Positions 1 through 64,000 of a stretch of 64,000 nucleotides of DNA are shown in pieces. Position numbers and translations under genes: made by a program. Source of the stretch: Oleisolibacter albus (GTDB lineage Bacteria; Pseudomonadota; Alphaproteobacteria; Azospirillales; Azospirillaceae); assembly GCF_003336875.1 (NCBI RefSeq), contig NZ_QGNJ01000007.1, positions 186,001 to 250,000 of the forward strand. Direction: 5' to 3'. The notes below the pieces were generated by a model that was not told the DNA's origin, ran no database searches, and saw nothing but the letters and a program-made list of their open reading frames with translations. Every line of letters starts with the position of its first letter. The first letter of the stretch is position 1.

Positions 1-968
1 ACGACCTCCCGCACCAGCGCGGCCAGATCGACCGGCTCCACCACCAGCCGGACGGAACGCGCCTCGATCCAGGCCAGATCCAGCGCATCGTCCAGCAGTT
101 GCACCAGACGGCGTCCGGCATCATGGATGATGGCAAGCCGCCGGGCCTGATCGGGTGAAGGCGCATCGCGCCGCATCAGGCCGACCATGCCCATGACGGC
201 ATTCATCGGCGTGCGGATCTCATGGCTCATCAGCGCCAGGAACTCCGCCTTGGCCATGGCTGTCAATTCGGCCCGCCGCTTGGCCTCGGCCAGATCGAGA
301 TTGATCTGCTGTTCGCGCCGCACATGCAGGAACTGCTCGCGCCGCAGCCGGTTGGTGGCCTGACGCATGAAGCCGCCGACCACGAAGGCCACAGCCGTCA
401 GCAGGGCGATGATCATCAGATCGGCCGCCGCCTCCGCTTCCGGCCGCAACACGCCCCAGAACAGCAGGCTGATGACCGATCCATAGGCGGTCAGAATCAG
501 GGAGCGGACGAAGGGGCCGGGCAGGCAGGTGTTCAAGGCCACGGCGATCAGGGGAAAGAAGGCCCCACCATGGCGCAAGAGCATGGGATGATCGAACACC
601 AGGGCATTGGCCGCGAAGAAGAAGACAAGATACAGATGGGCGATGGCCAGACCGTTGCGTGCCGACCGGGACCGGCTGAGCGCCGCCAGCCCAAGCAGAA
701 ACCCGATGGCAATGGCCACCCGCACCGACAGGAAATAGGACAACGTCGCCGGAGCCCCGGCGAAGGTGACCAGATCCATCGGGATGAACACAAGACTCGT
801 CAGCGAGGCGGCGCTGATACAAACCTTGGCCATCAGCCGCTCGGAAGGCCAGACCGAGCGGCTATAGGTCTCCTCCAGGTCTCGGTCGGCGAATTCGCCG
901 GTCCAGCTGAATATCTTGTCTGCCTGCGCGGCTATGGTTACCTCCAACGGTCGGGGCGACGCCACCAT
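1..968 (-). CDS. Membrane-bound sensor histidine kinase, C-terminus cut by window edge
   Basis: The visible part is the N-terminal 322 residues. After about 45 soluble residues come roughly five or six hydrophobic segments (residues about 45-190) separated by short loops, then a coiled linker and a HisKA dimerisation/phosphoacceptor domain with the H-box FLALMSHEIRTPMNAVMG near residue 250. The ATPase domain, and any receiver domain, lie beyond the left edge. The ATG at 968 was chosen because the frame is open from there and the sequence is coherent; no strong ribosome site precedes it. The ligand cannot be guessed. It is transcribed in the same direction as metNIQ but lies 81 bases past the metQ stop, behind a hairpin, so it is probably separate. 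Confidence 0.85.
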   Translation of the reverse strand, partial: MVASPRPLEVTIAAQADKIFSWTGEFADRDLEETYSRSVWPSERLMAKVCISAASLTSLVFIPMDLVTFAGAPATLSYFLSVRVAIAIGFLLGLAALSRSRSARNGLAIAHLYLVFFFAANALVFDHPMLLRHGGAFFPLIAVALNTCLPGPFVRSLILTAYGSVISLLFWGVLRPEAEAAADLMIIALLTAVAFVVGGFMRQATNRLRREQFLHVRREQQINLDLAEAKRRAELTAMAKAEFLALMSHEIRTPMNAVMGMVGLMRRDAPSPDQARRLAIIHDAGRRLVQLLDDALDLAWIEARSVRLVVEPVDLAALVREV

Positions 969-1031
969 AGCACAGGCACTTGGCATCGGACCGCACTGTC
1001 AGGGCGCCATAACGATACGGGTGCGCGCCGG

Positions 1032-1051
1032 GAGGCGGCAGCCGCCGCCTC
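1032..1051 (-). terminator. Hairpin at the end of the metNIQ operon
   Basis: A perfect 8-bp stem (GAGGCGGC / GCCGCCTC) with a 4-base loop overlaps the metQ stop codon. There is no T-run, so termination is inferred from position only. Confidence 0.4.
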
Positions 1052-1835
1052 ACCAGGCCGGAATCAGCGCGCCCTTGAACGTCTGTTCAATAAAGGTCTT
1101 CACCGCATTGCTGTGATAGACGGTCAGCAGCGTCTTCACCCAGGGCGCGTCGCGGTCGGCCGGACGCACGGCGATGACGTTGGCATAGGGGCTGTTGGCA
1201 TCTTCCCGACCAAGGGCGTCACGGGTGGGGACCAGCCCCGCCTCCAGCGCGTAGTCGCCATTGATGGCCGCCAGATCGACATCGTCCAGCGCACGCGGCA
1301 ACTGCGCCGCATCCAGCTCGATGATGCGCAGCCGCTTGGGATTGGCCGCGATGTCCAGCGGCGTCGCCGTCAGCCCGGCCCCGGGCCGCAGCGTCAGCAG
1401 CCCGAACTTGTCCAGCAGCAGCAGGGCGCGGCCGCCATTGGTGGGATCGTTGGGGATGGCGACACGGGCACCGTCGGGCAGGGCGGTCAACGCCTTGATC
1501 CTGTGCGAGTACAGGCCAAGGGGGACGGTCACGGTCTTGCCGACGGAGATCAGATCATAGCCGCGGTCGGCGATCTGGTTGTCGAGATAGGGCTGATGCT
1601 GGAAGGAGTTGGCCTCCAGATCACCGGCGGCCAAAGCCGCATTGGGCACGACGTAATCGGTGAATTCGATGATCTGGATATCCAGGCCAGCCGGCTTGGC
1701 CAAGGCGCGCACCTGCTCCATGATCTGGGCATGGGCACCGGTGCTCACCCCGATGCGGATGGTCTCGGCCAGGGCCGGCAGGGCCGCCAGCGACAGGGCG
1801 GCGGCGGCAATCAGCGTCTGCGTCAGTCGGCGCAT
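1050..1835 (-). CDS. metQ: Methionine ABC transporter substrate-binding protein (MetQ/NlpA family)
   Basis: Periplasmic binding protein of the MetNIQ methionine importer, 261 residues. It starts with a signal peptide (residues 1-24, MRRLTQTL...ALA) followed directly by ETIRIGVSTGAHAQIMEQV, the usual start of the NlpA fold. The family motif around GDLEANSFQHQPYLD and the later NDPTNGGRALLLL are present. The cleavage site has no lipobox cysteine, so unlike E. coli MetQ it should be a soluble periplasmic protein. The start at 1835 was preferred to an upstream in-frame codon because it has a GAGGA ribosome site and begins at the signal peptide. It follows metI by 13 bases. Confidence 0.93.
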   Translation of the reverse strand: MRRLTQTLIAAAALSLAALPALAETIRIGVSTGAHAQIMEQVRALAKPAGLDIQIIEFTDYVVPNAALAAGDLEANSFQHQPYLDNQIADRGYDLISVGKTVTVPLGLYSHRIKALTALPDGARVAIPNDPTNGGRALLLLDKFGLLTLRPGAGLTATPLDIAANPKRLRIIELDAAQLPRALDDVDLAAINGDYALEAGLVPTRDALGREDANSPYANVIAVRPADRDAPWVKTLLTVYHSNAVKTFIEQTFKGALIPAW

Positions 1836-1848
1836 GGATCGGATGTCC

Positions 1849-2514
1849 TCAGCGGATGGGGGTACGTTTGTCGAGATGGCGGGCCAGCGCCTCGCCACCG
1901 GATTGCAGCAGTTGCACCAGAACCACCAGGATCAGCACCACGGCCAGCATCATCTCGGGCATGAAGCGCTGATAACCGTAGCGGATGCCGAGATCGCCCA
2001 GGCCACCGCCGCCCACGGCGCCGACCATGGCCGAATACCCGACCAGGCTGACCGCCGCCAGGGTCAGGCCGCGCAGGATGCCGGCGCGGGCCTCCGGCAG
2101 CAGCACCTTGGCGACGATCTGGCCGGGGCTGGCGCCCATGGCCTGGGCGGCCTCCACCAGGCCGCGGTCCACCTCGCGCACCGCCGCTTCGACGACGCGG
2201 GCGATGAAGGGGACGGCGGCCAGGGTCAGCGGCACTGTCGCGGCCGCCGTGCCGATGGAGGTGCCGGTGATGGCCCGGGTCAGCGGCACGATGGCCACCA
2301 CCAGGATGATGAAGGGGGTGGAGCGGGCGGCATTGACCACCAGCCCGACCGACCGTTGCAGCATCGGCCGCGGCAGCAGGTCCCCCGGTCCGGTCAGGGC
2401 CAGGAACAGCCCCAGCGGAATGCCGGCCAGACTGGCCAGGCCACCGGCCACCCCCACCATCAGCAGGGTCTGCAGCGTGGCGTCAGACAGCAGCGCGAAG
2501 AGCTGGGGCGACAT
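1849..2514 (-). CDS. metI: Methionine ABC transporter permease
   Basis: Inner-membrane permease of the methionine importer, 221 residues with five or six hydrophobic helices. The binding-protein-dependent transport signature is visible in the AAQAMGASPGQIVAKVLLPEA region, which contacts the ATPase. The ATG at 2514 is preceded by GAGG and lies inside the end of metN (32-base overlap), so the two are translationally coupled. A TTG two codons upstream is a less likely start. Confidence 0.93.
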   Translation of the reverse strand: MSPQLFALLSDATLQTLLMVGVAGGLASLAGIPLGLFLALTGPGDLLPRPMLQRSVGLVVNAARSTPFIILVVAIVPLTRAITGTSIGTAAATVPLTLAAVPFIARVVEAAVREVDRGLVEAAQAMGASPGQIVAKVLLPEARAGILRGLTLAAVSLVGYSAMVGAVGGGGLGDLGIRYGYQRFMPEMMLAVVLILVVLVQLLQSGGEALARHLDKRTPIR

Positions 2515-3571
2515 GGCCAAGAACCTCGATCTGGGCGCCCGCCGCCGTCATGGCGGCCAGGGCATGGTCCACCGCGGCGGCGGATCCGGTGAGTTCGACG
2601 ACGAAGGCGGCAAAGGGCTGGTCGCGCAGCGGCTGGACCCGGCCCGCCAGAAGCATGGCATCCACCCCGGCCTGGGCCGCCGCACGGCCCAGCAGCGGCT
2701 GGGCGGCCGCCGGCCCCGCGGCGGTAAAGCGGACAATGGTGCTGCCGCCGGGCACCGGCGCGGACACCAGTCTGGCGGCCATTTCCGCCGGCAGCACGGC
2801 CCCGGTCTCGTCCACCAGGAAGGTGCGGGTCGTGGGCTGCTGCGGCCGGGCAAACACCTGCTCCACCGGCCCATCCTCGATGATCCGGCCGGATTCCAGC
2901 ACCACCACGCGGTCGGCGACCTGACGCACCACCGCCATCTCGTGCGTCACCAGCAGCACGGTCAGACCGAGATCGCGGTTGATACGGGCCAGCAGTTCCA
3001 GGATCTGGCGCGTGGTTTCCGGGTCCAGGGCCGAGGTGGCCTCGTCACAGAGCAGAACGCCGGGATTGGGCGCCAGGGCGCGGGCGATGCCGACGCGCTG
3101 CTTCTGCCCGCCCGACAGTTGCGAGGGATAGCGGTCCGCCTTGTCGGCCAACCCGACCAGATCCAGCAGCTCGGCCACTCGGGGGCCGATGCGGGCCGTC
3201 TCCCACCCCGCCAGTTCCAGCGCCAGGGCGACATTGCCGGCCACGGTGCGGTTGGCCAGAAGATTGAAATGCTGGAAGATCATGCCGATGGAGCGGCGCG
3301 CCTGGCGCAGCGCCGGTGGCGCCAGCCCGGTCAGCTCAAGGTCGCCCAGATGGACCCGGCCGCTGTCCGGCCGTTCCAGCAGGTTGACACAGCGCAACAA
3401 CGAGCTTTTGCCGGCCCCGCTGGGACCGACGATGGCCGTGACCGACCCGGCGGCGACCGTCAGGTCGATGCCGTCGAGAGCCGGAACGGCCACACCCTTG
3501 CCCTTGGCGGCATAGGATTTGCGGATCTGGTCCAGCCGGATGGCCGGCGCTCCGCGGGACTGCGCTTCCAT
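2483..3571 (-). CDS. metN: Methionine ABC transporter ATP-binding protein with C-terminal NIL domain
   Basis: ATPase of the MetNIQ importer, 362 residues. Walker A is GPSGAGKSS, the signature motif LSGGQKQRVGIARAL, Walker B VLLCDEATSALD, and the H-loop VTHEM. After about residue 265 a NIL/ferredoxin-like domain follows; in MetN of E. coli this domain binds methionine and inhibits transport, so the same feedback is expected here. First gene of metN-metI-metQ. Its leader carries a SAM-II-like element (separate entry), which fits control by S-adenosylmethionine. Confidence 0.94.
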   Translation of the reverse strand: MEAQSRGAPAIRLDQIRKSYAAKGKGVAVPALDGIDLTVAAGSVTAIVGPSGAGKSSLLRCVNLLERPDSGRVHLGDLELTGLAPPALRQARRSIGMIFQHFNLLANRTVAGNVALALELAGWETARIGPRVAELLDLVGLADKADRYPSQLSGGQKQRVGIARALAPNPGVLLCDEATSALDPETTRQILELLARINRDLGLTVLLVTHEMAVVRQVADRVVVLESGRIIEDGPVEQVFARPQQPTTRTFLVDETGAVLPAEMAARLVSAPVPGGSTIVRFTAAGPAAAQPLLGRAAAQAGVDAMLLAGRVQPLRDQPFAAFVVELTGSAAAVDHALAAMTAAGAQIEVLGHVAPALRAAV

Positions 3572-3616
3572 GGCACTTCAACCAAACCAGCGCCACGGCG
3601 GCGGGCAGACCCGCGC

Positions 3617-3666
3617 GGCGCTTTAGCATTTGGTGACGCGGCGCAAGCTGCCCTCAACGAGCCGCG
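3617..3666 (-). promoter_or_regulatory. Candidate SAM-II-like riboswitch in the metN leader
   Basis: On the minus strand a 6-bp stem CGCGGC / GCCGCG closes an 18-base loop ending in CAGCTTGC and is followed by TCACCAAATGCTAAAGCGCC. This is the layout of the SAM-II (SAM_alpha) aptamer: P1 stem, a loop ending in CUUGC, then a tail with GCUAAA that folds back. The loop lacks a clear AUUU, which weakens the call. A nearly identical core occurs before sbp at 38400-38448. A GCGGG / CCCGC hairpin lies between the element and the metN start. Confidence 0.5.
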
Positions 3667-3792
3667 ATCCCGAAGGATGGCCCTATCCTGCCGCGCTCCC
3701 CCGGCTGCGTCCACCGCACAATCAACGGGGCTGATATGTTGTCCGCCCGGTTCAACAGCACCCGCCCGTAGATACGAACGCCGCAGACGCAA

Positions 3793-3829
3793 GGGAAAAA
3801 TTGTTCCACCAGGCGGGACGATATTTTTC
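3793..3829. promoter_or_regulatory. Large imperfect palindrome upstream of the YceI gene
   Basis: The 17-bp core GTTCCACCAGGCGGGAC is an almost complete dyad centred on 3811, flanked by A-rich (left) and T-rich (right) arms that extend the symmetry to about 37 bp. The centre lies about 65 bases before the inferred start of transcription of the YceI gene, where activators often bind. A bidirectional terminator is the alternative, but both neighbouring genes point away from it. Confidence 0.45.
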
Positions 3830-3841
3830 CACATGCGCAGA

Positions 3842-3869
3842 TTGTACCGGGCCAATCCCGTGCTTAGAT
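3842..3869 (+). promoter_or_regulatory. Candidate sigma-70-type promoter for the YceI gene
   Basis: TTGTAC (3842-3847) and TTAGAT (3864-3869) are separated by 16 bases, 38 bases before the ATG. Moderate match to the -35/-10 consensus. Confidence 0.35.
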
Positions 3870-3906
3870 CAGGCACCCCATCGCAACGCCCTTTGGAGGA
3901 CGATCC

Positions 3907-4518
3907 ATGCGTTCCACCCTGATCCGGTCCCTGCTTGTGACCGCGACCCTGCTGGCCATGCCTGCCGCCGCGCAGGACGTGACCCGCGACGCTGCCGCCG
4001 TCAAGGCCGGCACCTACGCGGTGGAGCCGAGCCACACCAAGGTGCTCTATGCCATCAACCATCTGGGCTACTCGACCTATTACGGCGCCTTCCCCAAGGC
4101 CCAAGGGTCGCTGACGCTGGACCCGGCCAACCTGGACAAGTCCAGCCTGGAGATCACCATCGACGTGGCCGCCATCGACAGCAGCGATGACGCGCTGGAC
4201 AAGCATCTGCGCGGCCCGGATTTCTTCGACACGGCGAAGTTCCCGACCGCCACCTTCAAGAGCACCAAGATCGAGCGCACGGGCGCCAACACCGCCCGCA
4301 TCACCGGTGACCTGACGCTGAAGGGCGTGACCAAGCCGGTCACGCTGGATGCCACCTTCAACCAGGCCGGCGTCAATTTCATCAGCAAGACCTATTCGGT
4401 CGGTTTCGACGCCGTCGGCACGCTGAAGCGCTCCGACTTCGGCATCAAGGCCTATGTGCCCGCCGTCGGGGACGAGGTCACGCTGCGCATCGGCAGCGAA
4501 TTCCAGCTGAAGCCGTAA
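3907..4518 (+). CDS. YceI-family periplasmic protein
   Basis: 203 residues with a signal peptide cleaved after about residue 22 (LLAMPAAAQD). The mature part is a YceI lipocalin-like barrel; it contains the family pattern YAVEPSHTKVLYAINHLG near the start, the FFDTAKFPTATFKSTKI strand pair, and TLKGVTKPVTLDATF. Members bind isoprenoid-type lipids such as polyprenyl chains or quinones in the periplasm; the exact ligand is not known here. GGAGGA precedes the ATG. The next gene, 23 bases on, fuses a second YceI domain to a cytochrome b561, so the two probably act together. Confidence 0.88.
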   Translation: MRSTLIRSLLVTATLLAMPAAAQDVTRDAAAVKAGTYAVEPSHTKVLYAINHLGYSTYYGAFPKAQGSLTLDPANLDKSSLEITIDVAAIDSSDDALDKHLRGPDFFDTAKFPTATFKSTKIERTGANTARITGDLTLKGVTKPVTLDATFNQAGVNFISKTYSVGFDAVGTLKRSDFGIKAYVPAVGDEVTLRIGSEFQLKP

Positions 4519-4541
4519 GGCTGAGGACAGGGAGCGTCGTC

Positions 4542-5786
4542 ATGACCGCCGGACATCCGTCACGCGCCGCCGCGGCGGCGCTCCCCTCCCACCGCTACAC
4601 CGGTGTGGCCATGGCGCTGCACTGGCTGATCGCGCTGGCCGTGCTACTGCTGCTGGCCAGCGGTCTGGTGATGACGCGCATCCCCTCCGGCCCGGCCACC
4701 TTCAGTCTGTATCAGGCTCATAAGGCCCTGGGCCTGACCGTGCTGGCCCTGACGCTGCTGCGCGTCCTCTGGCGGCTGACGCACCGGCCGCCGCCCCTGC
4801 CGGACAGCATGCCGCCGCTGGAGCGGCTGGGTGCCCATCTCGGCCATTTCGGCTTCTATGTGCTGCTGCTGCTGCTGCCGCTGACCGGCTGGGCCGCCGT
4901 GTCCTATTCCGCCCTGAACCTGCCGACCAGCTGGTTCGGCCTGTTCCTGGTGCCGCACCTGCCGGGGCCGGCAGATCCCGAAATCCGGACCCGCGCCGCC
5001 GAGGGGCTGGGCGGGCTTCACGGCATCGGCGGCTGGGCCATGCTGGCGCTGCTGCTGGTGCATGTGGCCGCCGCCCTGCGCCATGCCCTGATCCTGCGCG
5101 ACGGCGTGACCGAGCGCATGCTGCCGACCCGCGGCCCCAGCCGGCGCCAGGGACTGGTTCTGGCCGGATTGCTGCTGGCCGCCACGGCCGGCATCCTGAC
5201 AGTGCGCGGCACGACGCCCGGCACTCCGACGGCAGGGTCGGCGTCCCAGGCGGGACACTCCGTTCCGCCGCCGACGGGTGCGGGGCAGGGGAACTGGATC
5301 ATCGATCCCGCCGGCTCCAGCCTGCGCTTCACCGGCAGCCAGATGGGACAGTCCTTCGAGGGCGCTTTCGGCCGCTTCCAGGCGGAAATCAGCTTCAACC
5401 CGGCGGCGCCCGAACAGGGGCATGCCGTGGTCACGGTGGACACCGCCAGCGCCCGCACCGGTGACGACCAGCGCGACGGCGCCATGCCGGAGACCGACTG
5501 GTTCAACATCGCCGCCTTTCCCCAGGCCCGGTTCGAGGCCGACCAGTTCCGCCGCACCGGGGACGATGCCTTCGAGGCGGTGGGAACCCTGACGCTGCGG
5601 GGCGTCAGCCGCCCCCTGGTCCTGCCCTTCACCCTGCGCCCCGAGGGCGGCAAGATGCGGGCGGAAGGTGCGGTGACCCTGGTGCGGACCGACTTCGGTG
5701 TCGGCCAGGGGCAGTGGTCGTCCGGCGACTGGGTCGGGTTGGAGGTGGCGGTCCGCGTGTCGGTGCTGGCAACACCGGGCCAATGA
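4542..5786 (+). CDS. Cytochrome b561 fused to a YceI domain
   Basis: 414 residues in two parts. Residues about 17-185 form a four-helix bacterial cytochrome b561: RYTGVAMALHWLIALAVL carries the first haem histidine, YQAHKALGL the next, and later histidines lie in LHGIGGWAML and LLVHVAAALRH. A further hydrophobic segment (about 203-222) and a Ser/Pro-rich linker lead to a YceI domain (about 250-410; WIIDPAGSSLRFTGSQMG, WFNIAAFPQARFEADQF, TLRGVSRPLVLPF). The last helix places the YceI domain in the periplasm. An electron transfer role with a bound lipid or quinone is inferred, not shown. Cotranscribed with the separate YceI gene upstream. Confidence 0.88.
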   Translation: MTAGHPSRAAAAALPSHRYTGVAMALHWLIALAVLLLLASGLVMTRIPSGPATFSLYQAHKALGLTVLALTLLRVLWRLTHRPPPLPDSMPPLERLGAHLGHFGFYVLLLLLPLTGWAAVSYSALNLPTSWFGLFLVPHLPGPADPEIRTRAAEGLGGLHGIGGWAMLALLLVHVAAALRHALILRDGVTERMLPTRGPSRRQGLVLAGLLLAATAGILTVRGTTPGTPTAGSASQAGHSVPPPTGAGQGNWIIDPAGSSLRFTGSQMGQSFEGAFGRFQAEISFNPAAPEQGHAVVTVDTASARTGDDQRDGAMPETDWFNIAAFPQARFEADQFRRTGDDAFEAVGTLTLRGVSRPLVLPFTLRPEGGKMRAEGAVTLVRTDFGVGQGQWSSGDWVGLEVAVRVSVLATPGQ

Positions 5787-6087
5787 CCGACCGGGTCGGC
5801 CGGGGATACCGGCCAGGGCGCCGACGGGTGCGCCCCCCGGCCTGTGCATCGCATTGTGGTATCCCGGTTCCGCCCACAATGAACTTCAGGCCGAATACGG
5901 GAATTTCAAAGACAGAGACAACCGCCAATATTTAATGCCGGGGCTTCACTCCCCTGCCTGATCTTGCCGCAAGTCGGGGAGATGGCCGCCATGACCGCGA
6001 CAAAGGCGGGCATCGCGGAAATCGTCATGTATCTGTCACCGGTATGCAGTAGCCTCCACGCCACAATCGCGGACAGGGGAACGATCG
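5787..6087. other. Gene-free stretch with a terminator-like hairpin
   Basis: A GGCCGG / CCGGCC hairpin with a 5-base loop (5798-5814) lies just past the stop of the b561-YceI gene and may end that operon. A CTCCCC...GGGGAG inverted repeat lies near 5950-5985. The remainder should hold the promoter of the EAL/GGDEF gene; no convincing -35/-10 pair was found. Confidence 0.4.
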
Positions 6088-7860
6088 ATGCCGGTCTCGG
6101 CAGTGCCGGTCGACGCACGGACCGGGCCAGCTAGCGGACAACACTGGCAGGATATCCTTGCCGGCCTTCAGCATGCTTTTCAGCCCATCGTGCAGATCCG
6201 CACCGGTCGGTGCCACGGGTTCGAAGCGCTGATCCGCGGCTGGGACAAGTTCGGCTTCACCAGCCCGCTGGACATGCTGGACCGTGCCGCCGAGGACGGC
6301 ATGCTGTCCCTGGTGGAAACCACGCTGACCAGCCGGGCCGTGGAGCGCTTCGGCGTGCTGAACGGGTCGGCAGCGGCCAAACTCTTCCTCAACATCGATG
6401 GACGCTATGAACATGCGGCGGAGCGTCTGAGCCGGCTGGGACGCTCCCGCGATATCCAGATCGTCCACGAAATCTCCGAATGCGACACCAGCGCCGTCGG
6501 CCCGCGGCTGCAGACGGCGGTTGAGCTTTACCGCAAATCGGGGATCGGCATCGCCCTGGATGATTTCGGAGTCGGCTTCGGCGGTCTGAAGCTGCTGTAC
6601 GAATCCCGGCCGGACTATGTGAAGATCGACCGCTTCTTCATCGACGGCATCGAAAGCGACCTGCGCAAGCGGGCCATCGTCAGCTATCTCGTGGGCTATG
6701 CCCATGCGCTGGGCATAGCCACCATCGCCGAGGGGGTGGAGACGGCGACGCAGTTCTATGTCTGCCGTGATGTGGGCTGCGACTTCGCCCAGGGCTATCT
6801 TCTGGCCCATCCGACCATCTATGAAGACAGCCTGCCCACCATCAACGCGGCGGTGGAAACCCTGAACAGCCGTGACCGGCGCCAGGCCACCGCGGCCCGC
6901 GACCGGCTGGGGGAACTGCTGGAACGCATTCCGCCGCTTCCCATCGATTCCCACCGCTCGGTCCTGCTGGACCTGTTCGGCAATCCGGGGGCGCCGCCGG
7001 TGGTCCCCGTGGTCGGGCGGGACGGTTCGCCCCGGGGTCTGGTGCGTGAACGGGATCTGAAGCCGCTGATCTATTCACGCTATGGCAGCGACCTGTTGCG
7101 CAACAAGGTGGCCGCCCACCGGCTGGACGACTTCATCGTGCCCTGCGCCATCTGCGATATCAGCACGCCGATCGAGCGCGTGGTGGAAGCCTTCTCGGAA
7201 GATTCGGTGACCGACGGCGTCATCATCGTGGAGGGGGGCGAGTATGTCGGCTTCCTGGGCAGTCATGCCCTGCTGCGGCTGGTGCATGAGCACCGTCTGG
7301 CGGCGGCGGCCGACCAGAACCCGCTGACGCGCCTGCCCGGTAATGATGCCATCGTGCGGCATGTTGAAGAGATCCTCAGCGTCACGGACCGGCCCCACGC
7401 CATCGCCTATATCGACTTCGACCATTTCAAGCCCTTCAACGACACCTACGGCTTCCGTCAGGGCGACCGCGCCATCCTGATGTTCAGCGAACGGCTGAAA
7501 CTGGCCGCCTCGACCCTGGGCGGGTTCGCCGGCCATGTGGGCGGCGACGATTTCGTCCTGGCGCTGAGCGGCCTGGACAACGATACGGCCGGCCGCGAGG
7601 TGGCGACGCTTCTGGAGCGTTTCCGCTCCGATGCCGAAAGCCTGTATGGCGTGGAAGCCCGCGAGCAGGGCGGCTTCCATGGCAAGGACCGCGACGGGGC
7701 GCCGCGGCTGTTTCCGCTGCTGGCCGCCAGCGCCGTGCTGCTGCTGATCCCGCCGGGCGGGGTGGAGGGCATCGGCGCCGACACGCTGGTCCGGACCCTG
7801 TCGGCCAATAAAGCCGCCGCCAAAGCCGATCCCAACAAGATCTGCCGCGTCTTCCTCTGA
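6088..7860 (+). CDS. EAL-CBS-GGDEF cyclic-di-GMP signalling protein
   Basis: 590 residues, no membrane segment. An N-terminal EAL phosphodiesterase domain (about 25-265) has the key motifs EALIRG (46-51), LFLNID, EISE, ALDDFGVGFGG, VKIDRFF and AEGVE, so it looks active. The middle (about 275-410) resembles a CBS pair (PVVGRDGSPRGLVRERDLKPLIY; VEGGEYVGFLG). A C-terminal GGDEF domain (about 415-590) has GGDDF at 485-489 in place of GGDEF; it may still be active or act as a GTP sensor. Order EAL first, GGDEF last is the reverse of the common arrangement. AGGGGA lies ahead of the ATG. Likely sets c-di-GMP level in response to a nucleotide bound by the CBS pair. Confidence 0.88.
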   Translation: MPVSAVPVDARTGPASGQHWQDILAGLQHAFQPIVQIRTGRCHGFEALIRGWDKFGFTSPLDMLDRAAEDGMLSLVETTLTSRAVERFGVLNGSAAAKLFLNIDGRYEHAAERLSRLGRSRDIQIVHEISECDTSAVGPRLQTAVELYRKSGIGIALDDFGVGFGGLKLLYESRPDYVKIDRFFIDGIESDLRKRAIVSYLVGYAHALGIATIAEGVETATQFYVCRDVGCDFAQGYLLAHPTIYEDSLPTINAAVETLNSRDRRQATAARDRLGELLERIPPLPIDSHRSVLLDLFGNPGAPPVVPVVGRDGSPRGLVRERDLKPLIYSRYGSDLLRNKVAAHRLDDFIVPCAICDISTPIERVVEAFSEDSVTDGVIIVEGGEYVGFLGSHALLRLVHEHRLAAAADQNPLTRLPGNDAIVRHVEEILSVTDRPHAIAYIDFDHFKPFNDTYGFRQGDRAILMFSERLKLAASTLGGFAGHVGGDDFVLALSGLDNDTAGREVATLLERFRSDAESLYGVEAREQGGFHGKDRDGAPRLFPLLAASAVLLLIPPGGVEGIGADTLVRTLSANKAAAKADPNKICRVFL

Positions 7861-7952
7861 TCCGCGCGGCGGCCAAGACATGCCTGCCCGATCGTGGTAC
7901 TGTTCATGCTGGCCTATTGCACCGATGGACGTAGCGCATCAGGGAGGCTGGG

Positions 7953-8333
7953 ATGGACGGCAAGGTCGCAGGGTACGCCCCCGTCGGCAAGAAGGAGGGG
8001 CTGTTGACTCCCGAAATGGCAGACAGTGCGGAACGGCAGCGGGTCCGCCACTTCCTGGACTCCATGCAGACCGCCATCCTGGAAGCCAATTGCCTGGTCA
8101 TGACCCAGACCCTGCAGGGACTGAACCGGGATACGCTGCTGCGCATGGCCGTCCGGGTCGCCGAATTGCGGGCCGACTATATCCGGCTGGGCATGGACGT
8201 CGCCAGCCGCCAGCATCCGGATGCAGAAGCCCTATTGGACCTGAAGCGCCGGCGTGAAGCCTACCAGGAGATGGCACAGGCCTTCGAAGCGGCGGAGCGC
8301 GTCATCGAGCGCGGCTATATCCGGCTCGACTGA
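7953..8333 (+). CDS. Hypothetical helical cytosolic protein
   Basis: 126 residues, not recognised. No signal peptide or membrane segment. From about residue 25 it is a run of amphipathic helices (HFLDSMQTAILEANCLVM; LLRMAVRVAELRADYIRLGM; RRREAYQEMAQAFEAAERVIERGYIRLD) and could form a small helical bundle. The ATG has an excellent ribosome site (GGGAGG, 6 bases away), which supports translation. It follows the EAL/GGDEF gene by 92 bases and may be cotranscribed. Confidence 0.65.
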   Translation: MDGKVAGYAPVGKKEGLLTPEMADSAERQRVRHFLDSMQTAILEANCLVMTQTLQGLNRDTLLRMAVRVAELRADYIRLGMDVASRQHPDAEALLDLKRRREAYQEMAQAFEAAERVIERGYIRLD

Positions 8334-8352
8334 CGCCCCGGGCTGCTGCGCC

Positions 8353-8736
8353 TCACGGCGCGCGTCTGGCGGACCCGGTGGCGGGATCGATGGTCAGATA
8401 GGGCAGGCCGGCCTGCTTCCAGGCGGCGAAGCCCCCACCCAGTTGGGCGATGGCCGGCATGCCCGCCGCCACGCACCGCTCCGCCACCCGGTGCGAGCGC
8501 ATGGCCGACCCGCACATCAGCACCGGCGGTCGCCCCACCGGCAGGTTGTCCGGATCGAAGTCGGACATGGGATAGAGCAGCGCCCCCTCCACATGCTCGA
8601 AGGCGTATTCGCTGGGCGTGCGCACATCGATCAGCACGATCTCGCGCCGCCGCAGCTTGTCCTGCACCGTGGCGGGGTCCAGCGTCTCGATGGTGCCGGC
8701 CTGTGTCTGTTCCATGGTCTTCTGACCCGTGCTCAT
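8353..8736 (-). CDS. Single-domain rhodanese (sulfurtransferase-like)
   Basis: 127 residues, one rhodanese domain: IVLIDVRTPSEYAFEHVEGALLYP, then the active-site loop CGSAMRS and LGGGFAAWKQAGLPYL. The loop is six residues with cysteine first and arginine sixth, as in thiosulfate sulfurtransferases, but alanine stands where glycine is usual. The start at 8736 has a GGGGAGA ribosome site; an upstream in-frame start would lie in non-coding sequence. Divergent from the ferritin-like gene, with a shared 200-base promoter region. Confidence 0.85.
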   Translation of the reverse strand: MSTGQKTMEQTQAGTIETLDPATVQDKLRRREIVLIDVRTPSEYAFEHVEGALLYPMSDFDPDNLPVGRPPVLMCGSAMRSHRVAERCVAAGMPAIAQLGGGFAAWKQAGLPYLTIDPATGSARRAP

Positions 8737-8864
8737 GGCATCTCCCCCCGATCCGGCGCGGTTGCCCGGTTTCCTGTCCAGGCCCCAGCAGATAGGCCGC
8801 CGCCCCGGCATCCGCCTTGCGAATCCGCAAGCGTATCGCTGCCACCGTGCCGCCGCCACTCCAC

Positions 8865-8878
8865 TTGACAACCCGCAA
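8865..8878. promoter_or_regulatory. Possible FNR-type half-conserved box between the rhodanese and ferritin-like genes
   Basis: TTGACAACCCGCAA resembles TTGAT-N4-ATCAA with a good left half and a poor right half. It lies between two divergent genes whose neighbour is an FNR/CRP-type regulator. TTGACA could instead be a plain -35 element. Confidence 0.25.
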
Positions 8879-8936
8879 AGTCTGCCCGTGCCTCCAGCGG
8901 CATTCTGCCGGCAGCGTTCCGAACGGAGACAGGATC

Positions 8937-9458
8937 ATGCCGGAGCAGAACCCCGAGCGCGGAGACGGCCCATGCCGGAGCGGGCCGCTGCCGGACGCCG
9001 TCGTCGATGCCCTGCTGGCCGCCCTGGATGACGAATTCCAGGCGGAAGCCACCTACAGGGCGGTGATCGGGCGCTTCGGGCGTGTGATGCCCTTCGCCGT
9101 CATCCTCGGTGCGGAACAGCGGCACGCCGCCGCCGTGATCCGGCTGCTGCACCGCTATGGCCGGGCGGCGCCGGCCAACCCCTATCATTGGGCGCCGGAC
9201 CAGATTCCCGGCAGTCTGGCCGCCGCCTGCGATGCGGCGGTGGCGGCGGAAGTGAAGAATGCGGCCCTGTACGACCACGCCCTGCTGCCGGTGGTGCAGG
9301 GCTATCCCGATATCGAGGCCGTGTTCCTGCGCCTGCGCGACGCCTCCAGCCACTGCCATCTGCCGGCCTTCCGGCATTGGGCGGAGATCTACCGCTCGGA
9401 GGGGGCGCAGCGGGAGACGGCGGAGGAGCCGTGCCGCGGCGGCGATGGCTGCTGCTGA
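8937..9458 (+). CDS. Ferritin-like domain protein (DUF2202 type)
   Basis: 173 residues. A four-helix ferritin-like fold is suggested by acidic and histidine residues spaced as metal ligands: LDDEFQAEATY, GAEQRHAAAV, AAEVKNAALYDH and SSHCHLPAF. The pattern of RFG..PF..I..AEQRH is typical of DUF2202 proteins. The tail EEPCRGGDGCC adds three cysteines. Probable di-iron cytosolic protein; reaction unknown. The ATG at 8937 follows CGGAGACAGG, and the sequence before it is not protein-like. Convergent with the FNR-type gene. Confidence 0.8.
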   Translation: MPEQNPERGDGPCRSGPLPDAVVDALLAALDDEFQAEATYRAVIGRFGRVMPFAVILGAEQRHAAAVIRLLHRYGRAAPANPYHWAPDQIPGSLAAACDAAVAAEVKNAALYDHALLPVVQGYPDIEAVFLRLRDASSHCHLPAFRHWAEIYRSEGAQRETAEEPCRGGDGCC

Positions 9459-9464
9459 CGGTTT

Positions 9465-10199
9465 TCAGTCCGTCCGCGCCGCGGCCATCAGGCCGTCGCG
9501 GTCGCACAGCACAAGATTGTGGGCGATCTCGCGGATCAGGCCGGCGCGCTTGAACTCGGAAATGGTCCGGCTGGCCGTTTCCAGGGTCACGGCCAGCATG
9601 GCGCCCAGATCCTCGCGGGTGAACAGGCGGACAGGCTGTTCCGGCTGCTCCGCCGTCAGATGCAGCAGCAGCCGGGCCAGACGCTGGCGGGCGCTGCCGG
9701 TGGACAGGTCGGTCAGGAAATCGTCGGCCACGCTCAGGGCCTCGTACCATTTCTCCATCAGCCGGCGATGCAGCCGCGGTGTCTCCGCCTGCAACTGGCC
9801 GATGACCTCCCGCGGGATACGGCAGACCTCGGTCGGCTGGACACAGATGGCGATATGCTCATAGCTGGGCCGCACCAGGGCCTCCAGCCCGGCCACCGCG
9901 CCCCGGCGGAACAGGCGGACGATGCGCTGGGTCCCGTCGGCCTGCACATGCACCAGCTTGACCATGCCGGAACGGATGGTGAAGACGGCCCGCGCCGGTT
10001 CATCCAGCCCGTACAGCTGCGCCCCGGCATCGAAATGCAGTTCCTCGATGGGCAGATGGATGTGCTGGAAGTCGGTCTCCTCCAGCTCGGAGAACAAGGC
10101 GAGATGCCGGATCGCGCAGTTCCGGCAGGCCGCCGTTCCCTTCCAGGCCGCTTCGATCTGGGGTGTTTTCACCCTGCAACTCCAGACTGAACCATTCAC
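9465..10199 (-). CDS. FNR/CRP-family transcriptional regulator
   Basis: 244 residues. An N-terminal cysteine pair CRNC (25 and 28) precedes a cyclic-nucleotide-type beta-barrel (about 35-150), a long dimer helix and a winged helix-turn-helix (about 195-240; REDLGAMLAVTLETASRTISEFKRAGLI). The recognition helix has the E..SR pattern of FNR, which reads TTGAT half-sites. Two more cysteines lie in the barrel (ICVQPTEVC). Cysteine spacing is not the classical FNR set, so oxygen sensing by a 4Fe-4S cluster is plausible but unproven. Start is GTG at 10199; a GTG at 10172 is also possible. Confidence 0.85.
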   Translation of the reverse strand: MNGSVWSCRVKTPQIEAAWKGTAACRNCAIRHLALFSELEETDFQHIHLPIEELHFDAGAQLYGLDEPARAVFTIRSGMVKLVHVQADGTQRIVRLFRRGAVAGLEALVRPSYEHIAICVQPTEVCRIPREVIGQLQAETPRLHRRLMEKWYEALSVADDFLTDLSTGSARQRLARLLLHLTAEQPEQPVRLFTREDLGAMLAVTLETASRTISEFKRAGLIREIAHNLVLCDRDGLMAAARTD

Positions 10200-10300
10200 C
10201 GATCAACAAACTGGCCGGGTCGACGCCAAACGGCAAGGGGAAGAGGACACCCCCGAAGCGAAAGTTGGCGGTGGAGACGGTCCCCGTCGACGTTGATCCC

Positions 10301-11353
10301 CTACAGCCGGACCGGCAGCACCCGGCCACCGGCCGCACTTTCGCAGCCCAGATCCAGCAGCCGCATGACGGTCGCCGCATCGGCAGCGGTGACCGGAACC
10401 GGGGCACCGCTGCCGATGGCGTCGCGCACCCCGGCATAATAGTGGCGGTAATCGCCCGCAGCTGCCTGCTCCGTAACCGGGGCGGAAACCTGCCCGTCGG
10501 GCGTATCGCCCGCAAAGAAACAGATCCGCTGGCCGGGCAGCGACCAGTCGGCGCCTCCCGGCCGCTGCCCGGCCTTCAATGCCGGCTCCTGCGCGTCCAG
10601 CCCATCGACGGTCAGGCTGCCGGCGGTTCCATGCAGGGTGAAGCGGGGGCAGGGGGCGGCGGCCAGCATGCCGGCTTCCAGCAGCACCCGCCGGGTCTCA
10701 TAGTGCAGCACCGCCTGGAACCAATCGTCAGCCGAGGCCCCCGGGCGCTGGCAGGCGCGGTCAAGGGACAGCCGATCCGGCGGTCCGAACAGGCACAGCG
10801 CCTGATCGAGCAGATGGGGACCGAGATCGAACCAGAGGCCACCGCCCGCTCCCGGCCGTTCGCGCCAGCGGTCGCGCACCTGCGGCCGGAAGCGGTCGAA
10901 ATGGGACCGCATCTGCACCACCGTGCCCAACCGGCCGGAGCGCAGCACCTGCTGCACCGCCAGGAAATCGCCGTCCCAGCGCCGGTTATGGAAGACCGAC
11001 AGAACCAGCCCGAGGGCACGCGCCTCGGCATCCAGGGCCACCGCGTCGGCATGGCTGGTGGTGAAGGGCTTGTCCACGACCACATGGCGCCCGGCCGCCA
11101 GCGCCTGACGGGTCAGGGGGGCATGGCTGTCATTGGGGCTGGCCACCACCACCAGCCGCAGCGACGGGTCCAGCAACGCCTGTGCCAGATCGGGGAACAC
11201 CCGCATATCCGGCAGGTCGGCCCGCACCTTGCCGGGGTCCGACGACACCACGGCCGCCAGCCGCAGGCCGGGAACCGCACCGATCAGCGGCGCGTGGAAG
11301 GTGCGGCCGGCATAGCCATAGCCCACCAGAACGACATCGATGCTGTCCGTCAT
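10301..11353 (-). CDS. Gfo/Idh/MocA-family NAD(P)-dependent oxidoreductase
   Basis: 350 residues. An N-terminal Rossmann fold (DVVLVGYGYAGRTFHAPLI, VVVASPNDSH) is followed by the family EKP-like motif VVVDKPFTT and a C-terminal dimerisation/substrate domain with GGLWFDLGPHLLDQAL, which carries the usual catalytic histidine. Closest in pattern to YcjS/YdgJ/MviM-type sugar or inositol dehydrogenases; substrate not predictable. The start at 11353 was chosen because GGGGGCGGGAGAAA precedes it and the Rossmann strand begins at once. No functional link to its neighbours is evident. Confidence 0.87.
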   Translation of the reverse strand: MTDSIDVVLVGYGYAGRTFHAPLIGAVPGLRLAAVVSSDPGKVRADLPDMRVFPDLAQALLDPSLRLVVVASPNDSHAPLTRQALAAGRHVVVDKPFTTSHADAVALDAEARALGLVLSVFHNRRWDGDFLAVQQVLRSGRLGTVVQMRSHFDRFRPQVRDRWRERPGAGGGLWFDLGPHLLDQALCLFGPPDRLSLDRACQRPGASADDWFQAVLHYETRRVLLEAGMLAAAPCPRFTLHGTAGSLTVDGLDAQEPALKAGQRPGGADWSLPGQRICFFAGDTPDGQVSAPVTEQAAAGDYRHYYAGVRDAIGSGAPVPVTAADAATVMRLLDLGCESAAGGRVLPVRL

Positions 11354-11372
11354 GTTTTCTCCCGCCCCCTCC

Positions 11373-11388
11373 GGTCCCGGCCGGGACC
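11373..11388. promoter_or_regulatory. Perfect 16-bp palindrome before the oxidoreductase gene
   Basis: GGTCCCGG joined directly to CCGGGACC, 20 bases before the start at 11353. It could be an operator for the oxidoreductase or the hairpin terminator of the kai operon that ends at 11469. Confidence 0.35.
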
Positions 11389-11468
11389 ATGCCATCCGGG
11401 AACCGGTGTGCCACGCGGGCAGTGGTGACCGCAACCGGGAGGGCCGACAGGGCGGGAAAATGGCCGGG

Positions 11469-12965
11469 TCAGCGGCCGGACCGGCCGTCCCGGTCCAGCC
11501 CGGTCAAGGCACCGGCCGTGGGCAGGCTGATCCGGCAGAATAGGCCGGTGGGGCGGAAGTCCATCTCCGCCTGGCCGCCCAGCTCATGGCCGATGCCGCG
11601 CTCCACCAGCATGCGCCCGAACCCCCGCCGGCGCGGCGGGTGTACCGGCGGCCCCCCGGCTTCCAGCCAATCGACCCGGACCATCCCGTCCCGCAGCGCC
11701 CATTCTACCTGGATACGCCCGGCCTCGGTGGACAGGGCCCCGTACTTGGCCGCGTTGGTGGCCAGCTCGTGCGCCACCAGTCCCAGCGCCAGCGCCGCCC
11801 GCGGCGACAGGTCCAGGGCGGGTCCGGCCAGACCGACGCGACCGCCGTCGGGATCACCATAGGGCGCCAGCTCGGCTCGCAGCAGCGCGTGCAGCGACAC
11901 CCCATCCCAATGGCTGTCCGACAGCAGCGAATGGGTTTCGGCCAGGGCGCGCAGGCGCCCCTCGAATGCCTGGCGGAAGCCGGCCAGATCGGTTTCCCGC
12001 GCTGCCGTCCGGGCGCAGATCGACTGCACCGTCGCCAGGGTGTTCTTGACGCGATGGCTGAGTTCGGCCATCAGCAGCTGCTGCCGTTCCTCGGCCCGCT
12101 TGCGGGCGGTGATGTCCGTCAGGGTGACGACACAGCCGATGATGCGGTCGCGCGCGCCGAACAGCGGCCCGGCGCTGACCAGAAGCGATGCCCGCCCGGC
12201 GGGTGTATCCAGCGTCGCCTCCACCCCGCGCACCACCTGCCCGGCCAGGGCGCGGGGCAGGATGTCGCTGCCGTTTCCGACCATCCAAACCAGTGGAAAC
12301 GCCGAGGCGAAATCACGCCCGACAACATCGGCCGCCATCAGCCGCGACATGGCGAGACTGGCATGGGTTACCCGGCCGGCCGGATCACAGACCACCACGG
12401 CCTCGACCGCATGGTCCAGGACGGAGCGGGCCAGCCGTTCCGCCGCCTCGGCCTCCTCCCGCCGCCGCCGGTCGCTGAGATCGCCGACCACCACACAGGA
12501 TGCGCCGTCCGCCCATTTCGGCAAGGGACTGGCCGCCAGCCAGATCGGAACGCGGCTGCCGTCCGGACGGACCAGCTCCGCCTCGCGGTTCTGCCGCCGG
12601 CCGGACGCGATCCAGGACGGGTCATGGCCCGGCGCCAGCAGTTCGGCCAGGGGCCGGCCCGTGATCTGATATGGCGGCCGCCCGGCCAGCCGGGCCAGGC
12701 TGGCATTGGCATAGAGGATGATCCCCTCGTCGGAGAGGGTGAGCGCCCCTTCGGGCATTTCCTCGATCAGGACACGATAGGGTTCGTCGGCGCTGCGCAG
12801 CGTGTAGATCTGCGGCCCGCGCGGCCCATCGACCACCAGAGCGTCCACCTCGCCGGTGCGGATGGCCGCCAGCGTCTCTTCCGCCTCGGCCAGACGGACC
12901 CGGAGCTCGGCGATCTCCGCTGCCAGGGCGGCTTCCCGGCCGGCGGCGCTGGGCGAAACGGCCAT
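11469..12965 (-). CDS. PAS-PAS HWE-family histidine kinase of the kai operon
   Basis: 498 residues, cytosolic. A short coiled coil (about 10-40), two PAS domains (about 62-165 and 175-290), then an HWE/HisKA_2 kinase with phosphoacceptor His304 in AELSHRVKNTLATVQSI and ATPase motifs HELATNAAKYGALS and GFGRMLVERGI. Last gene of kaiC-kaiB-kaiB-kinase; its ATG overlaps the stop of the second kaiB as ATGA. In other bacteria kinases next to kaiBC pass the state of KaiC on to response regulators; the same is inferred here. No response regulator is in the operon itself; the nearest one is divergent at 16011. Confidence 0.88.
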   Translation of the reverse strand: MAVSPSAAGREAALAAEIAELRVRLAEAEETLAAIRTGEVDALVVDGPRGPQIYTLRSADEPYRVLIEEMPEGALTLSDEGIILYANASLARLAGRPPYQITGRPLAELLAPGHDPSWIASGRRQNREAELVRPDGSRVPIWLAASPLPKWADGASCVVVGDLSDRRRREEAEAAERLARSVLDHAVEAVVVCDPAGRVTHASLAMSRLMAADVVGRDFASAFPLVWMVGNGSDILPRALAGQVVRGVEATLDTPAGRASLLVSAGPLFGARDRIIGCVVTLTDITARKRAEERQQLLMAELSHRVKNTLATVQSICARTAARETDLAGFRQAFEGRLRALAETHSLLSDSHWDGVSLHALLRAELAPYGDPDGGRVGLAGPALDLSPRAALALGLVAHELATNAAKYGALSTEAGRIQVEWALRDGMVRVDWLEAGGPPVHPPRRRGFGRMLVERGIGHELGGQAEMDFRPTGLFCRISLPTAGALTGLDRDGRSGR

Positions 12966-13291
12966 CAGCGTGTCCGGATATCCAGGCCGGCCAGGACACG
13001 GTCCTGATCGGACAGATCGCCCACCAGCTTGCGCAGGGGCGAGGGCAGTTCCTTCACCAGCGTCGGAGCGGCCACCACCTGGGCCTGCGAGGCCAGATGC
13101 GGCTGCTGGTACACATCCACCACCTCCAGCCTGTAGCGGTCGCCGAGATGATCGCGGCAGATGCGGCGGATATTCTCGATGGCCCGCATGGATCGGGGCG
13201 TGGTCCCCGTGACATAGAGACGGAGGACATAATCCTCGGGCTGGCTGGCCGGACCGGCCCCGAAATCCGAAGGTTTCTTGGAACCGGTCAC
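12965..13291 (-). CDS. kaiB: KaiB-family protein, second copy
   Basis: 108 residues with the thioredoxin-like KaiB fold: VLRLYVTGTTPRSMRAIENI, LEVVDVYQQPHLASQAQVVAAPTLVKELPSPL in pieces, and the end GDLSDQDRVLAGLDIR. The GTG at 13291 was preferred to a TTG at 13330 because GAGGA lies 4 bases before it and overlaps the stop of the previous kaiB; the TTG would give a long unrelated extension. The extra residues SKKPSDFGAGPASQPED before the fold are not typical. KaiB binds the first ATPase ring of KaiC in clock systems. Confidence 0.88.
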   Translation of the reverse strand: MTGSKKPSDFGAGPASQPEDYVLRLYVTGTTPRSMRAIENIRRICRDHLGDRYRLEVVDVYQQPHLASQAQVVAAPTLVKELPSPLRKLVGDLSDQDRVLAGLDIRTR

Positions 13292-13298
13292 GGCATCC

Positions 13299-13631
13299 TC
13301 ACGGCGCGGAACGAAGATCAAGTCCGACAAGAACCCGGTCGGTGTTGGAGAGATCGCCGATAATCTTCTTGATGGGGGCGGGCAGGCTGCGCACCAGCGT
13401 CGGCACGGCCAGGATCTGGTCGCCCTGGGCCAGTTGGGGATTCTCCAGCAGGTCGATCACCTGCACATCGTAGCGGCCATCCAGATGCTCCTCGCAGATG
13501 CGGCGGAGATTGGCGATGGCTGTCAGGGATTTGGCGGACTTGCCCGCCACATAGAGTCGCAGCTGCATCGCCGCCCCTTTCTCTTCGGACATGGACTGGT
13601 CACCCCCCCTGTCCAGCACGGATCGATCCAT
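13299..13631 (-). CDS. kaiB: KaiB-family protein, first copy
   Basis: 110 residues. Closer to cyanobacterial KaiB than the second copy: [39 protein letters not shown] and [20 protein letters not shown] follow the canonical sequence almost residue for residue. The ATG at 13631 follows AGGGAGA and lies 11 bases after the kaiC stop. About 20 residues precede the fold. Two different KaiB copies in tandem may play separate parts, for example binding KaiC versus the kinase. Confidence 0.9.
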
Positions 13632-13641
13632 GGCGATCTCC

Positions 13642-15390
13642 CTAGTCCTCGGCGGACTGCATGGCCCTGCGGCTGTGGGCCATGGCCCTGTGGGCTTCCT
13701 CGGCCATGCGCACAACCGCCGCATCCTCGTCGGCCAGCAGGCGCAGCTCCTCGTCCTCCAGCTCCAGCTCGGCCTGGAGGGCCTCCATCTGCGCCAGCAG
13801 TTGGGCGCGCTTGCGGGCAATGGTCCGCCGGCGCCGGTCCATTTCCGCAGCGCGCAGCTGGCGCGCGGCCCGGTCGCGGGCCTCCTGCGCCAGTCGCGCC
13901 GAACCGGTCAGCACACCCTCCGGCCCCAGATAGGCCGGGCGCAGGTCGATGCCGTCATCCGACATGAGGAATTCCCGCACCTGGTTGGAATGGGCCATGC
14001 CACGGGATTTCAGCAGATAGAGCTGCCGGTTCTGTTCTCCCGCCGTCTCACGGTTCAGCAGCAGCAGCCAAGTGTCCATCAGCGAAGAAATACCGGCATC
14101 GGTCCGCGCCTCGGCCGAACCGCCCTGGGTCAGGTTGGTGAACAGGGTGGTGATGGACCGGCTTTTCAGAAAATCCACCAGCCGCAGCAGCATGGCATGC
14201 ACCTCGAAGCCCGATCCGATCTCCATCAGGCTGGACATCGGATCGATGACGACCACGTCGGGCCGCAGCCGCGCGACATCACGGTGGAAGGCGGCCAGAT
14301 GCATCTCCAGTCCATAAAGGGTCGGGCGGCTGGCATGGAAGACCAGTTGCCCCCTCTGCTCCCATTGGGCCAGATCCAGGCCGGTGGAGCGCATATTGCG
14401 CCGGATCTGGGCCGGTGATTCCTCGAACGCGAAATAAAGCGCGCGTTCGCCCCGCCGGCAGGCCGCTTCCACGAAGGTGGCGCAGATGGTGGACTTGCCC
14501 GTGCCGGCCATGCCCGACACCAGCACGCTGCTGCCGCGGAAGAAGCCCTGACCACCCATCATGGCGTCCAGGGCGGGAATGCCAGTCGGCACCCGCTCTT
14601 CCGATGCCGGATGGTCAAGGCCCAGCCCGGTCACCGGCAGCACGCTGATGCCGTGCCGGTCGATCAGGAACGGGTATTCGTTGGTGCCATGGGCCGTGCC
14701 GCGATACTTCACAATGCGCAGCCGGCGCGTGGAGACCTGACCCTCGACCCGGTGGTCCAGCAGGATCACGCAGTCCGACACATATTCTTCCAGCCCTTGC
14801 CGGGTCAGAGCGCCGTCGCCGCGCTCGGCGGTGATGACAGCCGTGACACCCCTGTCCTTCAGCCAGGAGAACAGGCGCCGCAGTTCGGCCCGCAGCATGG
14901 CCTCGTTGGAGAAGCCTGAGAACAGCGCCTCCAGCGTGTCCAGCACCACCCGCTTGGCTCCGATGCGGTCGATGGCGAAGCCAAGGCGGATGAACAATCC
15001 CTCCAGATCGTAGTCCCCGGTCTCCTCAATCTCGCTGGGCTCAATCTGGATATGGTCGATGGCCAGAAGACCCCGCTGCTGCAGATCCACCAGATCATAG
15101 CCGAGCGAGGCGACATTCTGCTCCAGGTCGGTCGCCCGTTCCTCGAACGTGACCAGCACGCCCGGTTCACCCAAATTCTGGGCGCCGTGGACCAGGAAGG
15201 TGGCGGCCATCAGCGTCTTGCCGCATCCGGCCGAACCGCAGATCAGCGTCGGCCGGCCGGCCGGGACACCGCCGCCGGTCAGCTGATCCAGACCATCAAT
15301 GCCCGTCAGAGCCTTGACAATGCCCGGGGCGGTGCCCGGGATCGTGGAGTCGCGCACGGCCATGCCATTTCTCAGTGGAAAGACCTCCAT
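13642..15390 (-). CDS. kaiC: KaiC-family double RecA ATPase
   Basis: 582 residues. Two RecA-like domains: CI with Walker A GSAGCGKT (52-59) and catalytic Glu83-Glu84; CII with Walker [10 protein letters not shown] (293-301) and Glu323-Glu324. The autophosphorylation stretch reads TDAGISS (430-436), so the sites equal to Thr426, Ser431 and Thr432 of cyanobacterial KaiC are Thr, Ser and Ser; phosphorylation is likely possible. Beyond about residue 495 a charged coiled coil of some 85 residues replaces the KaiA-binding tail. No kaiA was seen. Start uncertain: 15390 or 15363; if the weak promoter at 15410-15434 is real, 15363 fits better. Confidence 0.92.
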
Positions 15391-16010
15391 GGGACACCAC
15401 ACGTTACGCAACCGGCGCAATAGCCCTATGGTCCGGCCCCCTACACATTTGGCCCTAGACCTTTGGCGGCGCAGCCCCGCGGCGGCCCCCACCGGAAGCC
15501 AGGAACGGGGCGGCAAAAAAGACGGTATTCGCGGGAACGGTGACGGACGCCGGGCGGCAGAATCCAGCCCCGAACCCGGCCCCAGACCCAACCCTGGGGC
15601 ATCCGCCACGCCCCTTTGGCACCGGCCACCCCTGCTTTTGTCACGAAAAGGGCGGCCGGTACCCGCCGGATGCACTGTAAACGGGCATTCCAGCCGCATC
15701 GCCATACCGCGAATTGGTGCAAGCCGGGCGGGTGGAGGGCATTTGCCCATGTCCCCGTTCCCCCGCACGGCGCCCCCCGGTACGGACTCCGGACCGGTCC
15801 CGGAACCATGCCGGAAACCATGCCGGAGGAGGGGCCGGTCTACCAAAGACCTCGGCGCATAGGCCCTCGATCAACCATTGGTATGACCAAGGCCATAGCC
15901 CTGAACGAATAAGGATTGTGCGGCACCGGACCGCTAGAGTGCGGCCGTGACGGCGGGCCGCACTCCGGCGGCGCGCGTTCGGCGTTACCAGCAAAAAGGG
16001 GAGATCCGGT
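15391..16010. other. 620-base intergenic region between kaiC and the chemosensory operon
   Basis: Divergent promoter region for both operons. On the minus strand GGACC (15434-15430), 17 bases, then GTT (15412-15410) resembles an EcfG promoter with one mismatch in the -35 part. On the plus side a perfect palindrome TTGGT-ATG-ACCAA lies at 15878-15890. A direct repeat ACCATGCCGGA occurs twice at 15805-15827 with a 12-base period. No gene is supported here. Confidence 0.4.
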
Positions 16011-16388
16011 GTGGCGACGGAAAAGACTGCCCAGCGCGTCCTGATCGTCGAAGACGAGTTCCTGATCGCCCTGCATGTGGAAGATGTCATGACCGGCCTC
16101 GGCTTCGAGGTGGTCGGGCCGATCCCGACGCTGGAGCAGGCCCTGGACATCGCCCGGTCGGAACCCCTGGATGGCGCGGTGCTGGATGTCAATCTGGCCG
16201 GGACCTACGTCTTCCCGCTGGCAGAGGAACTGGCCCGGCGCGGCGTTCCCTTCATCATGACCACGGGCTACGAGGCCTTCAGCGTGCCCGAAAGCCTGCG
16301 TGACCGCCCCCGGCTGCAGAAGCCGGTGCGCGAAGCCGAGCTGATCCGCCTGGCCCGCAGCATCTTCGGCGGACAGGCCGTGGCGTGA
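16011..16388 (+). CDS. Single-domain response regulator (CheY3-like)
   Basis: 125 residues, receiver domain only: acidic pair in LIVEDEF, phosphoacceptor Asp59 in AVLDVNLAG, Thr in FIMTTGY, Lys104 in LQKPV. The FDGAVLDVNLAG and TTGY/QKP pattern is that of receivers paired with HWE-family kinases rather than of flagellar CheY. Start is GTG with GGGGAGA ahead. First gene of the chemosensory operon and the likely target of the CheS3-like kinase at its end; the divergent kai kinase is of the same family and could also use it (inference). Confidence 0.88.
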   Translation: MATEKTAQRVLIVEDEFLIALHVEDVMTGLGFEVVGPIPTLEQALDIARSEPLDGAVLDVNLAGTYVFPLAEELARRGVPFIMTTGYEAFSVPESLRDRPRLQKPVREAELIRLARSIFGGQAVA

Positions 16389-16399
16389 AAGGCGACACC

Positions 16400-16930
16400 A
16401 TGCCGGACCGTCCCCGACTCCCGCTGCCCCAGCTTCTGCTGTTCGACCTGGGGGAGCGACAGTGCGCCTTGCCTGCACCGGCGGTCGGGCGCGTCCTGCC
16501 CATGGCCACCCTGGCCCAGCCCCCCGGCCTGCCACCGCTGCTGGCCGGATTGCTGCTGCTGCCGGACGAGGCCCTGCCGGTGATCCGCACCGCCCGTCTG
16601 TTCGACCTGCCCGAGGCGCCGCCGACGGCGGCCACGGCCCTGGTCCGGCTGTCCGGAGCGGTGGCAGCCCTGCTTCTGGTCGACAGGGTCGTCGGTCTGG
16701 TCGCCCAGCCGGAGGGCCAGCGCCTGCCCGTGGCGGCCGACAGCACCTTCTCCGGTGTGGCCAGTGCGGAAATCGACCTGCCCCGCGGTCCCTGCACCAT
16801 CCTTGATCCCGCGCGGATTCTGCTGCGGGAGGAGCAAGCGCGCATCGCGGCGTTCCTGGCCGAGCAGGGCCGCCGCCTGGAACGGACCCTGGGCGCGGAG
16901 GACCGGGCATGGCGCCCATCCCCATGCTGA
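16400..16930 (+). CDS. cheW: CheW-like adaptor, first copy
   Basis: 176 residues with a CheW beta-barrel: LPQLLLFDLGERQCALPAPAVGRVL at the start and AALLLVDRVVGLVAQPEGQRLP in the middle. A helical tail (EEQARIAAFLAEQGRRLERTL) extends beyond the fold. CheW couples the receptor to CheA. The start ATG follows AAAGGCGAC; a GTG at 16385 is an alternative. It overlaps cheR by 22 bases. Confidence 0.8.
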   Translation: MPDRPRLPLPQLLLFDLGERQCALPAPAVGRVLPMATLAQPPGLPPLLAGLLLLPDEALPVIRTARLFDLPEAPPTAATALVRLSGAVAALLLVDRVVGLVAQPEGQRLPVAADSTFSGVASAEIDLPRGPCTILDPARILLREEQARIAAFLAEQGRRLERTLGAEDRAWRPSPC

Positions 16931-18345
16931 GCGCCGATCCGGCGTTCGACGCGCTGAAACGCTGGGTGGCGGACACCACCGGCATGTCCTTCCTTCTGAG
17001 CCGCGATGACACGGTCGGCCATGCCGTGCAGCAGCGGATGCAGATCCATGGCCTGACATCGGTCGCACACTATCTGCGCTGGCTGGATTCGGCGGACGGC
17101 AGCGAGGAGGCCCAGGACCTGATCGCCGAGCTGACCATCGGCGAGACCTATTTCTTTCGTTTCCGCGCCCAGTGGACGGCGTTTGTCGAGCGCATCATCC
17201 CCGACATCCTGGACAGGAACCGCACGCTGCGGCGGCTGCATCTGTGGTGCGCCGGCTGTTCCAGCGGGCCGGAACCCTATACGGCGGCCATCCTGCTGCA
17301 GGAACAGTTCCAGCATCGTCTGGAGGGCTGGGACCTGCGCATCCTGGGAACGGACATCAACCGGCAGTTCCTGCATCTGGCCCGGCAGGCGCGCTATTCC
17401 GACTGGGCGTTCCGGGCCACACCGGACGAGGTGCGCACCCGCTGCTTCACCCGGGTCGGCCGCTCCTGGGAACTGCGGCCCGCCTACCGGCAGGTTGTGA
17501 GCTTCCAGCAGCACAATCTGGTCCGGGGGGCCTTTCCCCCGGACCCGGCGCTGATGCCGGACCTGATCTTCTGCCGCAACGTCTTCATCTATTTCGATGG
17601 CGCCACCAACCGCCGGGTGATCCGGCAGTTCCGCGACATCCTGGCCGATGATGGCTGGCTTCTGGTCGGCCATGCCGAATCCGATCTCAGCCTGTTCGAC
17701 GGGTTCGACTGTCTGGCCCTGGCCGATACGACCCTGTACCGGAAATCCACTCATGCACCGGAGCGCCGCCGCAGGGACCAGCCGCGGCCCGTCCTGGCAC
17801 GGCCCGTCCTGGCACGACCGGTTCCACCGCCGGCCCGCCCGGTGCTGCCGAAAGCCGTGTCCCCCGCCCGGTCAGCGGCGCCGGCCGTAGCGCGTCCGCC
17901 GGTGCAGACCGGCGCAGAGCCGACGCCGCCGGAGAGTGTCGATGGCACCGACCGCTACCGGCTGGTGCTGCACCAGCTGGCGGCCGAGGCCGATGGCGAC
18001 GCGGCCAGGCTCGCCCTGGACTGGCTGGCCGAGGATCAGATGAATCCGTGGCCGCATCTGGCCCTGGCCGCCGTTCACAGCCATCGCGGCGAGGACGACA
18101 AGGCCGAACGCAGCCTGCGTGACGCGCTCTATCTCGACCGCACCTTCCTGCTGGCCCATTACGAGCTGGGTTGCCGTCTGGCCCGGCGCGGCGCCGGCGA
18201 CGAGGCGCGGCGCAGCTTCCGCACGGTCCAGTCCCTGTGCCTGCGCCTCGGCCCTGCCGTCCCCGTTCCCGGTGCGGCTCCCCTGACCGCAGGCGATCTG
18301 GACAGCGCCGCCGCCCTGCAGCTCAACCGGCTGTCCCCGCCATGA
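16909..18345 (+). CDS. cheR: CheR-type methyltransferase with TPR-like C-terminus
   Basis: 478 residues. CheR methylates receptor glutamates with SAM. The N-terminal helical domain and Rossmann methyltransferase domain show GETYFFRF, LWCAGCSSGPEPYTAA (SAM site), ILGTDINRQFL and LIFCRNVFIYFDG. A Pro-rich linker (about 282-345) contains repeats of RPVLA/RPVPP. The last 110 residues form a tandem helical TPR-like unit (PWPHLALAAVHSHRGEDDKAE, FLLAHYELGCRLARRG), as in the CheR-TPR proteins of R. centenum Che3 and FrzF. Its stop overlaps the next ATG (ATGA). Confidence 0.9.
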   Translation: MAPIPMLSADPAFDALKRWVADTTGMSFLLSRDDTVGHAVQQRMQIHGLTSVAHYLRWLDSADGSEEAQDLIAELTIGETYFFRFRAQWTAFVERIIPDILDRNRTLRRLHLWCAGCSSGPEPYTAAILLQEQFQHRLEGWDLRILGTDINRQFLHLARQARYSDWAFRATPDEVRTRCFTRVGRSWELRPAYRQVVSFQQHNLVRGAFPPDPALMPDLIFCRNVFIYFDGATNRRVIRQFRDILADDGWLLVGHAESDLSLFDGFDCLALADTTLYRKSTHAPERRRRDQPRPVLARPVLARPVPPPARPVLPKAVSPARSAAPAVARPPVQTGAEPTPPESVDGTDRYRLVLHQLAAEADGDAARLALDWLAEDQMNPWPHLALAAVHSHRGEDDKAERSLRDALYLDRTFLLAHYELGCRLARRGAGDEARRSFRTVQSLCLRLGPAVPVPGAAPLTAGDLDSAAALQLNRLSPP

Positions 18346-18968
18346 CCACGCCATTCGACTGGCCGCTGTTGCGGCACCGCATCGCCGAGGCCCGCGCCGG
18401 CGCCGCCCGCCGGGAGTCCGAACGGCTGGAGGCCTTGTGGCAGCGGCGGGCACGGCAGCTGCGCCACCAGCCCGACGGGGACACCCTGCCCGATGCCGGA
18501 ACAATCCCGGTGCTGACGGTGCGCGTGGGAGGAGAGTGGCTGGCCCTGCCGCTGGCCCAGCTCTCCGACGCCATTCCCGGCGCCCGCATCACCCCGGTCC
18601 CCGGCTGGCCGCCCGGCCTGCCCGGCGTCGTTAACCGGCGCGGCAGCATCCAGCCGGTGGCCGATCTGCGCACGCTGCTGCACCTGCCCCTGCCGACAGA
18701 CAGGGCACCCGCCGCCCTGGTCCTGTTCCTGCGCTCCGCTGTCCGCAGCTACGGCCTGCTGGTGGACGAGGCCGGCGAGCTGCGCCGTGTCGATCCCGCC
18801 GCCTTTGCCCCGGCCGGCGGCCATCCCGTTCGGAGCCTACTGGTGGTCGGCAACGATGCCGACGGTCTGCTGCTGCTGGACCTGAGCCGCCTGGACGCCA
18901 TCGACCTGTTCAGCCCCGGGACGCCATCCTTCGCGCCGGGCACCCCATCCCACCCGCCCGCACCATGA
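18342..18968 (+). CDS. cheW: CheW-like adaptor, second copy
   Basis: 208 residues. After a basic helical N-terminus (1-48; QRRARQLRHQ) comes a CheW domain: IPVLTVRVGGEWLALPLAQLSDAI, VPGWPPGLPGVVNRRGSIQPVADL, and SYGLLVDEAGELRRVD. The longer N-terminal part separates it from the first CheW. Two CheW copies per cluster is also the R. centenum Che3 arrangement. The end is Pro/Ser-rich. Overlaps the preceding and following genes by four bases each. Confidence 0.85.
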   Translation: MTTPFDWPLLRHRIAEARAGAARRESERLEALWQRRARQLRHQPDGDTLPDAGTIPVLTVRVGGEWLALPLAQLSDAIPGARITPVPGWPPGLPGVVNRRGSIQPVADLRTLLHLPLPTDRAPAALVLFLRSAVRSYGLLVDEAGELRRVDPAAFAPAGGHPVRSLLVVGNDADGLLLLDLSRLDAIDLFSPGTPSFAPGTPSHPPAP

Positions 18969-20602
18969 GGCCCGCCCGGATGCACCCCGCCTCCTCCGTC
19001 CTGCCCTGGCAGGGCAAGCGCGTCGGCACCAAACTGATGCTGATCACCGGCATCTTCGCCGCAGCCATCCTGGTCCTGATCCTGTCGACCATCGGCGCCC
19101 TGCGGTCACAGCAGAACGATGCCGCCTATGCCGACGCCATCGGCCGCCAGCGCTTCCTGATCCAGCGTTATGTGGCCGATGCCATCAATGCCGGAATGGG
19201 CATGCAGACGGACTATCTGCGCACCAAGCAGGTGCTGGACAGCAATCTGTCCGCCATGCTGGCCGGAGGACCCGTGGTGGTCAGCCTGGATTCCAATGCG
19301 CAGGTCGATCTGCCGCCGCCGGTGACGGAGGAGATCGCCACCGCGCTGCGCGACCAGCGGCTTCTGCTGAACCGCCTGTCAGCCAGCATCGACCGGTATA
19401 TGAAGCTGCCCGAGGCCGACCGCCGCGACCCCGCCGTCCTGGAGGAGCTGGCACGCGGGCGCGTTGAAACGGGACTCAAGGCCGACGACGCCGTCAAACT
19501 GTTCGTCCGCTACGCCCAGAATGAGGTCAGCCGGATCGTCGGCGTGCAGATCGCCCTGGGCATCATCGCCGTTCTGGCCGGTGTCCTGGCCGCCCTGCTG
19601 ATCAGCCGCAGCATCGTCCAGCCGCTGCAACAGTGCGTCGCCCTGGCCGGTGCCATCGCCGCCGGCGACCTGCGACAGCAGCCGCTGCCCGTGCGCTCCC
19701 GGGACGAGGTGGGCCAGCTGACCGAGAGCTTCAACGCGATGCTGGAGGCCCTGCGCGCCATCACCACCGAAACCCGCAGCACCGCCGCCCATCTTGCCGC
19801 CTCGGTGCAGGAGATCCTGGCCTCGATCCAGGAACAAGCCTCCAGCACCCGCGAGCAGGCGGCTGCCGTGCAGGAGATCACCACCACCGTGGAGGAGATC
19901 GGCCAGTCGGCGCAGCAGGTTGCCGAGATGGCGCGCGAGGTGGGCAGTGCCGCCGACAGCATTGCCGGCAGCGGCCAGACCGGCCTGACCGCCGTGCAGG
20001 AGGCCACCGCCGCCATGGAGGCCATCCGCAGCCAGACCGAGAATGTGGCGGAGACCATCGTGGCGCTGAGCGAACGCACCCAGGCCATCGGCGACATCGT
20101 CTCCAGCGTCAACGAGATCGCGGAACAGTCGAACCTGGTGGCACTGAACGCCGCCATCGAGGCTGCCGGGGCCGGGGAACAGGGGCGGCGCTTCTCCGTC
20201 GTCGCCAATGAGATGAAGGCGCTGGCGGATCAGGCCAAGGAGGCGACCAAACAGGTCCGCTCCATCCTGGAGCAGACGCAGCGCAACATCAGCAGTTCGG
20301 TGCTGCTGACGGAAGAAGCGCTGAAGCGGGTCAGCGCGGGACGGGACAAGGCGGCCACGGCGGAAGAGGTCATCCGCCAGATGGCCGGCAGCGTGCGCGA
20401 TACCAGCGGCTCGTTCCAGCAGGTGGTGGGCGCCACCGGCCAGCAGCAGATCGGCCTAGAGCAGATCGCCCAGGGTTTGCAGCAAATCCGGCAGGCCAGC
20501 GTCCAGGCCGCCAGCGGCACCGACCAGCTGGCCAAGGCGGCCGAAAGCCTGGGCCAGCTCGGCGGAACCATGACCCGGCTGATGGAGAAGTACCGGTTGT
20601 GA
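18965..20602 (+). CDS. Methyl-accepting chemotaxis receptor
   Basis: 545 residues. Transmembrane helix 1 at about 24-45, a periplasmic helical domain (46-190) with no recognised ligand fold name, helix 2 at about 191-213, HAMP at 214-266, and a long cytoplasmic hairpin with its tip at 384-410 (EIAEQSNLVALNAAIEAAGAG in two parts). The tip binds CheA and CheW. No C-terminal pentapeptide for CheR/CheB docking. As the only receptor in the operon it presumably sets the activity of the CheA below. Confidence 0.92.
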   Translation: MRPARMHPASSVLPWQGKRVGTKLMLITGIFAAAILVLILSTIGALRSQQNDAAYADAIGRQRFLIQRYVADAINAGMGMQTDYLRTKQVLDSNLSAMLAGGPVVVSLDSNAQVDLPPPVTEEIATALRDQRLLLNRLSASIDRYMKLPEADRRDPAVLEELARGRVETGLKADDAVKLFVRYAQNEVSRIVGVQIALGIIAVLAGVLAALLISRSIVQPLQQCVALAGAIAAGDLRQQPLPVRSRDEVGQLTESFNAMLEALRAITTETRSTAAHLAASVQEILASIQEQASSTREQAAAVQEITTTVEEIGQSAQQVAEMAREVGSAADSIAGSGQTGLTAVQEATAAMEAIRSQTENVAETIVALSERTQAIGDIVSSVNEIAEQSNLVALNAAIEAAGAGEQGRRFSVVANEMKALADQAKEATKQVRSILEQTQRNISSSVLLTEEALKRVSAGRDKAATAEEVIRQMAGSVRDTSGSFQQVVGATGQQQIGLEQIAQGLQQIRQASVQAASGTDQLAKAAESLGQLGGTMTRLMEKYRL

Positions 20603-22803
20603 ACGACCTGCAGGAGCGACTGCAACAGGCCTTCCGCCAGGAGTCGCGGGACTATCTGGAAGGTATCCGGACCCTGCTGGAGTCCGCCGAAGCCGGCACC
20701 GCCCCGGGCGCAGCGGCCCTGGAGGAGGTGTCGCGCCTGGCCCACAGCCTGAAAGGGGCCGCCCGCGCAGTCGATCTGTTGCCGGTCGAAGCCCTGGCCC
20801 ACCGCATGGAGACGCTGTTCGACCGTATCCGCCATGGCCGGGACCGGCTGGACGGCGCCTGTCTGCGCCTGATGCGCGACCTGCTGGATCAGATGGAAGA
20901 CTGGGTCGCCAGCCTGGGGGGGCACCCGCCCCCCGACGACACGGCGCTTCTGGCCCGGCTGGATGCACGGCTGGCGGCCCTCCCGGCCGGTGCGCCGGCA
21001 GCGGTTCCCCTGCCGCCGGAGATCACGGAGGCCGAGCCGGATGCTGCGGCGGAGTCGCCGCTGCCGCGCGGAGCCGGCGATAGCACCATCCGCATCGATG
21101 CCGGCCAGCTGGACCGGGTGCTGCTGTCGGGCACCGAACTGGTGGCGGCCCAGTACCGCCAGGGACAGGTGCTGCGCATGTTGCAGGAGGTGGGCGGCAC
21201 CCTGGCCGACCTCCAGGGCAGCTGGCTGCGGCTGCGCAAGACCCTGGCCACCGCCGTGCCCGGCGGGCTGGAACAGGGGGGGCTGATCACACTGGTCGAA
21301 GGCTTCGAGCTGCAATTGCGCGATGCCGTCCGCACCCTGCGCACGGCACGGCAGGTCAAGGAGCTGGCGGTCCGCACGACCCGCCAGCTGGGCGAGGATC
21401 TGCAGGAGGATCTGCGGGACGCCCGGCTGGTGCCGGTGGACACGGTGTTCGGCAGTGTCCGTGCCATGGTCCGGGATCTGGCCGCCGAGCTGGGCGTGGC
21501 CGCCGACCTGCGTGTCCAGGGGCAGGAGGTGCGGGCCGACCGGCTCGTGCTCCAGAGATTACGCGACCCGGTGCTGCATCTGCTGCGCAACGCCGTCGGC
21601 CACGGGCTGGAGCCGCCGGCCGAACGGCGGGCCGCCGGCAAGCCGGAACAGGGGCAGGTGCTGCTGGGCTTCACCGTGGCGGAAGGACAGCTGACGGTCA
21701 CGGTGGCCGATGACGGCCGCGGCATCGATACAGCCCGGGTGCGCGATGCCGCCCGCCGCCTGTCCCTGCTGCCGCCGGGACCGGAGCCAGCGGACGACAG
21801 CGCCATCCTGGCCCTGATCTTCACGCCCGGCTTCACCACCCGGCACGAGGTGACCACCCTGTCCGGTCGCGGGCTGGGCCTGTCCATCGTGCGTCAGGCG
21901 GCCACCCGCCTGGGCGGGCATGTCACGGTCAGCAACCGCCCGCAGGGTGGCACCGAGTTCCGTCTGGTGGTTCCCGTCGCCGCCATGGCGCAAACCCTGC
22001 TGCTGGTGCAGGCCGGGGGCCAGACCTATGGCATCCCCGCCGAGAGCATCGACCGGCTGCTGCGGGTCCGCCGGTCCGACATCGGCTCCGTCGAAGGGCG
22101 GCCGGTGGTGCGGACCACGGAGGGCATGCTGCCCCTGGCCGGACTGGCCGCCCGGATCGGTCTCGGCGCACAAGCCGTGTCCCCCGCCCAATCGGCGTTG
22201 CCTGTCCTGGTCCTGCAGGGCCAGGGCCAGAGGTTGGCCCTGGCCTGCGATGCCTTCCTGGGCTTGCGGCAGTCCCTGGTCAAGGATTTGGGCGGCCCGC
22301 TTCCGCCCGGCGGCACCGTCGCCGGCGGCATGCTGCTGGATGATGGCGGCGTGGCCCTGGTGTTGAACCCCTATGGCCTGCTGGGCGTATCCCACCGGGG
22401 CGATGCTGTCACACTGGCCGACCGCCCGGTGGAGCGGCGCACGCCAGTGATCCTTGTGGTCGATGACAGCCTGACCACCCGCACCCTGCAGAAGAGCATC
22501 CTGGAGGCCCACGGCTACGAGATCCGCATGGCCGTGGATGGAGTGCAGGCGCTGAAGCGTCTGCGGGCCGAGGCGGTGGATCTGGTCATCACCGATGTGC
22601 AGATGCCACAGCTGGACGGGTTCGGTCTGCTTTCCGCCATCCGCGAAGACCCGGCGCTGGTCCGTCTGCCGGTCATTCTCGTTACGTCGCTGGAGCGGCG
22701 CGAGGACCGCGCCCGCGGACTTGCCCTGGGAGCCGATGCCTACATCGTGAAGCGTCAATTCAATCAGGACGAACTCCTGTCGACCATCCGGCAGCTGTTA
22801 TGA
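20599..22803 (+). CDS. cheA: Hybrid CheA histidine kinase with C-terminal receiver
   Basis: 734 residues, starting at a GTG that overlaps the MCP stop. Hpt domain with His49 (RLAHSLKGAARA), dimerisation helices, ATPase domain (LRNAVGHGLEPP, VADDGRGID, GRGLGLSIVRQ), CheW-like domain (about 450-590) and a receiver domain from about 615 with Asp666 (LVITDVQMP). No clear CheY-binding P2 domain. This Hpt-kinase-CheW-REC order is that of CheA3 in R. centenum, where phosphate passes from CheA3 to CheS3 and controls cyst formation; the same flow is inferred here. Confidence 0.92.
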   Translation: MNDLQERLQQAFRQESRDYLEGIRTLLESAEAGTAPGAAALEEVSRLAHSLKGAARAVDLLPVEALAHRMETLFDRIRHGRDRLDGACLRLMRDLLDQMEDWVASLGGHPPPDDTALLARLDARLAALPAGAPAAVPLPPEITEAEPDAAAESPLPRGAGDSTIRIDAGQLDRVLLSGTELVAAQYRQGQVLRMLQEVGGTLADLQGSWLRLRKTLATAVPGGLEQGGLITLVEGFELQLRDAVRTLRTARQVKELAVRTTRQLGEDLQEDLRDARLVPVDTVFGSVRAMVRDLAAELGVAADLRVQGQEVRADRLVLQRLRDPVLHLLRNAVGHGLEPPAERRAAGKPEQGQVLLGFTVAEGQLTVTVADDGRGIDTARVRDAARRLSLLPPGPEPADDSAILALIFTPGFTTRHEVTTLSGRGLGLSIVRQAATRLGGHVTVSNRPQGGTEFRLVVPVAAMAQTLLLVQAGGQTYGIPAESIDRLLRVRRSDIGSVEGRPVVRTTEGMLPLAGLAARIGLGAQAVSPAQSALPVLVLQGQGQRLALACDAFLGLRQSLVKDLGGPLPPGGTVAGGMLLDDGGVALVLNPYGLLGVSHRGDAVTLADRPVERRTPVILVVDDSLTTRTLQKSILEAHGYEIRMAVDGVQALKRLRAEAVDLVITDVQMPQLDGFGLLSAIREDPALVRLPVILVTSLERREDRARGLALGADAYIVKRQFNQDELLSTIRQLL

Positions 22804-23867
22804 AGAAGATCCGTGTTCTCATCGTGGAGGACTCACCGACGGTCCGCCTGGTGCTGGAGCAGATCATCGGTGCCGACCCGCGGCTGGAGGTAGCAGCCTC
22901 GGTCGGGTCGGCCGAGACGCTTTTGACGGTGCTGGAGACGGTGGCGCCGGATGTGATCTCGCTCGACATCCGCCTGCCCGGCATGAACGGGCTGGACGCC
23001 ACCCAGGAGGTGATGCGCCGGCGGCCCACGCCCATCGTCGTCGTCGCCGCCGATGTCAGTGCCGAGGACGGGCGTCTGGCCATGAACGCGCTGCGGGCCG
23101 GCGCCCTGGCCGTCATGGAAAAGCCCGTGGGGTTCGGCCATGCCGCCTATGCCGGCGTGGCCCAGCGCCTCTGCGACCAGCTGGTGCTGATGAGCAAGGT
23201 CAAGGTGGTGCGGCAGATGATGCGCCGCCCGCTGGCCCTGACCAGCGATCAGCCGGCCCCGCCCCGCATGGCGGGGCCGGTCCCGGCGGACGGCTATTCG
23301 GTCCTGGGCATCGTCGCCTCGACCGGGGGACCGGCGGCCCTGGTGCAGGTGCTGGCCGGCCTGGGACCCGGCTTTCCGCTGCCGGTGCTGCTGGTTCAGC
23401 ATATCGGCGGCGGCTTCCTCGATGGCTTCGCCGACTGGCTGTCCAGCCAGACGCCTTTTGCCGTGCGTATCGCCCAGTCCGGGGAAACCGCCCGGTCCGC
23501 TACCGTCTATCTGGCGCCACCCGACCGGCACCTGCTGCTGCGTGGCCACCGGCTGGAGCTGTCGGCCGAACCGCCCGTGGCCGGGCAAAGGCCCTCGGGC
23601 ACTGTTCTGCTGCAGTCAATCGCGGCCAGTGCGGGACCGCGGGGCATGGGCGTCGTGCTGACCGGCATGGGCCATGACGGGGCCGAGGGTCTGCTGGACC
23701 TGGCCCGCGCCGGGGGCCATACCGTGGCCGAGGACGCCTCCACCGCGGTGGTCTACGGCATGCCGGCCGCCGCCGTCGATCTGGGGGCGGTCAAAGCCCT
23801 GCTGCCGCTGACCACCATCGCCCCACACCTGCTGGGCCGGGTCGGCGCCCGCGGAGGTGTCCAATGA
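22800..23867 (+). CDS. cheB: CheB protein-glutamate methylesterase
   Basis: 355 residues. N-terminal receiver with Asp in VISLDIRLPGMNG; Lys in VMEKPVG. C-terminal methylesterase with catalytic Ser in GIVASTGGPAAL, His in LLVQHIGGGF and Asp in LTGMGHDGAEG, so all three triad residues are there. It removes methyl groups from the receptor and resets it. Overlaps cheA and the next gene by four bases each. Confidence 0.93.
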   Translation: MKKIRVLIVEDSPTVRLVLEQIIGADPRLEVAASVGSAETLLTVLETVAPDVISLDIRLPGMNGLDATQEVMRRRPTPIVVVAADVSAEDGRLAMNALRAGALAVMEKPVGFGHAAYAGVAQRLCDQLVLMSKVKVVRQMMRRPLALTSDQPAPPRMAGPVPADGYSVLGIVASTGGPAALVQVLAGLGPGFPLPVLLVQHIGGGFLDGFADWLSSQTPFAVRIAQSGETARSATVYLAPPDRHLLLRGHRLELSAEPPVAGQRPSGTVLLQSIAASAGPRGMGVVLTGMGHDGAEGLLDLARAGGHTVAEDASTAVVYGMPAAAVDLGAVKALLPLTTIAPHLLGRVGARGGVQ

Positions 23868-25801
23868 CGGATCTCCGCATCCTGCTGGTGGAGGACTCGC
23901 CGACGCAGGCCCTGCGCCTGCAGGACATGCTGCAACGGCACGGCTACGAGGTGGAGGTGGCGGCCAGTGCCGAGGCGGCCCTGCCGGTGCTGAACCGCAA
24001 GCTGCCCCATCTGCTGATCGTCGACCACCATCTGCCGGGGCTCCAGGGCATGGATCTGTGCCGGCAGGTCCGGCTGCATGTCGCCAGTCTCAGCATGCCG
24101 ATCCTGATGCTGACGGCGGATGAAAGCCCCGAGCGCCAACGCGAGGGGCTGGACAGCGGCGCCGACGATTTCCTGCCGAAATCCGCCGCGCCGGCCGAAT
24201 TGCTGCTGCGCGTCCGCAATCTGCTGCGCCATGCCCGCCGCGACACCGAGGTGGATGTGCTGCCGGCACCGGTATTCCGGCAGGCCCGTGCCCTGGTCGC
24301 CGGGATCAGCCGACAGGCGGCCCGCGACCTGGACGGGCTGCTGCATGACGAGGGCTGTCTGGTGGAGCACCGGGAAACCGGCTCCGCCGCCCTGGCGGCC
24401 CTGGCGGCCGGCGGCTATGACTGCACCTTCGTCGCCGAGCAGTTGCCCGATATGGCCGGTGTGGATTTCTGCCGCCGGGTGCGCGCCGCCCTGCCGGAGA
24501 TGCCCGCCCTCATCATCGTGCGCCAGGGCGATGCCGATCTCAGCGACGGGATGTCCGACCTGCTGGGAGCCGGCATCGACGACCTGATGCGGCTGGAGCC
24601 GTCGCGGGCCCCCTTGCGGGCCCGTCTGCGGGCCATCCTGCGCCGCCGTTTCCTGGAGGATCAGAACCGGCGCCTGCTGGCCGAGTTCCGGGCGCGGGAA
24701 CGCCGCACCCTGCTGCTGGAAGCCGAGCGCAATGCGGCCGAGGCCAGGGCAGCCCTGGCCGATCAGTTGCGGCTGACCAATATCCAGCTGGAGGAGGCCA
24801 ACCGCCGCCTGGCGGAGCAGGCCCAGATCACCCGGACCATCACCGACAACATCGCCTCGGCCCTGGTGATGACGGACGCCGCGGGCGATGTCACCTTCCT
24901 CAATCCCGCTGCCCGTGCGCTGCTGGCAGCGACACCGGCCGAGCTGTGCGACGGCCGCCTGTTCCGGCGCCTGCATATGCCGCCGGTACCGGGGCACGCC
25001 CTGCCCGGTCCGGCCAAGGACAAGCCGGCCCTGCTGGATGGACCCGGCGGGGAGCGGACACCGGTCAGCGTCACCATCGCCCCGCTGGCCGCCGACGACG
25101 GGCGGCCCAGCGGCGCCGTGATCCAGATCGTCGATGTGACCGAACAGCGTCTGGCCGAGGAGCGGCAGGAGCTGATGATGGCCGAACTGAGCCACCGGGT
25201 GAAGAACACCCTGGCCACGGTCCTGTCGATCGGTACCCAGACCCGCCGGCGCCACCACACGCTGGACAGCTTCTGGCCAGCCTTCGAGGGGCGGCTGCGC
25301 GCCTTGTCGGCCACCCACAATCTTCTGGCCCGGCATCATTGGGAATGGGTGCGCCTGTCGGAGATCATCGCCCATGAGGTCCGGCCCTATTCCGGCCAGG
25401 AACCGGACGATGTGCGGGTCAGCGGACCGGATGTCGAGCTGCGGCCCAAGGCGGCACTGGCCTTGGCCTTGGTCTTCCACGAGCTGGCCACCAACGCCGC
25501 CAAATATGGCGCCTTCGTCAACCCGGACGGCTTCGTCGATATCAGCTGGACCCTCGATCGCCGCCCGGCCGGCACCTGTCTGGCCGTGACCTGGAAGGAG
25601 CGCGGCGGCCCGCCCATCGCCACGCCGCCCTCAACCGGCTTCGGCTCGGTGCTGATCCGCCAGAGCCTGACCTATGAATTGCAGGGATCGGCCCGGCTGG
25701 ACTTCCAGGCCGACGGGCTGCTCTGCCGCATGGGCTTTCCCATCGGGGATACGGTACGTCCTGTCTTGGATGGCAGCAGCCTGACTGCCAGCGAGTCCTG
25801 A
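23864..25801 (+). CDS. cheS3: REC-REC-PAS-HWE hybrid kinase, CheS3-like
   Basis: 645 residues. Receiver 1 (1-120) has Asp54 and Lys106 and looks functional. Receiver 2 (about 135-260) keeps the fold pattern but has Ala191 (FVAEQLPDM) where the phosphoacceptor Asp should be. A coiled coil (275-320), a PAS domain (324-430) and an HWE kinase with His444 (AELSHRVKNTL) and HELATNAAKYGAF follow. The architecture equals CheS3 of R. centenum, which lies in the same kind of cluster and receives phosphate from CheA3 on its receivers. Output is probably the receiver at 16011. The symbol rests on architecture and context, not on a search. Confidence 0.82.
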   Translation: MTDLRILLVEDSPTQALRLQDMLQRHGYEVEVAASAEAALPVLNRKLPHLLIVDHHLPGLQGMDLCRQVRLHVASLSMPILMLTADESPERQREGLDSGADDFLPKSAAPAELLLRVRNLLRHARRDTEVDVLPAPVFRQARALVAGISRQAARDLDGLLHDEGCLVEHRETGSAALAALAAGGYDCTFVAEQLPDMAGVDFCRRVRAALPEMPALIIVRQGDADLSDGMSDLLGAGIDDLMRLEPSRAPLRARLRAILRRRFLEDQNRRLLAEFRARERRTLLLEAERNAAEARAALADQLRLTNIQLEEANRRLAEQAQITRTITDNIASALVMTDAAGDVTFLNPAARALLAATPAELCDGRLFRRLHMPPVPGHALPGPAKDKPALLDGPGGERTPVSVTIAPLAADDGRPSGAVIQIVDVTEQRLAEERQELMMAELSHRVKNTLATVLSIGTQTRRRHHTLDSFWPAFEGRLRALSATHNLLARHHWEWVRLSEIIAHEVRPYSGQEPDDVRVSGPDVELRPKAALALALVFHELATNAAKYGAFVNPDGFVDISWTLDRRPAGTCLAVTWKERGGPPIATPPSTGFGSVLIRQSLTYELQGSARLDFQADGLLCRMGFPIGDTVRPVLDGSSLTASES

Positions 25802-25855
25802 CCAGCCTGAACCGGCGGCGCACAGCCGCGCCGTCGCGCCAGAGGGAGAGCATCG

Positions 25856-26701
25856 ATGAAACTGCTACGTCATGGGCCCAAGGGGGCCGAACGGCCCGGC
25901 CTGCTGGCCGCCGATGGCAGCATCCGCGACCTGTCCGCCCATGTGGACGATATCGCCGGCGCGGTGCTGTCCGATGCCGGGCTGGACCGGCTGCGCGCGG
26001 TCGATCCGCTGTCACTGCCCGTGGCGGCTCCCGGCACCCGCCTGGGTCCCTGCGTCGGACGGGTGGGCAAGTTCATCGGCATCGGCCTGAACTATGCCGA
26101 CCATGCCGCCGAGACCGGTGTGCCGCTGCCGCCGGAGCCGCTGATGTTCCTGAAGGCCACCAGCTGCATCAGCGGTCCCGATGACGACATCATCCAGCCC
26201 CGCGGCAGCACCAAGCTGGACTGGGAGGTGGAGCTGGCCCTGGTCATCGGCCGTCCCGTCGCCTATGCCGACGAGGCGGAGGCCGCCGCCAGCATCGCCG
26301 GCTGGTGCGTCTGCAACGACATCTCCGAGCGGAACTTCCAGCTGGAACGGGCGGGTCAGTGGGACAAGGGCAAGGGCTGCGACAGCTTCGGCCCCATCGG
26401 CCCCTGGCTGGTCACCCGCGACGAGGTGGCCGACCCCACCAACCTGTCCATGTGGCTGGAGGTCAACGGCCAGCGCCGCCAGCAGGGCAGCACCCGCACC
26501 ATGGTGTTCAAGCCCGCCTTCCTGGTCAGCTATGTCAGCCAGTTCATGAGCCTGCAGCCCGGCGACATCATCACCACCGGCACCCCGCCGGGCGTGGGCA
26601 TGGGCCAGAAGCCGCCGGTCTGGCTGAAGCCGGGCGACAGGATGCGCCTGGGCGTCGAGGGGCTGGGCGAGCAGAGGCAGACCGTGGTCGCCTGCCCCTG
26701 A
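25856..26701 (+). CDS. Fumarylacetoacetate hydrolase family protein
   Basis: 281 residues. Typical FAH fold: a small N-terminal domain, then VGRVGKFIGIGLNYADHAAETG, FLKATSCISGP, the metal ligands in LDWEVELALVIGR, and GDIITTGTPPGVGMGQ near the end. The length and motifs fit the ureidoglycolate lyase / 2,4-diketo-3-deoxy-sugar hydrolase / hydroxyhepta-diene-dioate isomerase group, which cannot be told apart by eye. Cytosolic, Mg-dependent. GGGAGAG precedes the ATG. Separate from the chemosensory operon by 54 bases; no pathway partner nearby. Confidence 0.88.
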   Translation: MKLLRHGPKGAERPGLLAADGSIRDLSAHVDDIAGAVLSDAGLDRLRAVDPLSLPVAAPGTRLGPCVGRVGKFIGIGLNYADHAAETGVPLPPEPLMFLKATSCISGPDDDIIQPRGSTKLDWEVELALVIGRPVAYADEAEAAASIAGWCVCNDISERNFQLERAGQWDKGKGCDSFGPIGPWLVTRDEVADPTNLSMWLEVNGQRRQQGSTRTMVFKPAFLVSYVSQFMSLQPGDIITTGTPPGVGMGQKPPVWLKPGDRMRLGVEGLGEQRQTVVACP

Positions 26702-26751
26702 TCTCCGGCGGACGGTGACAGCGGCGCCGGGCAGGGGTAAATAGGGCGGCC

Positions 26752-28203
26752 ATGAGCGACCTGACCGCCCTGATCGATGCCCTGCCCGACGCCGCTGTGC
26801 TGGTGGTGGGCGATGCCATGCTGGACCGCTTCACCTACGGCATGGTGGACCGGATCAGTCCCGAAGCCCCCATCCCCGTGCTGCGGGTCCAGCGCGAGGT
26901 GCTGACGCTGGGCGGTGCCGGCAATGTGGCCTGCAATCTGGCCGCCCTGGGCACCGGCGTGCGCTTCCTGTCGGTGCTGGGCGACGACGAGCCGGGCCGC
27001 ACCCTGCGGCAGCAGGTGGCCGAGCGGCTGGGCGACGCCGACGGGCTGGTGGTCGAGCCGGGCCGCCGCACCACCACCAAGACCCGCTTCATCGCCGGAT
27101 CGCAGCAGCTGCTGCGCGCCGACGGAGAGACGGTGGCCGATATCGCGCCCGCCAGCGCCGACCGCCTGCTGGCGCTGGCGGAACAGGCGCTGGACCAGTG
27201 CGCCGTGCTGGTGCTGTCCGACTATGGCAAGGGCGTGCTGACGCCGGCCCTGGTGACCCGGCTGATCGACGCGGCCAAGGCCCGCGGCCGTCTGGTCGTG
27301 GTCGATCCCAAGGGCCGTGACTACAGCCGCTACCGCGGTGCCGACGTGCTGACCCCCAACCGCAAGGAGCTGGCCGAGGCCAGCGGCCTGCCCGTGTCCG
27401 GCGACGGCGCGGTGGAGGCCGCCTGCCGGCATCTGATCGCCGGCTGTGGTGTGGCGGCCCTGGTCGGCACCCGCAGCGAGGAGGGCATGTCGGTGGTCAC
27501 TGCCGATTCCGCCACCCATCTGCGGGCCGAGGCGCGGGAGGTGTTCGACGTCTCCGGCGCCGGCGACACGGTGGTGGCGGTGCTGTCCGCCGCCCTGGCC
27601 GCGGGGGCGGAGCTGACGGCCGCGGCGCGGCTGGCCACGGTGGCCGCCGGAATCGTCGTGGCCAAGGTCGGGACCGCCGTGGTCCGCCCGGACGAGCTGC
27701 GCACGGCGGTGCATCGCAGCGGCTGGGAATCCGACGCCATCAAGGTGGTGGGGCTGGAGGCGGCGCTGGAGCGGGTGGCCCGCTGGCGTGTGCAGGGGCT
27801 GAGGGTGGGCTTCACCAACGGCTGTTTCGACCTGCTGCACCCCGGCCATGTCTCGCTGCTGTCCCAGGCCAGGAGCGCCTGCGACCGGCTGGTGGTCGGG
27901 CTGAACAGCGATGCCTCGGTGAAGCGGCTGAAGGGCGAGACCCGCCCGGTGCAGGGGGAGGGGGCGCGGGCCACCGTTCTGGCCTCGCTCTCCAGTGTCG
28001 ATCTGGTGGTGGTGTTCGAAGAGGACACGCCATTGCGCCTGATCGAGACTCTGCGGCCGGATGTGCTGGTCAAGGGGGCCGACTACACCATCGCCACCGT
28101 GGTCGGCGCCGATGTGGTGCAGTCCTATGGCGGCACCGTGTTCCTGGCCGACCTGATCCAGGGACAGAGCACCACCCGCATGGTCGAGCGGATGAAGCGG
28201 TAA
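26752..28203 (+). CDS. hldE: Bifunctional heptose-7-phosphate kinase / heptose-1-phosphate adenylyltransferase
   Basis: 483 residues, the usual HldE length. N-terminal ribokinase-like domain (1-315): [28 protein letters not shown], catalytic [14 protein letters not shown]-terminal nucleotidyltransferase (about 345-483): [17 protein letters not shown] and LVKGADYT. It makes ADP-heptose for the lipopolysaccharide inner core. Stands alone here; the other heptose genes are not in the window. Ends at a strong hairpin shared with the convergent cys operon. Confidence 0.94.
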
Positions 28204-28214
28204 GCGGGCGCAGC

Positions 28215-28244
28215 GGTTCCCGATGAGGCGCCCCATCGGGAACC
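28215..28244. terminator. Bidirectional hairpin between hldE and cysNC
   Basis: A perfect 11-bp stem GGTTCCCGATG / CATCGGGAACC with an 8-base loop in the 45-base gap between two convergent genes. No T-run. Confidence 0.6.
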
Positions 28245-28248
28245 GGGA

Positions 28249-30177
28249 TCAGATCGCCGCGCCGTCGATCAGCAGGTCCGTTTCCAGCAGGCCGCGGCGC
28301 TTCAGTTCGGCGATGATGCGGTCCGCCGCCTCCTCCACTGTCATCTCGGCGGTGCGCAGATGGATGTCCGGTGCCTCCGGCGGTTCATAGGGGCTGTCGA
28401 TGCCGGTGAAATCGCGGATCTCCCCGGCGCGGGCACGGCGATACAGGCCTTTGACATCGCGCGCCTCGGCCACGGCCAGATCGGTGTCGACGAACACCTC
28501 CAGGAACTCGCCCGGCCCCATCAGGCTGCGGGCCAGGGCGCGTTCGGCCCGGAACGGCGAGATGAAGGAGACCAGCGTGATCAGCCCGGCCTCCACCATC
28601 AGCTTCGACACCTCCGCCACCCGGCGGATATTCTCGACCCGGCTGGCGTCGTCGAACCCCAGGTCGCGGTTCAGCCCATGGCGGACATTGTCGCCGTCCA
28701 GCAGCATGGTGTGTCGGCGCAGGGCGAAGAGCTTCTTCTCCACCAGATTGGCGATGGTGGATTTGCCGGCCCCGGACAGGCCGGTGAACCACAGCACGCA
28801 GGGCCGCTGCCCCTTCAGCCCGGCGCGGGCGCGCTTGTCCACGTCCAGCGCCTGCCACTGGATGTTGGTGGCCGGGGCCAGCACCTGCCGGACCATGCCG
28901 GCGGCCACCGTCTCGTTGCTGACCCGGTCGATGAGGATGAAGCCCCCGGTCTCCCGGTTCCGGTCATAGGCATCCAGGGCAACCGCCTGATCCAGCGTCA
29001 CCAGACACAGGCCGATCTCGTTCAGCGCCAGCGCCTCCGCCGGTGTCCGTTCCAACGTGTTGACGTCGATCCTGGCCTCGGGCGCCAGGGTCGCCAGCGC
29101 CGTGCGGGTGCCGCCCTTCAGCAGGTAGGAGCGGCCGGGCACCATCGGCTTCTCCGCCATCCAGACCAAGGCGGCCTCCAGCCGGGTGCCGGACCAGGCC
29201 GGATCGTCGGGCGCGCACAGAACGTCGCCGCGGCTGATGTCGATCTCATCCGTCAGGGTCAGGGTCACGGACTGGCCGGCGACAGCCTCGTCCAGATCGC
29301 CGCCATAGGTGACGATGCGGGCCACCCGGCTTTCCGTGCCGCCGGGCAGGACCCGGACCCGGTCGCCGGGCCGCACCCGTCCGGCGGCGATCAGGCCGGA
29401 AAAGCCGCGGAAATCCAGGTTGGGACGGTTGACCCACTGCACGGGCAGGCGGAACGGCTGCGCCTGCGGGTCGCCCGCCACCTCCACCTGCTCCAGATGC
29501 TCCAGCAGGGCCGGTCCCCGGTACCAGGGGGTGGCCGGGCTGCGGCTGACGACATTGTCGCCATAGACGGCCGACAGCGGCACCGGCGTGATCTCGGCAA
29601 AGCCCAGCGGCCCGGCGAAGGCACGGTACTCCGCCACGATCCGCTCGAACACGGTCCGGTCGAAGCCGACCAGATCCATCTTGTTGACCGCCAGCACCAC
29701 ATGGCGGATGCCCAGCAGCGACACCAGGAAGCTGTGCCGCCGGGTCTGGGTCAGCACGCCCTTGCGGGCATCGATCAGGATCACCGCCAGATCGGCGGTG
29801 GAGGCACCGGTGACCATGTTGCGCGTGTACTGCTCGTGGCCGGGCGTGTCGGCCACGATGAACTTGCGCCGGTCCGTGGCGAAGAAGCGGTAGGCCACAT
29901 CGATGGTGATGCCCTGTTCCCGCTCGGCCGCCAGACCGTCCACCAGCAGGGCGAAATCCAGCTCGCCGCCGCGGGTGCCGACCTTGCGGCTGTCCGCTTC
30001 CAGGGCGGCCAGCTGGTCCTCGAACAGCATCTTCGATTCATAGAGCAGACGCCCGATCAGGCTGCTCTTGCCGTCATCGACGCTGCCGCAGGTGATGAAG
30101 CGCAGCAGGCTCTTGTGCTGGTGGGCGTGGAGATACTGCTCCACATCGGCCAGGGTCAGATTCTCAGCGGCGCGCAT
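28249..30177 (-). CDS. cysNC: Fused sulfate adenylyltransferase large subunit / APS kinase
   Basis: 642 residues. The CysN part (1-450) is an EF-Tu-like GTPase: [23 protein letters not shown]. It helps CysD make adenosine 5'-phosphosulfate (APS). The CysC part (about 455-642) has Walker [10 protein letters not shown] and [15 protein letters not shown], and phosphorylates APS to PAPS. As the operon's CysH looks like an APS reductase, PAPS may serve sulfation rather than reduction. Last gene of the sulfur operon; its ATG shares one base with the cysD stop. Confidence 0.95.
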
Positions 30178-31127
30178 CAGAAATACCCTTCCTGCTTCTT
30201 GCGCTCCATGGAGGCGGACCCGTCCTTGTCGATGACACGGCCCTGCCGCTCGGAACTGGTGCTGACCAGCATTTCCCGGATGATGGCGGGCAGCGTGTCG
30301 GCGCTGCTTTCGATGGCGCCGGTCAGGGGATAGCAGCCCAGCGTGCGGAAGCGCACCCGGCGCATCTCCGGCACCTCGCCGGGGCGCAGCGGCATGCGCG
30401 CATCATCCACCATGATCAGCGCCCCGTCGCGCTCCACCACCGGCCGCTCCTTGGCGAAGTACAGCGGCACGATGGGGATCTTCTCCAGATAGATGTATTG
30501 CCAGATGTCCAGTTCGGTCCAGTTGGACAGGGGGAAGACGCGGATGCTCTCCCCCTTGTTCTTGCGGGCATTGTAGAGTCGCCACAGCTCCGGCCGCTGG
30601 CTCTTGGGGTCCCAGCGGTGCTGGGCCGAACGGAAGCTGAAGATGCGTTCCTTGGCCCGGCTCTTCTCCTCGTCACGGCGGGCACCGCCGAAGGCGGCGT
30701 CGAAGCCCCATTTGTCCAGGGCCTGCTTCAGCGCCTCGGTCTTCATCACGTCGGTATGGACGGCCGAGCCATGGGTGAAGGGGCCGATGCCCCGGGCGAC
30801 CCCGTCCTGGTTGATATGGACCAGCAGTTGCAGCCCCAGCGACTTCGCCATGCGGTCGCGGAACTCGATCATCTCCCGGAACTTCCAGGTGGTATCCACA
30901 TGCAGCAGCGGGAAGGGCGGCAGCGACGGGTAGAAGGCCTTCATGGCAAGGTGCAGCATGACGGCGCTGTCCTTGCCGATGGAATAGAGCATGACCGGAT
31001 TCTCGGTCTCCGCCACCACCTCGCGCAGGATGTGGATGCTCTCCGCCTCCAACCGTTCCAGATGCGAAAGGACCTTTGCATCCGGCCGAGCCTGGATATC
31101 GCCGTGGGTGGACATTGCCTCAAGCAT
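30177..31127 (-). CDS. cysD: Sulfate adenylyltransferase small subunit
   Basis: 316 residues. Catalytic ATP sulfurylase subunit of the PP-loop type: [57 protein letters not shown]. Partner of CysN. The start at 31127 follows CTGAGGATC; an ATG four codons later has a ribosome site too close to use well. Starts 13 bases after the cysH stop. Confidence 0.95.
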
Positions 31128-31140
31128 TCGCCGCTGATCC

Positions 31141-31851
31141 TCAGAGTCCCGCCGGGGCGGGGTGCGGCCGGTGGATGCCGCATTCGGTCTTGGCCTGGCC
31201 GCGCCAGCGCCCCGCTCTCACATCCTCGCCAGCCGCAACCCGGTCGGTGCAGGGCATGCAGCCGACCGAAGGGTAGCCATCCGCCTGCAGAGGATGACGC
31301 GGCAGCCCATGGCTGTCGAGATAGGCCTCGATCTGGTCACGGGTCCAACTGGCCAGCGGGTTAACCTTCACATGGGCGCCATCGGCCTCGAACAGCGGCA
31401 GGGCGGCGCGGGTGCTGGCCTGATAGCGCTTGCGGCCGGTGATCCAGGCGGCGTAGGGGGCCAGTGCCCGCGCCAGCGGACGCACCTTGCGCAGGGCACA
31501 GCACGCATCGGCATGGCGCAACCACAGGTCGCCCGCGGCATCCTCCGCTTTCTCTTCGCCCGACTCCGGCCCGATCTCCCGCACGCCGGTCAGTCCCAGC
31601 CGCTCCACCAGTTGGCGGCGGTAGCGCTGGGTTTCGCCGAACAGCTTGCCGGTGTTGATGAACAGCACCGGGGCGGCGGGGTCGGCCTGCGCCAGCATGT
31701 GCAGCAGCACGGCGCTCTCCGTGCCGAACGAGCTGACCAGGGCCAGACGGCCGGGGAACACCTCCGTCAGCAGGAGGCGCAGCAGAGCCGGCCCCTGCAC
31801 TTGGCCGTACCGGTCATTGAGGTCGGCGGCAAGGAGCTGTTGTGGCGTCAT
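31141..31851 (-). CDS. cysH: APS reductase (phosphoadenosine phosphosulfate reductase family, 4Fe-4S type)
   Basis: 236 residues. PP-loop region [18 protein letters not shown], then two cysteine pairs, Cys117-Cys118 (ADACCALRK) and Cys198-Cys201 (GCMPCTDR), which bind the 4Fe-4S cluster of APS-preferring enzymes, and catalytic Cys224 in TECGIH. So APS rather than PAPS is the likely substrate; the product is sulfite. Start overlaps the DUF934 stop by four bases. Confidence 0.93.
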
Positions 31852-32354
31852 GACGGCTCTCCCGCCCGCAGATGGCGGCGCAGCAGCGACAGGGTCGGCG
31901 CGTCATCCTGGGCCGCCTGATAGGCGATGCTGAATTCGCCCAGCGCCCGACGCCAGGCGTCGGTCAGGCGCTCCGCCGGCACCTCCACCGTATCCACGCC
32001 GACGCGCGTCAGCATCAGATACTGGTCGGGGATGATGTGGCCGACGGCACGGATCTCGCCCTGCCAGTGATACCGCTCGCGTAGTTCGCGTGCGCCGGAG
32101 AAGGCGCGGCCATCGCGGAACTTCGGCAACTCCAGCGCCACCAGGGCCAGCGTGCCCAGATCCGGCGCGATCTCCCCCACCAGCTGGTGGCTTTTCAGAC
32201 GCACGCCATACCGCCGGCCAGGGGGCAGGGCGTCGTGCAGCGTGCGCCAGCGCTCCAGCGGGACCAGCACGTCAACACCGTCGGGCAACGGGTCATCATC
32301 CGTCACGGCAACGAAACGATCCTCGACGACCGTGCCGTTCTTAAGCAGCGGCAT
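31848..32354 (-). CDS. DUF934 protein of the sulfite reduction operon
   Basis: 168 residues, single DUF934 domain: VLVPLERW, GVRLKSHQLVGEIAPDLGTLALVALELPKFRDGRAFSG in outline, YHWQGEIRAVGHIIPDQYLMLTRVGVDTVEV. DUF934 proteins nearly always sit beside ferredoxin-type cysI and cysH; a supporting role in sulfite reduction is likely but the activity is unknown. ATG at 32354 overlaps the cysI stop by 14 bases; an upstream in-frame codon is less likely. Confidence 0.88.
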   Translation of the reverse strand: MPLLKNGTVVEDRFVAVTDDDPLPDGVDVLVPLERWRTLHDALPPGRRYGVRLKSHQLVGEIAPDLGTLALVALELPKFRDGRAFSGARELRERYHWQGEIRAVGHIIPDQYLMLTRVGVDTVEVPAERLTDAWRRALGEFSIAYQAAQDDAPTLSLLRRHLRAGEPS

Positions 32355-34050
32355 GGATGGACTCCTTGAACGGGCCATGGCCCGTGCGGTTCAGCGTGTC
32401 GATGAAGCGCTCACCCGGCCGTCGCAGCGCCAGATAGGTGGACACCAGCGTCTCCACCGCATCCACCACCCCGTCGGCGCTGAAGCCGGGACCGGTGATC
32501 TCGCCCAGGGCGGCGGCGGGACTGGCGGACTCGCCACCCAGCAGGATCTGGAAGAACTCCTCGCCCTTCTTGTCGACGCCCAGGATGCCGATATGGCCGA
32601 CATGATGGTGACCGCAGGCGTTGATGCAGCCGCTGATCTTGATCTTCAGCTCGCCGATCTCGTGCTGGCGGTCCAGGTCGCCGAAGCGCTCGGAAATGCG
32701 CTGGGCGATGGGAATGGAACGGGCATTGGCCAGGGCGCAGTAATCCAGGCCGGGGCAGGCGATGATGTCGCTCACCAGGTTCAGGTTGGCGGTGCCCAGC
32801 CCCTCGGCCTCCAGCCCTTGCCACAAGGCGTGGAGATCATCCTGGCGCACATGGGCCAGCACCAGATTCTGCTCATGGCTGACCCGGACCTCGCCGAAGC
32901 TGAAGCGGTCGGCCAGATCGGCCAGGGCCTCCATCTGGTCGGAGGTGGCGTCGCCGGGGATGCCGCCGACGGGCTTCAGGCTGACCACGGCAATGGCGTA
33001 GCCAGGCTGGCGATGGGGATGGGTGTTGGAGCGCAGCCAGCGGGCGAAAGCCGGATCGGCGGCACGGGCCGCCTCCAACGCCGCCGACCGGGCGGGCAGC
33101 GCCTCGAAGGGCGGTGGGGCGAAATGGCTTTCGATGGCGGCGACGATGGCCGGGTCCAGGCGGAAACGGTCCCGCGGCAGGCGGGCATATTCCTCCTCCA
33201 CCAGATTGAGGAAGGCCTCCGCCCCCATCTCATGGACGGTGACCTTGATGCGCGCCTTGTAGATGTTGTCGCGCCGGCCCAGCTGGTTGTAGGTGCGCAG
33301 CACGGCTTCGAGATAGCCGATCAGCTCTGCCTCCGGCACGAAGTCGCGCGCCTTGACGGCCAGGAAGGGGCTGCGCCCCTGGCCACCGCCGACATAGACG
33401 GTGAAGCCCACCGCGCCATCCCTGTTGCGGGTGGCGATCAGGCCGATGTCGTGGACCTGCACCGCCGCCCGGTCCTGCGGGCTGCCGGAAATGGCGATCT
33501 TGAACTTGCGCGGCAGGAAGGTGAATTCCGGATGCAGAGTCGACCATTGCCGCAGGATCTCGGCATAGACGCGGGGATCGACGATCTCATCCGCCGCCGC
33601 CCCGCAATAATGGTCGGCGGTGACATTGCGGATGCAGTTGCCGCTGGTCTGGATGGCATGCATGTCCACCTCGGCCAGGGCGTCCAGCATGTCGGGGATG
33701 TCCTTCAGCGCCGGCCAGTTGAACTGGATGTTCTGGCGGGTGGTGAAGTGGCCGTAGCCCTTGTCCCAGCGCCGGCCGATCATGGCCAGCTGGCGCAGCT
33801 GCGGGCTGCGCAGCACGCCGTAGGGGATGGCGATGCGCAACATGTAGGCGTGCAGCTGCAGATAGACGCCGTTCATCAGCCGCAGCGGCTTGAACTCCTC
33901 CTCCGTCAACGCGCCGGACAGGCGGCGCTCGACCTGACCGCGGAACTGGGCCACGCGCTCACGCACGAAGGTCTTGTCAAAGGCATCGTAGCGATAGGCG
34001 CCGGCATGGGCATCGGGCGCCAGATTGGGGCGGCTCTGGATATGGGTCAT
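32341..34050 (-). CDS. cysI: Sulfite reductase haemoprotein (nitrite/sulfite reductase family)
   Basis: 569 residues. Two repeated ferredoxin-like halves with HFTTRQNIQFNWPAL and IQTSGNCIRNVTADHYCG, and the siroheme/4Fe-4S cysteines in ACPGLDYCALANARS and SGCINACGHHHVGHIG. Reduces sulfite to sulfide with six electrons. No CysJ flavoprotein gene is in the operon, so electrons probably come from ferredoxin. Length fits the alphaproteobacterial CysI of DUF2849/DUF934 operons. Confidence 0.93.
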   Translation of the reverse strand: MTHIQSRPNLAPDAHAGAYRYDAFDKTFVRERVAQFRGQVERRLSGALTEEEFKPLRLMNGVYLQLHAYMLRIAIPYGVLRSPQLRQLAMIGRRWDKGYGHFTTRQNIQFNWPALKDIPDMLDALAEVDMHAIQTSGNCIRNVTADHYCGAAADEIVDPRVYAEILRQWSTLHPEFTFLPRKFKIAISGSPQDRAAVQVHDIGLIATRNRDGAVGFTVYVGGGQGRSPFLAVKARDFVPEAELIGYLEAVLRTYNQLGRRDNIYKARIKVTVHEMGAEAFLNLVEEEYARLPRDRFRLDPAIVAAIESHFAPPPFEALPARSAALEAARAADPAFARWLRSNTHPHRQPGYAIAVVSLKPVGGIPGDATSDQMEALADLADRFSFGEVRVSHEQNLVLAHVRQDDLHALWQGLEAEGLGTANLNLVSDIIACPGLDYCALANARSIPIAQRISERFGDLDRQHEIGELKIKISGCINACGHHHVGHIGILGVDKKGEEFFQILLGGESASPAAALGEITGPGFSADGVVDAVETLVSTYLALRRPGERFIDTLNRTGHGPFKESIHAAA

Positions 34051-34061
34051 GGCCGGGACAC

Positions 34062-34394
34062 TCAGGCGGCGGTCGGGGATGACAGGAGGGTGGCTTGCAG
34101 GCCCAGATCGGGGCGGACGCTGGGTCCCAGCGCCTTCATGCGTTCGCGCATGTGCAGGGGGCGGGTCCGTCCGTCCACCACCTCCACATCGATGGGATAG
34201 ACATCGACCACCTGCTGCGTCCGCTCCGCCTCCTTGCCCACGGACAGGGCCGCGGCAATGGCTTCACCGCTGAACACCGCGGCGGCCTCCACCCGCTCCA
34301 CCCAACCATCGCCGTCCCCCAGCCAGACGGCCCGCCCATCCAGCAGACGGCTGGCGGTGATGGATTGCAGGGGACCTTTCGCCTTCACCAACAT
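34062..34394 (-). CDS. DUF2849 small protein
   Basis: 110 residues, recognised as DUF2849 by KAKGPLQSITASRLLDGRAVWLGDGDGWVE and the later VYPIDVEVVDGRTRPLHMRERMKALGPSVR in outline. A conserved member of alphaproteobacterial cys operons between cysG and cysI. Function unknown; cytosolic. Confidence 0.88.
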   Translation of the reverse strand: MLVKAKGPLQSITASRLLDGRAVWLGDGDGWVERVEAAAVFSGEAIAAALSVGKEAERTQQVVDVYPIDVEVVDGRTRPLHMRERMKALGPSVRPDLGLQATLLSSPTAA

Positions 34395-34417
34395 CGTTCA
34401 GAGCTTCCTTGCCAGGG

Positions 34418-35839
34418 TCAGACGGCTTCGCGCAGGGCGGGGGCGGCCATTTCGGCGATGCGGGCCGGATCGGCCAGCCGCACCACCTCCCCCACCACGA
34501 TCAGGGCCGGACCGGACAGGCCATGGCCGGAGGCCAGATCCGGCAAGGTGCCGAGCGTGCCCACCAGCAGCGTCTGATCGGGACGGGTGCCCTTCTCGAT
34601 CAGGGCGGCGGACGTGGCCCGGTCCATCCCGGCATCCATCAGCCGGCGGGCGATCAATCCCACCGTGGACAGGCCCATATAGATGACCAGCGTGTGCTTC
34701 AGCCGGGCCAGGGCCTGCCAGTCCAGGTCCGGCTCCGCGCTGTCGCCGACGCCGGCCTTGGCATGGCCGGTGATGAAGGTGACGCCCTGGGCCAGGCCGC
34801 GATGGGTGACGGGGATGGTGGCGGCGGCGCCGCACCCCAGCGCCGCGGTGATGCCGGGCACCACCTCGACCGGGATGGCGGCGGCGCGCAGCGCCTCCAC
34901 CTCCTCGCCGCCGCGCCCGAAGACGAAGGGATCGCCGCCCTTCAGCCGCACCACCCGGTGCCCGGCGGCGGCCTCCGCCACCAGCAGAGCGTTGATCGCC
35001 GCCTGGGACAGGGTATGACGGTCCTTGCTCTTGCCCACATAGAGGCGGCGGGCATCACGGCGCACATAATCCAGGATGCGGTCATCCACCAGCTTGTCAT
35101 GGACGACCACGTCGGCATCCTGCAGCACCCGCAGCGCCCGCAGGGTCAACAGATCGGGATCGCCGGGACCGGCGCCCACCAGGGTTACACGGCCGCCCGG
35201 CTCCTGCCCGTGGCCGGGATCGTTGACGGCCTGCAGCAGCTGCGCCCGGGCGCCGGCCTCGTCGCCGGCCAGGAAGCGGCGGGCCACCGGCCCGTCGACG
35301 ATGCGCTCCCAGAAGCGGCGCTTGGCCGTCTCCTCCTGCCGGGTCGCCTTCACGGCGCCGCGGAAACTGTCGAGAAAGGCCGCCAGCCGGCCCAGACCCG
35401 GCTCCAGCGCCGCCTCCAGCCGCTCGCGCAGGCGGCGGACCAGCACCGGGCTGGCGCCGCCGCTGGAAATGGCGATGGTGATGGGATCGCGGTCGATGAT
35501 GGCCGGCATGATGAAGCTGCACAGATCCGGCCGGTCCGGCACATTGACGGGAACCCCGGCATCGCGGGCCGCGGCGGCCAGGGCCGCATCCGCGTCCGGG
35601 TCGTCGCTGGCGGCGAAGGCCAGCACATGGCCGGCCACATCGTCCGGCCGCACGGGCCGGCGGTGCAGAACGGCGGCAAGGGCCGACAGCTCGGGCAGGG
35701 GATCGGGCGCGATGATGGTCAGACGGCAACCGCTGCGCGCCACCAGCCGTGCCTTGCGCAGGGCCAGTTCGCCACCGCCGGCCACCAGCACGGGCCGGCC
35801 GTCGAGCGGGAGCGAGACCGGAAACGTCTTCAGGGCCAT
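34418..35839 (-). CDS. cysG: Siroheme synthase (precorrin-2 dehydrogenase/ferrochelatase plus uroporphyrinogen-III methyltransferase)
   Basis: 473 residues. N-terminal CysG domain (about 1-210): FPVSLPLDGRPVLVAGGGELALRKARLV and NVPDRPDLCSFIMPAIIDRDPITIAISSGGASPVL in parts. C-terminal methyltransferase (about 215-460): VTLVGAGPGDPDLLTLRALRVL, KGGDPFVFGRGGEEVE, and THRGLAQGVTFITGH. It makes the siroheme of CysI. The ATG at 35839 has AGAGGATGGC before it. First gene of the seven-gene operon. Confidence 0.94.
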   Translation of the reverse strand: MALKTFPVSLPLDGRPVLVAGGGELALRKARLVARSGCRLTIIAPDPLPELSALAAVLHRRPVRPDDVAGHVLAFAASDDPDADAALAAAARDAGVPVNVPDRPDLCSFIMPAIIDRDPITIAISSGGASPVLVRRLRERLEAALEPGLGRLAAFLDSFRGAVKATRQEETAKRRFWERIVDGPVARRFLAGDEAGARAQLLQAVNDPGHGQEPGGRVTLVGAGPGDPDLLTLRALRVLQDADVVVHDKLVDDRILDYVRRDARRLYVGKSKDRHTLSQAAINALLVAEAAAGHRVVRLKGGDPFVFGRGGEEVEALRAAAIPVEVVPGITAALGCGAAATIPVTHRGLAQGVTFITGHAKAGVGDSAEPDLDWQALARLKHTLVIYMGLSTVGLIARRLMDAGMDRATSAALIEKGTRPDQTLLVGTLGTLPDLASGHGLSGPALIVVGEVVRLADPARIAEMAAPALREAV

Positions 35840-36262
35840 GCCATCCTCTATTACGCACCGCAATCGGTCCGCCAGAATTGGGCGCCGGCACCAACACTGT
35901 CGAGTGGAAATATTATTTTTACGTCAATATTGTGTTGTTATAAATGAACGCGCAGATCAAAAACCCATGTCGTTACAAACGGTTGAGCCGCCCGTTGCAG
36001 CAGCTTTATTCACCGCCTTGCGTCGGGCTCGACGCTGGCATGCTTGCCCCGCAGGAAGCGCCGTAGAATTGCCATATCCACGCTTCAATAGTGTTGAATA
36101 TGGATCGATGATCAGGTTCCGGAGAGTCCGGCGGCGGCAAGGCCGTGTGGCGATCAGGCAACGCGCCCGCTTCCGCCTTGGATCTCCAACAACTTGTCTG
36201 TTGAATCCGGCGCGCTGCGCCCCCATGACTCGGGACACAAGATCTGGAGCCGATCCGGCATC
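35840..36262. other. AT-rich divergent promoter region between cysG and the Rrf2 gene
   Basis: A sharp AT-rich island lies at about 35906-35946 in an otherwise GC-rich region, with two AATATT blocks, and is the likely promoter of the cys operon. Farther on, TTCAA-TAGTG-TTGAA (36084-36098) and the pair CCATAT / ATATGG (36072-36103) are dyads that could be regulator sites for the Rrf2 gene. No copy of the CCTAT-N7-ATAGG palindrome was found here. Confidence 0.45.
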
Positions 36263-36715
36263 ATGCTTTCCCAGCGCTGCAAATACGCTCTCCGGGCCGC
36301 CCTGTACCTGACCGACCAATGGCCTGGGGGCGGGACCGCCCGCATCGCCGACATCGCCGCCGCCGAGGGAATTCCCCGAAAATTCCTGGAAGCCATCCTG
36401 CTGGACCTGCGCAAGGGCGGACTGCTGGAAAGCTGCCGCGGACGCGACGGGGGCTATCGTCTGGCCAAGGCCCCGGACCATCTGTCCATCGGTGACATCA
36501 TCCGCGTCGTGGAAGGCACGCTGGCCCCGATCCAATGCGCCAGCCGCAACCGCTTCGAGCCCTGCGCCGACTGCGGCGATCCGCAGGAATGCGTGATCCG
36601 CTGGGCCATGCTGAAGGCCCGCGACGCCATGGCCGTGGTGCTGGATCGCTGTACGCTGGCCGAAGCGGCACGACAGCGTCATTCCCTGTCCACGCCCCTC
36701 GATTTCGTGATCTGA
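36263..36715 (+). CDS. Rrf2-family transcriptional regulator with four clustered cysteines
   Basis: 150 residues. An N-terminal winged helix (MLSQRCKYALRAALYL, ARIADIAAAEGIPRKFLEAILLDLRKGGLLES in outline, GRDGGYRLAK) and a dimerisation helix. Cys92, Cys101, Cys104 and Cys110 (QCASRNRFEPC, ADCGDPQEC) lie where IscR and NsrR hold their cluster, so Fe-S or cysteine sensing is plausible. Its place between the cys operon and the sulfate importer suggests a CymR-like sulfur regulator. An upstream in-frame start exists but the Rrf2 fold begins at 36263. Confidence 0.88.
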   Translation: MLSQRCKYALRAALYLTDQWPGGGTARIADIAAAEGIPRKFLEAILLDLRKGGLLESCRGRDGGYRLAKAPDHLSIGDIIRVVEGTLAPIQCASRNRFEPCADCGDPQECVIRWAMLKARDAMAVVLDRCTLAEAARQRHSLSTPLDFVI

Positions 36716-36763
36716 CCCTCCGGCTGCGCAAGGCCCCTCGCCGAAGGCGCGCGAATCCGGCCA

Positions 36764-36807
36764 TTGACTCTCGCCCGACTCCAATTCCTATAATGACAAT
36801 AGGGATT
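36764..36807 (+). promoter_or_regulatory. Promoter with overlapping CCTAT-N7-ATAGG palindrome before the FAD protein
   Basis: TTGACT (36764-36769), 19 bases, then a perfect TATAAT (36789-36794). The palindrome CCTAT-AATGACA-ATAGG (36787-36803) covers the -10 element and is extended by AATT and GATT. A protein bound there would block the polymerase, so it is a repressor-type site. The same palindrome precedes sbp. Confidence 0.65.
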
Positions 36808-36873
36808 GTAGATGGATGAATGCCGCCGGCACGGCCAGGAGCGATCCCACAGACGACATTCAGGGGAGACGAC

Positions 36874-38319
36874 ATGGCGCCAGCAGTTGTCGCGATCGTC
36901 GGCGCCGGCTTCAGCGGCTCGCTGCTGGCGTTGCATCTGCTGGGCGCCGGCCGGTATGCGCCCAAGATCCTGCTGTTCGAGCGGGCAAGCGGCTTCGGCA
37001 AGGGCGTGGCCTATGCCACCGGCAATCCCTCGCATCTGCTCAATGTCCGCGCCGCCAATATGAGCGCCTTCCCCGACCGTCCCGATCACTTCCTGGACTG
37101 GCTGCGCCGGCAGCCGGGGATGGAGGCGGCCGGTCCCGCTTCCTTCGTCCCCCGGGCCACCTATGGCGCCTATCTCCAGGACATGCTGACCCAGGCCGTG
37201 CGCCAGCCCGAGGCGGCGGGACGGCTGGTCCTGGTGCCGGATGATGCTGCCGCCCTGCGCCGGCAGGCCGACGGGCTGGTGCTGACGGCCGGCGTCGGCA
37301 GGGATTACCGGGTCGATGCCTGTGTGCTGGCCATCGGCAATCTGCCGCCGGAAACGCCGGCGGTCGGCGACTGGGCGTTCTACAGCTCCCCCCGGTTCCA
37401 TGCCGACCCCTGGCAGCCCGGCATGATCGCCGAGATCGGCCGCCAGGACCGGGTGCTGCTGATCGGAACGGGGCTGACCATGGTGGATGTCGTCCTGGCC
37501 CTGCAGGCACAGGGCCATCGCGGCCGGGTCCATGCCCTGTCGCGGCGCGGCCTGCTGCCCCGGCGCCACCCGGCTGGCGCCACCCATGCCGTCCCCTCGG
37601 CACCAGCCCTGCCGGGCGCGCTGTCGGACGCCCTGCATACCGTGCGCGCAGCCATCCGGGCCGAGGTAGCCGCCAGCCGCGACTGGCAGCCGGTGATCGA
37701 CAGTCTGCGGCCCTGGACCCGCAGCCTGTGGCAAGGCCTGGACACGGGCGCCAAGGCCCGCTTCCTGCGCCATCTCCGCCCCTGGTGGGATGTACACCGG
37801 CACCGGCTGTCGCCCCCCGTCGCCGACCGGATACAGGCGATGCAGGCCGCCGGCCTGCTGCAGGTGACGGCGGGCCGCCTCCGCCACATGGCCGATACCG
37901 GGGCCGCGGCCCGTATTTCCTGGCTTCCGCGTGGCAGCGAGCGGATCGAGGAGCAGGAGGTGGACCACGTCATCAATTGCGCCGGTCCCGGCTGCGACCT
38001 GCGCCGCGCACGCGACCCGCTGGTGCAGGACCTGCTGGCCTCCGGTCTGGTGCGGCCCGATCCGCTGCATCTCGGGCTGGATGTCAGCACCGCCGGCCAA
38101 GTCATCAGCGCAGCCGGACAGGCGGTGGAGGGGGTCTACGCCATCGGCCCGGTCACCCGCGGCGCCTTCTGGGAAATCACCGCCGTTCCGGACATCCGCG
38201 TCCAGGCCCGGGATCTGGCCCGGATGCTGCTGACGCAGCGCACCACGCAAACGGCCGGGGCACCGCAGCCGACCGCGGCGGGGCGCGAGGCTGCCGGCAG
38301 CGCCCATGATTCACAATGA
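36874..38319 (+). CDS. FAD/NAD(P)-binding protein, sulfur-linked
   Basis: 481 residues. Starts with a dinucleotide fold VVAIVGAGFSGSLLALHLL, followed by SHLLNVRAANMSAFPDRPDHF, a second nucleotide-binding stretch VLLIGTGLTMVDVVLAL and the end segment GVYAIGPVTRGAFWEITAVPDIR in parts. This is the FAD-NAD(P)-binding (NAD_binding_9, YdhS-like) family; substrates are unknown. AGGGGAGA lies just before the ATG. The operator shared with sbp and its place between the Rrf2 gene and the importer tie it to sulfur metabolism. Confidence 0.83.
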   Translation: MAPAVVAIVGAGFSGSLLALHLLGAGRYAPKILLFERASGFGKGVAYATGNPSHLLNVRAANMSAFPDRPDHFLDWLRRQPGMEAAGPASFVPRATYGAYLQDMLTQAVRQPEAAGRLVLVPDDAAALRRQADGLVLTAGVGRDYRVDACVLAIGNLPPETPAVGDWAFYSSPRFHADPWQPGMIAEIGRQDRVLLIGTGLTMVDVVLALQAQGHRGRVHALSRRGLLPRRHPAGATHAVPSAPALPGALSDALHTVRAAIRAEVAASRDWQPVIDSLRPWTRSLWQGLDTGAKARFLRHLRPWWDVHRHRLSPPVADRIQAMQAAGLLQVTAGRLRHMADTGAAARISWLPRGSERIEEQEVDHVINCAGPGCDLRRARDPLVQDLLASGLVRPDPLHLGLDVSTAGQVISAAGQAVEGVYAIGPVTRGAFWEITAVPDIRVQARDLARMLLTQRTTQTAGAPQPTAAGREAAGSAHDSQ

Positions 38320-38343
38320 TCTACTGTAGTATGTTTTATTTTT

Positions 38344-38360
38344 CCTATTGACCGAATAGG
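38344..38360. promoter_or_regulatory. CCTAT-N7-ATAGG palindrome upstream of sbp
   Basis: CCTAT-TGACCGA-ATAGG followed by AATT, the same symmetric arms and spacing as at 36787-36803. Candidate operator for the Rrf2-family protein at 36263. It lies ahead of the SAM-II-like element, as expected for a promoter site. Confidence 0.6.
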
Positions 38361-38399
38361 AATTAGGAGTCAGCCTTCCTTGCGGCGGCCTGCACCGCC

Positions 38400-38448
38400 C
38401 GCGGCAATTTCCGCTCCGCTTGCGCCGCGTCACCAAACGCTAAGCGCC
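38400..38448 (+). promoter_or_regulatory. Candidate SAM-II-like riboswitch in the sbp leader
   Basis: Stem CGCGGC (38400-38405) / GCCGCG (38424-38429) encloses an 18-base loop that begins AATTT and ends CGCTTGC, followed by TCACCAAACGCTAAGCGCC. The AUUU near the start of the loop, CUUGC before the 3' stem strand and GCUAA in the tail match the SAM-II plan. The run from CTTGC to GCTAA is identical to the metN leader except for one base. A CCACGA / TCGTGG hairpin follows at 38447-38465. Confidence 0.6.
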
Positions 38449-38583
38449 ACGATCCGGCGTCGTGGTGCCCGAATGACGGGAGAGTCCGCTTTGTCCGCGA
38501 CAAAATCCGAATTTCATGGCCTCATGGCGTCCAGCATCTCCAGCTTTGCGCAGGGATACCCTGCTGGACCAGGTCCGGTTCCG

Positions 38584-38601
38584 GGCCGCGATCCCGCGGC
38601 C
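38584..38601 (+). terminator. Hairpin in the sbp leader, possible attenuator
   Basis: A perfect 7-bp stem GGCCGCG / CGCGGCC with a 4-base loop, 24 bases before the sbp ATG and next to its ribosome site. It could be the expression platform of the SAM-II-like element; this is inference. Confidence 0.35.
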
Positions 38602-38625
38602 TTAACAGCGAAGGGAGAGTGAGCA

Positions 38626-39642
38626 ATGTTCGGCATTCGTCGTGCGGCCGTTGCCGCTGTTCTCGCCCTTGCCGTCGGCGGTGCCGCCGCTCTGGCCCAA
38701 TCCAAATCCGTCGAGCTGCTGAATGTCAGCTACGATCCGACGCGGGAATTCTACAAGGAGTTCAACCAGGCCTTCGCCGAGGCCTACAAGCGGCAGACCG
38801 GCACCGAAGTGACGGTGAAGGCCAGCCATGGCGGCTCCGGCAAACAGGCGCGCTCCGTGATCGACGGGCTGGAGGCGGACGTGGTCACGCTGGCGCTGGC
38901 CTATGACATCGACGCCATCGCCGAGACCGGCAAGCTGCTGCCGGAGGACTGGCAGTCGCGCCTGCCCTACAATTCCACCCCCTACACCAGCACCATCGTC
39001 TTCCTGGTGCGCAAGGGCAATCCCAAGGGCATCAAGGACTGGGACGATCTGGTGAAGCCGGACATCCAGGTGATCACGCCCAATCCCAAGACCTCGGGCG
39101 GCGCGCGCTGGAACTATCTGGCCGCCTGGGGGTATGCCCAGGACAAGGCCGGCGGCGACGAGGCGGCGGCCCGCGCCTTCGTGGAGGAACTGTACCGGCA
39201 TGTGCCGGTTCTGGACACCGGCGCCCGCGGCGCCACCACCACCTTCGTCCAGCGCGGTATCGGCGACGTGCTGCTGGCCTGGGAGAACGAGGCCTTCCTC
39301 GCCATCGAGGAGCTGGGTCCGGACAAGGTGGAGATCGTCGTCCCCTCCAAATCCATCCTGGCCGAACCGCCCGTGGCCCTGGTCGACAAGAATGCCGATC
39401 GCAAGGGCACCCGCACCGTGGCCGAAGCCTATCTCACCTATCTCTATACGCCCGAGGGACAGGAACTGGCGGCCAAGCACTATTACCGCCCGCGCCTGCC
39501 GCAGCTGGCCCAGAAATATGCCGACCGCTTCCCCAAGCTGGACCTGTTCGATATCGGCCGGTTCGGCGGCTGGAAGCAGGCCCAGAAGGTCCATTTCGCC
39601 GATGGCGGCGTTTTCGACCAGATCTACAAGCCTGGACGGTAA
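38626..39642 (+). CDS. sbp: Sulfate/thiosulfate-binding periplasmic protein
   Basis: 338 residues. Signal peptide 1-24 ([19 protein letters not shown]). Mature protein with the sulfate-binding signatures [45 protein letters not shown] in parts, and [18 protein letters not shown]. Delivers sulfate or thiosulfate to Cys[12 protein letters not shown] precedes the ATG. First gene of sbp-cysT-cysW-cysA. Confidence 0.95.
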
Positions 39643-39648
39643 GGTGTG

Positions 39649-40506
39649 ATGGCCGGACGCCTGACGATTCTCCCTGCCTGGCTCCGGCCTGAACGCACGG
39701 TCATCCCCGGCCTCGGGCTGACGCTCGGGGTTACGGTGACCTATCTCACGCTCATTGTCCTGCTGCCCCTGGCGGCCTTGGCTCTGCGCCCGGCGGAGCT
39801 GGGGCTGGGCGGCATCTGGGACGCCGTCACCCAACCGCGGGTCCTGGCCGCCCTGCGGCTGAGCTTCGGGGCGGCCCTGCTGGGCGCCGGCATCAACGCC
39901 GTGTTCGGGTTGATGGTGGCCTGGATGCTGGTCCGCTATGATTTCCCGTTGAAGCGGGTGATCGACGCCATCGTCGATCTGCCCTTCGCCCTGCCGACGG
40001 CCGTGGCCGGCATCGCCCTGACTTCCCTCTACGCCCCCAACGGCTGGGTCGGCCAATTGCTGGACCCGCTGGGCATCAAGGTGGCCTTCACGCCGCTGGG
40101 CGTCATCGTCGCCACCACCTTCATCGGCCTGCCCTTCGTCGTCCGCACGGTCCAGCCGGTGCTGGAGGATCTGGAGAGCGAGCTGGAGGAGGCGGCCGGC
40201 AGCCTCGGCGCCAACCGCTGGGAAACCTTCTCCCGCGTCATCTTCCCCCTGATCCTGCCGGCCTTGCTGACCGGCACCGCCCTGGCCTTCGCCCGCGCCG
40301 TGGGCGAGTACGGCTCCATCATCTTCATCGCCGGCAACATGCCCATGGTCTCGGAGATCGCCCCCCTGCTGATCGTCATCAAGCTGGAGCAGTTCGATTA
40401 TGCCGGGGCCGCGGCCATCGGCCTGACCATGCTGGTGGCCAGTTTCCTGATCCTGTTGATGGTCAATCTGCTGCAGCGCTGGAGCCGGCGCTGGTCCGGC
40501 GAGTAG
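39649..40506 (+). CDS. cysT: Sulfate ABC transporter permease CysT
   Basis: 285 residues with six hydrophobic helices. The permease signature around [21 protein letters not shown] contacts Cys[26 protein letters not shown] in parts is typical of CysT/CysU. Starts 6 bases after the sbp stop; a GTG one codon earlier is an alternative. Confidence 0.94.
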
Positions 40507-40519
40507 GGAAGGGGACAGC

Positions 40520-41440
40520 ATGGCCATTCCCATCGATACCGCCGACGACACGGAAGGCCTCCGCAGCGAGGCGTTCGTCGTGACCATGCCGCCGCCAAGA
40601 CCGCGCGGCGCCCTGGACGATCCGCTCTGGGTCAAGCTGCTGGTCAGCGGCATCGGCCTGCTGTTCCTGCTGCTGTTCATCCTGTTGCCGCTGCTGGCCG
40701 TGTTCACCGAGGCGCTGCGCCGGGGCGTGCAGACCTATCTGGAGGCACTGACCGAGCCCGACGCCCTGGCGGCCATCCGGCTGACCCTGGTCGTGGCGGC
40801 CATCGCCGTGCCGGCCAATCTGGTGTTCGGCGTCTGTGCCGCCTGGGCCATCACCAAGCACCGCTTCCCCGGCAAGTCGCTGCTGCTGACCCTGATCGAC
40901 CTGCCCTTCAGCGTCAGCCCCGTCATCTCCGGTCTGGTCTATGTGCTGCTGTTCGGCGCCCATGGCTGGTTCGGCAGTTGGCTGCGCGACCATGGGATCC
41001 ACATCGTCTTCGCGGTGCCGGGGCTGGTGCTGGCCACCGTCTTCGTGACCTTCCCCTTCATCGCCCGCGAACTGATCCCGCTGATGCAGGCGCAGGGGCG
41101 GGACGAGGAGGAGGCGGCCATCACCCTCGGCGCCTCGGGCTGGCAGACCTTCCGCCGGGTCACCCTGCCCAATATCCGCTGGGGCCTGCTGTATGGCGTG
41201 CTGCTGTGCAACGCCCGCGCCATGGGCGAGTTCGGCGCCGTCAGCGTCGTCTCCGGCCATATCCGCGGGGAGACCAACACCATGCCGCTGCATGTGGAGA
41301 TCCTCTACAACGAGTACAATTTCGTCGCCGCCTTCGCCGTGGCCTCGCTGCTGGCCCTGCTGGCCCTGGTGACCCTGGTGCTGAAGTCACTGCTGGAATG
41401 GCGCTACGGCGCCGAGCTGGCGGCCACACGCCGCCGTTGA
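40520..41440 (+). CDS. cysW: Sulfate ABC transporter permease CysW
   Basis: 306 residues, six helices after a cytosolic N-terminus of about 40 residues. Signature [22 protein letters not shown], and [29 protein letters not shown] in parts, which is typical of CysW. GGGAAGGGGACAGC precedes the ATG. Partner of CysT in the membrane channel. Confidence 0.95.
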
Positions 41441-41481
41441 TGCCACCACGGATTAGAGCCAAGGACTGCCGAGACCTGCCC

Positions 41482-42522
41482 ATGAGCATCCAGATTTCCG
41501 GTATCAACAAGCGGTTCGGCGGGTTCACGGCGGTCGACCATGTGGACCTGTCCATCGCCAGCGGCGAGCTGATGGCCCTGCTGGGACCGTCGGGATCGGG
41601 CAAGACCACATTGCTGCGCATCATCGGCGGGCTGGATTTCGCCGACAGCGGCCAGCTGCTGATCGACGGGGTGGATTCCACCGTGTCGGAACCGCACGCC
41701 CGCCGCGTGGGCTTCGTCTTCCAGCATTACGCCCTGTTCCGGCACATGACGGTGTTCGAGAATGTGGCCTTCGGCCTGCGCGTCGCCCGGCGCAGGCCGC
41801 GCCCGGCGGAAGCGGCCATCCGCGACAAGGTCATGGGGCTGCTCGATCTGGTGCAGCTGGCGCCGCTGGCCCAGCGCTATCCCAACCAGCTGTCGGGCGG
41901 CCAGCGCCAGCGTGTGGCCCTGGCCCGGGCGCTGGCCACCGAGCCCAGCGTGCTGCTGCTGGACGAGCCCTTCGGCGCCCTCGACGCCAAGGTGCGCAAG
42001 GATCTGCGGCGCTGGCTGCGCGACATCCACAAGGGCATGGGCGTCACCACCGTGTTCGTGACCCACGACCAGGAGGAGGCGCTGGAGCTGGCCGACCGCG
42101 TCACCATCCTGCATCAGGGGCGGGTCGAGCAGGTCGGCACGCCGGCGGAGGTCTATGATCATCCGGCCTCGGCCTTCGTCTGCGACTTCCTGGGCGGCGG
42201 CACGCGGCTGGACTGCACCCTGGCCGGCGATCATGCCGATATCGCCGGGCTGACGGTGCCGCTCGCCAATGATGTGGACGGGCGCGGCGCGGGCATCGCC
42301 TTCGTCCGTCCGCACGATGTGGAGATCCTGCCCGCCGCGGCCGGCGCCGCGGCCCGGATCGCCGCCCTGCATCCGGTCGGGCCGGAGCTGCGCGTGGATC
42401 TCGATCTGGCCGGGCACCGGCTGGAAGCGGTGCTGGACCGGCAATCGCCCGAAGCCATCGGCCTGTCGCCGGGTGCCCTGGTCGGCGTGCGCCTGCGCCG
42501 CGCCAACGCCTATCCCGCCTGA
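41482..42522 (+). CDS. cysA: Sulfate ABC transporter ATPase CysA
   Basis: 346 residues. Walker [11 protein letters not shown]-loop [18 protein letters not shown], signature [15 protein letters not shown], Walker [17 protein letters not shown]-loop [10 protein letters not shown]. The C-terminal domain (about 240-346, TOBE-like) includes FVRPHDVEI. Powers the CysTW channel. Starts 41 bases after cysW. Confidence 0.95.
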
Positions 42523-42599
42523 GGAACACGGGTCCCTTTGCCTTCCGGCCGCGCCTGCATTAAGCAGGAGCCGGGGCGCCGCCGCGGGCGGCCGGGGGG

Positions 42600-43250
42600 G
42601 TGCCGGTGGCTTACAGACTGCTGATCTTCGACTTCGACGGTACGCTGGCCGACAGCGCCGACTGGTTCCGCTATGGGCTGAACCATGCCTCCCGGCGCTA
42701 TGGTTTTCCCAGCCTGGACGAGGAGACGTTCGCCCGGCTGCGGGGGCACGACAACCGCACCATCATCCGCCATCTCGGCGTGCCGGCCTGGAAGATCCCG
42801 CTGATCGCCCGCCATCTGCGCCGCCTGGTCTCCACCGAGGCCGACCGCATCCGCCTGTTCGACGGGGCGGCGGACCTGCTGCATACGCTGCACCGACGCG
42901 GGGCGCGTCTGGCCATCGTCAGTTCCAACACCGAACCGGTGATCCGGCAGATCCTGGGGCCGCGGACGGCAGCCCTGGTCCACGACTATGGCTGCGGCGT
43001 CTCCCTGTTCGGCAAGGCCCGTACCTTCCGCAAGGTGGTGGCCCGCAGCGGCATTCCCGCCGACCAGACCCTGTGCATCGGTGACGAGGTGCGGGATATC
43101 GAGGCGGCCGCCAAGGCCGGCCTGGATAGCGGCATGGTCGCCTGGGGCTATGCCACGCCGGATCTGCTGCGGGCGCGGGGCCCGACCCTGTTCTTCAACA
43201 GCATGGACCAGATCGCCGCCCTGCTGCCGCAGACGGATATCGCGGCCTAG
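42600..43250 (+). CDS. HAD-superfamily hydrolase (phosphoglycolate-phosphatase-like)
   Basis: 216 residues. HAD motifs: I LIFDFDGTLADSADWF, II AIVSSNTEP, III the lysine in FGKARTFRKV, IV CIGDEVRDIEAAAKAG. Helical cap domain between I and II. Cytosolic Mg-dependent phosphatase; substrate unknown. The start is GTG at 42600, or GTG at 42606, with a poor G-rich ribosome site. It follows cysA by 77 bases, containing a small CCTGC / GCAGG hairpin, and may or may not be cotranscribed. Confidence 0.85.
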   Translation: MPVAYRLLIFDFDGTLADSADWFRYGLNHASRRYGFPSLDEETFARLRGHDNRTIIRHLGVPAWKIPLIARHLRRLVSTEADRIRLFDGAADLLHTLHRRGARLAIVSSNTEPVIRQILGPRTAALVHDYGCGVSLFGKARTFRKVVARSGIPADQTLCIGDEVRDIEAAAKAGLDSGMVAWGYATPDLLRARGPTLFFNSMDQIAALLPQTDIAA

Positions 43251-43272
43251 CGGTCTTTGCCGGAGGTCTGCC

Positions 43273-43349
43273 CGTCGGGCTTCCCGCTGGACCTACGCCC
43301 GACGTGGCCGACCGTACAGGCCGGCGGTACGTCGGGGTCGAACCCCGAC
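43273..43349. terminator. Two hairpins between convergent HAD and thioesterase genes
   Basis: CGTCGGGC / GCCCGACG (43273-43304, 16-base loop) and a perfect GTCGGGGT-CGA-ACCCCGAC (43331-43349). Both fit the gap between two convergent genes; neither has a T-run. Confidence 0.5.
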
Positions 43350-43359
43350 AGGGGAACGC

Positions 43360-43794
43360 TTACCGCACCAGATCCGACAGCACATCCCGCAGCGCCGGGG
43401 GCAGCGGCACCGGGCGGCGGCTGTCCCGGTCCACATAGACATGGATGAAATGGCCGGCGGCGGATGCCGTCTCCGCCCCCGCACGGAAAATACCCACCTC
43501 GTAGCGCACGCTGCTGCTGCCGAGATGGGCCACGGCCAATCCCGCCTCCAGCCGGTCGGGAAAGGCCACGGAGTCGAAATAGCTGCACCCCGTCTCCACC
43601 ACCAGCCCGATGACGGGGCTGCACCCGATATCCAGCGCCCCGCGGGCGATCAGATATCCGTTCACCGCCGTGTCGAAGTAGGAATAATAGACCACGTTGT
43701 TGACGTGGCCGTAGGCGTCATTGTCCATCCAGCGGGTCTGCAGCGGCAGGAACTGGCGGAACTCGGCGCGGCCGGGGGCGGGCTTGCGGGCCAT
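43360..43794 (-). CDS. Hotdog-fold acyl-CoA thioesterase (4HBT family)
   Basis: 144 residues. The family motif is clear: [30 protein letters not shown] in parts, with the catalytic Asp in the [10 protein letters not shown] loop. [10 protein letters not shown] and [17 protein letters not shown] follow. Hydrolyses acyl-CoA thioesters; chain length unknown. Lies 29 bases downstream of dctD in the same direction. Confidence 0.88.
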
Positions 43795-43823
43795 GGATGG
43801 GTCCTTCCGGGAAGATCCCCGCC

Positions 43824-45182
43824 TCAGCGGAATTCGGCGGGCTGGATGCCGTGGCGCTGCAGCTTGTCGTACAGGGTCTTGCGCGGCAAGCCCAACGCCT
43901 CGGCCGCCTGGGGCACGCTGCCGCGAAAGTCCCGCAGCTTGCCGATAATGACCGCGCGCTCGAACGCCTCCACCTGCTCGGCCAGCGGTGCCGCGCTGGA
44001 CGCCACCGCGGGACTGCCGGCGGCGGGGCGCAGATCCGGGCCGCCGCCCGGAACGCCCAGCACCGCCCGCTCCGCATAGTTGCGCAGTTCACGCACATTG
44101 CCGGGCCAGTGATGCTCCATCAGCCGGGCCATCTGCGCCTGGGTCAGCGACGGGGCCGGGCGATGATGGCGGGCCGCGGCCTGCAGGACGAAATGCTCGA
44201 ACAGCAGCGGGATGTCCTCCTTGCGCGCACGCAGCGGCGGCAGGGCGATCATCACCACATTCAGCCGGTAATAAAGGTCGGCGCGGAAGCCGCCCTGTTC
44301 CGACAGGACCGCCAGATCCTCCTTGGTCGCGGCCACCACGCGCACATCCACCGGCGTCAGCCGGTTGGCGCCCAGCCGCTCCACCACCCGCTCCTGCAGC
44401 ACGCGCAGCAGCTTGGCCTGCAGGGCCAGCGGCATGGATTCGATCTCGTCCAGGAACAGGGTGCCACCGCTGGCAAATTCGAACTTGCCCACCCGCGGCT
44501 TGACGGCCCCGGTGAAGGCGCCGGCCTCGTGCCCGAACATCTCGCTCTCGAACACCGGTTCCGGCAGGGCGGCGCAGTTGATGGCGACGAAGGGTTTGGC
44601 CCGGCGCGGGGAGAACTGGTGCAGCGCCCGCGCCACCACCTCCTTGCCGGTGCCGGTTTCCCCCAGCACCAGCACATCGGCCGCCGTGTCGGCCAGCTGC
44701 TGCACCAGGGTACGGACCTGCTGCATGGCCGGCGACTGGCCCAGCATGACGGCATCGATACCGTCGCGCTCGCGCAGTTCCCGCCGCAGCGTCTCCACCT
44801 CGCGGCTGAGGCGGCGCTTCTCCAGCGCCCGCTGCACCGTGCCGACCAGCCGTTCCGAGGCGAAGGGCTTCTCGATGAAGTCATAGGCACCGGCCCGCAT
44901 GGCCGACACTGCCACACTGACGTCGCCATGCCCGGTGATGACCACGACCGGCAGCAGCGGGTCGATCCGCAGCGCCTCCTCAAGCAGGGACAGGCCGTCG
45001 CGGCCGGGCAGACGGATGTCGCTGATCAGCACACCGGGGCGCCCCGCCCCCAGGAAGGTCAAGGCCTCCTCGGCGGACCCGACCGCCGCATGCTCGATGC
45101 CCGCCAGCTCCAGCGCCTGGCCGACGCCGACCTGTACGGCCGCGTCGTCCTCCACCAGCAACACCTCAACGTCCTGCGACAT
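43824..45182 (-). CDS. dctD: C4-dicarboxylate response regulator, sigma-54 activator
   Basis: 452 residues. Receiver with Asp in [15 protein letters not shown]+ domain (about 140-380) with Walker A GETGTGKE and the sigma-54 contact loop GAFTGA, and a C-terminal Fis-type helix-turn-helix ([24 protein letters not shown]). Phosphorylated by DctB, it should switch on dctA from the sigma-54 promoter at 48732. The start overlaps dctB; an in-frame codon two triplets upstream (45188) is an alternative. Confidence 0.95.
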
Positions 45183-47064
45183 GCACATCCTCTTTGGCCG
45201 CCGGCGCGGTCCCGCTCAGGGGAACTTCGGCGCGCGGCAGCAGCACCGTGAACTCCGCCCCGCCGCCGGGCGCATTGCCGGCCTCCAGGACGCCCCCAAA
45301 TCCCTGCACGATCCCGGCGGAAATGGCCAGCCCCAGCCCCAGGCCGCTGCCCTGCGGCTTGGTGGTGAAGAAGGGCTCGAACAGGCGCGCGCGGATCTCC
45401 GGCGTCAATCCCGGCCCGCTGTCACGGACACGGATGGCCACCCGGTCGCCAATCTCGGCCATCGCCACCTCGACCCGGCGGATCTCGCGCCCCCGCACCG
45501 CATCCACGGCATTGGCCAACAGATTGACCAACACCTGTTCCAGCCGGTTGGCATCGCAGGACGCGCGCAAGCCGGGAGGCGCCGTCACCTGCAGATCGAC
45601 GGCCTCGCGCCGGAACCGCTCCTGCAACAGGGTGGCGGTGGCGGCGATGCAGTGAGCCAGATCCACCGGCTCAGGCTGGTTGTCGGAGCGGCGCGCGAAG
45701 TTGCGCAGCTGCCCGGTAATGCGGGCGATGCGCTCGGTCAGGTCGGAGATCATGGACAGGTTGCCGGCGGCCCGGTCCACCTGTCCGCGCTGCAGGAAGA
45801 CAGCCGCGTTGTCCGACAGGGTGCGCAGGGCGGCCAGGGGCTGGTTCACCTCGTGCGCCACACCGGCCGACAATTGTCCCAGGGCCGCCAGCTTGGCCGC
45901 CTGCACCAGCCCGTCCTGCGTGCGGTGCAGATCCGCCTCGGCCCGCAGACGCTCCACCACCTCGGTCTGCAATTCTGCATTGGCTTTGGACAGGGCGGCG
46001 GTGCGTTCGGCCACCTTGTGTTCCAGCTGGGCGTTGGCCTGGGCCAGGGCGTCGCGCGCATCGCGCACCGCGGCGGCCGTCCGTGCCCGCTGGCGCTGAT
46101 AGAGCAATCCCAGGATCAGCAGCAGACCGGCGCCGGCCGCCACGACCATGGCCGTCAGCCGGGCCTCTGCCAGAGGCTGGAGATCATAAAGGACGGTGAC
46201 GGTCCAGCCCGTGTCGGCCAGAGGCCGGGCCAGGGCCAGGAAGGGCCGCGGTTGCCCCCCACCGGGTGCCAGCATCACCGTGCGCTGCTCCGGCCCCTCC
46301 TGATGCAGGATCTGCCAGCCAAGCGGCTGGAGGCTCACGCCGTCATATTGGCGGGTGGCATTGAGGCGCTGCACAGTCGCCTGGGGCATCACCTCCAGCG
46401 TGCGGAACTTCCAGCCCGGTTCCGAGGCCAGAATGATGACGCCATTGGCATCCGCAACCAGCACCCGTTCGGCACCCGGAGCCCAGGCCCGTTCCAGCCG
46501 GTCCAGGCTGACCTTCACCACGGCGGCTCCCAGAACGCGGTCTTCCACCCGGATGGCGCGGGCTACGTAATAGCCGGGTTCGCGGCTGGTGGTGCCGATG
46601 CCGTAGAAGCGGCCTGCGCCATGAGCCAGGGCGTTGCGCACATAGGGGCGGTAACTGAAGTCGCGGCCGACAAAGCTGACCGGACCGTTCCAATTGCTGG
46701 CGGCCAGGGTGCGCCCGTCCGGATCGACCAGATAACAGGCCGCGGTCCGCAGCAGATCGCTGGCCTCCTCCAGATAATGGTTGGCCTCCGCCTGCGCGGC
46801 CGGATCGGCTGGACGGTTCAGCAGCGCCAGCAGGCGGCGATCCTGCCCCAGCAGGGCGGGCAGGGGATCGTACTTGCCAAGTTCGCTCTCCAGCCCGGCG
46901 GCATAAAGATCGAGCCGTGGCCCGGCTTGGTCCCGCAGGCGGGCAACAGCCACCCGTTCAGCCCAGAGGCCGGCGGCAAGGCTGAAGGCGAGCAGCAGCA
47001 GGGCGGCCACCAGCCAGAAGGTAGCCTGCTGGGCGAGCAGATGGCGGAACCGGCGCAGCATCAA
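45166..47064 (-). CDS. dctB: C4-dicarboxylate sensor histidine kinase
   Basis: 632 residues. Helix 1 at about 15-35, a periplasmic double-Cache domain (36-310) with the dicarboxylate-binding stretch FYGIGTTSREPGYYVARAI, helix 2 at about 312-330, a coiled coil, then HisKA (QLSAGVAHEVNQPLAALRT) and ATPase (NLLANAVDAV, RVRDSGPGL, GSGLGLGLAIS). It senses succinate, malate or fumarate and controls DctD. Confidence 0.95.
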   Translation of the reverse strand: MMLRRFRHLLAQQATFWLVAALLLLAFSLAAGLWAERVAVARLRDQAGPRLDLYAAGLESELGKYDPLPALLGQDRRLLALLNRPADPAAQAEANHYLEEASDLLRTAACYLVDPDGRTLAASNWNGPVSFVGRDFSYRPYVRNALAHGAGRFYGIGTTSREPGYYVARAIRVEDRVLGAAVVKVSLDRLERAWAPGAERVLVADANGVIILASEPGWKFRTLEVMPQATVQRLNATRQYDGVSLQPLGWQILHQEGPEQRTVMLAPGGGQPRPFLALARPLADTGWTVTVLYDLQPLAEARLTAMVVAAGAGLLLILGLLYQRQRARTAAAVRDARDALAQANAQLEHKVAERTAALSKANAELQTEVVERLRAEADLHRTQDGLVQAAKLAALGQLSAGVAHEVNQPLAALRTLSDNAAVFLQRGQVDRAAGNLSMISDLTERIARITGQLRNFARRSDNQPEPVDLAHCIAATATLLQERFRREAVDLQVTAPPGLRASCDANRLEQVLVNLLANAVDAVRGREIRRVEVAMAEIGDRVAIRVRDSGPGLTPEIRARLFEPFFTTKPQGSGLGLGLAISAGIVQGFGGVLEAGNAPGGGAEFTVLLPRAEVPLSGTAPAAKEDVHVAGR

Positions 47065-47147
47065 GCCCCCGATGGATCAACGCGCCACCATCCCGCCCCT
47101 GCCTGTCCCTGGCAAGAGGCCAGAACGGTGCTGGCGCAAAACGGAAC

Positions 47148-47177
47148 CGGCCCGGCCCCCGGACGGAGACCGGGCCG
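47148..47177 (-). terminator. Hairpin between dctA and dctB
   Basis: A perfect 8-bp stem CGGCCCGG / CCGGGCCG with a 14-base loop, followed on the minus strand by GTTCCGTTTT. It lies in the 192-base gap after dctA and probably separates dctA from dctBD. Confidence 0.5.
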
Positions 47178-47256
47178 AACCCGGGAGGCGTTGGATGTGA
47201 GCCATCCGCAGGGCATGCGGGCCGGCACGGGGCGTACCCCGCTGGCCGGCCTGGCA

Positions 47257-48612
47257 TCACTCGGCGGCAGGAACCGGCTGGGCCGTCGTCCGTGGCTCGA
47301 TGGTGACCACGGGCGCGTCCGGCCCGGCAGCCAGCTGTTGGCGCATGCGGTTGACGTCCAGCGCCCCTTCCCACTTGGCCACCACCAGGGTGGCGACACC
47401 GTTGCCGATCAGGTTGGTCAGGGCCCGGGCCTCCGACATGAAGCGGTCGACACCCAGGATCAGGGCGATGCTGGCCACGGGGATATGGCCGACGGTGGCC
47501 AGAGTGGCCGCCAGGACGATGAAGCCGCTGCCAGTGACACCGGCGGCACCTTTGGAGGTCAGCAGCAGCACAGCCAGCAGGCCCAGCTCCTGCCAGATGG
47601 TCATCTCGGTGTTGGTGGCCTGGGCCAGGAACACCGCCGCCATGGTCAGATAGATGCAGGTGCCGTCCAGATTGAAGGAATAGCCGGTGGGAATGACCAA
47701 CCCGACCACGGACTTCTCGCAGCCCAGCTTCTCCATCTTGGCGATCAGGCGGGGCAGGGCCGATTCGGAGGACGAGGTGCCCAGCACGATCAGCAGCTCT
47801 TCCTTGATGTAGCGGACAAAGGCCAGAACGCTGAAGCCACAGGCCCGGGCGACGGCACCGAGGACCCCGAAGATGAACAGCAGACAGGTGACGTAGAAGC
47901 AGGCCATCAGCTCGCCCAGGGACACCAGGGTGCCGACGCCGTACTTGCCGATGGTGAAGGCCATGGCGCCGAACGCGCCGATGGGAGCGGCCTTCATGAC
48001 GATGCTGACAATGCCGAAGAAGACATGGCTGACCGTGTCCACCAGATGCAGCACCGGCTTGCCCTTTTCGCCCATGGCATGCAGGCCGAAGGCGAACAGC
48101 ACGGCGATGAACAGGACCTGGAGGATCTCACCCTCGGCGAAGGCGCCGACCACGGTGTTGGGGAGGATGTGCAGCAGGAAGTCGACCGTGCTCTGCTCAC
48201 CGGCCTTGGTGACGTAGGTCTGCACGGCCTTGGTGTCGAGATGGGCCAGATCCACGTTCATGCCGTGGCCGGGCCCCCACAGATTGACGATGATCAGGCC
48301 CAGGGCCAGGGCCACGGTCGTCAGCACCTCGAAATAGACCAGTGCCTTCATGCCGACCCGGCCGACCTTCTTCATATCGCCCATGCTGGCGATGCCGTGG
48401 ACGACCGTGAAGAAGATGATGGGCGCGATCAGCATCTTGATCGCCTTGATGAAGGCGTCGCCCAGCGGCTTCATCGATGCGCCCAGCTGCGGATAGAAAT
48501 GCCCCAGCGCCACGCCCAAGGCGATGGCGAAAAGCACCTGGACATAAAGGCTGCGGAAAATGCCGCCGCGTTTGCGTGGGGCCGGCTCGGCCAGGGACAG
48601 GACAGTGGACAT
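47257..48612 (-). CDS. dctA: C4-dicarboxylate/proton symporter
   Basis: 451 residues, DAACS family with eight helices and two re-entrant loops. Signatures [33 protein letters not shown] and the N-terminal [21 protein letters not shown] in parts. Takes up succinate, fumarate and malate. The ATG at 48612 follows GGGAGAGCCC and begins the conserved region; the open frame upstream is not protein-like. Driven by a sigma-54 promoter with two candidate DctD sites. Confidence 0.95.
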
Positions 48613-48731
48613 CTTGGGCTCTCCCGACTGGTACAGGGTCCGCGACACACGACCTGCCGTCTGGGCCATTTCTGGGTCGGCCTTGGCTGGTCGGAAGGCC
48701 GCCAGCAGGCGACGGCCATGCGCCTCCCTTC

Positions 48732-48746
48732 GCATAGGGCGTGCCA
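48732..48746 (-). promoter_or_regulatory. Sigma-54 promoter of dctA
   Basis: On the minus strand TGGCACGCCCTATGC matches TGGCACG-N4-TTGC at all but one base, with GG and GC at the required -24/-12 spacing. The inferred start of transcription is near 48721, giving a leader of about 109 bases. Confidence 0.8.
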
Positions 48747-48821
48747 ACCTTCGTCGCAGAGCCAAAATGCCGCAATTGCTTGGGTTTTCCCGGCCGGCGA
48801 AATGTTGCACCGCCGAATGGA

Positions 48822-48870
48822 TGTGCGGGTTCCCGGACAAGGGGATCGCAGCGCTGCGAAAGGCCGCACA
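48822..48870 (-). promoter_or_regulatory. Two candidate DctD binding sites upstream of dctA
   Basis: Site 1 (48822-48839) TGTGCGGGTTCCCGGACA is a near-perfect dyad. Site 2 (48855-48870) reads TGTGCGGCCTTTCGCA on the minus strand. Both carry the TGTGCGG half-site, and their centres are about 32 bases apart, three helix turns, at about -110 and -141. Confidence 0.65.
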
Positions 48871-49268
48871 GCACATTGCCCTGTTCCGGCCAGCCGCTTG
48901 CCACCGGTTGGAGCCGCATCAATGAGAAGAACGGCGGAAGTAATGGCCGATAGCCCCCCTGCCACCGCTGCAAACGCCCTCTCTGGCCCGCTATGCCGCC
49001 GCCATGCCGGGGGTTTTTTCATATTTTCAGAAGCTTATAATCACCCATTCCAGCTGTGGATTTTTTGCGCTCCACAAGAATCGTCAAATGAATACCCGGA
49101 AAAAGGCGCAGTCAGGCAATTCAGCCCAGCCTCCATATGCGGACTGTCGCAAATTCACCACTCCATCATTGCCTTTTACCCCGAACCAATATATACGAAC
49201 CTTATGGTTACCTCCGAAAATAGGATTGCCCTTTTCGGAAAGAAAATTGCCAATGCATTGCAATCTTA
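48871..49268. other. AT-rich region between dctA control region and the sugar transferase, with a terminator
   Basis: A plus-strand hairpin (48987-49011; CCCGCTATG / CATGCCGGG with one mismatch and one wobble pair) followed by GG and six T looks like a true rho-independent terminator, although no plus-strand gene precedes it. From about 49013 on the base composition drops well below that of the rest of the window. No gene could be supported; open frames in it are not protein-like. Confidence 0.5.
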
Positions 49269-49961
49269 ATGGCTGGAAAAATGCTGGATAAGTTGCAAAC
49301 GTCTGACAAACTTGAGATTGAAAATAATCTTGATGCAGACGAAGGATCAATTCAGAGTTTTTCAGGAAAAAGGGCGATGGATATATTCATATCCATCGCC
49401 GGCATCCTTATCGTAGCCCCCATATTGTTGACTGTGGCCATCCTGGTTTCTCTGGATGGTGGGCCGGTTCTGTTTCGTCAGAAACGCATCGGCTTCCGCG
49501 GTGCAGCATTTCCGTGCCTTAAGTTTCGCACGATGGTTCCCGATGCCGAAGCGGCTTTAGCGCGCCACCTGCGTGAGTGCCCCATGGCGGCGCGAGAGTG
49601 GGAGAAAGACCAGAAACTCCGGATCGACCCCAGGGTAACCAAAATCGGCCGCTTTCTAAGGAAATACAGCCTGGACGAACTGCCTCAACTGTTCAATGTT
49701 CTGAAGGGCGAGATGAGCATCGTTGGTCCGCGTCCGATCGTGTACCAGGAAGCCCAGAGATATGGCGCGGATTTCAATTATTATATCTCCGTGAGACCAG
49801 GCATCACAGGCTTGTGGCAGGTATCCGGACGAAATGACACGAGCTACAGCTACCGGGTCATGCTGGATAAAGAGTACGCGCAAAACCACACCATCTGGGG
49901 CGACGTGATTATTATCCTGAAGACATTCGCCGTTGTTTTCTTTGCAAAGGGAGCCTACTGA
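49269..49961 (+). CDS. Exopolysaccharide sugar-phosphate transferase (ExoY/WcaJ C-terminal type)
   Basis: 230 residues. One membrane helix (about 40-62, IFISIAGILIVAPILLTVAI), then the bacterial sugar transferase domain: FRQKRIGFRGAAFPCLKFRTM, KIGRFLRKYSLDELPQLFNVLKGEMSIVGPRP in parts, RPGITGLWQVSGRND. It moves a sugar-1-phosphate to undecaprenyl phosphate, the first step of a repeat unit. The size is that of ExoY rather than of long WbaP/WcaJ proteins. Start at 49269 or 49281, neither with a strong ribosome site. The first 120 bases are AT-rich, unlike the neighbours, which may point to transfer. Confidence 0.9.
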   Translation: MAGKMLDKLQTSDKLEIENNLDADEGSIQSFSGKRAMDIFISIAGILIVAPILLTVAILVSLDGGPVLFRQKRIGFRGAAFPCLKFRTMVPDAEAALARHLRECPMAAREWEKDQKLRIDPRVTKIGRFLRKYSLDELPQLFNVLKGEMSIVGPRPIVYQEAQRYGADFNYYISVRPGITGLWQVSGRNDTSYSYRVMLDKEYAQNHTIWGDVIIILKTFAVVFFAKGAY

Positions 49962-50389
49962 TCTCGCCCCCGTCCGGACCTGTCGGTCATGACAACGTCT
50001 CCCGACCACCTGGCTGGTCTCCTGAAGAAGACTGTTCCGCGCAGTAAACGCGCATCGCAAAAACGACGGATCCGCCTGGGGCGGCAGATCAAAGCCTCAG
50101 CCCACTCAAGCAATGTCAATGGGTTAAGCCTGGAAGGCGGATGATCTGCCCTCCTGCAAAGGGCCTGATCGGGTTTCATCTGGACCAACACATCTTGCAC
50201 CGCCAGTGAAAAGCGAGATGCCCGATCCACAGATGCGATCCGGAGATGCGATCCGGCCAAGGCCCATTATTATCGCGGATGGCCCACCACCTTAACGAGA
50301 GCCGCGTGTTTCATCTTAGGCGCTGTCATGCCATACGGTGCGCATGCCATATGATGCGAACGAGACGGTATTAACGAGGCGGTATATTG
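49962..50389. other. 428-base gap with tandem repeats ahead of manC
   Basis: AGATGCGATCCGG is repeated twice in tandem at 50231-50256. Just before manC a 16-base unit CATGCCATACGGTGCG / CATGCCATATGATGCG is repeated head to tail (50327-50358) with two or three differences. These could be regulator sites for manC. A TATATT lies directly at the start codon. No gene is supported. Confidence 0.4.
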
Positions 50390-51823
50390 ATGGATAAGGT
50401 CACCCCCCTGGTCGTCCCGGTCATCCTGTCCGGCGGTGTCGGGTCCCGCCTGTGGCCGCTGTCGCGGGAACGCAGACCGAAGCAGCTGCTGGCCCTGAAC
50501 GGGCCGCGGACCATGGTGCAGGAGACCTGCCTCCGCCTGAAGAATCCGGCGCTGTTCGCGCCGCCGCTGGTGGTCTGCAATCAGGAGCACCGCTTCGCCA
50601 TCGCCGAACAGATGTACGGCGTCGGCGTCGCCCCGGCCCAGCTGGTCCTGGAACCTTTCGGGCGCAACACCGCACCAGCAGCCGCCATCGCCGCCGAACT
50701 GGCCCTGGCCGACCACCCGGACGCGCTGATCCTGCTGCTGCCGGCCGACCATGTGGTGCTGGACGCGGCCGCCTTCGCCGAGGCGGTTCAACGGGCCGTT
50801 CCGGCGGCCCGTGCCGGCCGGCTGGTGACCTTCGGCATTTCCCCCACCGCGCCGGAAACCGGATACGGCTATATCGAGCTGGGTGACGAGCTGACCGATG
50901 CCCCCGGCGTCAACGCAGTCGCCAGCTTCACCGAGAAGCCGAAGGCGCCGGTGGCCCAGTCCTATCTCGATGGCGGGCGCCATGTCTGGAACAGTGGCAT
51001 GTTTCTGTTCCCGGCCGCCCTGTTCCTGAAAGAGCTGTCCGAACATGCGCCCGCCGTGCTCGAAAAGGCGCGGTTGGCCCTGGCCGGCGCCAAGCGCGAT
51101 CTCGGTTTCCTGCGATTGGACGCCGACGCCTTCGACAAGACCCCGAACATCTCCATCGACTATGCCGTCATGGAGAAGACCAAGCGGGCCGCCGTCGTCC
51201 GCTGCGATATCGGCTGGACCGATGTGGGATCCTGGTCAGCCCTGTGGGAGATCGGGAGCAAGGACGAGGCGGGCAATGTGACCATCGGCGACACGCTGCT
51301 GGTGGATGCCAGGGACAGCTATGTCCGGGCGGAACACGGGCTGGTGGCCGTCACCGGCCTGAGCGACGTGGTCGTCGTGGCCACCGAGGATGCCGTCCTG
51401 GTCACCCACAAGGACCAGGCCCAGGATGTGAAACTGGTGGTCGACCGGCTGAAGGCCGCCGGCCGGACCGAACACACCGAACACAAGCGCGTGGACCGCC
51501 CCTGGGGCTTCTACCAGTCCGTCCACACCGGCGACCGGTTCCAGGTCAAGCGGCTGACGGTGAAGCCGGGGCAGAAGCTGTCGCTGCAGAAGCACTTCCA
51601 CCGGTCCGAGCACTGGATCGTCGTCAATGGCACGGCCCTGGTCACCATCGACGACAAGCAGGTTCTGGTGACCGAGAATGAAAGCGTCTACCTGCCGCTG
51701 GGCTGTGTCCACAGGCTGGAGAATCCCGGCAAGGTGCCACTGAATCTGATCGAGGTGCAGACCGGCACCTATCTGGGTGAGGATGACATCGTCCGTTTCG
51801 AGGATACCTACGGACGGTCCTGA
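50390..51823 (+). CDS. manC: Mannose-1-phosphate guanylyltransferase / mannose-6-phosphate isomerase
   Basis: 477 residues, type II enzyme. The nucleotidyltransferase part (1-345) has VILSGGVGSRLWPLSRERRPKQLL in parts, the pyrophosphorylase signature, and FTEKP. The C-terminal cupin isomerase (about 360-475) has RPWGFYQSVHTGDRFQVKRL, QKHFHRSEHWIVVNGTA and ENPGKVPLNLIEVQTG. Makes GDP-mannose for exopolysaccharide or LPS, so it may supply the transferase upstream. Start ATG at 50390 rather than the TTG just before it. Confidence 0.94.
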   Translation: MDKVTPLVVPVILSGGVGSRLWPLSRERRPKQLLALNGPRTMVQETCLRLKNPALFAPPLVVCNQEHRFAIAEQMYGVGVAPAQLVLEPFGRNTAPAAAIAAELALADHPDALILLLPADHVVLDAAAFAEAVQRAVPAARAGRLVTFGISPTAPETGYGYIELGDELTDAPGVNAVASFTEKPKAPVAQSYLDGGRHVWNSGMFLFPAALFLKELSEHAPAVLEKARLALAGAKRDLGFLRLDADAFDKTPNISIDYAVMEKTKRAAVVRCDIGWTDVGSWSALWEIGSKDEAGNVTIGDTLLVDARDSYVRAEHGLVAVTGLSDVVVVATEDAVLVTHKDQAQDVKLVVDRLKAAGRTEHTEHKRVDRPWGFYQSVHTGDRFQVKRLTVKPGQKLSLQKHFHRSEHWIVVNGTALVTIDDKQVLVTENESVYLPLGCVHRLENPGKVPLNLIEVQTGTYLGEDDIVRFEDTYGRS

Positions 51824-51848
51824 TCCGCCCGTGCCCCAAGGCTGGACA

Positions 51849-51869
51849 GCCGGCGGTCCCACCGCCGGC
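51849..51869 (+). terminator. Hairpin after manC
   Basis: A perfect 9-bp stem GCCGGCGGT / ACCGCCGGC with a 3-base loop, 26 bases after the manC stop. No T-run. Confidence 0.5.
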
Positions 51870-52028
51870 CGTGTTCTCCGCCGTCCCGGTCAGCCCTGAC
51901 CGTGACACCATCGGCGTTGATCCCGGCGGACCGGCTGGGCTAAATGGCGGTCCTGTATCATCAGCCCTGACTTCCTGGGCATCGGCCGTCCCCCGCGGAC
52001 CGGCCGGCCGCAGCCGTGGAGACCTGTT

Positions 52029-53564
52029 GTGGAGAATGCGCTTCCCGTCACCCGCCGTCAGAACTTCCCGCAATGGTACCAGACGGTGGTCGATCAGGCC
52101 GATCTGGCCGAGGAATCCGGCGTGCGCGGCTGCATGGTCATCAAGCCGTGGGGCTGGGGCATCTGGGAGCGCATCCAGCAGCAGCTGGACCGGATGATCA
52201 AGGAGACGGGACATGAGAACTGCTATTTCCCGCTGCTGATCCCGCTCAGCTATTTCCAGAAGGAAGCCGAGCATGTGGACGGCTTCGCCAAGGAGATGGC
52301 GGTGGTCACCCATCACCGCCTGAAGGCCATCGACGGCAAGCTGCAGCCCGATCCCGAGGCCGCGCTGGAGGAGCCGCTGGTCATCCGTCCCACGTCGGAG
52401 ACCATCATCGGCTCGGCCATGCAGCGCTGGGTCAAGAGCTACCGCGACCTGCCGGTCATGCTGAACCAGTGGGCCAACGTCATGCGCTGGGAGATGCGCA
52501 CCCGCATGTTCCTGCGCACGGCCGAGTTCCTCTGGCAGGAGGGCCACACCGCCCATGCCGGCCGCGACGAGGCCATGGAAGAGACCATGCGCATGCTGGA
52601 GGTCTACCGCATCCTGGCGGAAGACGTGCTGGCCATGCCGGTGGTGGCCGGCGAGAAGCCGCCGCATGAGCGCTTCCCCGGCGCCGACAACACCTTCTCC
52701 ATCGAAGCCATGATGCAGGACGGCAAGGCCCTGCAGGCCGGCACCTCGCACTATCTCGGGACCCATTTCGCCCAGGCCCAGGACATCCGCTACCAGGATG
52801 AGAATGGCGGGCTGGTCCATGCCCATACCACCAGCTGGGGTGTGTCCACCCGCCTGATCGGCGGCGTGATCATGACCCATGGCGACGATGACGGGCTGCA
52901 GCTGCCGCCGCGCATCGCCCCGCATCAGGTGGTGATCGTGCCGATGCTGCGCGACAAGCCCGAAGATGCGGACGTCCTGGCCTATTGCCAGGATCTGGCC
53001 AAGGCCCTGCGCCAGGTCAGCGCCTTCGGCGAGCCGGTGCGTGCCCATGTGGATGTGCGCAAGACCAAGGCCGTCAACAAGCGCTGGGCCTGGGTCAAGC
53101 GCGGCGCTCCCATCGTCTGCGAGATCGGCCCGCGCGACGTCACCGGCGGCAATGTCAGCTTCCTGCGCCGTGACGCGCTGCGCGGGGAGAAGGGCATGAA
53201 CATGCAGGCCCGGACCCGCGAGGCCTTCCTGGCCGACATCGCCGGCCTGCTGACCGGCATCCAGCAGAGCCTGTTCGACCGGGCCAAGTCGTTCCTGGAT
53301 GCCAATATCACCGGCGGCATCGACAGCCTTGACGCCCTGACCACCTATTTCGCCGAGGCGGGCGAGGAGGAGAGCTTCCGCGGCTGGGTCCGGGTGGCCT
53401 GGGCCAAGCCGGAGGGCGAGGAACTGGCCAGGATCGAGCAGACGCTGAAGGCCCTGAAGCTGACGGTGCGCAATGCCCCGCTGGTCCAGCCGCCCAGCCT
53501 GGGTTCCTGCATCTTCACCTGCCGCCCGGCCGTGGAGGAGATCATCGTCGGCCGCGCCTACTGA
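52029..53564 (+). CDS. proS: Prolyl-tRNA synthetase, archaeal/eukaryotic type
   Basis: 511 residues. Charges tRNA-Pro. Class II motifs: motif 2 region MRWEMRTRMFLRTAEFLWQEGHTAHA in parts, motif 3 HTTSWGVSTRLIGG; also RPTSETIIG. Then the anticodon domain (HQVVIVPMLRD) and a C-terminal domain ending in GRAY; a terminal Tyr is a mark of the archaeal/eukaryotic form, and no bacterial editing insertion is present. Most alphaproteobacteria use a short bacterial ProRS, so this is unusual. Start GTG with GGAGA eight bases before. Confidence 0.92.
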   Translation: MENALPVTRRQNFPQWYQTVVDQADLAEESGVRGCMVIKPWGWGIWERIQQQLDRMIKETGHENCYFPLLIPLSYFQKEAEHVDGFAKEMAVVTHHRLKAIDGKLQPDPEAALEEPLVIRPTSETIIGSAMQRWVKSYRDLPVMLNQWANVMRWEMRTRMFLRTAEFLWQEGHTAHAGRDEAMEETMRMLEVYRILAEDVLAMPVVAGEKPPHERFPGADNTFSIEAMMQDGKALQAGTSHYLGTHFAQAQDIRYQDENGGLVHAHTTSWGVSTRLIGGVIMTHGDDDGLQLPPRIAPHQVVIVPMLRDKPEDADVLAYCQDLAKALRQVSAFGEPVRAHVDVRKTKAVNKRWAWVKRGAPIVCEIGPRDVTGGNVSFLRRDALRGEKGMNMQARTREAFLADIAGLLTGIQQSLFDRAKSFLDANITGGIDSLDALTTYFAEAGEEESFRGWVRVAWAKPEGEELARIEQTLKALKLTVRNAPLVQPPSLGSCIFTCRPAVEEIIVGRAY

Positions 53565-53607
53565 GGCCGCAATCCCACGGGTCGGAGCGGTCGCCGACCC
53601 CGACTGC

Positions 53608-53641
53608 AAAATGGCCGGGCGATCTACGGCCCGGCCATTTT
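53608..53641. terminator. Strong bidirectional terminator after proS
   Basis: Perfect 13-bp stem AAAATGGCCGGGC / GCCCGGCCATTTT with an 8-base loop; it gives a U-run on both strands and lies between convergent genes. Confidence 0.88.
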
Positions 53642-53642
53642 C

Positions 53643-54305
53643 CTATCTCCCGCCCGTCCGGTCCGCCGAGCGGATATTGTTCTGAACCTGCGTCACGCCC
53701 GGAACGGTCCAGGCAAGGTCTTCCACCCGACGGCGGGCCGGCCGGCTGTCGACGGTTCCGGACAATGTCACCTCACCGCCGGCCACCGTCACGGTGACGT
53801 CGCTGGCATCCACCAGCGGATCGTCGGTCAGCCGCTGGTTGACCTCCTCGGCGATGCGGCCATCGGCACGGACGTAGTTTCGGGGACCTCGCCCGATATG
53901 ATGCCGGGCACCGGGATCACCCAGCCAGGCATCGCGGCGGCGACGGCGCAAGGCCGCATCACTGCCGAGCCAGCCCGCCACCTCGTCACCGGCACGGGCC
54001 AGGAAGCCGCGCGCATTCCGTTCCTGCATGTCATCATGATTGCCGTCCCCGCGCGGATTGGGGGTGTAGCCGCCACGCCGTTCCCAGGTCGAGGGATGGT
54101 CGGACCTCGAACCGGTACCGGGTCGACCAGGGGCTGGATCGGGGGAGCGGTTCTCCTGTTGCCTGCCGGCACCATGGCGGCCGGTGATGGGGTCACCGGA
54201 GATTTCAGCCAGAACCCTGTCCTCGATCGCGCTGTCCCGGTCGATGGCTCTGTCACTGTAACCCCGAATCCAGTGGTGCCGCCGCTGCACAGATTGGTCC
54301 GACAT
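53643..54305 (-). CDS. BON-domain protein
   Basis: 220 residues. The first 140 are rich in Arg, Asp and Gly with no fold I can name (GYSDRAIDRD, WERRGGYTPNPRGDGNHDD); there is no signal peptide. The last 75 are a BON domain: ADGRIAEEVNQRLTDDPLVDASDVTVTVAGGEVTLSGTV in parts, and AWTVPGVTQVQNNI. BON proteins bind membranes or envelopes and often belong to stress regulons. GGAGGAGG precedes the ATG, and a good EcfG-type promoter lies 39-63 bases upstream. Confidence 0.85.
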   Translation of the reverse strand: MSDQSVQRRHHWIRGYSDRAIDRDSAIEDRVLAEISGDPITGRHGAGRQQENRSPDPAPGRPGTGSRSDHPSTWERRGGYTPNPRGDGNHDDMQERNARGFLARAGDEVAGWLGSDAALRRRRRDAWLGDPGARHHIGRGPRNYVRADGRIAEEVNQRLTDDPLVDASDVTVTVAGGEVTLSGTVDSRPARRRVEDLAWTVPGVTQVQNNIRSADRTGGR

Positions 54306-54343
54306 GATGTCTGCCTCCTCCGTCGTCGTCCCCTACGGAATCA

Positions 54344-54368
54344 AACCGGACCGCCCGGCCCGGGTTCC
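54344..54368 (-). promoter_or_regulatory. EcfG-type promoter of the BON gene
   Basis: On the minus strand GGAAC (54368-54364), 17 bases, GTT (54346-54344), the alphaproteobacterial general stress sigma factor pattern GGAAC-N16/17-GTT. The inferred leader is about 30 bases. Confidence 0.55.
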
Positions 54369-54376
54369 CCGGAGGG

Positions 54377-54616
54377 TCAACCGGTTCCGGCATCATTGAC
54401 CGGACCCGGTTGCTCGGCCCGCCGGCGCAGTTCCTCGGCGGTCAGGCCGGCCGGCGTGGCGCCGGTCAGACTGCCGTCGCCGGGTGTGCGCTCCATCTCC
54501 TGCCGCTGGTCTCCGGGGAGCACATTCCCCCCAGGGGACGTTCCTTCATGGTCCGGCGGCCGCGTTGCATGGGCGGAGGCTGGGCGCCGTTCGTCCGGGG
54601 CGGTGGTCTTGTTCAT
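54377..54616 (-). CDS. Small hydrophilic protein of unknown function
   Basis: 79 residues, rich in Pro, Gly, Arg, Glu and Thr, probably disordered (MNKTTAPDERRPASAHATRP; PAGLTAEELRRRAEQPGPV at the end). No membrane segment. TTGGAGAGACCCG precedes the ATG, a good ribosome site. Lies 72 bases upstream of the BON gene in the same direction. Not recognised; the case rests on the ribosome site and context. Confidence 0.5.
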   Translation of the reverse strand: MNKTTAPDERRPASAHATRPPDHEGTSPGGNVLPGDQRQEMERTPGDGSLTGATPAGLTAEELRRRAEQPGPVNDAGTG

Positions 54617-54722
54617 CGGGTCTCTCCAATATCCTGCCATCCCGAAGAAACAGCCAGGTGACGGCATGGTGCCACCGCCACTCGGCGCCAGGGAGAAGAG
54701 AGCCTCTTGACAGCGGAGGGCC

Positions 54723-55331
54723 ATGTCAGGCGTTAACCGGGGCTTCCTTTCCGTTTCCCGGACCCGATTGATGTCGTCTCTGCCGCCGAACAACTCCGCC
54801 CCTGCCGACGATGACGATGACGACGCCCCACGCATCCCCGCCGGCAGCAAGAACTACATGACCCCGGCCGGATTCGAGGCCCTGCAGACGGAATTGCGCA
54901 CGCTGCTGCGGGTGGAGCGGCCCAAGGTGGTGGAGATCGTCGCCTGGGCCGCCGGCAATGGCGACCGTTCGGAGAACGGCGATTACCTCTATGGCAAGAA
55001 GCGCCTGCGCGAGATCGACCGCCGGGTCCGCTTCCTCACCAAGCGGCTGGAAAGCGCCGAGGTGGTGGACCCGACCCGCCAGACCCGGCGGGATCAGGTC
55101 TTCTTCGGTGCAACCGTCACCTTTGCCCGTGACGACGAGACGGAGCGCACGGTGACCATTGTCGGCATCGACGAGGCCGACATGGACAAGGGCAAGGTCA
55201 GCTGGATTTCCCCCATCGCCCGCGCCCTGCTGAAAGCGCGGGTTGGCGACGTGGTTCTGCTGCGGACACCGGCGGGACCAGAGGAGATCGAGGTCATATC
55301 TATTCTCTATCCCGGAGATCGTCACATATAA
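54723..55331 (+). CDS. greB: Transcription elongation factor GreB
   Basis: 202 residues. An N-terminal coiled-coil hairpin from about residue 45 (NYMTPAGFEALQTELRTLL, GNGDRSENGDYLYGKKRLREIDRRVRFL in parts) and a C-terminal FKBP-like domain (VTIVGIDEADMDKGKVSWISPIARALLKARVGD in parts). GDRSENGDY carries the acidic tip that restores backtracked RNA polymerase. A run of six Asp (29-34) precedes the fold. The ATG at 54723 has a strong GGAGGG site; 54771 is an alternative. Confidence 0.93.
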   Translation: MSGVNRGFLSVSRTRLMSSLPPNNSAPADDDDDDAPRIPAGSKNYMTPAGFEALQTELRTLLRVERPKVVEIVAWAAGNGDRSENGDYLYGKKRLREIDRRVRFLTKRLESAEVVDPTRQTRRDQVFFGATVTFARDDETERTVTIVGIDEADMDKGKVSWISPIARALLKARVGDVVLLRTPAGPEEIEVISILYPGDRHI

Positions 55332-55525
55332 AAAACAGTTATATTGAATTTTATACAAGTATCTTGTTTTAACTTTTCGAAAGAAAACTCCTGCACACTC
55401 TACCCATCGGAATAGATCGTAAGGAACAGACGTTTCGTCGCATGATACTGTCGCTAAGAACATACTATGTGTATGATCTCCAATTGAGGCGGCGGTTACG
55501 ATCTTTGATGATGGGACATGTGCGT

Positions 55526-55915
55526 ATGACTCTCCTGATCCATAAGGCATTGATTCTGGCGACGGTTGCCTCCGGTTTCCTTGCCGTTCCCGCCCGTGCG
55601 CAAGCCGCAGACAGCGCCGTCACCTCCTGCTCCGGCAGTACCGGGCAGCAGTGCCATTTCTTCGCCGTGCATGAGGGAATCTACCGGATCGAAGGTACGC
55701 CGCAGGGAGCATCGGCAGGGGCATCGGCGATTTCCGTGGCCGGATACACCTGCACCGATAGCAGCCGTCCCGGTCCGATGAAATGCTATGTCGCCGTCAT
55801 GGGCGGCAGGAACTATCCCGTCAGCTTCACCGTCAACGGCCGCAACGTCGGCGGCAGCATCACCGTGGCGCCGGAGCAGCCGACCAACGGAGCGACCATC
55901 CTCAGCATCCCCTGA
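55526..55915 (+). CDS. Small secreted protein of unknown function
   Basis: 129 residues. Signal peptide about 1-25 (LIHKALILATVASGFLAVPARA). The mature part has two cysteine pairs (SCSGSTGQQC, YTCTDSSRPGPMKC) likely to form disulfides, and beta-strand-like stretches (FFAVHEGIYRIEG, YPVSFTVNGRNVGGSITV). Not recognised. The start is uncertain; ATGs at 55508 and 55511 are also possible. The 190 bases upstream are AT-rich. Confidence 0.65.
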   Translation: MTLLIHKALILATVASGFLAVPARAQAADSAVTSCSGSTGQQCHFFAVHEGIYRIEGTPQGASAGASAISVAGYTCTDSSRPGPMKCYVAVMGGRNYPVSFTVNGRNVGGSITVAPEQPTNGATILSIP

Positions 55916-56052
55916 TCGCCGGGGATCTCCGGACCCAACGGTGTTGCTCCTGCGGGAATTGCAGCGCTGGCATGCCCGGGGGAGCGCCCTGGCACGGATC
56001 GTGCCCGTCCGCTGTTCAGCTTCGGCTGACCACACCGACAGGGGACGGGCCG

Positions 56053-56703
56053 ATGACTGCGTGGCTGCTGGGGATTGTCTATAGCTGGGGCTATGCCGGG
56101 ATATTTCTGCTGCTGGCCCTGGCACGGCTGATCCCCCCCATCCCGTCGGAAACAGTCATCCCGCTGGCCGGCCTTGGCACGGCCGGGGGTGATTGGAATC
56201 TTCTCGGGCTGGCCCTGGCGGGCGGACTCGGCTCGACGGCCGGGCAATTGGTCTGGTACATGCCCAGCCGCCTGTGGAAGCCTGACCGGCTAGAGCGCTT
56301 TCTGCACCGTCACGGCCATTGGCTGACGGTTCAGCCCCAACGGGTGGAGCGGACGACCGCGTGGTTCCGCCGCCGCGGCTGGCTTGCTGTTCTTGGAGCG
56401 CAGCCCATTCCGGGCCTGCGCACCCTGGTCGCCATCCCGGCGGGAGCCTGCCGCATGCCGGTCTGGCGGTTTGCCCTCTGGTCCTTCCTTGGCTCCGCCC
56501 TGTGGACACTGGTTTTGGCGCTGACGGGGCGGCTTCTGGCCCGGTGGCCCCAGGCCGAGCGCTGGGCTGGAGCCTTCACCCTCAGCCTCTTCGCCGCCCT
56601 GATCCTGGTTTATCTGGTACGGTTGGCCAAAATCCTGCGCAGCCGCCGCCAACACCGTCCCGGGCAAACGGACAGCACCGGGCAAGCGGCCGCTCCGGTT
56701 TGA
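56053..56703 (+). CDS. DedA-family membrane protein
   Basis: 216 residues with about five hydrophobic segments. DedA features: LIPPIPSETVIPLAG near residue 30, RRRGWLAVLGAQPIPGLRTLVAIPAGACRM in parts with the conserved Arg, and FALWSFLGSALWTLVLAL. The family moves phospholipids such as undecaprenyl phosphate across the membrane and supports the proton gradient. The tail is basic and soluble. AGGGGAC precedes the ATG. Confidence 0.88.
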   Translation: MTAWLLGIVYSWGYAGIFLLLALARLIPPIPSETVIPLAGLGTAGGDWNLLGLALAGGLGSTAGQLVWYMPSRLWKPDRLERFLHRHGHWLTVQPQRVERTTAWFRRRGWLAVLGAQPIPGLRTLVAIPAGACRMPVWRFALWSFLGSALWTLVLALTGRLLARWPQAERWAGAFTLSLFAALILVYLVRLAKILRSRRQHRPGQTDSTGQAAAPV

Positions 56704-56733
56704 CCGGCATGTGTCTCCCCGGCATCCAGATCC

Positions 56734-57093
56734 TCAATGAACCTCCTGGCTGACCTGCTCCGACGGGTTGGCGGATCGGGTCGGTTCGTGCGGGTCATCC
56801 GGCTCGCTGGCCCACGGGTTGGGCCGGGGGATCGGCGTTCCGTCAAGGCCGGGGGGCGCACGGCGAACGGCATCCAGCGCATCGGCAAGACGGGCCGTCT
56901 GGTTCTCGGCATCGGTGTCCGGGTCCGGGGAACGAACGCCCTGTTCGTTGGGATCGGGCTGCTGTGCGGCCTTGGTGCCGGGATCGGTGAGGCCGCGCTG
57001 GGCTGCGCTGGGACTGGCGTCAGGTGCGGCGGCGGCCCCGGTTCCGGCCAGGGCAACCAGGAGCAGCAGGGCAAGGACGGCTATCGGACGCAT
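56734..57093 (-). CDS. Small secreted protein, Pro/Asp-rich
   Basis: 119 residues. Signal peptide 1-22 (IAVLALLLLVALAGTGAAAA). The rest is low-complexity, rich in Pro, Asp, Asn and Glu (QQPDPNEQGVRSPDPDTDAEN), with one helix-like stretch (TARLADALDAVRRAPPG). GAGGGGGAGATC precedes the ATG. Divergent from the formate dehydrogenase operon; no function can be assigned. Confidence 0.6.
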   Translation of the reverse strand: MRPIAVLALLLLVALAGTGAAAAPDASPSAAQRGLTDPGTKAAQQPDPNEQGVRSPDPDTDAENQTARLADALDAVRRAPPGLDGTPIPRPNPWASEPDDPHEPTRSANPSEQVSQEVH

Positions 57094-57262
57094 GCGGGAT
57101 CTCCCCCTCGGCGGATCGGTCCATGGATCGATCAGGAAAACAGGGCCTGTCACCCTTTGTCCCGCGACCTTCATTCCCCCCGCCTGTTGTTTCCTCGCCG
57201 CCCTGTCTGCCGGTCGAGACATGTCCGACAGGCCAGGCCGGCGGGCAGGAAAAGGAGCAGGC

Positions 57263-57487
57263 ATGGCGGGCAGCAACGGACGGAACGGGGATCAGTCGAC
57301 CAATCAGGGTCCGGACCGGCGTGACCTTCTACGCGGTGCGGTTCTGGCCGGTGCGGCCGGGATCGCAGCCACAGCGGTCGCGGCACCGATGATCCAAGGC
57401 GAAAAAGAGGCGGTGGCAGAGCAGCTGAAGCCCCGCTACCGTGAAACCGAGCATGTGAAGCGCTTCTATTTCCTGAACCGGCTATAG
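57263..57487 (+). CDS. Tat-signal small protein of the formate dehydrogenase operon
   Basis: 74 residues. Twin-arginine motif DRRDLLRGAVLAGAAG, then a short mature part ending EHVKRFYFLNRL. Matches the small 'formate dehydrogenase region Tat target' family that regularly precedes fdh genes of this type. Perhaps helps export or assembly of the next protein; role unproven. GGAGCAG precedes the ATG; 13 bases separate it from the catalytic subunit. Confidence 0.85.
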   Translation: MAGSNGRNGDQSTNQGPDRRDLLRGAVLAGAAGIAATAVAAPMIQGEKEAVAEQLKPRYRETEHVKRFYFLNRL

Positions 57488-57500
57488 GGGGAGGGGCGCC

Positions 57501-60422
57501 ATGCTGGTCAAGCGCCGTGCCGCCGACCCGGCCCGCCGGGCCATCGCCGAAACCCTGACCCGCGCCGGGGCGGGCGGCGGGCTGGACCGCCGCGGCTTCC
57601 TTAAATCCTCAGGTCTTGCCGCCGGCGGGCTTGCGGGCCTGGGCGCCCTGTCCGTGGGGCGCGTGCGCAAGGCCGAGGCTGCCACCCTGCAGCCGGGTCA
57701 GGACATCGTGATGCGGAAGAATTTCTGCAACCACTGTTCCGTCGGCTGCTGCGTCATCGCCGAGGTGCAGAACGGTGTCTGGGTGCAGCAGGAACCAGGC
57801 TGGGAAAGCCCGATCAACCAGGGCACCCATTGCGCCAAAGGAGCCTCGGTCCGCGAACAGTCCATGGGCGACCGACGGACGAAATACCCGCTGAAGCTGG
57901 TGGGGGGGGAATGGCACCGCATCGGTTGGGACCAGGCCATCGAAGAGATCGGCACCGAGATGCTGGCCATCCGCCAGGAGTCCGGGCCAGACAGCGTCTT
58001 CCTGCTGGGTTCGGCCAAATTCTCCAACGAGGCGGCCTATCTGTTCCGCAAGTTCGCGGCGTTCTGGGGCACCAACAACGTCGATCATCAGGCCCGCATC
58101 TGCCATAGCACCACGGTCGCCGGTGTCGCGAACACCTGGGGCTATGGCGCCATGACCAACAGCTACAACGACATCCAGAATTCCAAATGTCTGGTCATCA
58201 TGGGCGGCAATCCGGCCGAGGCCCATCCGGTGGCCATGCAGCACATGCTGCGCGGCAAGGAGCGCAACCGCGCGCCCTTCATCGTCATCGATCCGCGCTT
58301 CACCCGCACCGCCGCCCACGCCACGGACTATGTGCGTCTGCGCCCCGGCTCCGACATCCCGGTGATCTGGGGAATCCTCTGGCATATCTTTGAGAATGGT
58401 TGGGAAGACAAGGCGTACATCGCCCAACGCGTCTACGGCATGGACGAGGTCCGCAAGGAAGTCGCCAAATGGACCCCCGATCTGGTGCAGAAGGTGTCCG
58501 ACGTGCCGGGCGACCAGCTGCGCCGGGTGGCCGAAGCCATGGCCAAGAACAAGCCCAGCACCCTGATCTGGTGCATGGGGGCGACGCAGAAGACCGTGGG
58601 CACCGCCAATGTGCGGGCCTACTCCATCCTGCAACTGGCCCTGGGGAATATCGGTGTGGCCGGCGGCGGCGCCAACATCTATCGCGGCCACTGCAATGTC
58701 CAGGGCGCCACCGACATGGGTCTGGATGTCACCACGCTGCCTTCCTATTACGGGCTGGCGGAAGGGGCCTGGAAGCACTTCGCCCGCGCCTGGGACGTTG
58801 ATTACGACTTCCTGCTGAACCAGTTCGGCACGACGGACATGCCGCGCGAGGCCAGGAAGAAGCTGATGGAAGCCAAGGGCATCCCGACCACGCGCTGGTT
58901 CGACGGCGTGCTGATGGATCCCAAGGATCTGGAACAGCCGGATCTCATCAAGGCCATGGTGGTCCTCGGCCATGGCGGCAACACCGTCACCCGCATGCCC
59001 GAAGTGCTGGAAGGCGCGCGCAAGCTGCGCCTGCTGGTCATCGCCGACCCGCACCCCACCAGCTTTTCCACCGTGCCGGGGCGCACCGACGGCACCTACA
59101 TCCTGCCGATCTGCCCGCAATACGAAACCGACGGCAGCCGGGCCGCCTCCAACCGTTCGCTGCAATGGGGCGAGCGCATCGTCCCGCCGCAATGGGAGTC
59201 CAAGGACGATTACGAGGTCCTGTACCTGCTGGCCCGCAAGCTGGGCTTCGCCGAACCGATGTTCAAGCACATCACGGTGGAGGGGACCCGGCCGGTGCCG
59301 GAGGATATCCTGCGGGAGATCAACCGCAGCTGCCTGTCCACGGGCTATACCGGCCAGTCGCCGGAACGGCTGAAGGCCCATGCCAAATATCAGGGCGACT
59401 TCGACAAGATCACCATGCAGGCCACCAAAGGCCCGCTGAAGGGTGAATATTACGGCCTGCCCTGGCCCTGCTGGGGACATCCGGAACTGCGCCATCCCGG
59501 CAGCCATGTGCTCTATGACACCTCCCGCCCGGTCATGCAGGGGGGCGGGGCCTTCCGCGCCCGGTTCGGCATCGAGCGCAACGGCGCGACCCTGCTGGCC
59601 GAGGGCAGCTGGCCCGCCGGGTCGGAGATCGAGGACGGCTATCCCGAATTCACCATGGCCGTGCTGAAGAAGCTGGGCTGGGACAAGGACCTGACCGCGG
59701 AGGAACGGCGGGTCATCGCGATGATCGGCGGCGACAATATCGACGAGGTCAGCTGGACCACCGACCTGTCCATGGGCATCATCCGCGTGGCCTTGAAGCA
59801 TGGCTGCTCGCCGGCCGGCAACGCCAAGGCCCGCGCCGTGGCCTGGAACCTGCCGGACCCGGTGCCGATCCACCGGGAACCTGTCTATACGCCCGAACCG
59901 GCCCTGATCGCCCAGTATCCCGCCTTCGAAGACCGGCGCGATTTCCGCATGCCCTATCTCAACCGCTCGGTCCAGGCGCGCGCGGCGGAACGCAATGTGA
60001 AGCAGGACTTCCCCATGATCCTGACCTCCGGCCGGCTGGTCGAATATGAGGGCGGCGGCGAGGAGACCCGGTCCAACAAATGGCTGGCCGAGTTGCAGCA
60101 GGTGATGTTCGCCGAGGTCAACGACCGGGATGCGGACCGGATGGGCATCAAGGACGGCACCGATATCTGGGTGCTGGGACCGGAAGGCGGCAAGGCCAGG
60201 GTCAAGGCGCTGGTGACGCCGCGGGTGGCGCCGGGCGTCGTGTTCATGCCGTTCCACTTTTCCGGCCACTGGCAGGGGGAGGATCTGCGCCCCCTTTATC
60301 CAGCCGGCATCGACCCCATCGTCCTGGGCGAGCCCTGCAACGGCATCACCACCTATGGCTACGACCCGATGACGGCCATGCAGGAAACCAAGGTCACGCT
60401 CTGCCGTGTCGAACGGGCCTGA
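57501..60422 (+). CDS. fdhA: Formate dehydrogenase catalytic (molybdenum or tungsten) subunit
   Basis: 973 residues. Tat signal with Arg30-Arg31 (DRRGFLKSSG). The 4Fe-4S site is Cys76, Cys79, Cys83 or 84 and Cys111. The catalytic residues are Cys201-His202 in QARICHSTTVAG, so this is the cysteine form, not selenocysteine. Then the bis-MGD folds (MGGNPAEAHPV, VVLGHGGN) and a C-terminal beta-barrel (LTSGRLVEYEGGGEETRSNKWLAEL in parts). Oxidises formate to CO2 in the periplasm and passes electrons to the next subunit. Confidence 0.94.
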   Translation: MLVKRRAADPARRAIAETLTRAGAGGGLDRRGFLKSSGLAAGGLAGLGALSVGRVRKAEAATLQPGQDIVMRKNFCNHCSVGCCVIAEVQNGVWVQQEPGWESPINQGTHCAKGASVREQSMGDRRTKYPLKLVGGEWHRIGWDQAIEEIGTEMLAIRQESGPDSVFLLGSAKFSNEAAYLFRKFAAFWGTNNVDHQARICHSTTVAGVANTWGYGAMTNSYNDIQNSKCLVIMGGNPAEAHPVAMQHMLRGKERNRAPFIVIDPRFTRTAAHATDYVRLRPGSDIPVIWGILWHIFENGWEDKAYIAQRVYGMDEVRKEVAKWTPDLVQKVSDVPGDQLRRVAEAMAKNKPSTLIWCMGATQKTVGTANVRAYSILQLALGNIGVAGGGANIYRGHCNVQGATDMGLDVTTLPSYYGLAEGAWKHFARAWDVDYDFLLNQFGTTDMPREARKKLMEAKGIPTTRWFDGVLMDPKDLEQPDLIKAMVVLGHGGNTVTRMPEVLEGARKLRLLVIADPHPTSFSTVPGRTDGTYILPICPQYETDGSRAASNRSLQWGERIVPPQWESKDDYEVLYLLARKLGFAEPMFKHITVEGTRPVPEDILREINRSCLSTGYTGQSPERLKAHAKYQGDFDKITMQATKGPLKGEYYGLPWPCWGHPELRHPGSHVLYDTSRPVMQGGGAFRARFGIERNGATLLAEGSWPAGSEIEDGYPEFTMAVLKKLGWDKDLTAEERRVIAMIGGDNIDEVSWTTDLSMGIIRVALKHGCSPAGNAKARAVAWNLPDPVPIHREPVYTPEPALIAQYPAFEDRRDFRMPYLNRSVQARAAERNVKQDFPMILTSGRLVEYEGGGEETRSNKWLAELQQVMFAEVNDRDADRMGIKDGTDIWVLGPEGGKARVKALVTPRVAPGVVFMPFHFSGHWQGEDLRPLYPAGIDPIVLGEPCNGITTYGYDPMTAMQETKVTLCRVERA

Positions 60423-60434
60423 GGGGGAGACGCC

Positions 60435-61058
60435 ATGGCACGCATGACCTTCCTGTGCGATTCCGAACGCTGCATCGAGTGCAATGCCTGTGTCACCTCC
60501 TGCAAGAACGAGCATGAGGTGCCCTGGGGCATGAACCGCCGGCGTGTCGTCACCATCAATGACGGGTTGCCGGGGGAACGCTCCATCTCCATGGCCTGCA
60601 TGCATTGCACCGACGCCCCCTGTGCGTCGGTCTGCCCGGTGGATTGTTTCTACCGGACCGAGGACGGGGTGGTGCTGCACAGCAAGGAGCTGTGCATCGG
60701 TTGCGGCTATTGCTTCTACGCCTGCCCGTTCGGCGCGCCCCAATATCCGCAGGCCACCAATTTCGGCGGTCGCGGCAAGATGGACAAATGCACCTTCTGT
60801 TCCGGCGGGCCGGTCACCGACAGCACGCCGGCGGAGTACCAGACCTACGGCACCAACCGTCTGGCCGAGGGCAAGCTGCCGCTCTGTGCCGAGATGTGCT
60901 CGACACGCTCGCTGATGGCCGGCGACCAGGAGATGCTGGCCGCCATCTACCGGGAACGGGTGGTGCGCCGCGGTTATGGCTCCGGCGCCTGGGGCTGGGC
61001 CACCGCCTATGGCGCCGCCAATCCCGGCCGGGCCTTCCAGCCCGGGCGGGGCGTCTGA
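60435..61058 (+). CDS. fdhB: Formate dehydrogenase iron-sulfur subunit
   Basis: 207 residues. Four ferredoxin-type cysteine groups: CIECNACVTSCKNEHEVPWG, CMHCTDAPCASVCPVDC, CIGCGYCFYACPFGAPQ and CTFCSGG...CAEMC. Carries electrons from the molybdenum subunit to the cytochrome. No signal peptide, so it is likely exported with FdhA. Starts 12 bases after fdhA. Confidence 0.94.
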   Translation: MARMTFLCDSERCIECNACVTSCKNEHEVPWGMNRRRVVTINDGLPGERSISMACMHCTDAPCASVCPVDCFYRTEDGVVLHSKELCIGCGYCFYACPFGAPQYPQATNFGGRGKMDKCTFCSGGPVTDSTPAEYQTYGTNRLAEGKLPLCAEMCSTRSLMAGDQEMLAAIYRERVVRRGYGSGAWGWATAYGAANPGRAFQPGRGV

Positions 61059-61079
61059 ATCCTGCGGCAGGGGAGACCG

Positions 61080-62141
61080 ATGATGACCGCCCAACGCCTC
61101 CGCATCGTCCTGACGGCTGCCCTGCTGCTCATGGCCCTGCCGGCCCTGGCGCAGCAGACGGCCCAGCCCCATGCCGGCGAGAAGACGACGTCGGAGGTCC
61201 CGACCGGACTCTATCAGATCCCTGGTCAGACCGAGGTGACATCACCCGACGAGGTGCCGCTGTTCGTACCGGCCCAGGACAAGATCATCGGCCGCGTCAG
61301 CATCCCCGACGGCAAGCTGGCCACGCTGGTGCAGCCGGAGGGCCGCGTCTGGCGCGATTTCCGCCAGGTCTGGCTGAAATGGGGGGCGGGCATCATCATC
61401 CTGGGCGCTGCGGCGGCCCTGACCCTGTTCTATCTGCTGAAAGGTACCCTCCGCATCGAGCACGGCCGCTCCGGCCGCTGGGTTCCGCGTTTCACCACGC
61501 TGGACCGCTTCGCCCACTGGACCACGGCCGTCAGCTTCCTGACCCTGGCGCTGACCGGTCTGCTGGTGACCTTCGGCCGTCCGATCCTGGTGCCCCTGTT
61601 CGGGCATGAGGTGCTGACCCCGCTGGCCCAGGCCGGCAAGATCCTGCACAACTTCACCAGCGTGCCGTTCGTGCTGGGGCTGGTGCTGATGGCGGTGCTC
61701 TGGATACGCGACAACATCCCGGAAAGGGCCGACTGGATCTGGATCAAGACCGGCGGCGGCATCCTGCGCAAAGTGTCGGAGCATCCCGAGGCCGGGCGCT
61801 TCAATGCCGGCCAGAAGCTGGTGTTCTGGGGCGTGCTGTCCGGCGGCGGCGCACTGGCCATCAGCGGCTTCCTGATGATGGTGCCCTTCGCCTTCACCGG
61901 CGTCACCGGCATGCAGTGGATCCATGTCATCCACGCTGTCGTGGCCGCCTTCATGATCGCCATGATCCTGGGCCACATCTATATCGGCACGCTGGGCATG
62001 GAAGGCGCCTTCGACGCCATGGGCCGGGGCGAGGTCGATGAGAACTGGGCCATCGAGCATCACCGCGGCTGGTACAATGAGATGTTCCGGCGGCAGCGGG
62101 AGCCTCCGGCCGGCAGCGGTCACCCGGCCGGGGCGGAGTAG
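61080..62141 (+). CDS. fdhC: Formate dehydrogenase cytochrome b subunit
   Basis: 353 residues. N-terminal signal-like segment 8-25 and a soluble stretch, then five hydrophobic helices (about 105-125, 140-165, 190-212, 243-265, 275-300). Haem histidines are expected in TLDRFAHWTTAVSF, GKILHNFTSV, WIHVIHAVVAAF and GHIYIGTLGMEGAFDAM. Anchors the complex and passes electrons to quinone. Starts 21 bases after fdhB. Confidence 0.93.
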   Translation: MMTAQRLRIVLTAALLLMALPALAQQTAQPHAGEKTTSEVPTGLYQIPGQTEVTSPDEVPLFVPAQDKIIGRVSIPDGKLATLVQPEGRVWRDFRQVWLKWGAGIIILGAAAALTLFYLLKGTLRIEHGRSGRWVPRFTTLDRFAHWTTAVSFLTLALTGLLVTFGRPILVPLFGHEVLTPLAQAGKILHNFTSVPFVLGLVLMAVLWIRDNIPERADWIWIKTGGGILRKVSEHPEAGRFNAGQKLVFWGVLSGGGALAISGFLMMVPFAFTGVTGMQWIHVIHAVVAAFMIAMILGHIYIGTLGMEGAFDAMGRGEVDENWAIEHHRGWYNEMFRRQREPPAGSGHPAGAE

Positions 62142-62154
62142 GTCGCTCCGCCCC
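62130..62154. terminator. Hairpin at the end of the fdh operon
   Basis: A perfect 9-bp stem GGGGCGGAG / CTCCGCCCC with a 7-base loop that includes the fdhC stop, between convergent genes. Confidence 0.6.
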
Positions 62155-62160
62155 CTCCGG

Positions 62161-62355
62161 TCACTGCCGCTGTCGGATCGGGTCGCCGGCCCCGCCGGAG
62201 AAGTTGCGGTGTTCGATGCTGTCGGCCGCGTCGAGGCGGGTCGAGGGCATGGCGAAGTAGCGGTCCGATTCGCGGGCGGCATAGCGTTCCAGCACCAGGC
62301 CGGCGCCGCCGGCAGCGACGGCCAGGAACAGCAGAGCCAGAAAAAAGGCCTTCAT
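62161..62355 (-). CDS. Small single-span membrane or secreted protein
   Basis: 64 residues: one hydrophobic segment (3-22, AFFLALLFLAVAAGGAGLVL) and a polar tail (YAARESDRYFAMPSTRLDAA, then EHRNFSGGAGDPIRQRQ). GGGGGAGACGCGAC precedes the ATG, a good ribosome site. Too short for a family call. Convergent to fdhC. Confidence 0.6.
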   Translation of the reverse strand: MKAFFLALLFLAVAAGGAGLVLERYAARESDRYFAMPSTRLDAADSIEHRNFSGGAGDPIRQRQ

Positions 62356-62485
62356 GTCGCGTCTCCCCCTCGTTTACCGTCCGAACCATCAACAGGGAAA
62401 AGCGGCAATCGGGCATCTGGGCGGGAATCAGAGGGTGCGACAGGGCGCCGCAGGCCGGCCGTCAACAGGGCGAACCGTCATGGCC

Positions 62486-62513
62486 TTGTCACAGGGTTTA
62501 AAACAGGTATAGC
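62486..62513 (+). promoter_or_regulatory. Sigma-70-type promoter before the 57-residue gene
   Basis: TTGTCA (62486-62491), 16 bases, TATAGC (62508-62513); the inferred leader is about 20 bases. Confidence 0.45.
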
Positions 62514-62541
62514 CTTGTGCAATGCAACAAAGGCGCATCAC

Positions 62542-62715
62542 ATGATGCACACCCAGGTGGAAACCCCCGTCGCTGCCCCGTCGACCCCGTCGCCGACGCG
62601 AATTGAACTGGCCTATGCCGAGGAATGGCACCTGATCATCCAGCAGGTCCGGGCCGCCCGCCTCAAGCATGAGGCGGAATCGGGCGGTCAGCCACCCGAA
62701 TCATCGTCCAGTTGA
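62542..62715 (+). CDS. Small protein of unknown function
   Basis: 57 residues. A Pro/Thr-rich N-terminus and one amphipathic helix (IELAYAEEWHLIIQQVRAAR) with a polar Ser-rich end. AAGGCG precedes the first ATG (a second lies one codon on), and a promoter-like pair lies ahead. Not recognised. Confidence 0.5.
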   Translation: MMHTQVETPVAAPSTPSPTRIELAYAEEWHLIIQQVRAARLKHEAESGGQPPESSSS

Positions 62716-62796
62716 AACTGCGGGTCCGCACCAGGGGCGGTTCCTCTCCCCTTGGGTAGTACCTCGCCGCTGGTTTCTGTGCGATTGATGGAGCAT

Positions 62797-62821
62797 GGAA
62801 CCTGCCCGATTGCGGTGGGTT
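62797..62821 (+). promoter_or_regulatory. EcfG-type promoter of the Nudix gene
   Basis: GGAAC (62797-62801), 17 bases, GTT (62819-62821). Inferred leader about 28 bases to the ATG at 62857. It excludes the upstream in-frame start at 62752 for this transcript. Confidence 0.5.
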
Positions 62822-62856
62822 GTGTTCTAATTCCGATTGCACAGGCAGTGCCCGCC

Positions 62857-63324
62857 ATGGCCAAAGCCAGCCGGAAACAACGTCACCAATATGCCGTCCT
62901 GCCGGTTTCAACCCGGGATGGGCGACTGCAGGTGGCGCTTGTGACCTCGCGGGAGACGCATCGCTGGGTCATCCCCAAGGGCTGGCCGGTCAAGGGCCTG
63001 ACCCCCTGGGACGCGGCCGCCAAGGAGGCCTTCGAGGAGGCCGGGCTGCGTGGCCGGGTGGAGACGGACACCTTCGCCCATTTTCGCTATGAGAAGCGCC
63101 TGTCTGCCAAGGCTTCGGTCGCCTGCGAGGTCGATGTCTTCCTGCTGCATGTGGAGCAGGAACTGGAGGACTGGCCCGAGCGCGACCAGCGCACGCGGCG
63201 CTGGATGGCGCCCTCCCAGGCGGCGCTGCTGGTTCAGGAAGGCGGCCTGGTTGAAGCGCTGCTGCGGCTGGCTCAGCCGGCGGCTGAGCCCTATCCGGCC
63301 AGCAGCCATCCGGGCGGCCCTTAG
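62857..63324 (+). CDS. Nudix hydrolase (diphosphoinositol-polyphosphate type)
   Basis: 155 residues. The sequence RWVIPKGWPVKGLTP, then AAAKEAFEEAG, is the Nudix box in the form seen in DIPP-like and alphaproteobacterial stress Nudix proteins; the first box Glu is Leu and the Arg of REUxEE is Lys, while Glu-Glu is kept. Cleaves a nucleoside diphosphate linked to another group; substrate unknown. The last 30 residues are helical. The stop overlaps that of the convergent response regulator. Confidence 0.86.
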   Translation: MAKASRKQRHQYAVLPVSTRDGRLQVALVTSRETHRWVIPKGWPVKGLTPWDAAAKEAFEEAGLRGRVETDTFAHFRYEKRLSAKASVACEVDVFLLHVEQELEDWPERDQRTRRWMAPSQAALLVQEGGLVEALLRLAQPAAEPYPASSHPGGP

Positions 63325-63734
63325 GAGCGGTCCCGCCCGCTGAACAGGGTCAGCCCGGCCGGACCGGCGGGCACCGTCTGCCCTGTCAGGGCGGAGCGCA
63401 CGGCCTGCACGGCGGAGACCAGATCCCCCGGCGAAAAGGGTTTGGCCAGCACGCCCAGGGCATAGGACCCGACATGCTCGGGCAATTCCCCCAGTCCCGT
63501 GACCAGCAGTGACGGGATGGCATGACGCTCAAGCAGCATCTCCGCCAGCATCAGCCCGCTTTCGCCATAGCCGAGCCGGACATCCAGCAGCGCCAGATCG
63601 AACGCGGTCCGCTCGGCAAGCGACAGGGCATCGTCGGCATTGGCGGCGACATAGACTTCGACGCCTGTCGTGCGCAGCGTCTCCTCGACATCGTGCGCCA
63701 CGATGGCATCATCTTCGACAATCAGGATCTGCAT
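63321..63734 (-). CDS. Single-domain response regulator
   Basis: 137 residues, receiver only: LIVEDDAIVA, phosphoacceptor Asp51 (LALLDVRLG), Thr in LLVTGLG, Lys98 in LAKPF. The VEDDAIVAHDVEETL start and absence of an output domain fit receivers paired with HWE kinases, such as the one that ends 117 bases upstream on the same strand. A Gly/Pro-rich tail follows. Confidence 0.87.
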   Translation of the reverse strand: MQILIVEDDAIVAHDVEETLRTTGVEVYVAANADDALSLAERTAFDLALLDVRLGYGESGLMLAEMLLERHAIPSLLVTGLGELPEHVGSYALGVLAKPFSPGDLVSAVQAVRSALTGQTVPAGPAGLTLFSGRDRS

Positions 63735-63850
63735 TGCTCTGCCCCGGGATCATGCGGGAACGGACTTTAGCGGGCGGATGGGACCGGCCGCCATGGCGCC
63801 ATCGGAGCACTGCCAAGGAGAAATGCCCCCTGTTCGAGCGGAGGGGGGGC

Positions 63851-64000
63851 TCAGTCCGGGTCGGCCAGCAGCCGGGGCAGGTCCAGATGGATGCGCACCC
63901 CCTCCTGCGGCCACGCCATGGCCAGGACACCGTGCAGCTGGTGGCGGATATTGCGCTCGGTCAAGGACAGACCAACCCCCGGCCGCGACGGCTGAACCGG
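63851..64000 (-). CDS. C-terminal end of an HWE/HisKA_2-type histidine kinase (cut by window edge)
   Basis: The last 49 codons are visible: GVGLSLTERNIRHQLHG, then VRIHLDLPRLL, the end of an ATPase domain in the style of the two HWE kinases in this window. The N-terminal part lies beyond the right edge. Probable partner of the response regulator at 63321-63734. Confidence 0.65.
   Translation of the reverse strand, partial: PVQPSRPGVGLSLTERNIRHQLHGVLAMAWPQEGVRIHLDLPRLLADPD

Follow-up and report, generated by a model that had tools for sequence, protein, structure and literature searches.

The main finding of this study is that the stem-loop element in the leader of the sulfate importer operon sbp-cysTWA is, judging from comparison across many genomes, a real and conserved SAM-II-like regulatory RNA. 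The reading we favor, and hold to be quite likely, is that it belongs to a diverged SAM-II-like riboswitch subtype of Alphaproteobacteria acting on translation starts; our confidence is tempered because the copy in front of sbp, besides other departures, lacks the start-region match seen in its relatives. The window—the whole 64,000-nt stretch of Oleisolibacter albus DNA that was analyzed—holds a second copy before metNIQ. The most interesting part of the picture lies beyond positions 38400–38448, to which the preliminary description had confined the element: it is the class-wide pairing of the aptamer with cysteine-rich short ORFs.

In the window, the element before sbp spans 38399–38466 on the forward strand and scores 77.0 bits with R1, a covariance model built from 16 copies including this one. 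The parts originally read from the letters are all in place: the stem CGCGGC/GCCGCG (P1, 38400–38405 with 38424–38429), an 18-nt loop (38406–38423) with AATTT at its start and CTTGC at its end, and the tail CGCTAA (38438–38443). In SAM-II numbering, which follows the excerpted text of PMC3764141, the loop motif L1 AUUU occupies 38407–38410 (U10–U12 at 38408–38410), while the P2b pseudoknot core would be formed by UUGC (U20, U21, G22, C23) at 38420–38423 and GCUAA (G42–A46) at 38439–38443, after which the third A (A47) is absent. The copy thus has 12 of the 13 SAM-II pocket letters (U10–U12, U20–C23, G42–A47). The element continues past 38448 into a hairpin, CCACGA/UCGUGG (38447–38465, with arms at 38447–38452 and 38460–38465), which can be extended to 38444–38468. 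The suggestion that a hairpin sits right at the sbp ribosome site did not survive, as it ends 12 nt before the GGGAGAG at 38478–38484 and the sbp start at 38626 is preceded by a different GGGAGAG (38613–38619). Since the minimum-energy fold of this copy is no better than that of shuffled sequences (z −0.62; the metN copy has −1.88, L112 0.62 and L226 −0.63), support for the element is comparative rather than thermodynamic.

The comparative evidence concerns both the stems and the arrangement of the parts. In two alignments that were fitted to the model structure (A3 and A6), pairs change on both sides far more often than chance would produce. Among 69 distinct copies of the family, 96.8% of positions in 18 pairs are standard pairs versus 94.7% after shuffling, and seven pairs vary on both sides (two of the six in P1), a count that none of 500 shuffles reached. 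When class and family are taken together (80 distinct copies), 11 of the 12 P1 and hairpin pairs do so—five of six in P1 and all six in the hairpin—again with no shuffle of 500 as high, and 94.1% are paired versus 86.4% in shuffles and 30–56% in slid versions. All four P2b pairs are present and without variation, so covariation cannot test this core. A further helix, P2a, emerges independently of the model, from complementarity between the loop stretch ahead of GCUUGC and the nucleotides directly behind the hairpin (for example CGGAG/CTCCG, TGGAGC/GCTCCG and CGAGTTC/GAACTTG), with a mean of 10.08 over 124 distinct pairs versus 8.70 when partners are swapped between genera (maximum of 200, 9.09), against controls that, here and for the start region below, shuffle single nucleotides and not dinucleotides. 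The excess is positive in 36 of 46 genera and is seen without genus g3 (10.86 versus 9.34, maximum 10.04, 92 pairs); that large genus by itself, with 32 pairs, lacks it (mean z −0.23). This set omits L104, in which no hairpin end was found, L193, L196, L290 and nine low-scoring or canonical-like copies. Because the P2a partners lie directly behind it, the hairpin is best described as an insertion between P2b and P2a. Its 3′ arm, in turn, matches the region of the ribosome site and start codon (mean z −1.00 over 114 leaders, −0.06 when swapped; negative in 35 of 40 genera; L193 and 18 loci with inexact element ends omitted), and an SD-preceded start codon follows shortly behind the element in 161 of 173 copies. 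Two mutually exclusive states of this kind fit a translation switch, and the mode of action is probably that of SAM-II or SAM-V, at the start of translation. In the OFF state, SAM would close the pseudoknot and P2a, and the hairpin's 3′ arm would mask the ribosome site or start codon; in the ON state, when SAM is absent, the hairpin would form and leave the start free. The earlier idea of a hairpin switch at the ribosome site is supported by relatives as far as a link to translation starts goes, although the site adjacent to the window copy is not that of sbp. The inserted hairpin may illustrate the route by which a SAM-II aptamer turned into a translational switch.

The element is widespread within its class. 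With R1, 72 of 82 family genomes yield 109 places. In a class-wide sample of 289 genomes, 59 (44 of 223 genera) yield 77, ten of which are family places already counted and one of which, on G279 contig 39, is outside the locus set. By blastn, 38330–38625 matches 73 of the 82 family genomes with at most three copies each, nearly always over query positions 64–147; one of the 73, G057, matches only at 157–183, outside the element. R1 gives nothing convincing among 80 sbp loci from other taxa, 456 kb in total and including Azospirillum picis L017 (best 17.1 bits, E 0.11), and in 200 genomes of the phylum, a set whose share outside the class is not stated, all nine that matched are of the same class. 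The genome of O. albus has copies before sbp, before metNIQ and, on contig 40, before a short ORF ending in cysteine and a small protein gene.

The genes behind these copies suggest what would be controlled. In the window, the forward-strand operon consists of sbp, the substrate-binding protein (38626–39642; NF008022, 519.3 bits, cut-off 288), the permeases cysT (39646–40506; TIGR02139, 411.5 bits, cut-off 246.1) and cysW (40520–41440; TIGR02140, 424.4 bits, cut-off 329.1), and the ATPase cysA (41485–42522; TIGR00968, 368.3 bits, cut-off 342.75). The second copy (3592–3667, reverse strand; R1 65.8 bits) keeps A47, has G for U10 and a longer hairpin, and lies 20 nt before the start of a metN-like ATPase (2483–3571; best NCBIfam match TIGR02314 MetN, 347.1 bits, under the cut-off of 499.7), which is followed on the same strand by a metI-like permease (1849–2520; NF008049 MetI, 211.4 bits, cut-off 212) and a metQ-like lipoprotein (1050–1898; TIGR00363 MetQ/NlpA, 252.5 bits, cut-off 228.85; Pfam Lipoprotein_9). 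Given these two leaders, high SAM would lower both sulfate and methionine import. At the 109 family places, many of them covered for only 1.5 kb downstream, the first downstream ORF resembles MetQ in 38, Sbp in 12, MetN in 11, a CysA-like ATPase in one and no window protein in 47; the 12 Sbp places come from the genus (all 11 genomes) and from G076. Next genes in sampled loci include metZ (L247, L262), metY (L243), metX (L284), cysG (L255) and a cysG-type gene (L238), MetN-type ATPases (L229, L235), a MetQ-type protein (L285), NMT1-type binding proteins (L115, L250), TauD (L157), a peroxiredoxin (L240), an SBP_bac_11 binding protein (L256) and, under all cut-offs, a nitrite/sulfite-reductase-like protein (L234); that of L230 has no Pfam match. 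A guess that the 422-aa protein of L183 is a porin received no support from Pfam. The sulfate-importer context, as first proposed, is supported by relatives, with sulfate import being just one target among several. A motif named sul1 is known upstream of sulfate genes.

The element stands before sbp throughout the genus, so at that level the link to sulfate is firm; the window's own sulfate copy, from which several features are missing, may be weakened: it is a divergent member that may sense SAM weakly. That it is instead a decaying, nonfunctional remnant of a subtype functional elsewhere seems to us rather unlikely, even though this copy alone combines a missing A47, the absence of a P2a match (z −0.6) and of a match between hairpin arm and start region (z +0.82, versus −2.26 for the window metN copy), and a short ORF devoid of cysteine. 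This candidate ORF (38491–38622, forward strand, 43 codons from a TTG start, behind the GGGAGAG at 38478–38484) is in frame with sbp, stops one codon ahead of its ATG and may not be translated. In this leader the sbp start lies 159 nt behind the element versus ~29–54 nt behind the hairpin in nine genus mates; in G066 a short ORF, MTQAC, comes first, ahead of sbp. What speaks against decay is that P1, AUUU, CUUGC, GCUAA and the hairpin, with up to nine pairs, are intact, and that the form with two A residues is also found twice in genus g2, in the identical loci L106 and L185—the only other copy lacking A47 among the 69 distinct family copies.

The second important finding concerns the short ORFs themselves. 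After removal of L196 and L290, the first SD-preceded ORF behind 173 copies is at most 60 codons long in 121, longer in 40 and neither in 12; it is short in 90 of 108 family copies (52 of the 90 from genus g3) and in 31 of 65 from the rest of the class. These ORFs start a median of 24 nt behind the hairpin and have extremes as short as MTTCCP and MTCCCP. Cysteine makes up 9.8% of their residues versus 0.69% in the 40 longer ORFs, and among 110 distinct short ORFs of at least five codons, from 28 genera, it occurs in the last eight residues in 99, with two or more in 70; across 200 nucleotide shuffles the corresponding means are 26 and 3.1 and the highest counts 37 and 7. Genera with at least one such ORF number 21 of 28, and 18 have one with two or more cysteines. 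In the family, 81 of 82 distinct short ORFs follow the rule, the sole exception being the window's own. Cysteine codons near the end of the ORF could provide a second input, cysteinyl-tRNA, and we tentatively propose, with somewhat less than even confidence, a class-wide two-input sulfur leader in which the operon would be on only when SAM and cysteinyl-tRNA are both low (an AND gate). Low SAM would allow the short ORF to be translated, low cysteinyl-tRNA would stall the ribosome at the terminal cysteine codons, and stalling might act downstream via Rho or translational coupling, both of which are guesses. The odds of this proposal are reduced by the rest of the class, where no more than 18 of 28 distinct short ORFs, from 13 of 20 genera, carry the cysteine end.

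The counterpart of this proposal, that the short ORFs are not regulatory and owe their cysteine to regional sequence constraints, appears unlikely. It would agree with the absence of any excess of terminators, structure or pairing behind the ORFs in a sample of 41 of the 107 leaders, drawn from 21 genera with no more than four each, where the fold z is −0.06, the pairing z −0.02 versus −0.11 when swapped, and terminator-like sequences number four versus one to six in ten shuffles; a classical attenuator, sought in these leaders, was set aside on that basis. It would also agree with frame +1, in which TGC or TGT is common in the last eight positions as well (at least one in 70 of 110 and more than one in 22), a feature we put down to the leucine and methionine codons that precede cysteine. 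However, the gap between real and shuffled ORFs is wide, frame +2 has cysteine in only five of the 110 and never twice, and the cysteines are concentrated in the last three residues of sequences that otherwise differ strongly between genera.

Kinship with SAM-II, the plan originally recognized in the window, is supported by the relatives. No Rfam family matches the window at gathering cut-offs. In the leader, SAM_alpha (RF00521) aligns end to end over 38391–38462 and falls short of its cut-off of 36 (12.5 bits, E 2.7, which corresponds to ~6e-4 for a family named beforehand, 2.7/4227); the other family matching at E ≤ 5, M23, does so on the opposite strand (16.8 bits, cut-off 41.2, E 1.3). The metN copy scores 15.4 bits against the same SAM_alpha cut-off of 36. 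Of 16 family loci, all but L104 and L106 have a SAM_alpha match at the element (14 loci, 19.3–28.1 bits), none of the 16 reaching the cut-off; of 20 class loci, 17 have one at 20.1–36.8 bits, and L231 and L246 give no match at all. Only in L229 (36.8 bits) is the element itself over the cut-off; a 38-bit match in L243 is a separate copy upstream. Nearly all scanned copies are therefore under the Rfam threshold, and intermediates exist: L198–L200 score 31.0–36.1 bits with R1 and 35.8–43.2 bits with SAM_alpha, and at least three of 61 class places with R1 scores of at least 45 bits (G215, G266, G315) overlap SAM_alpha matches over the cut-off. Such matches are present separately in 75 of 82 family genomes, including O. 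albus itself, where a canonical SAM-II (G000:C6:72169–72246, L113 2170–2247; 53.2 bits) precedes a gene that by eye is metZ-like, so the subtype is an addition. The letters tell the same story of kinship: among distinct family copies, U20, U21, G22, C23, G42, C43, U44, A45 and A46 are found in 69 of 69, U11 and U12 in all 68 with letters at those positions, U10 in 65 of 68 and A47 in 67 of 69, and over class and family GCUAA is found in 80 of 80 and the third A in 78 of 80. The window copy was not filed as a member of RF00521 because it has neither a score over the cut-off nor A47 nor P2a directly after the core. SAM-V (RF01726) was rejected as an identity: its model has no match in the window leader at E ≤ 5, and of 20 class loci only L230 and L238 match, both under the cut-off of 44 (22.3 and 24.2 bits).

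Because bases around the amino-acid end of the pocket have changed, we considered a different ligand for this fold, such as some other adenosyl compound, in part or all of the copies. A47, which touches the amino-acid end of SAM according to PMC3764141, is missing from both L106 and the sulfate copy of the window, and these two share changes at loop positions 13, 14 and 17; where SAM-II has G8, most copies have A (46) or C (13), against 7 with G and 1 with T (n = 67); metN copies of the genus have G in place of U10; and ligand changes are known for close variants of a SAM aptamer (PMC10853860). We nonetheless regard a different ligand as quite improbable, because nearly all copies retain the other contact letters and because metX, metY and metZ, the usual SAM-II targets (PMC4239095), are among the targets here. 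Least credible of all, and in our view very improbable, is conservation as a protein-binding site on DNA: P1 and core letters are nearly fixed within the family and a perfect inverted repeat with an operator-like look, TTCCTATT-gaccg-AATAGGAA, lies at 38342–38362, ~38 nt 5′ of the element, but stem pairs that vary on both sides, matched P2a partners and the SD-preceded start behind 161 of 173 copies speak against it.

A SAM-II-like riboswitch subtype therefore remains our preferred reading, and its relation to known systems is instructive. It shares with SAM-II P1, the core UUGC/GC-U-AA, the AUUU loop, the SAM-contacting letters, alphaproteobacterial hosts and methionine-gene targets. It differs in the inserted hairpin, in its position before translation starts, in its mostly sub-threshold scores, and in targets that also include sulfate and methionine import and cysteine-rich short ORFs. 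By comparison, the SAM_alpha targets obtained with Rfam profiles in the accessible text of PMC4239095 are metY, metA, metX, metC, hom and metW, all of them methionine synthesis, in Rhizobiales and Rhodobacterales only. With SAM-V, the subtype shares a predicted H-type pseudoknot, a probable translational mode of action and a short P2a by the ribosome site; SAM-V is described in PMC6061858 and PMC11508383 as lying 3′ of SAM-II in a tandem. Several class genomes recall this arrangement: in L234, L241, L242 and L243 the subtype copy is the 3′ member of a pair with another SAM-II a short way 5′ of it, weak second matches occur in L254, L266, L271 and L272, and neighboring places occur in G151, G164, G185, G243, G245 and G342, which are partly the same loci. 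In L269 and L270, P1 and the CAAACGCUAAA tail are separated by ~20 extra nucleotides that could fold into a helix of their own. The SAM-II of Sinorhizobium meliloti metA also works at the level of translation and is followed by more than one start codon; its targets are metA and metZ, and a cysteine-rich ORF is not named in the available part of PMC9373788. Conversely, uORFC-8-2 before cysS in Rhodobacterales is a short ORF with tandem cysteine codons before sulfur and cysteine genes that includes terminators, which are not in excess here, and no aptamer is named at its start in the excerpt of PMC8632094. Mycobacterial polycysteine ORFs are a further case of such cysteine-codon attenuators (Canestrari 2020, cited in PMC13236596). 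Compared with a cysteine leader-peptide attenuator, the subtype has the cysteine-ending short ORF (the window sulfate copy does not), whereas the 41 leaders show no excess of terminators or alternative structure behind it. The B12 riboswitches of Mycobacterium tuberculosis likewise control a leader with a translated uORF needed downstream, with another ligand and RNA and, in the accessible text of PMC11260477, no mention of amino-acid-specific codons. Among listed open-access titles and abstract openings, with subscription literature mostly outside this set, none joins SAM-II to sulfate import or cysteine leader peptides. If our reading is true, alphaproteobacteria use RNA to sense SAM not only for methionine synthesis but also for the import of sulfate and methionine, the standard SAM_alpha profile mostly misses the subtype responsible, and an amino-acid leader peptide under a riboswitch would form a compact two-metabolite gate.

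Two further observations concern neighboring genes. Many cysteine-ending short ORFs are followed by a small protein of 64–104 aa (L112:3323–3571 and 15 other loci; alignment A5) with the pattern AxxIEVxGxxAGxVV..GFRFFAS, a search for which undercounts members. No Pfam or NCBIfam family matches more than one of the 16 (best E 0.0048), and the predicted fold, which has no PDB match at E ≤ 0.001, is strand-strand-strand-helix-helix with a mean pLDDT of 87.4. In the window, an Rrf2-type regulator gene (TIGR00738, 102.3 bits) lies at 36194–36715, and divergent ORFs on the reverse strand at 32341–35863, near the sulfate importer, look by eye like sulfite reductase and siroheme synthase.
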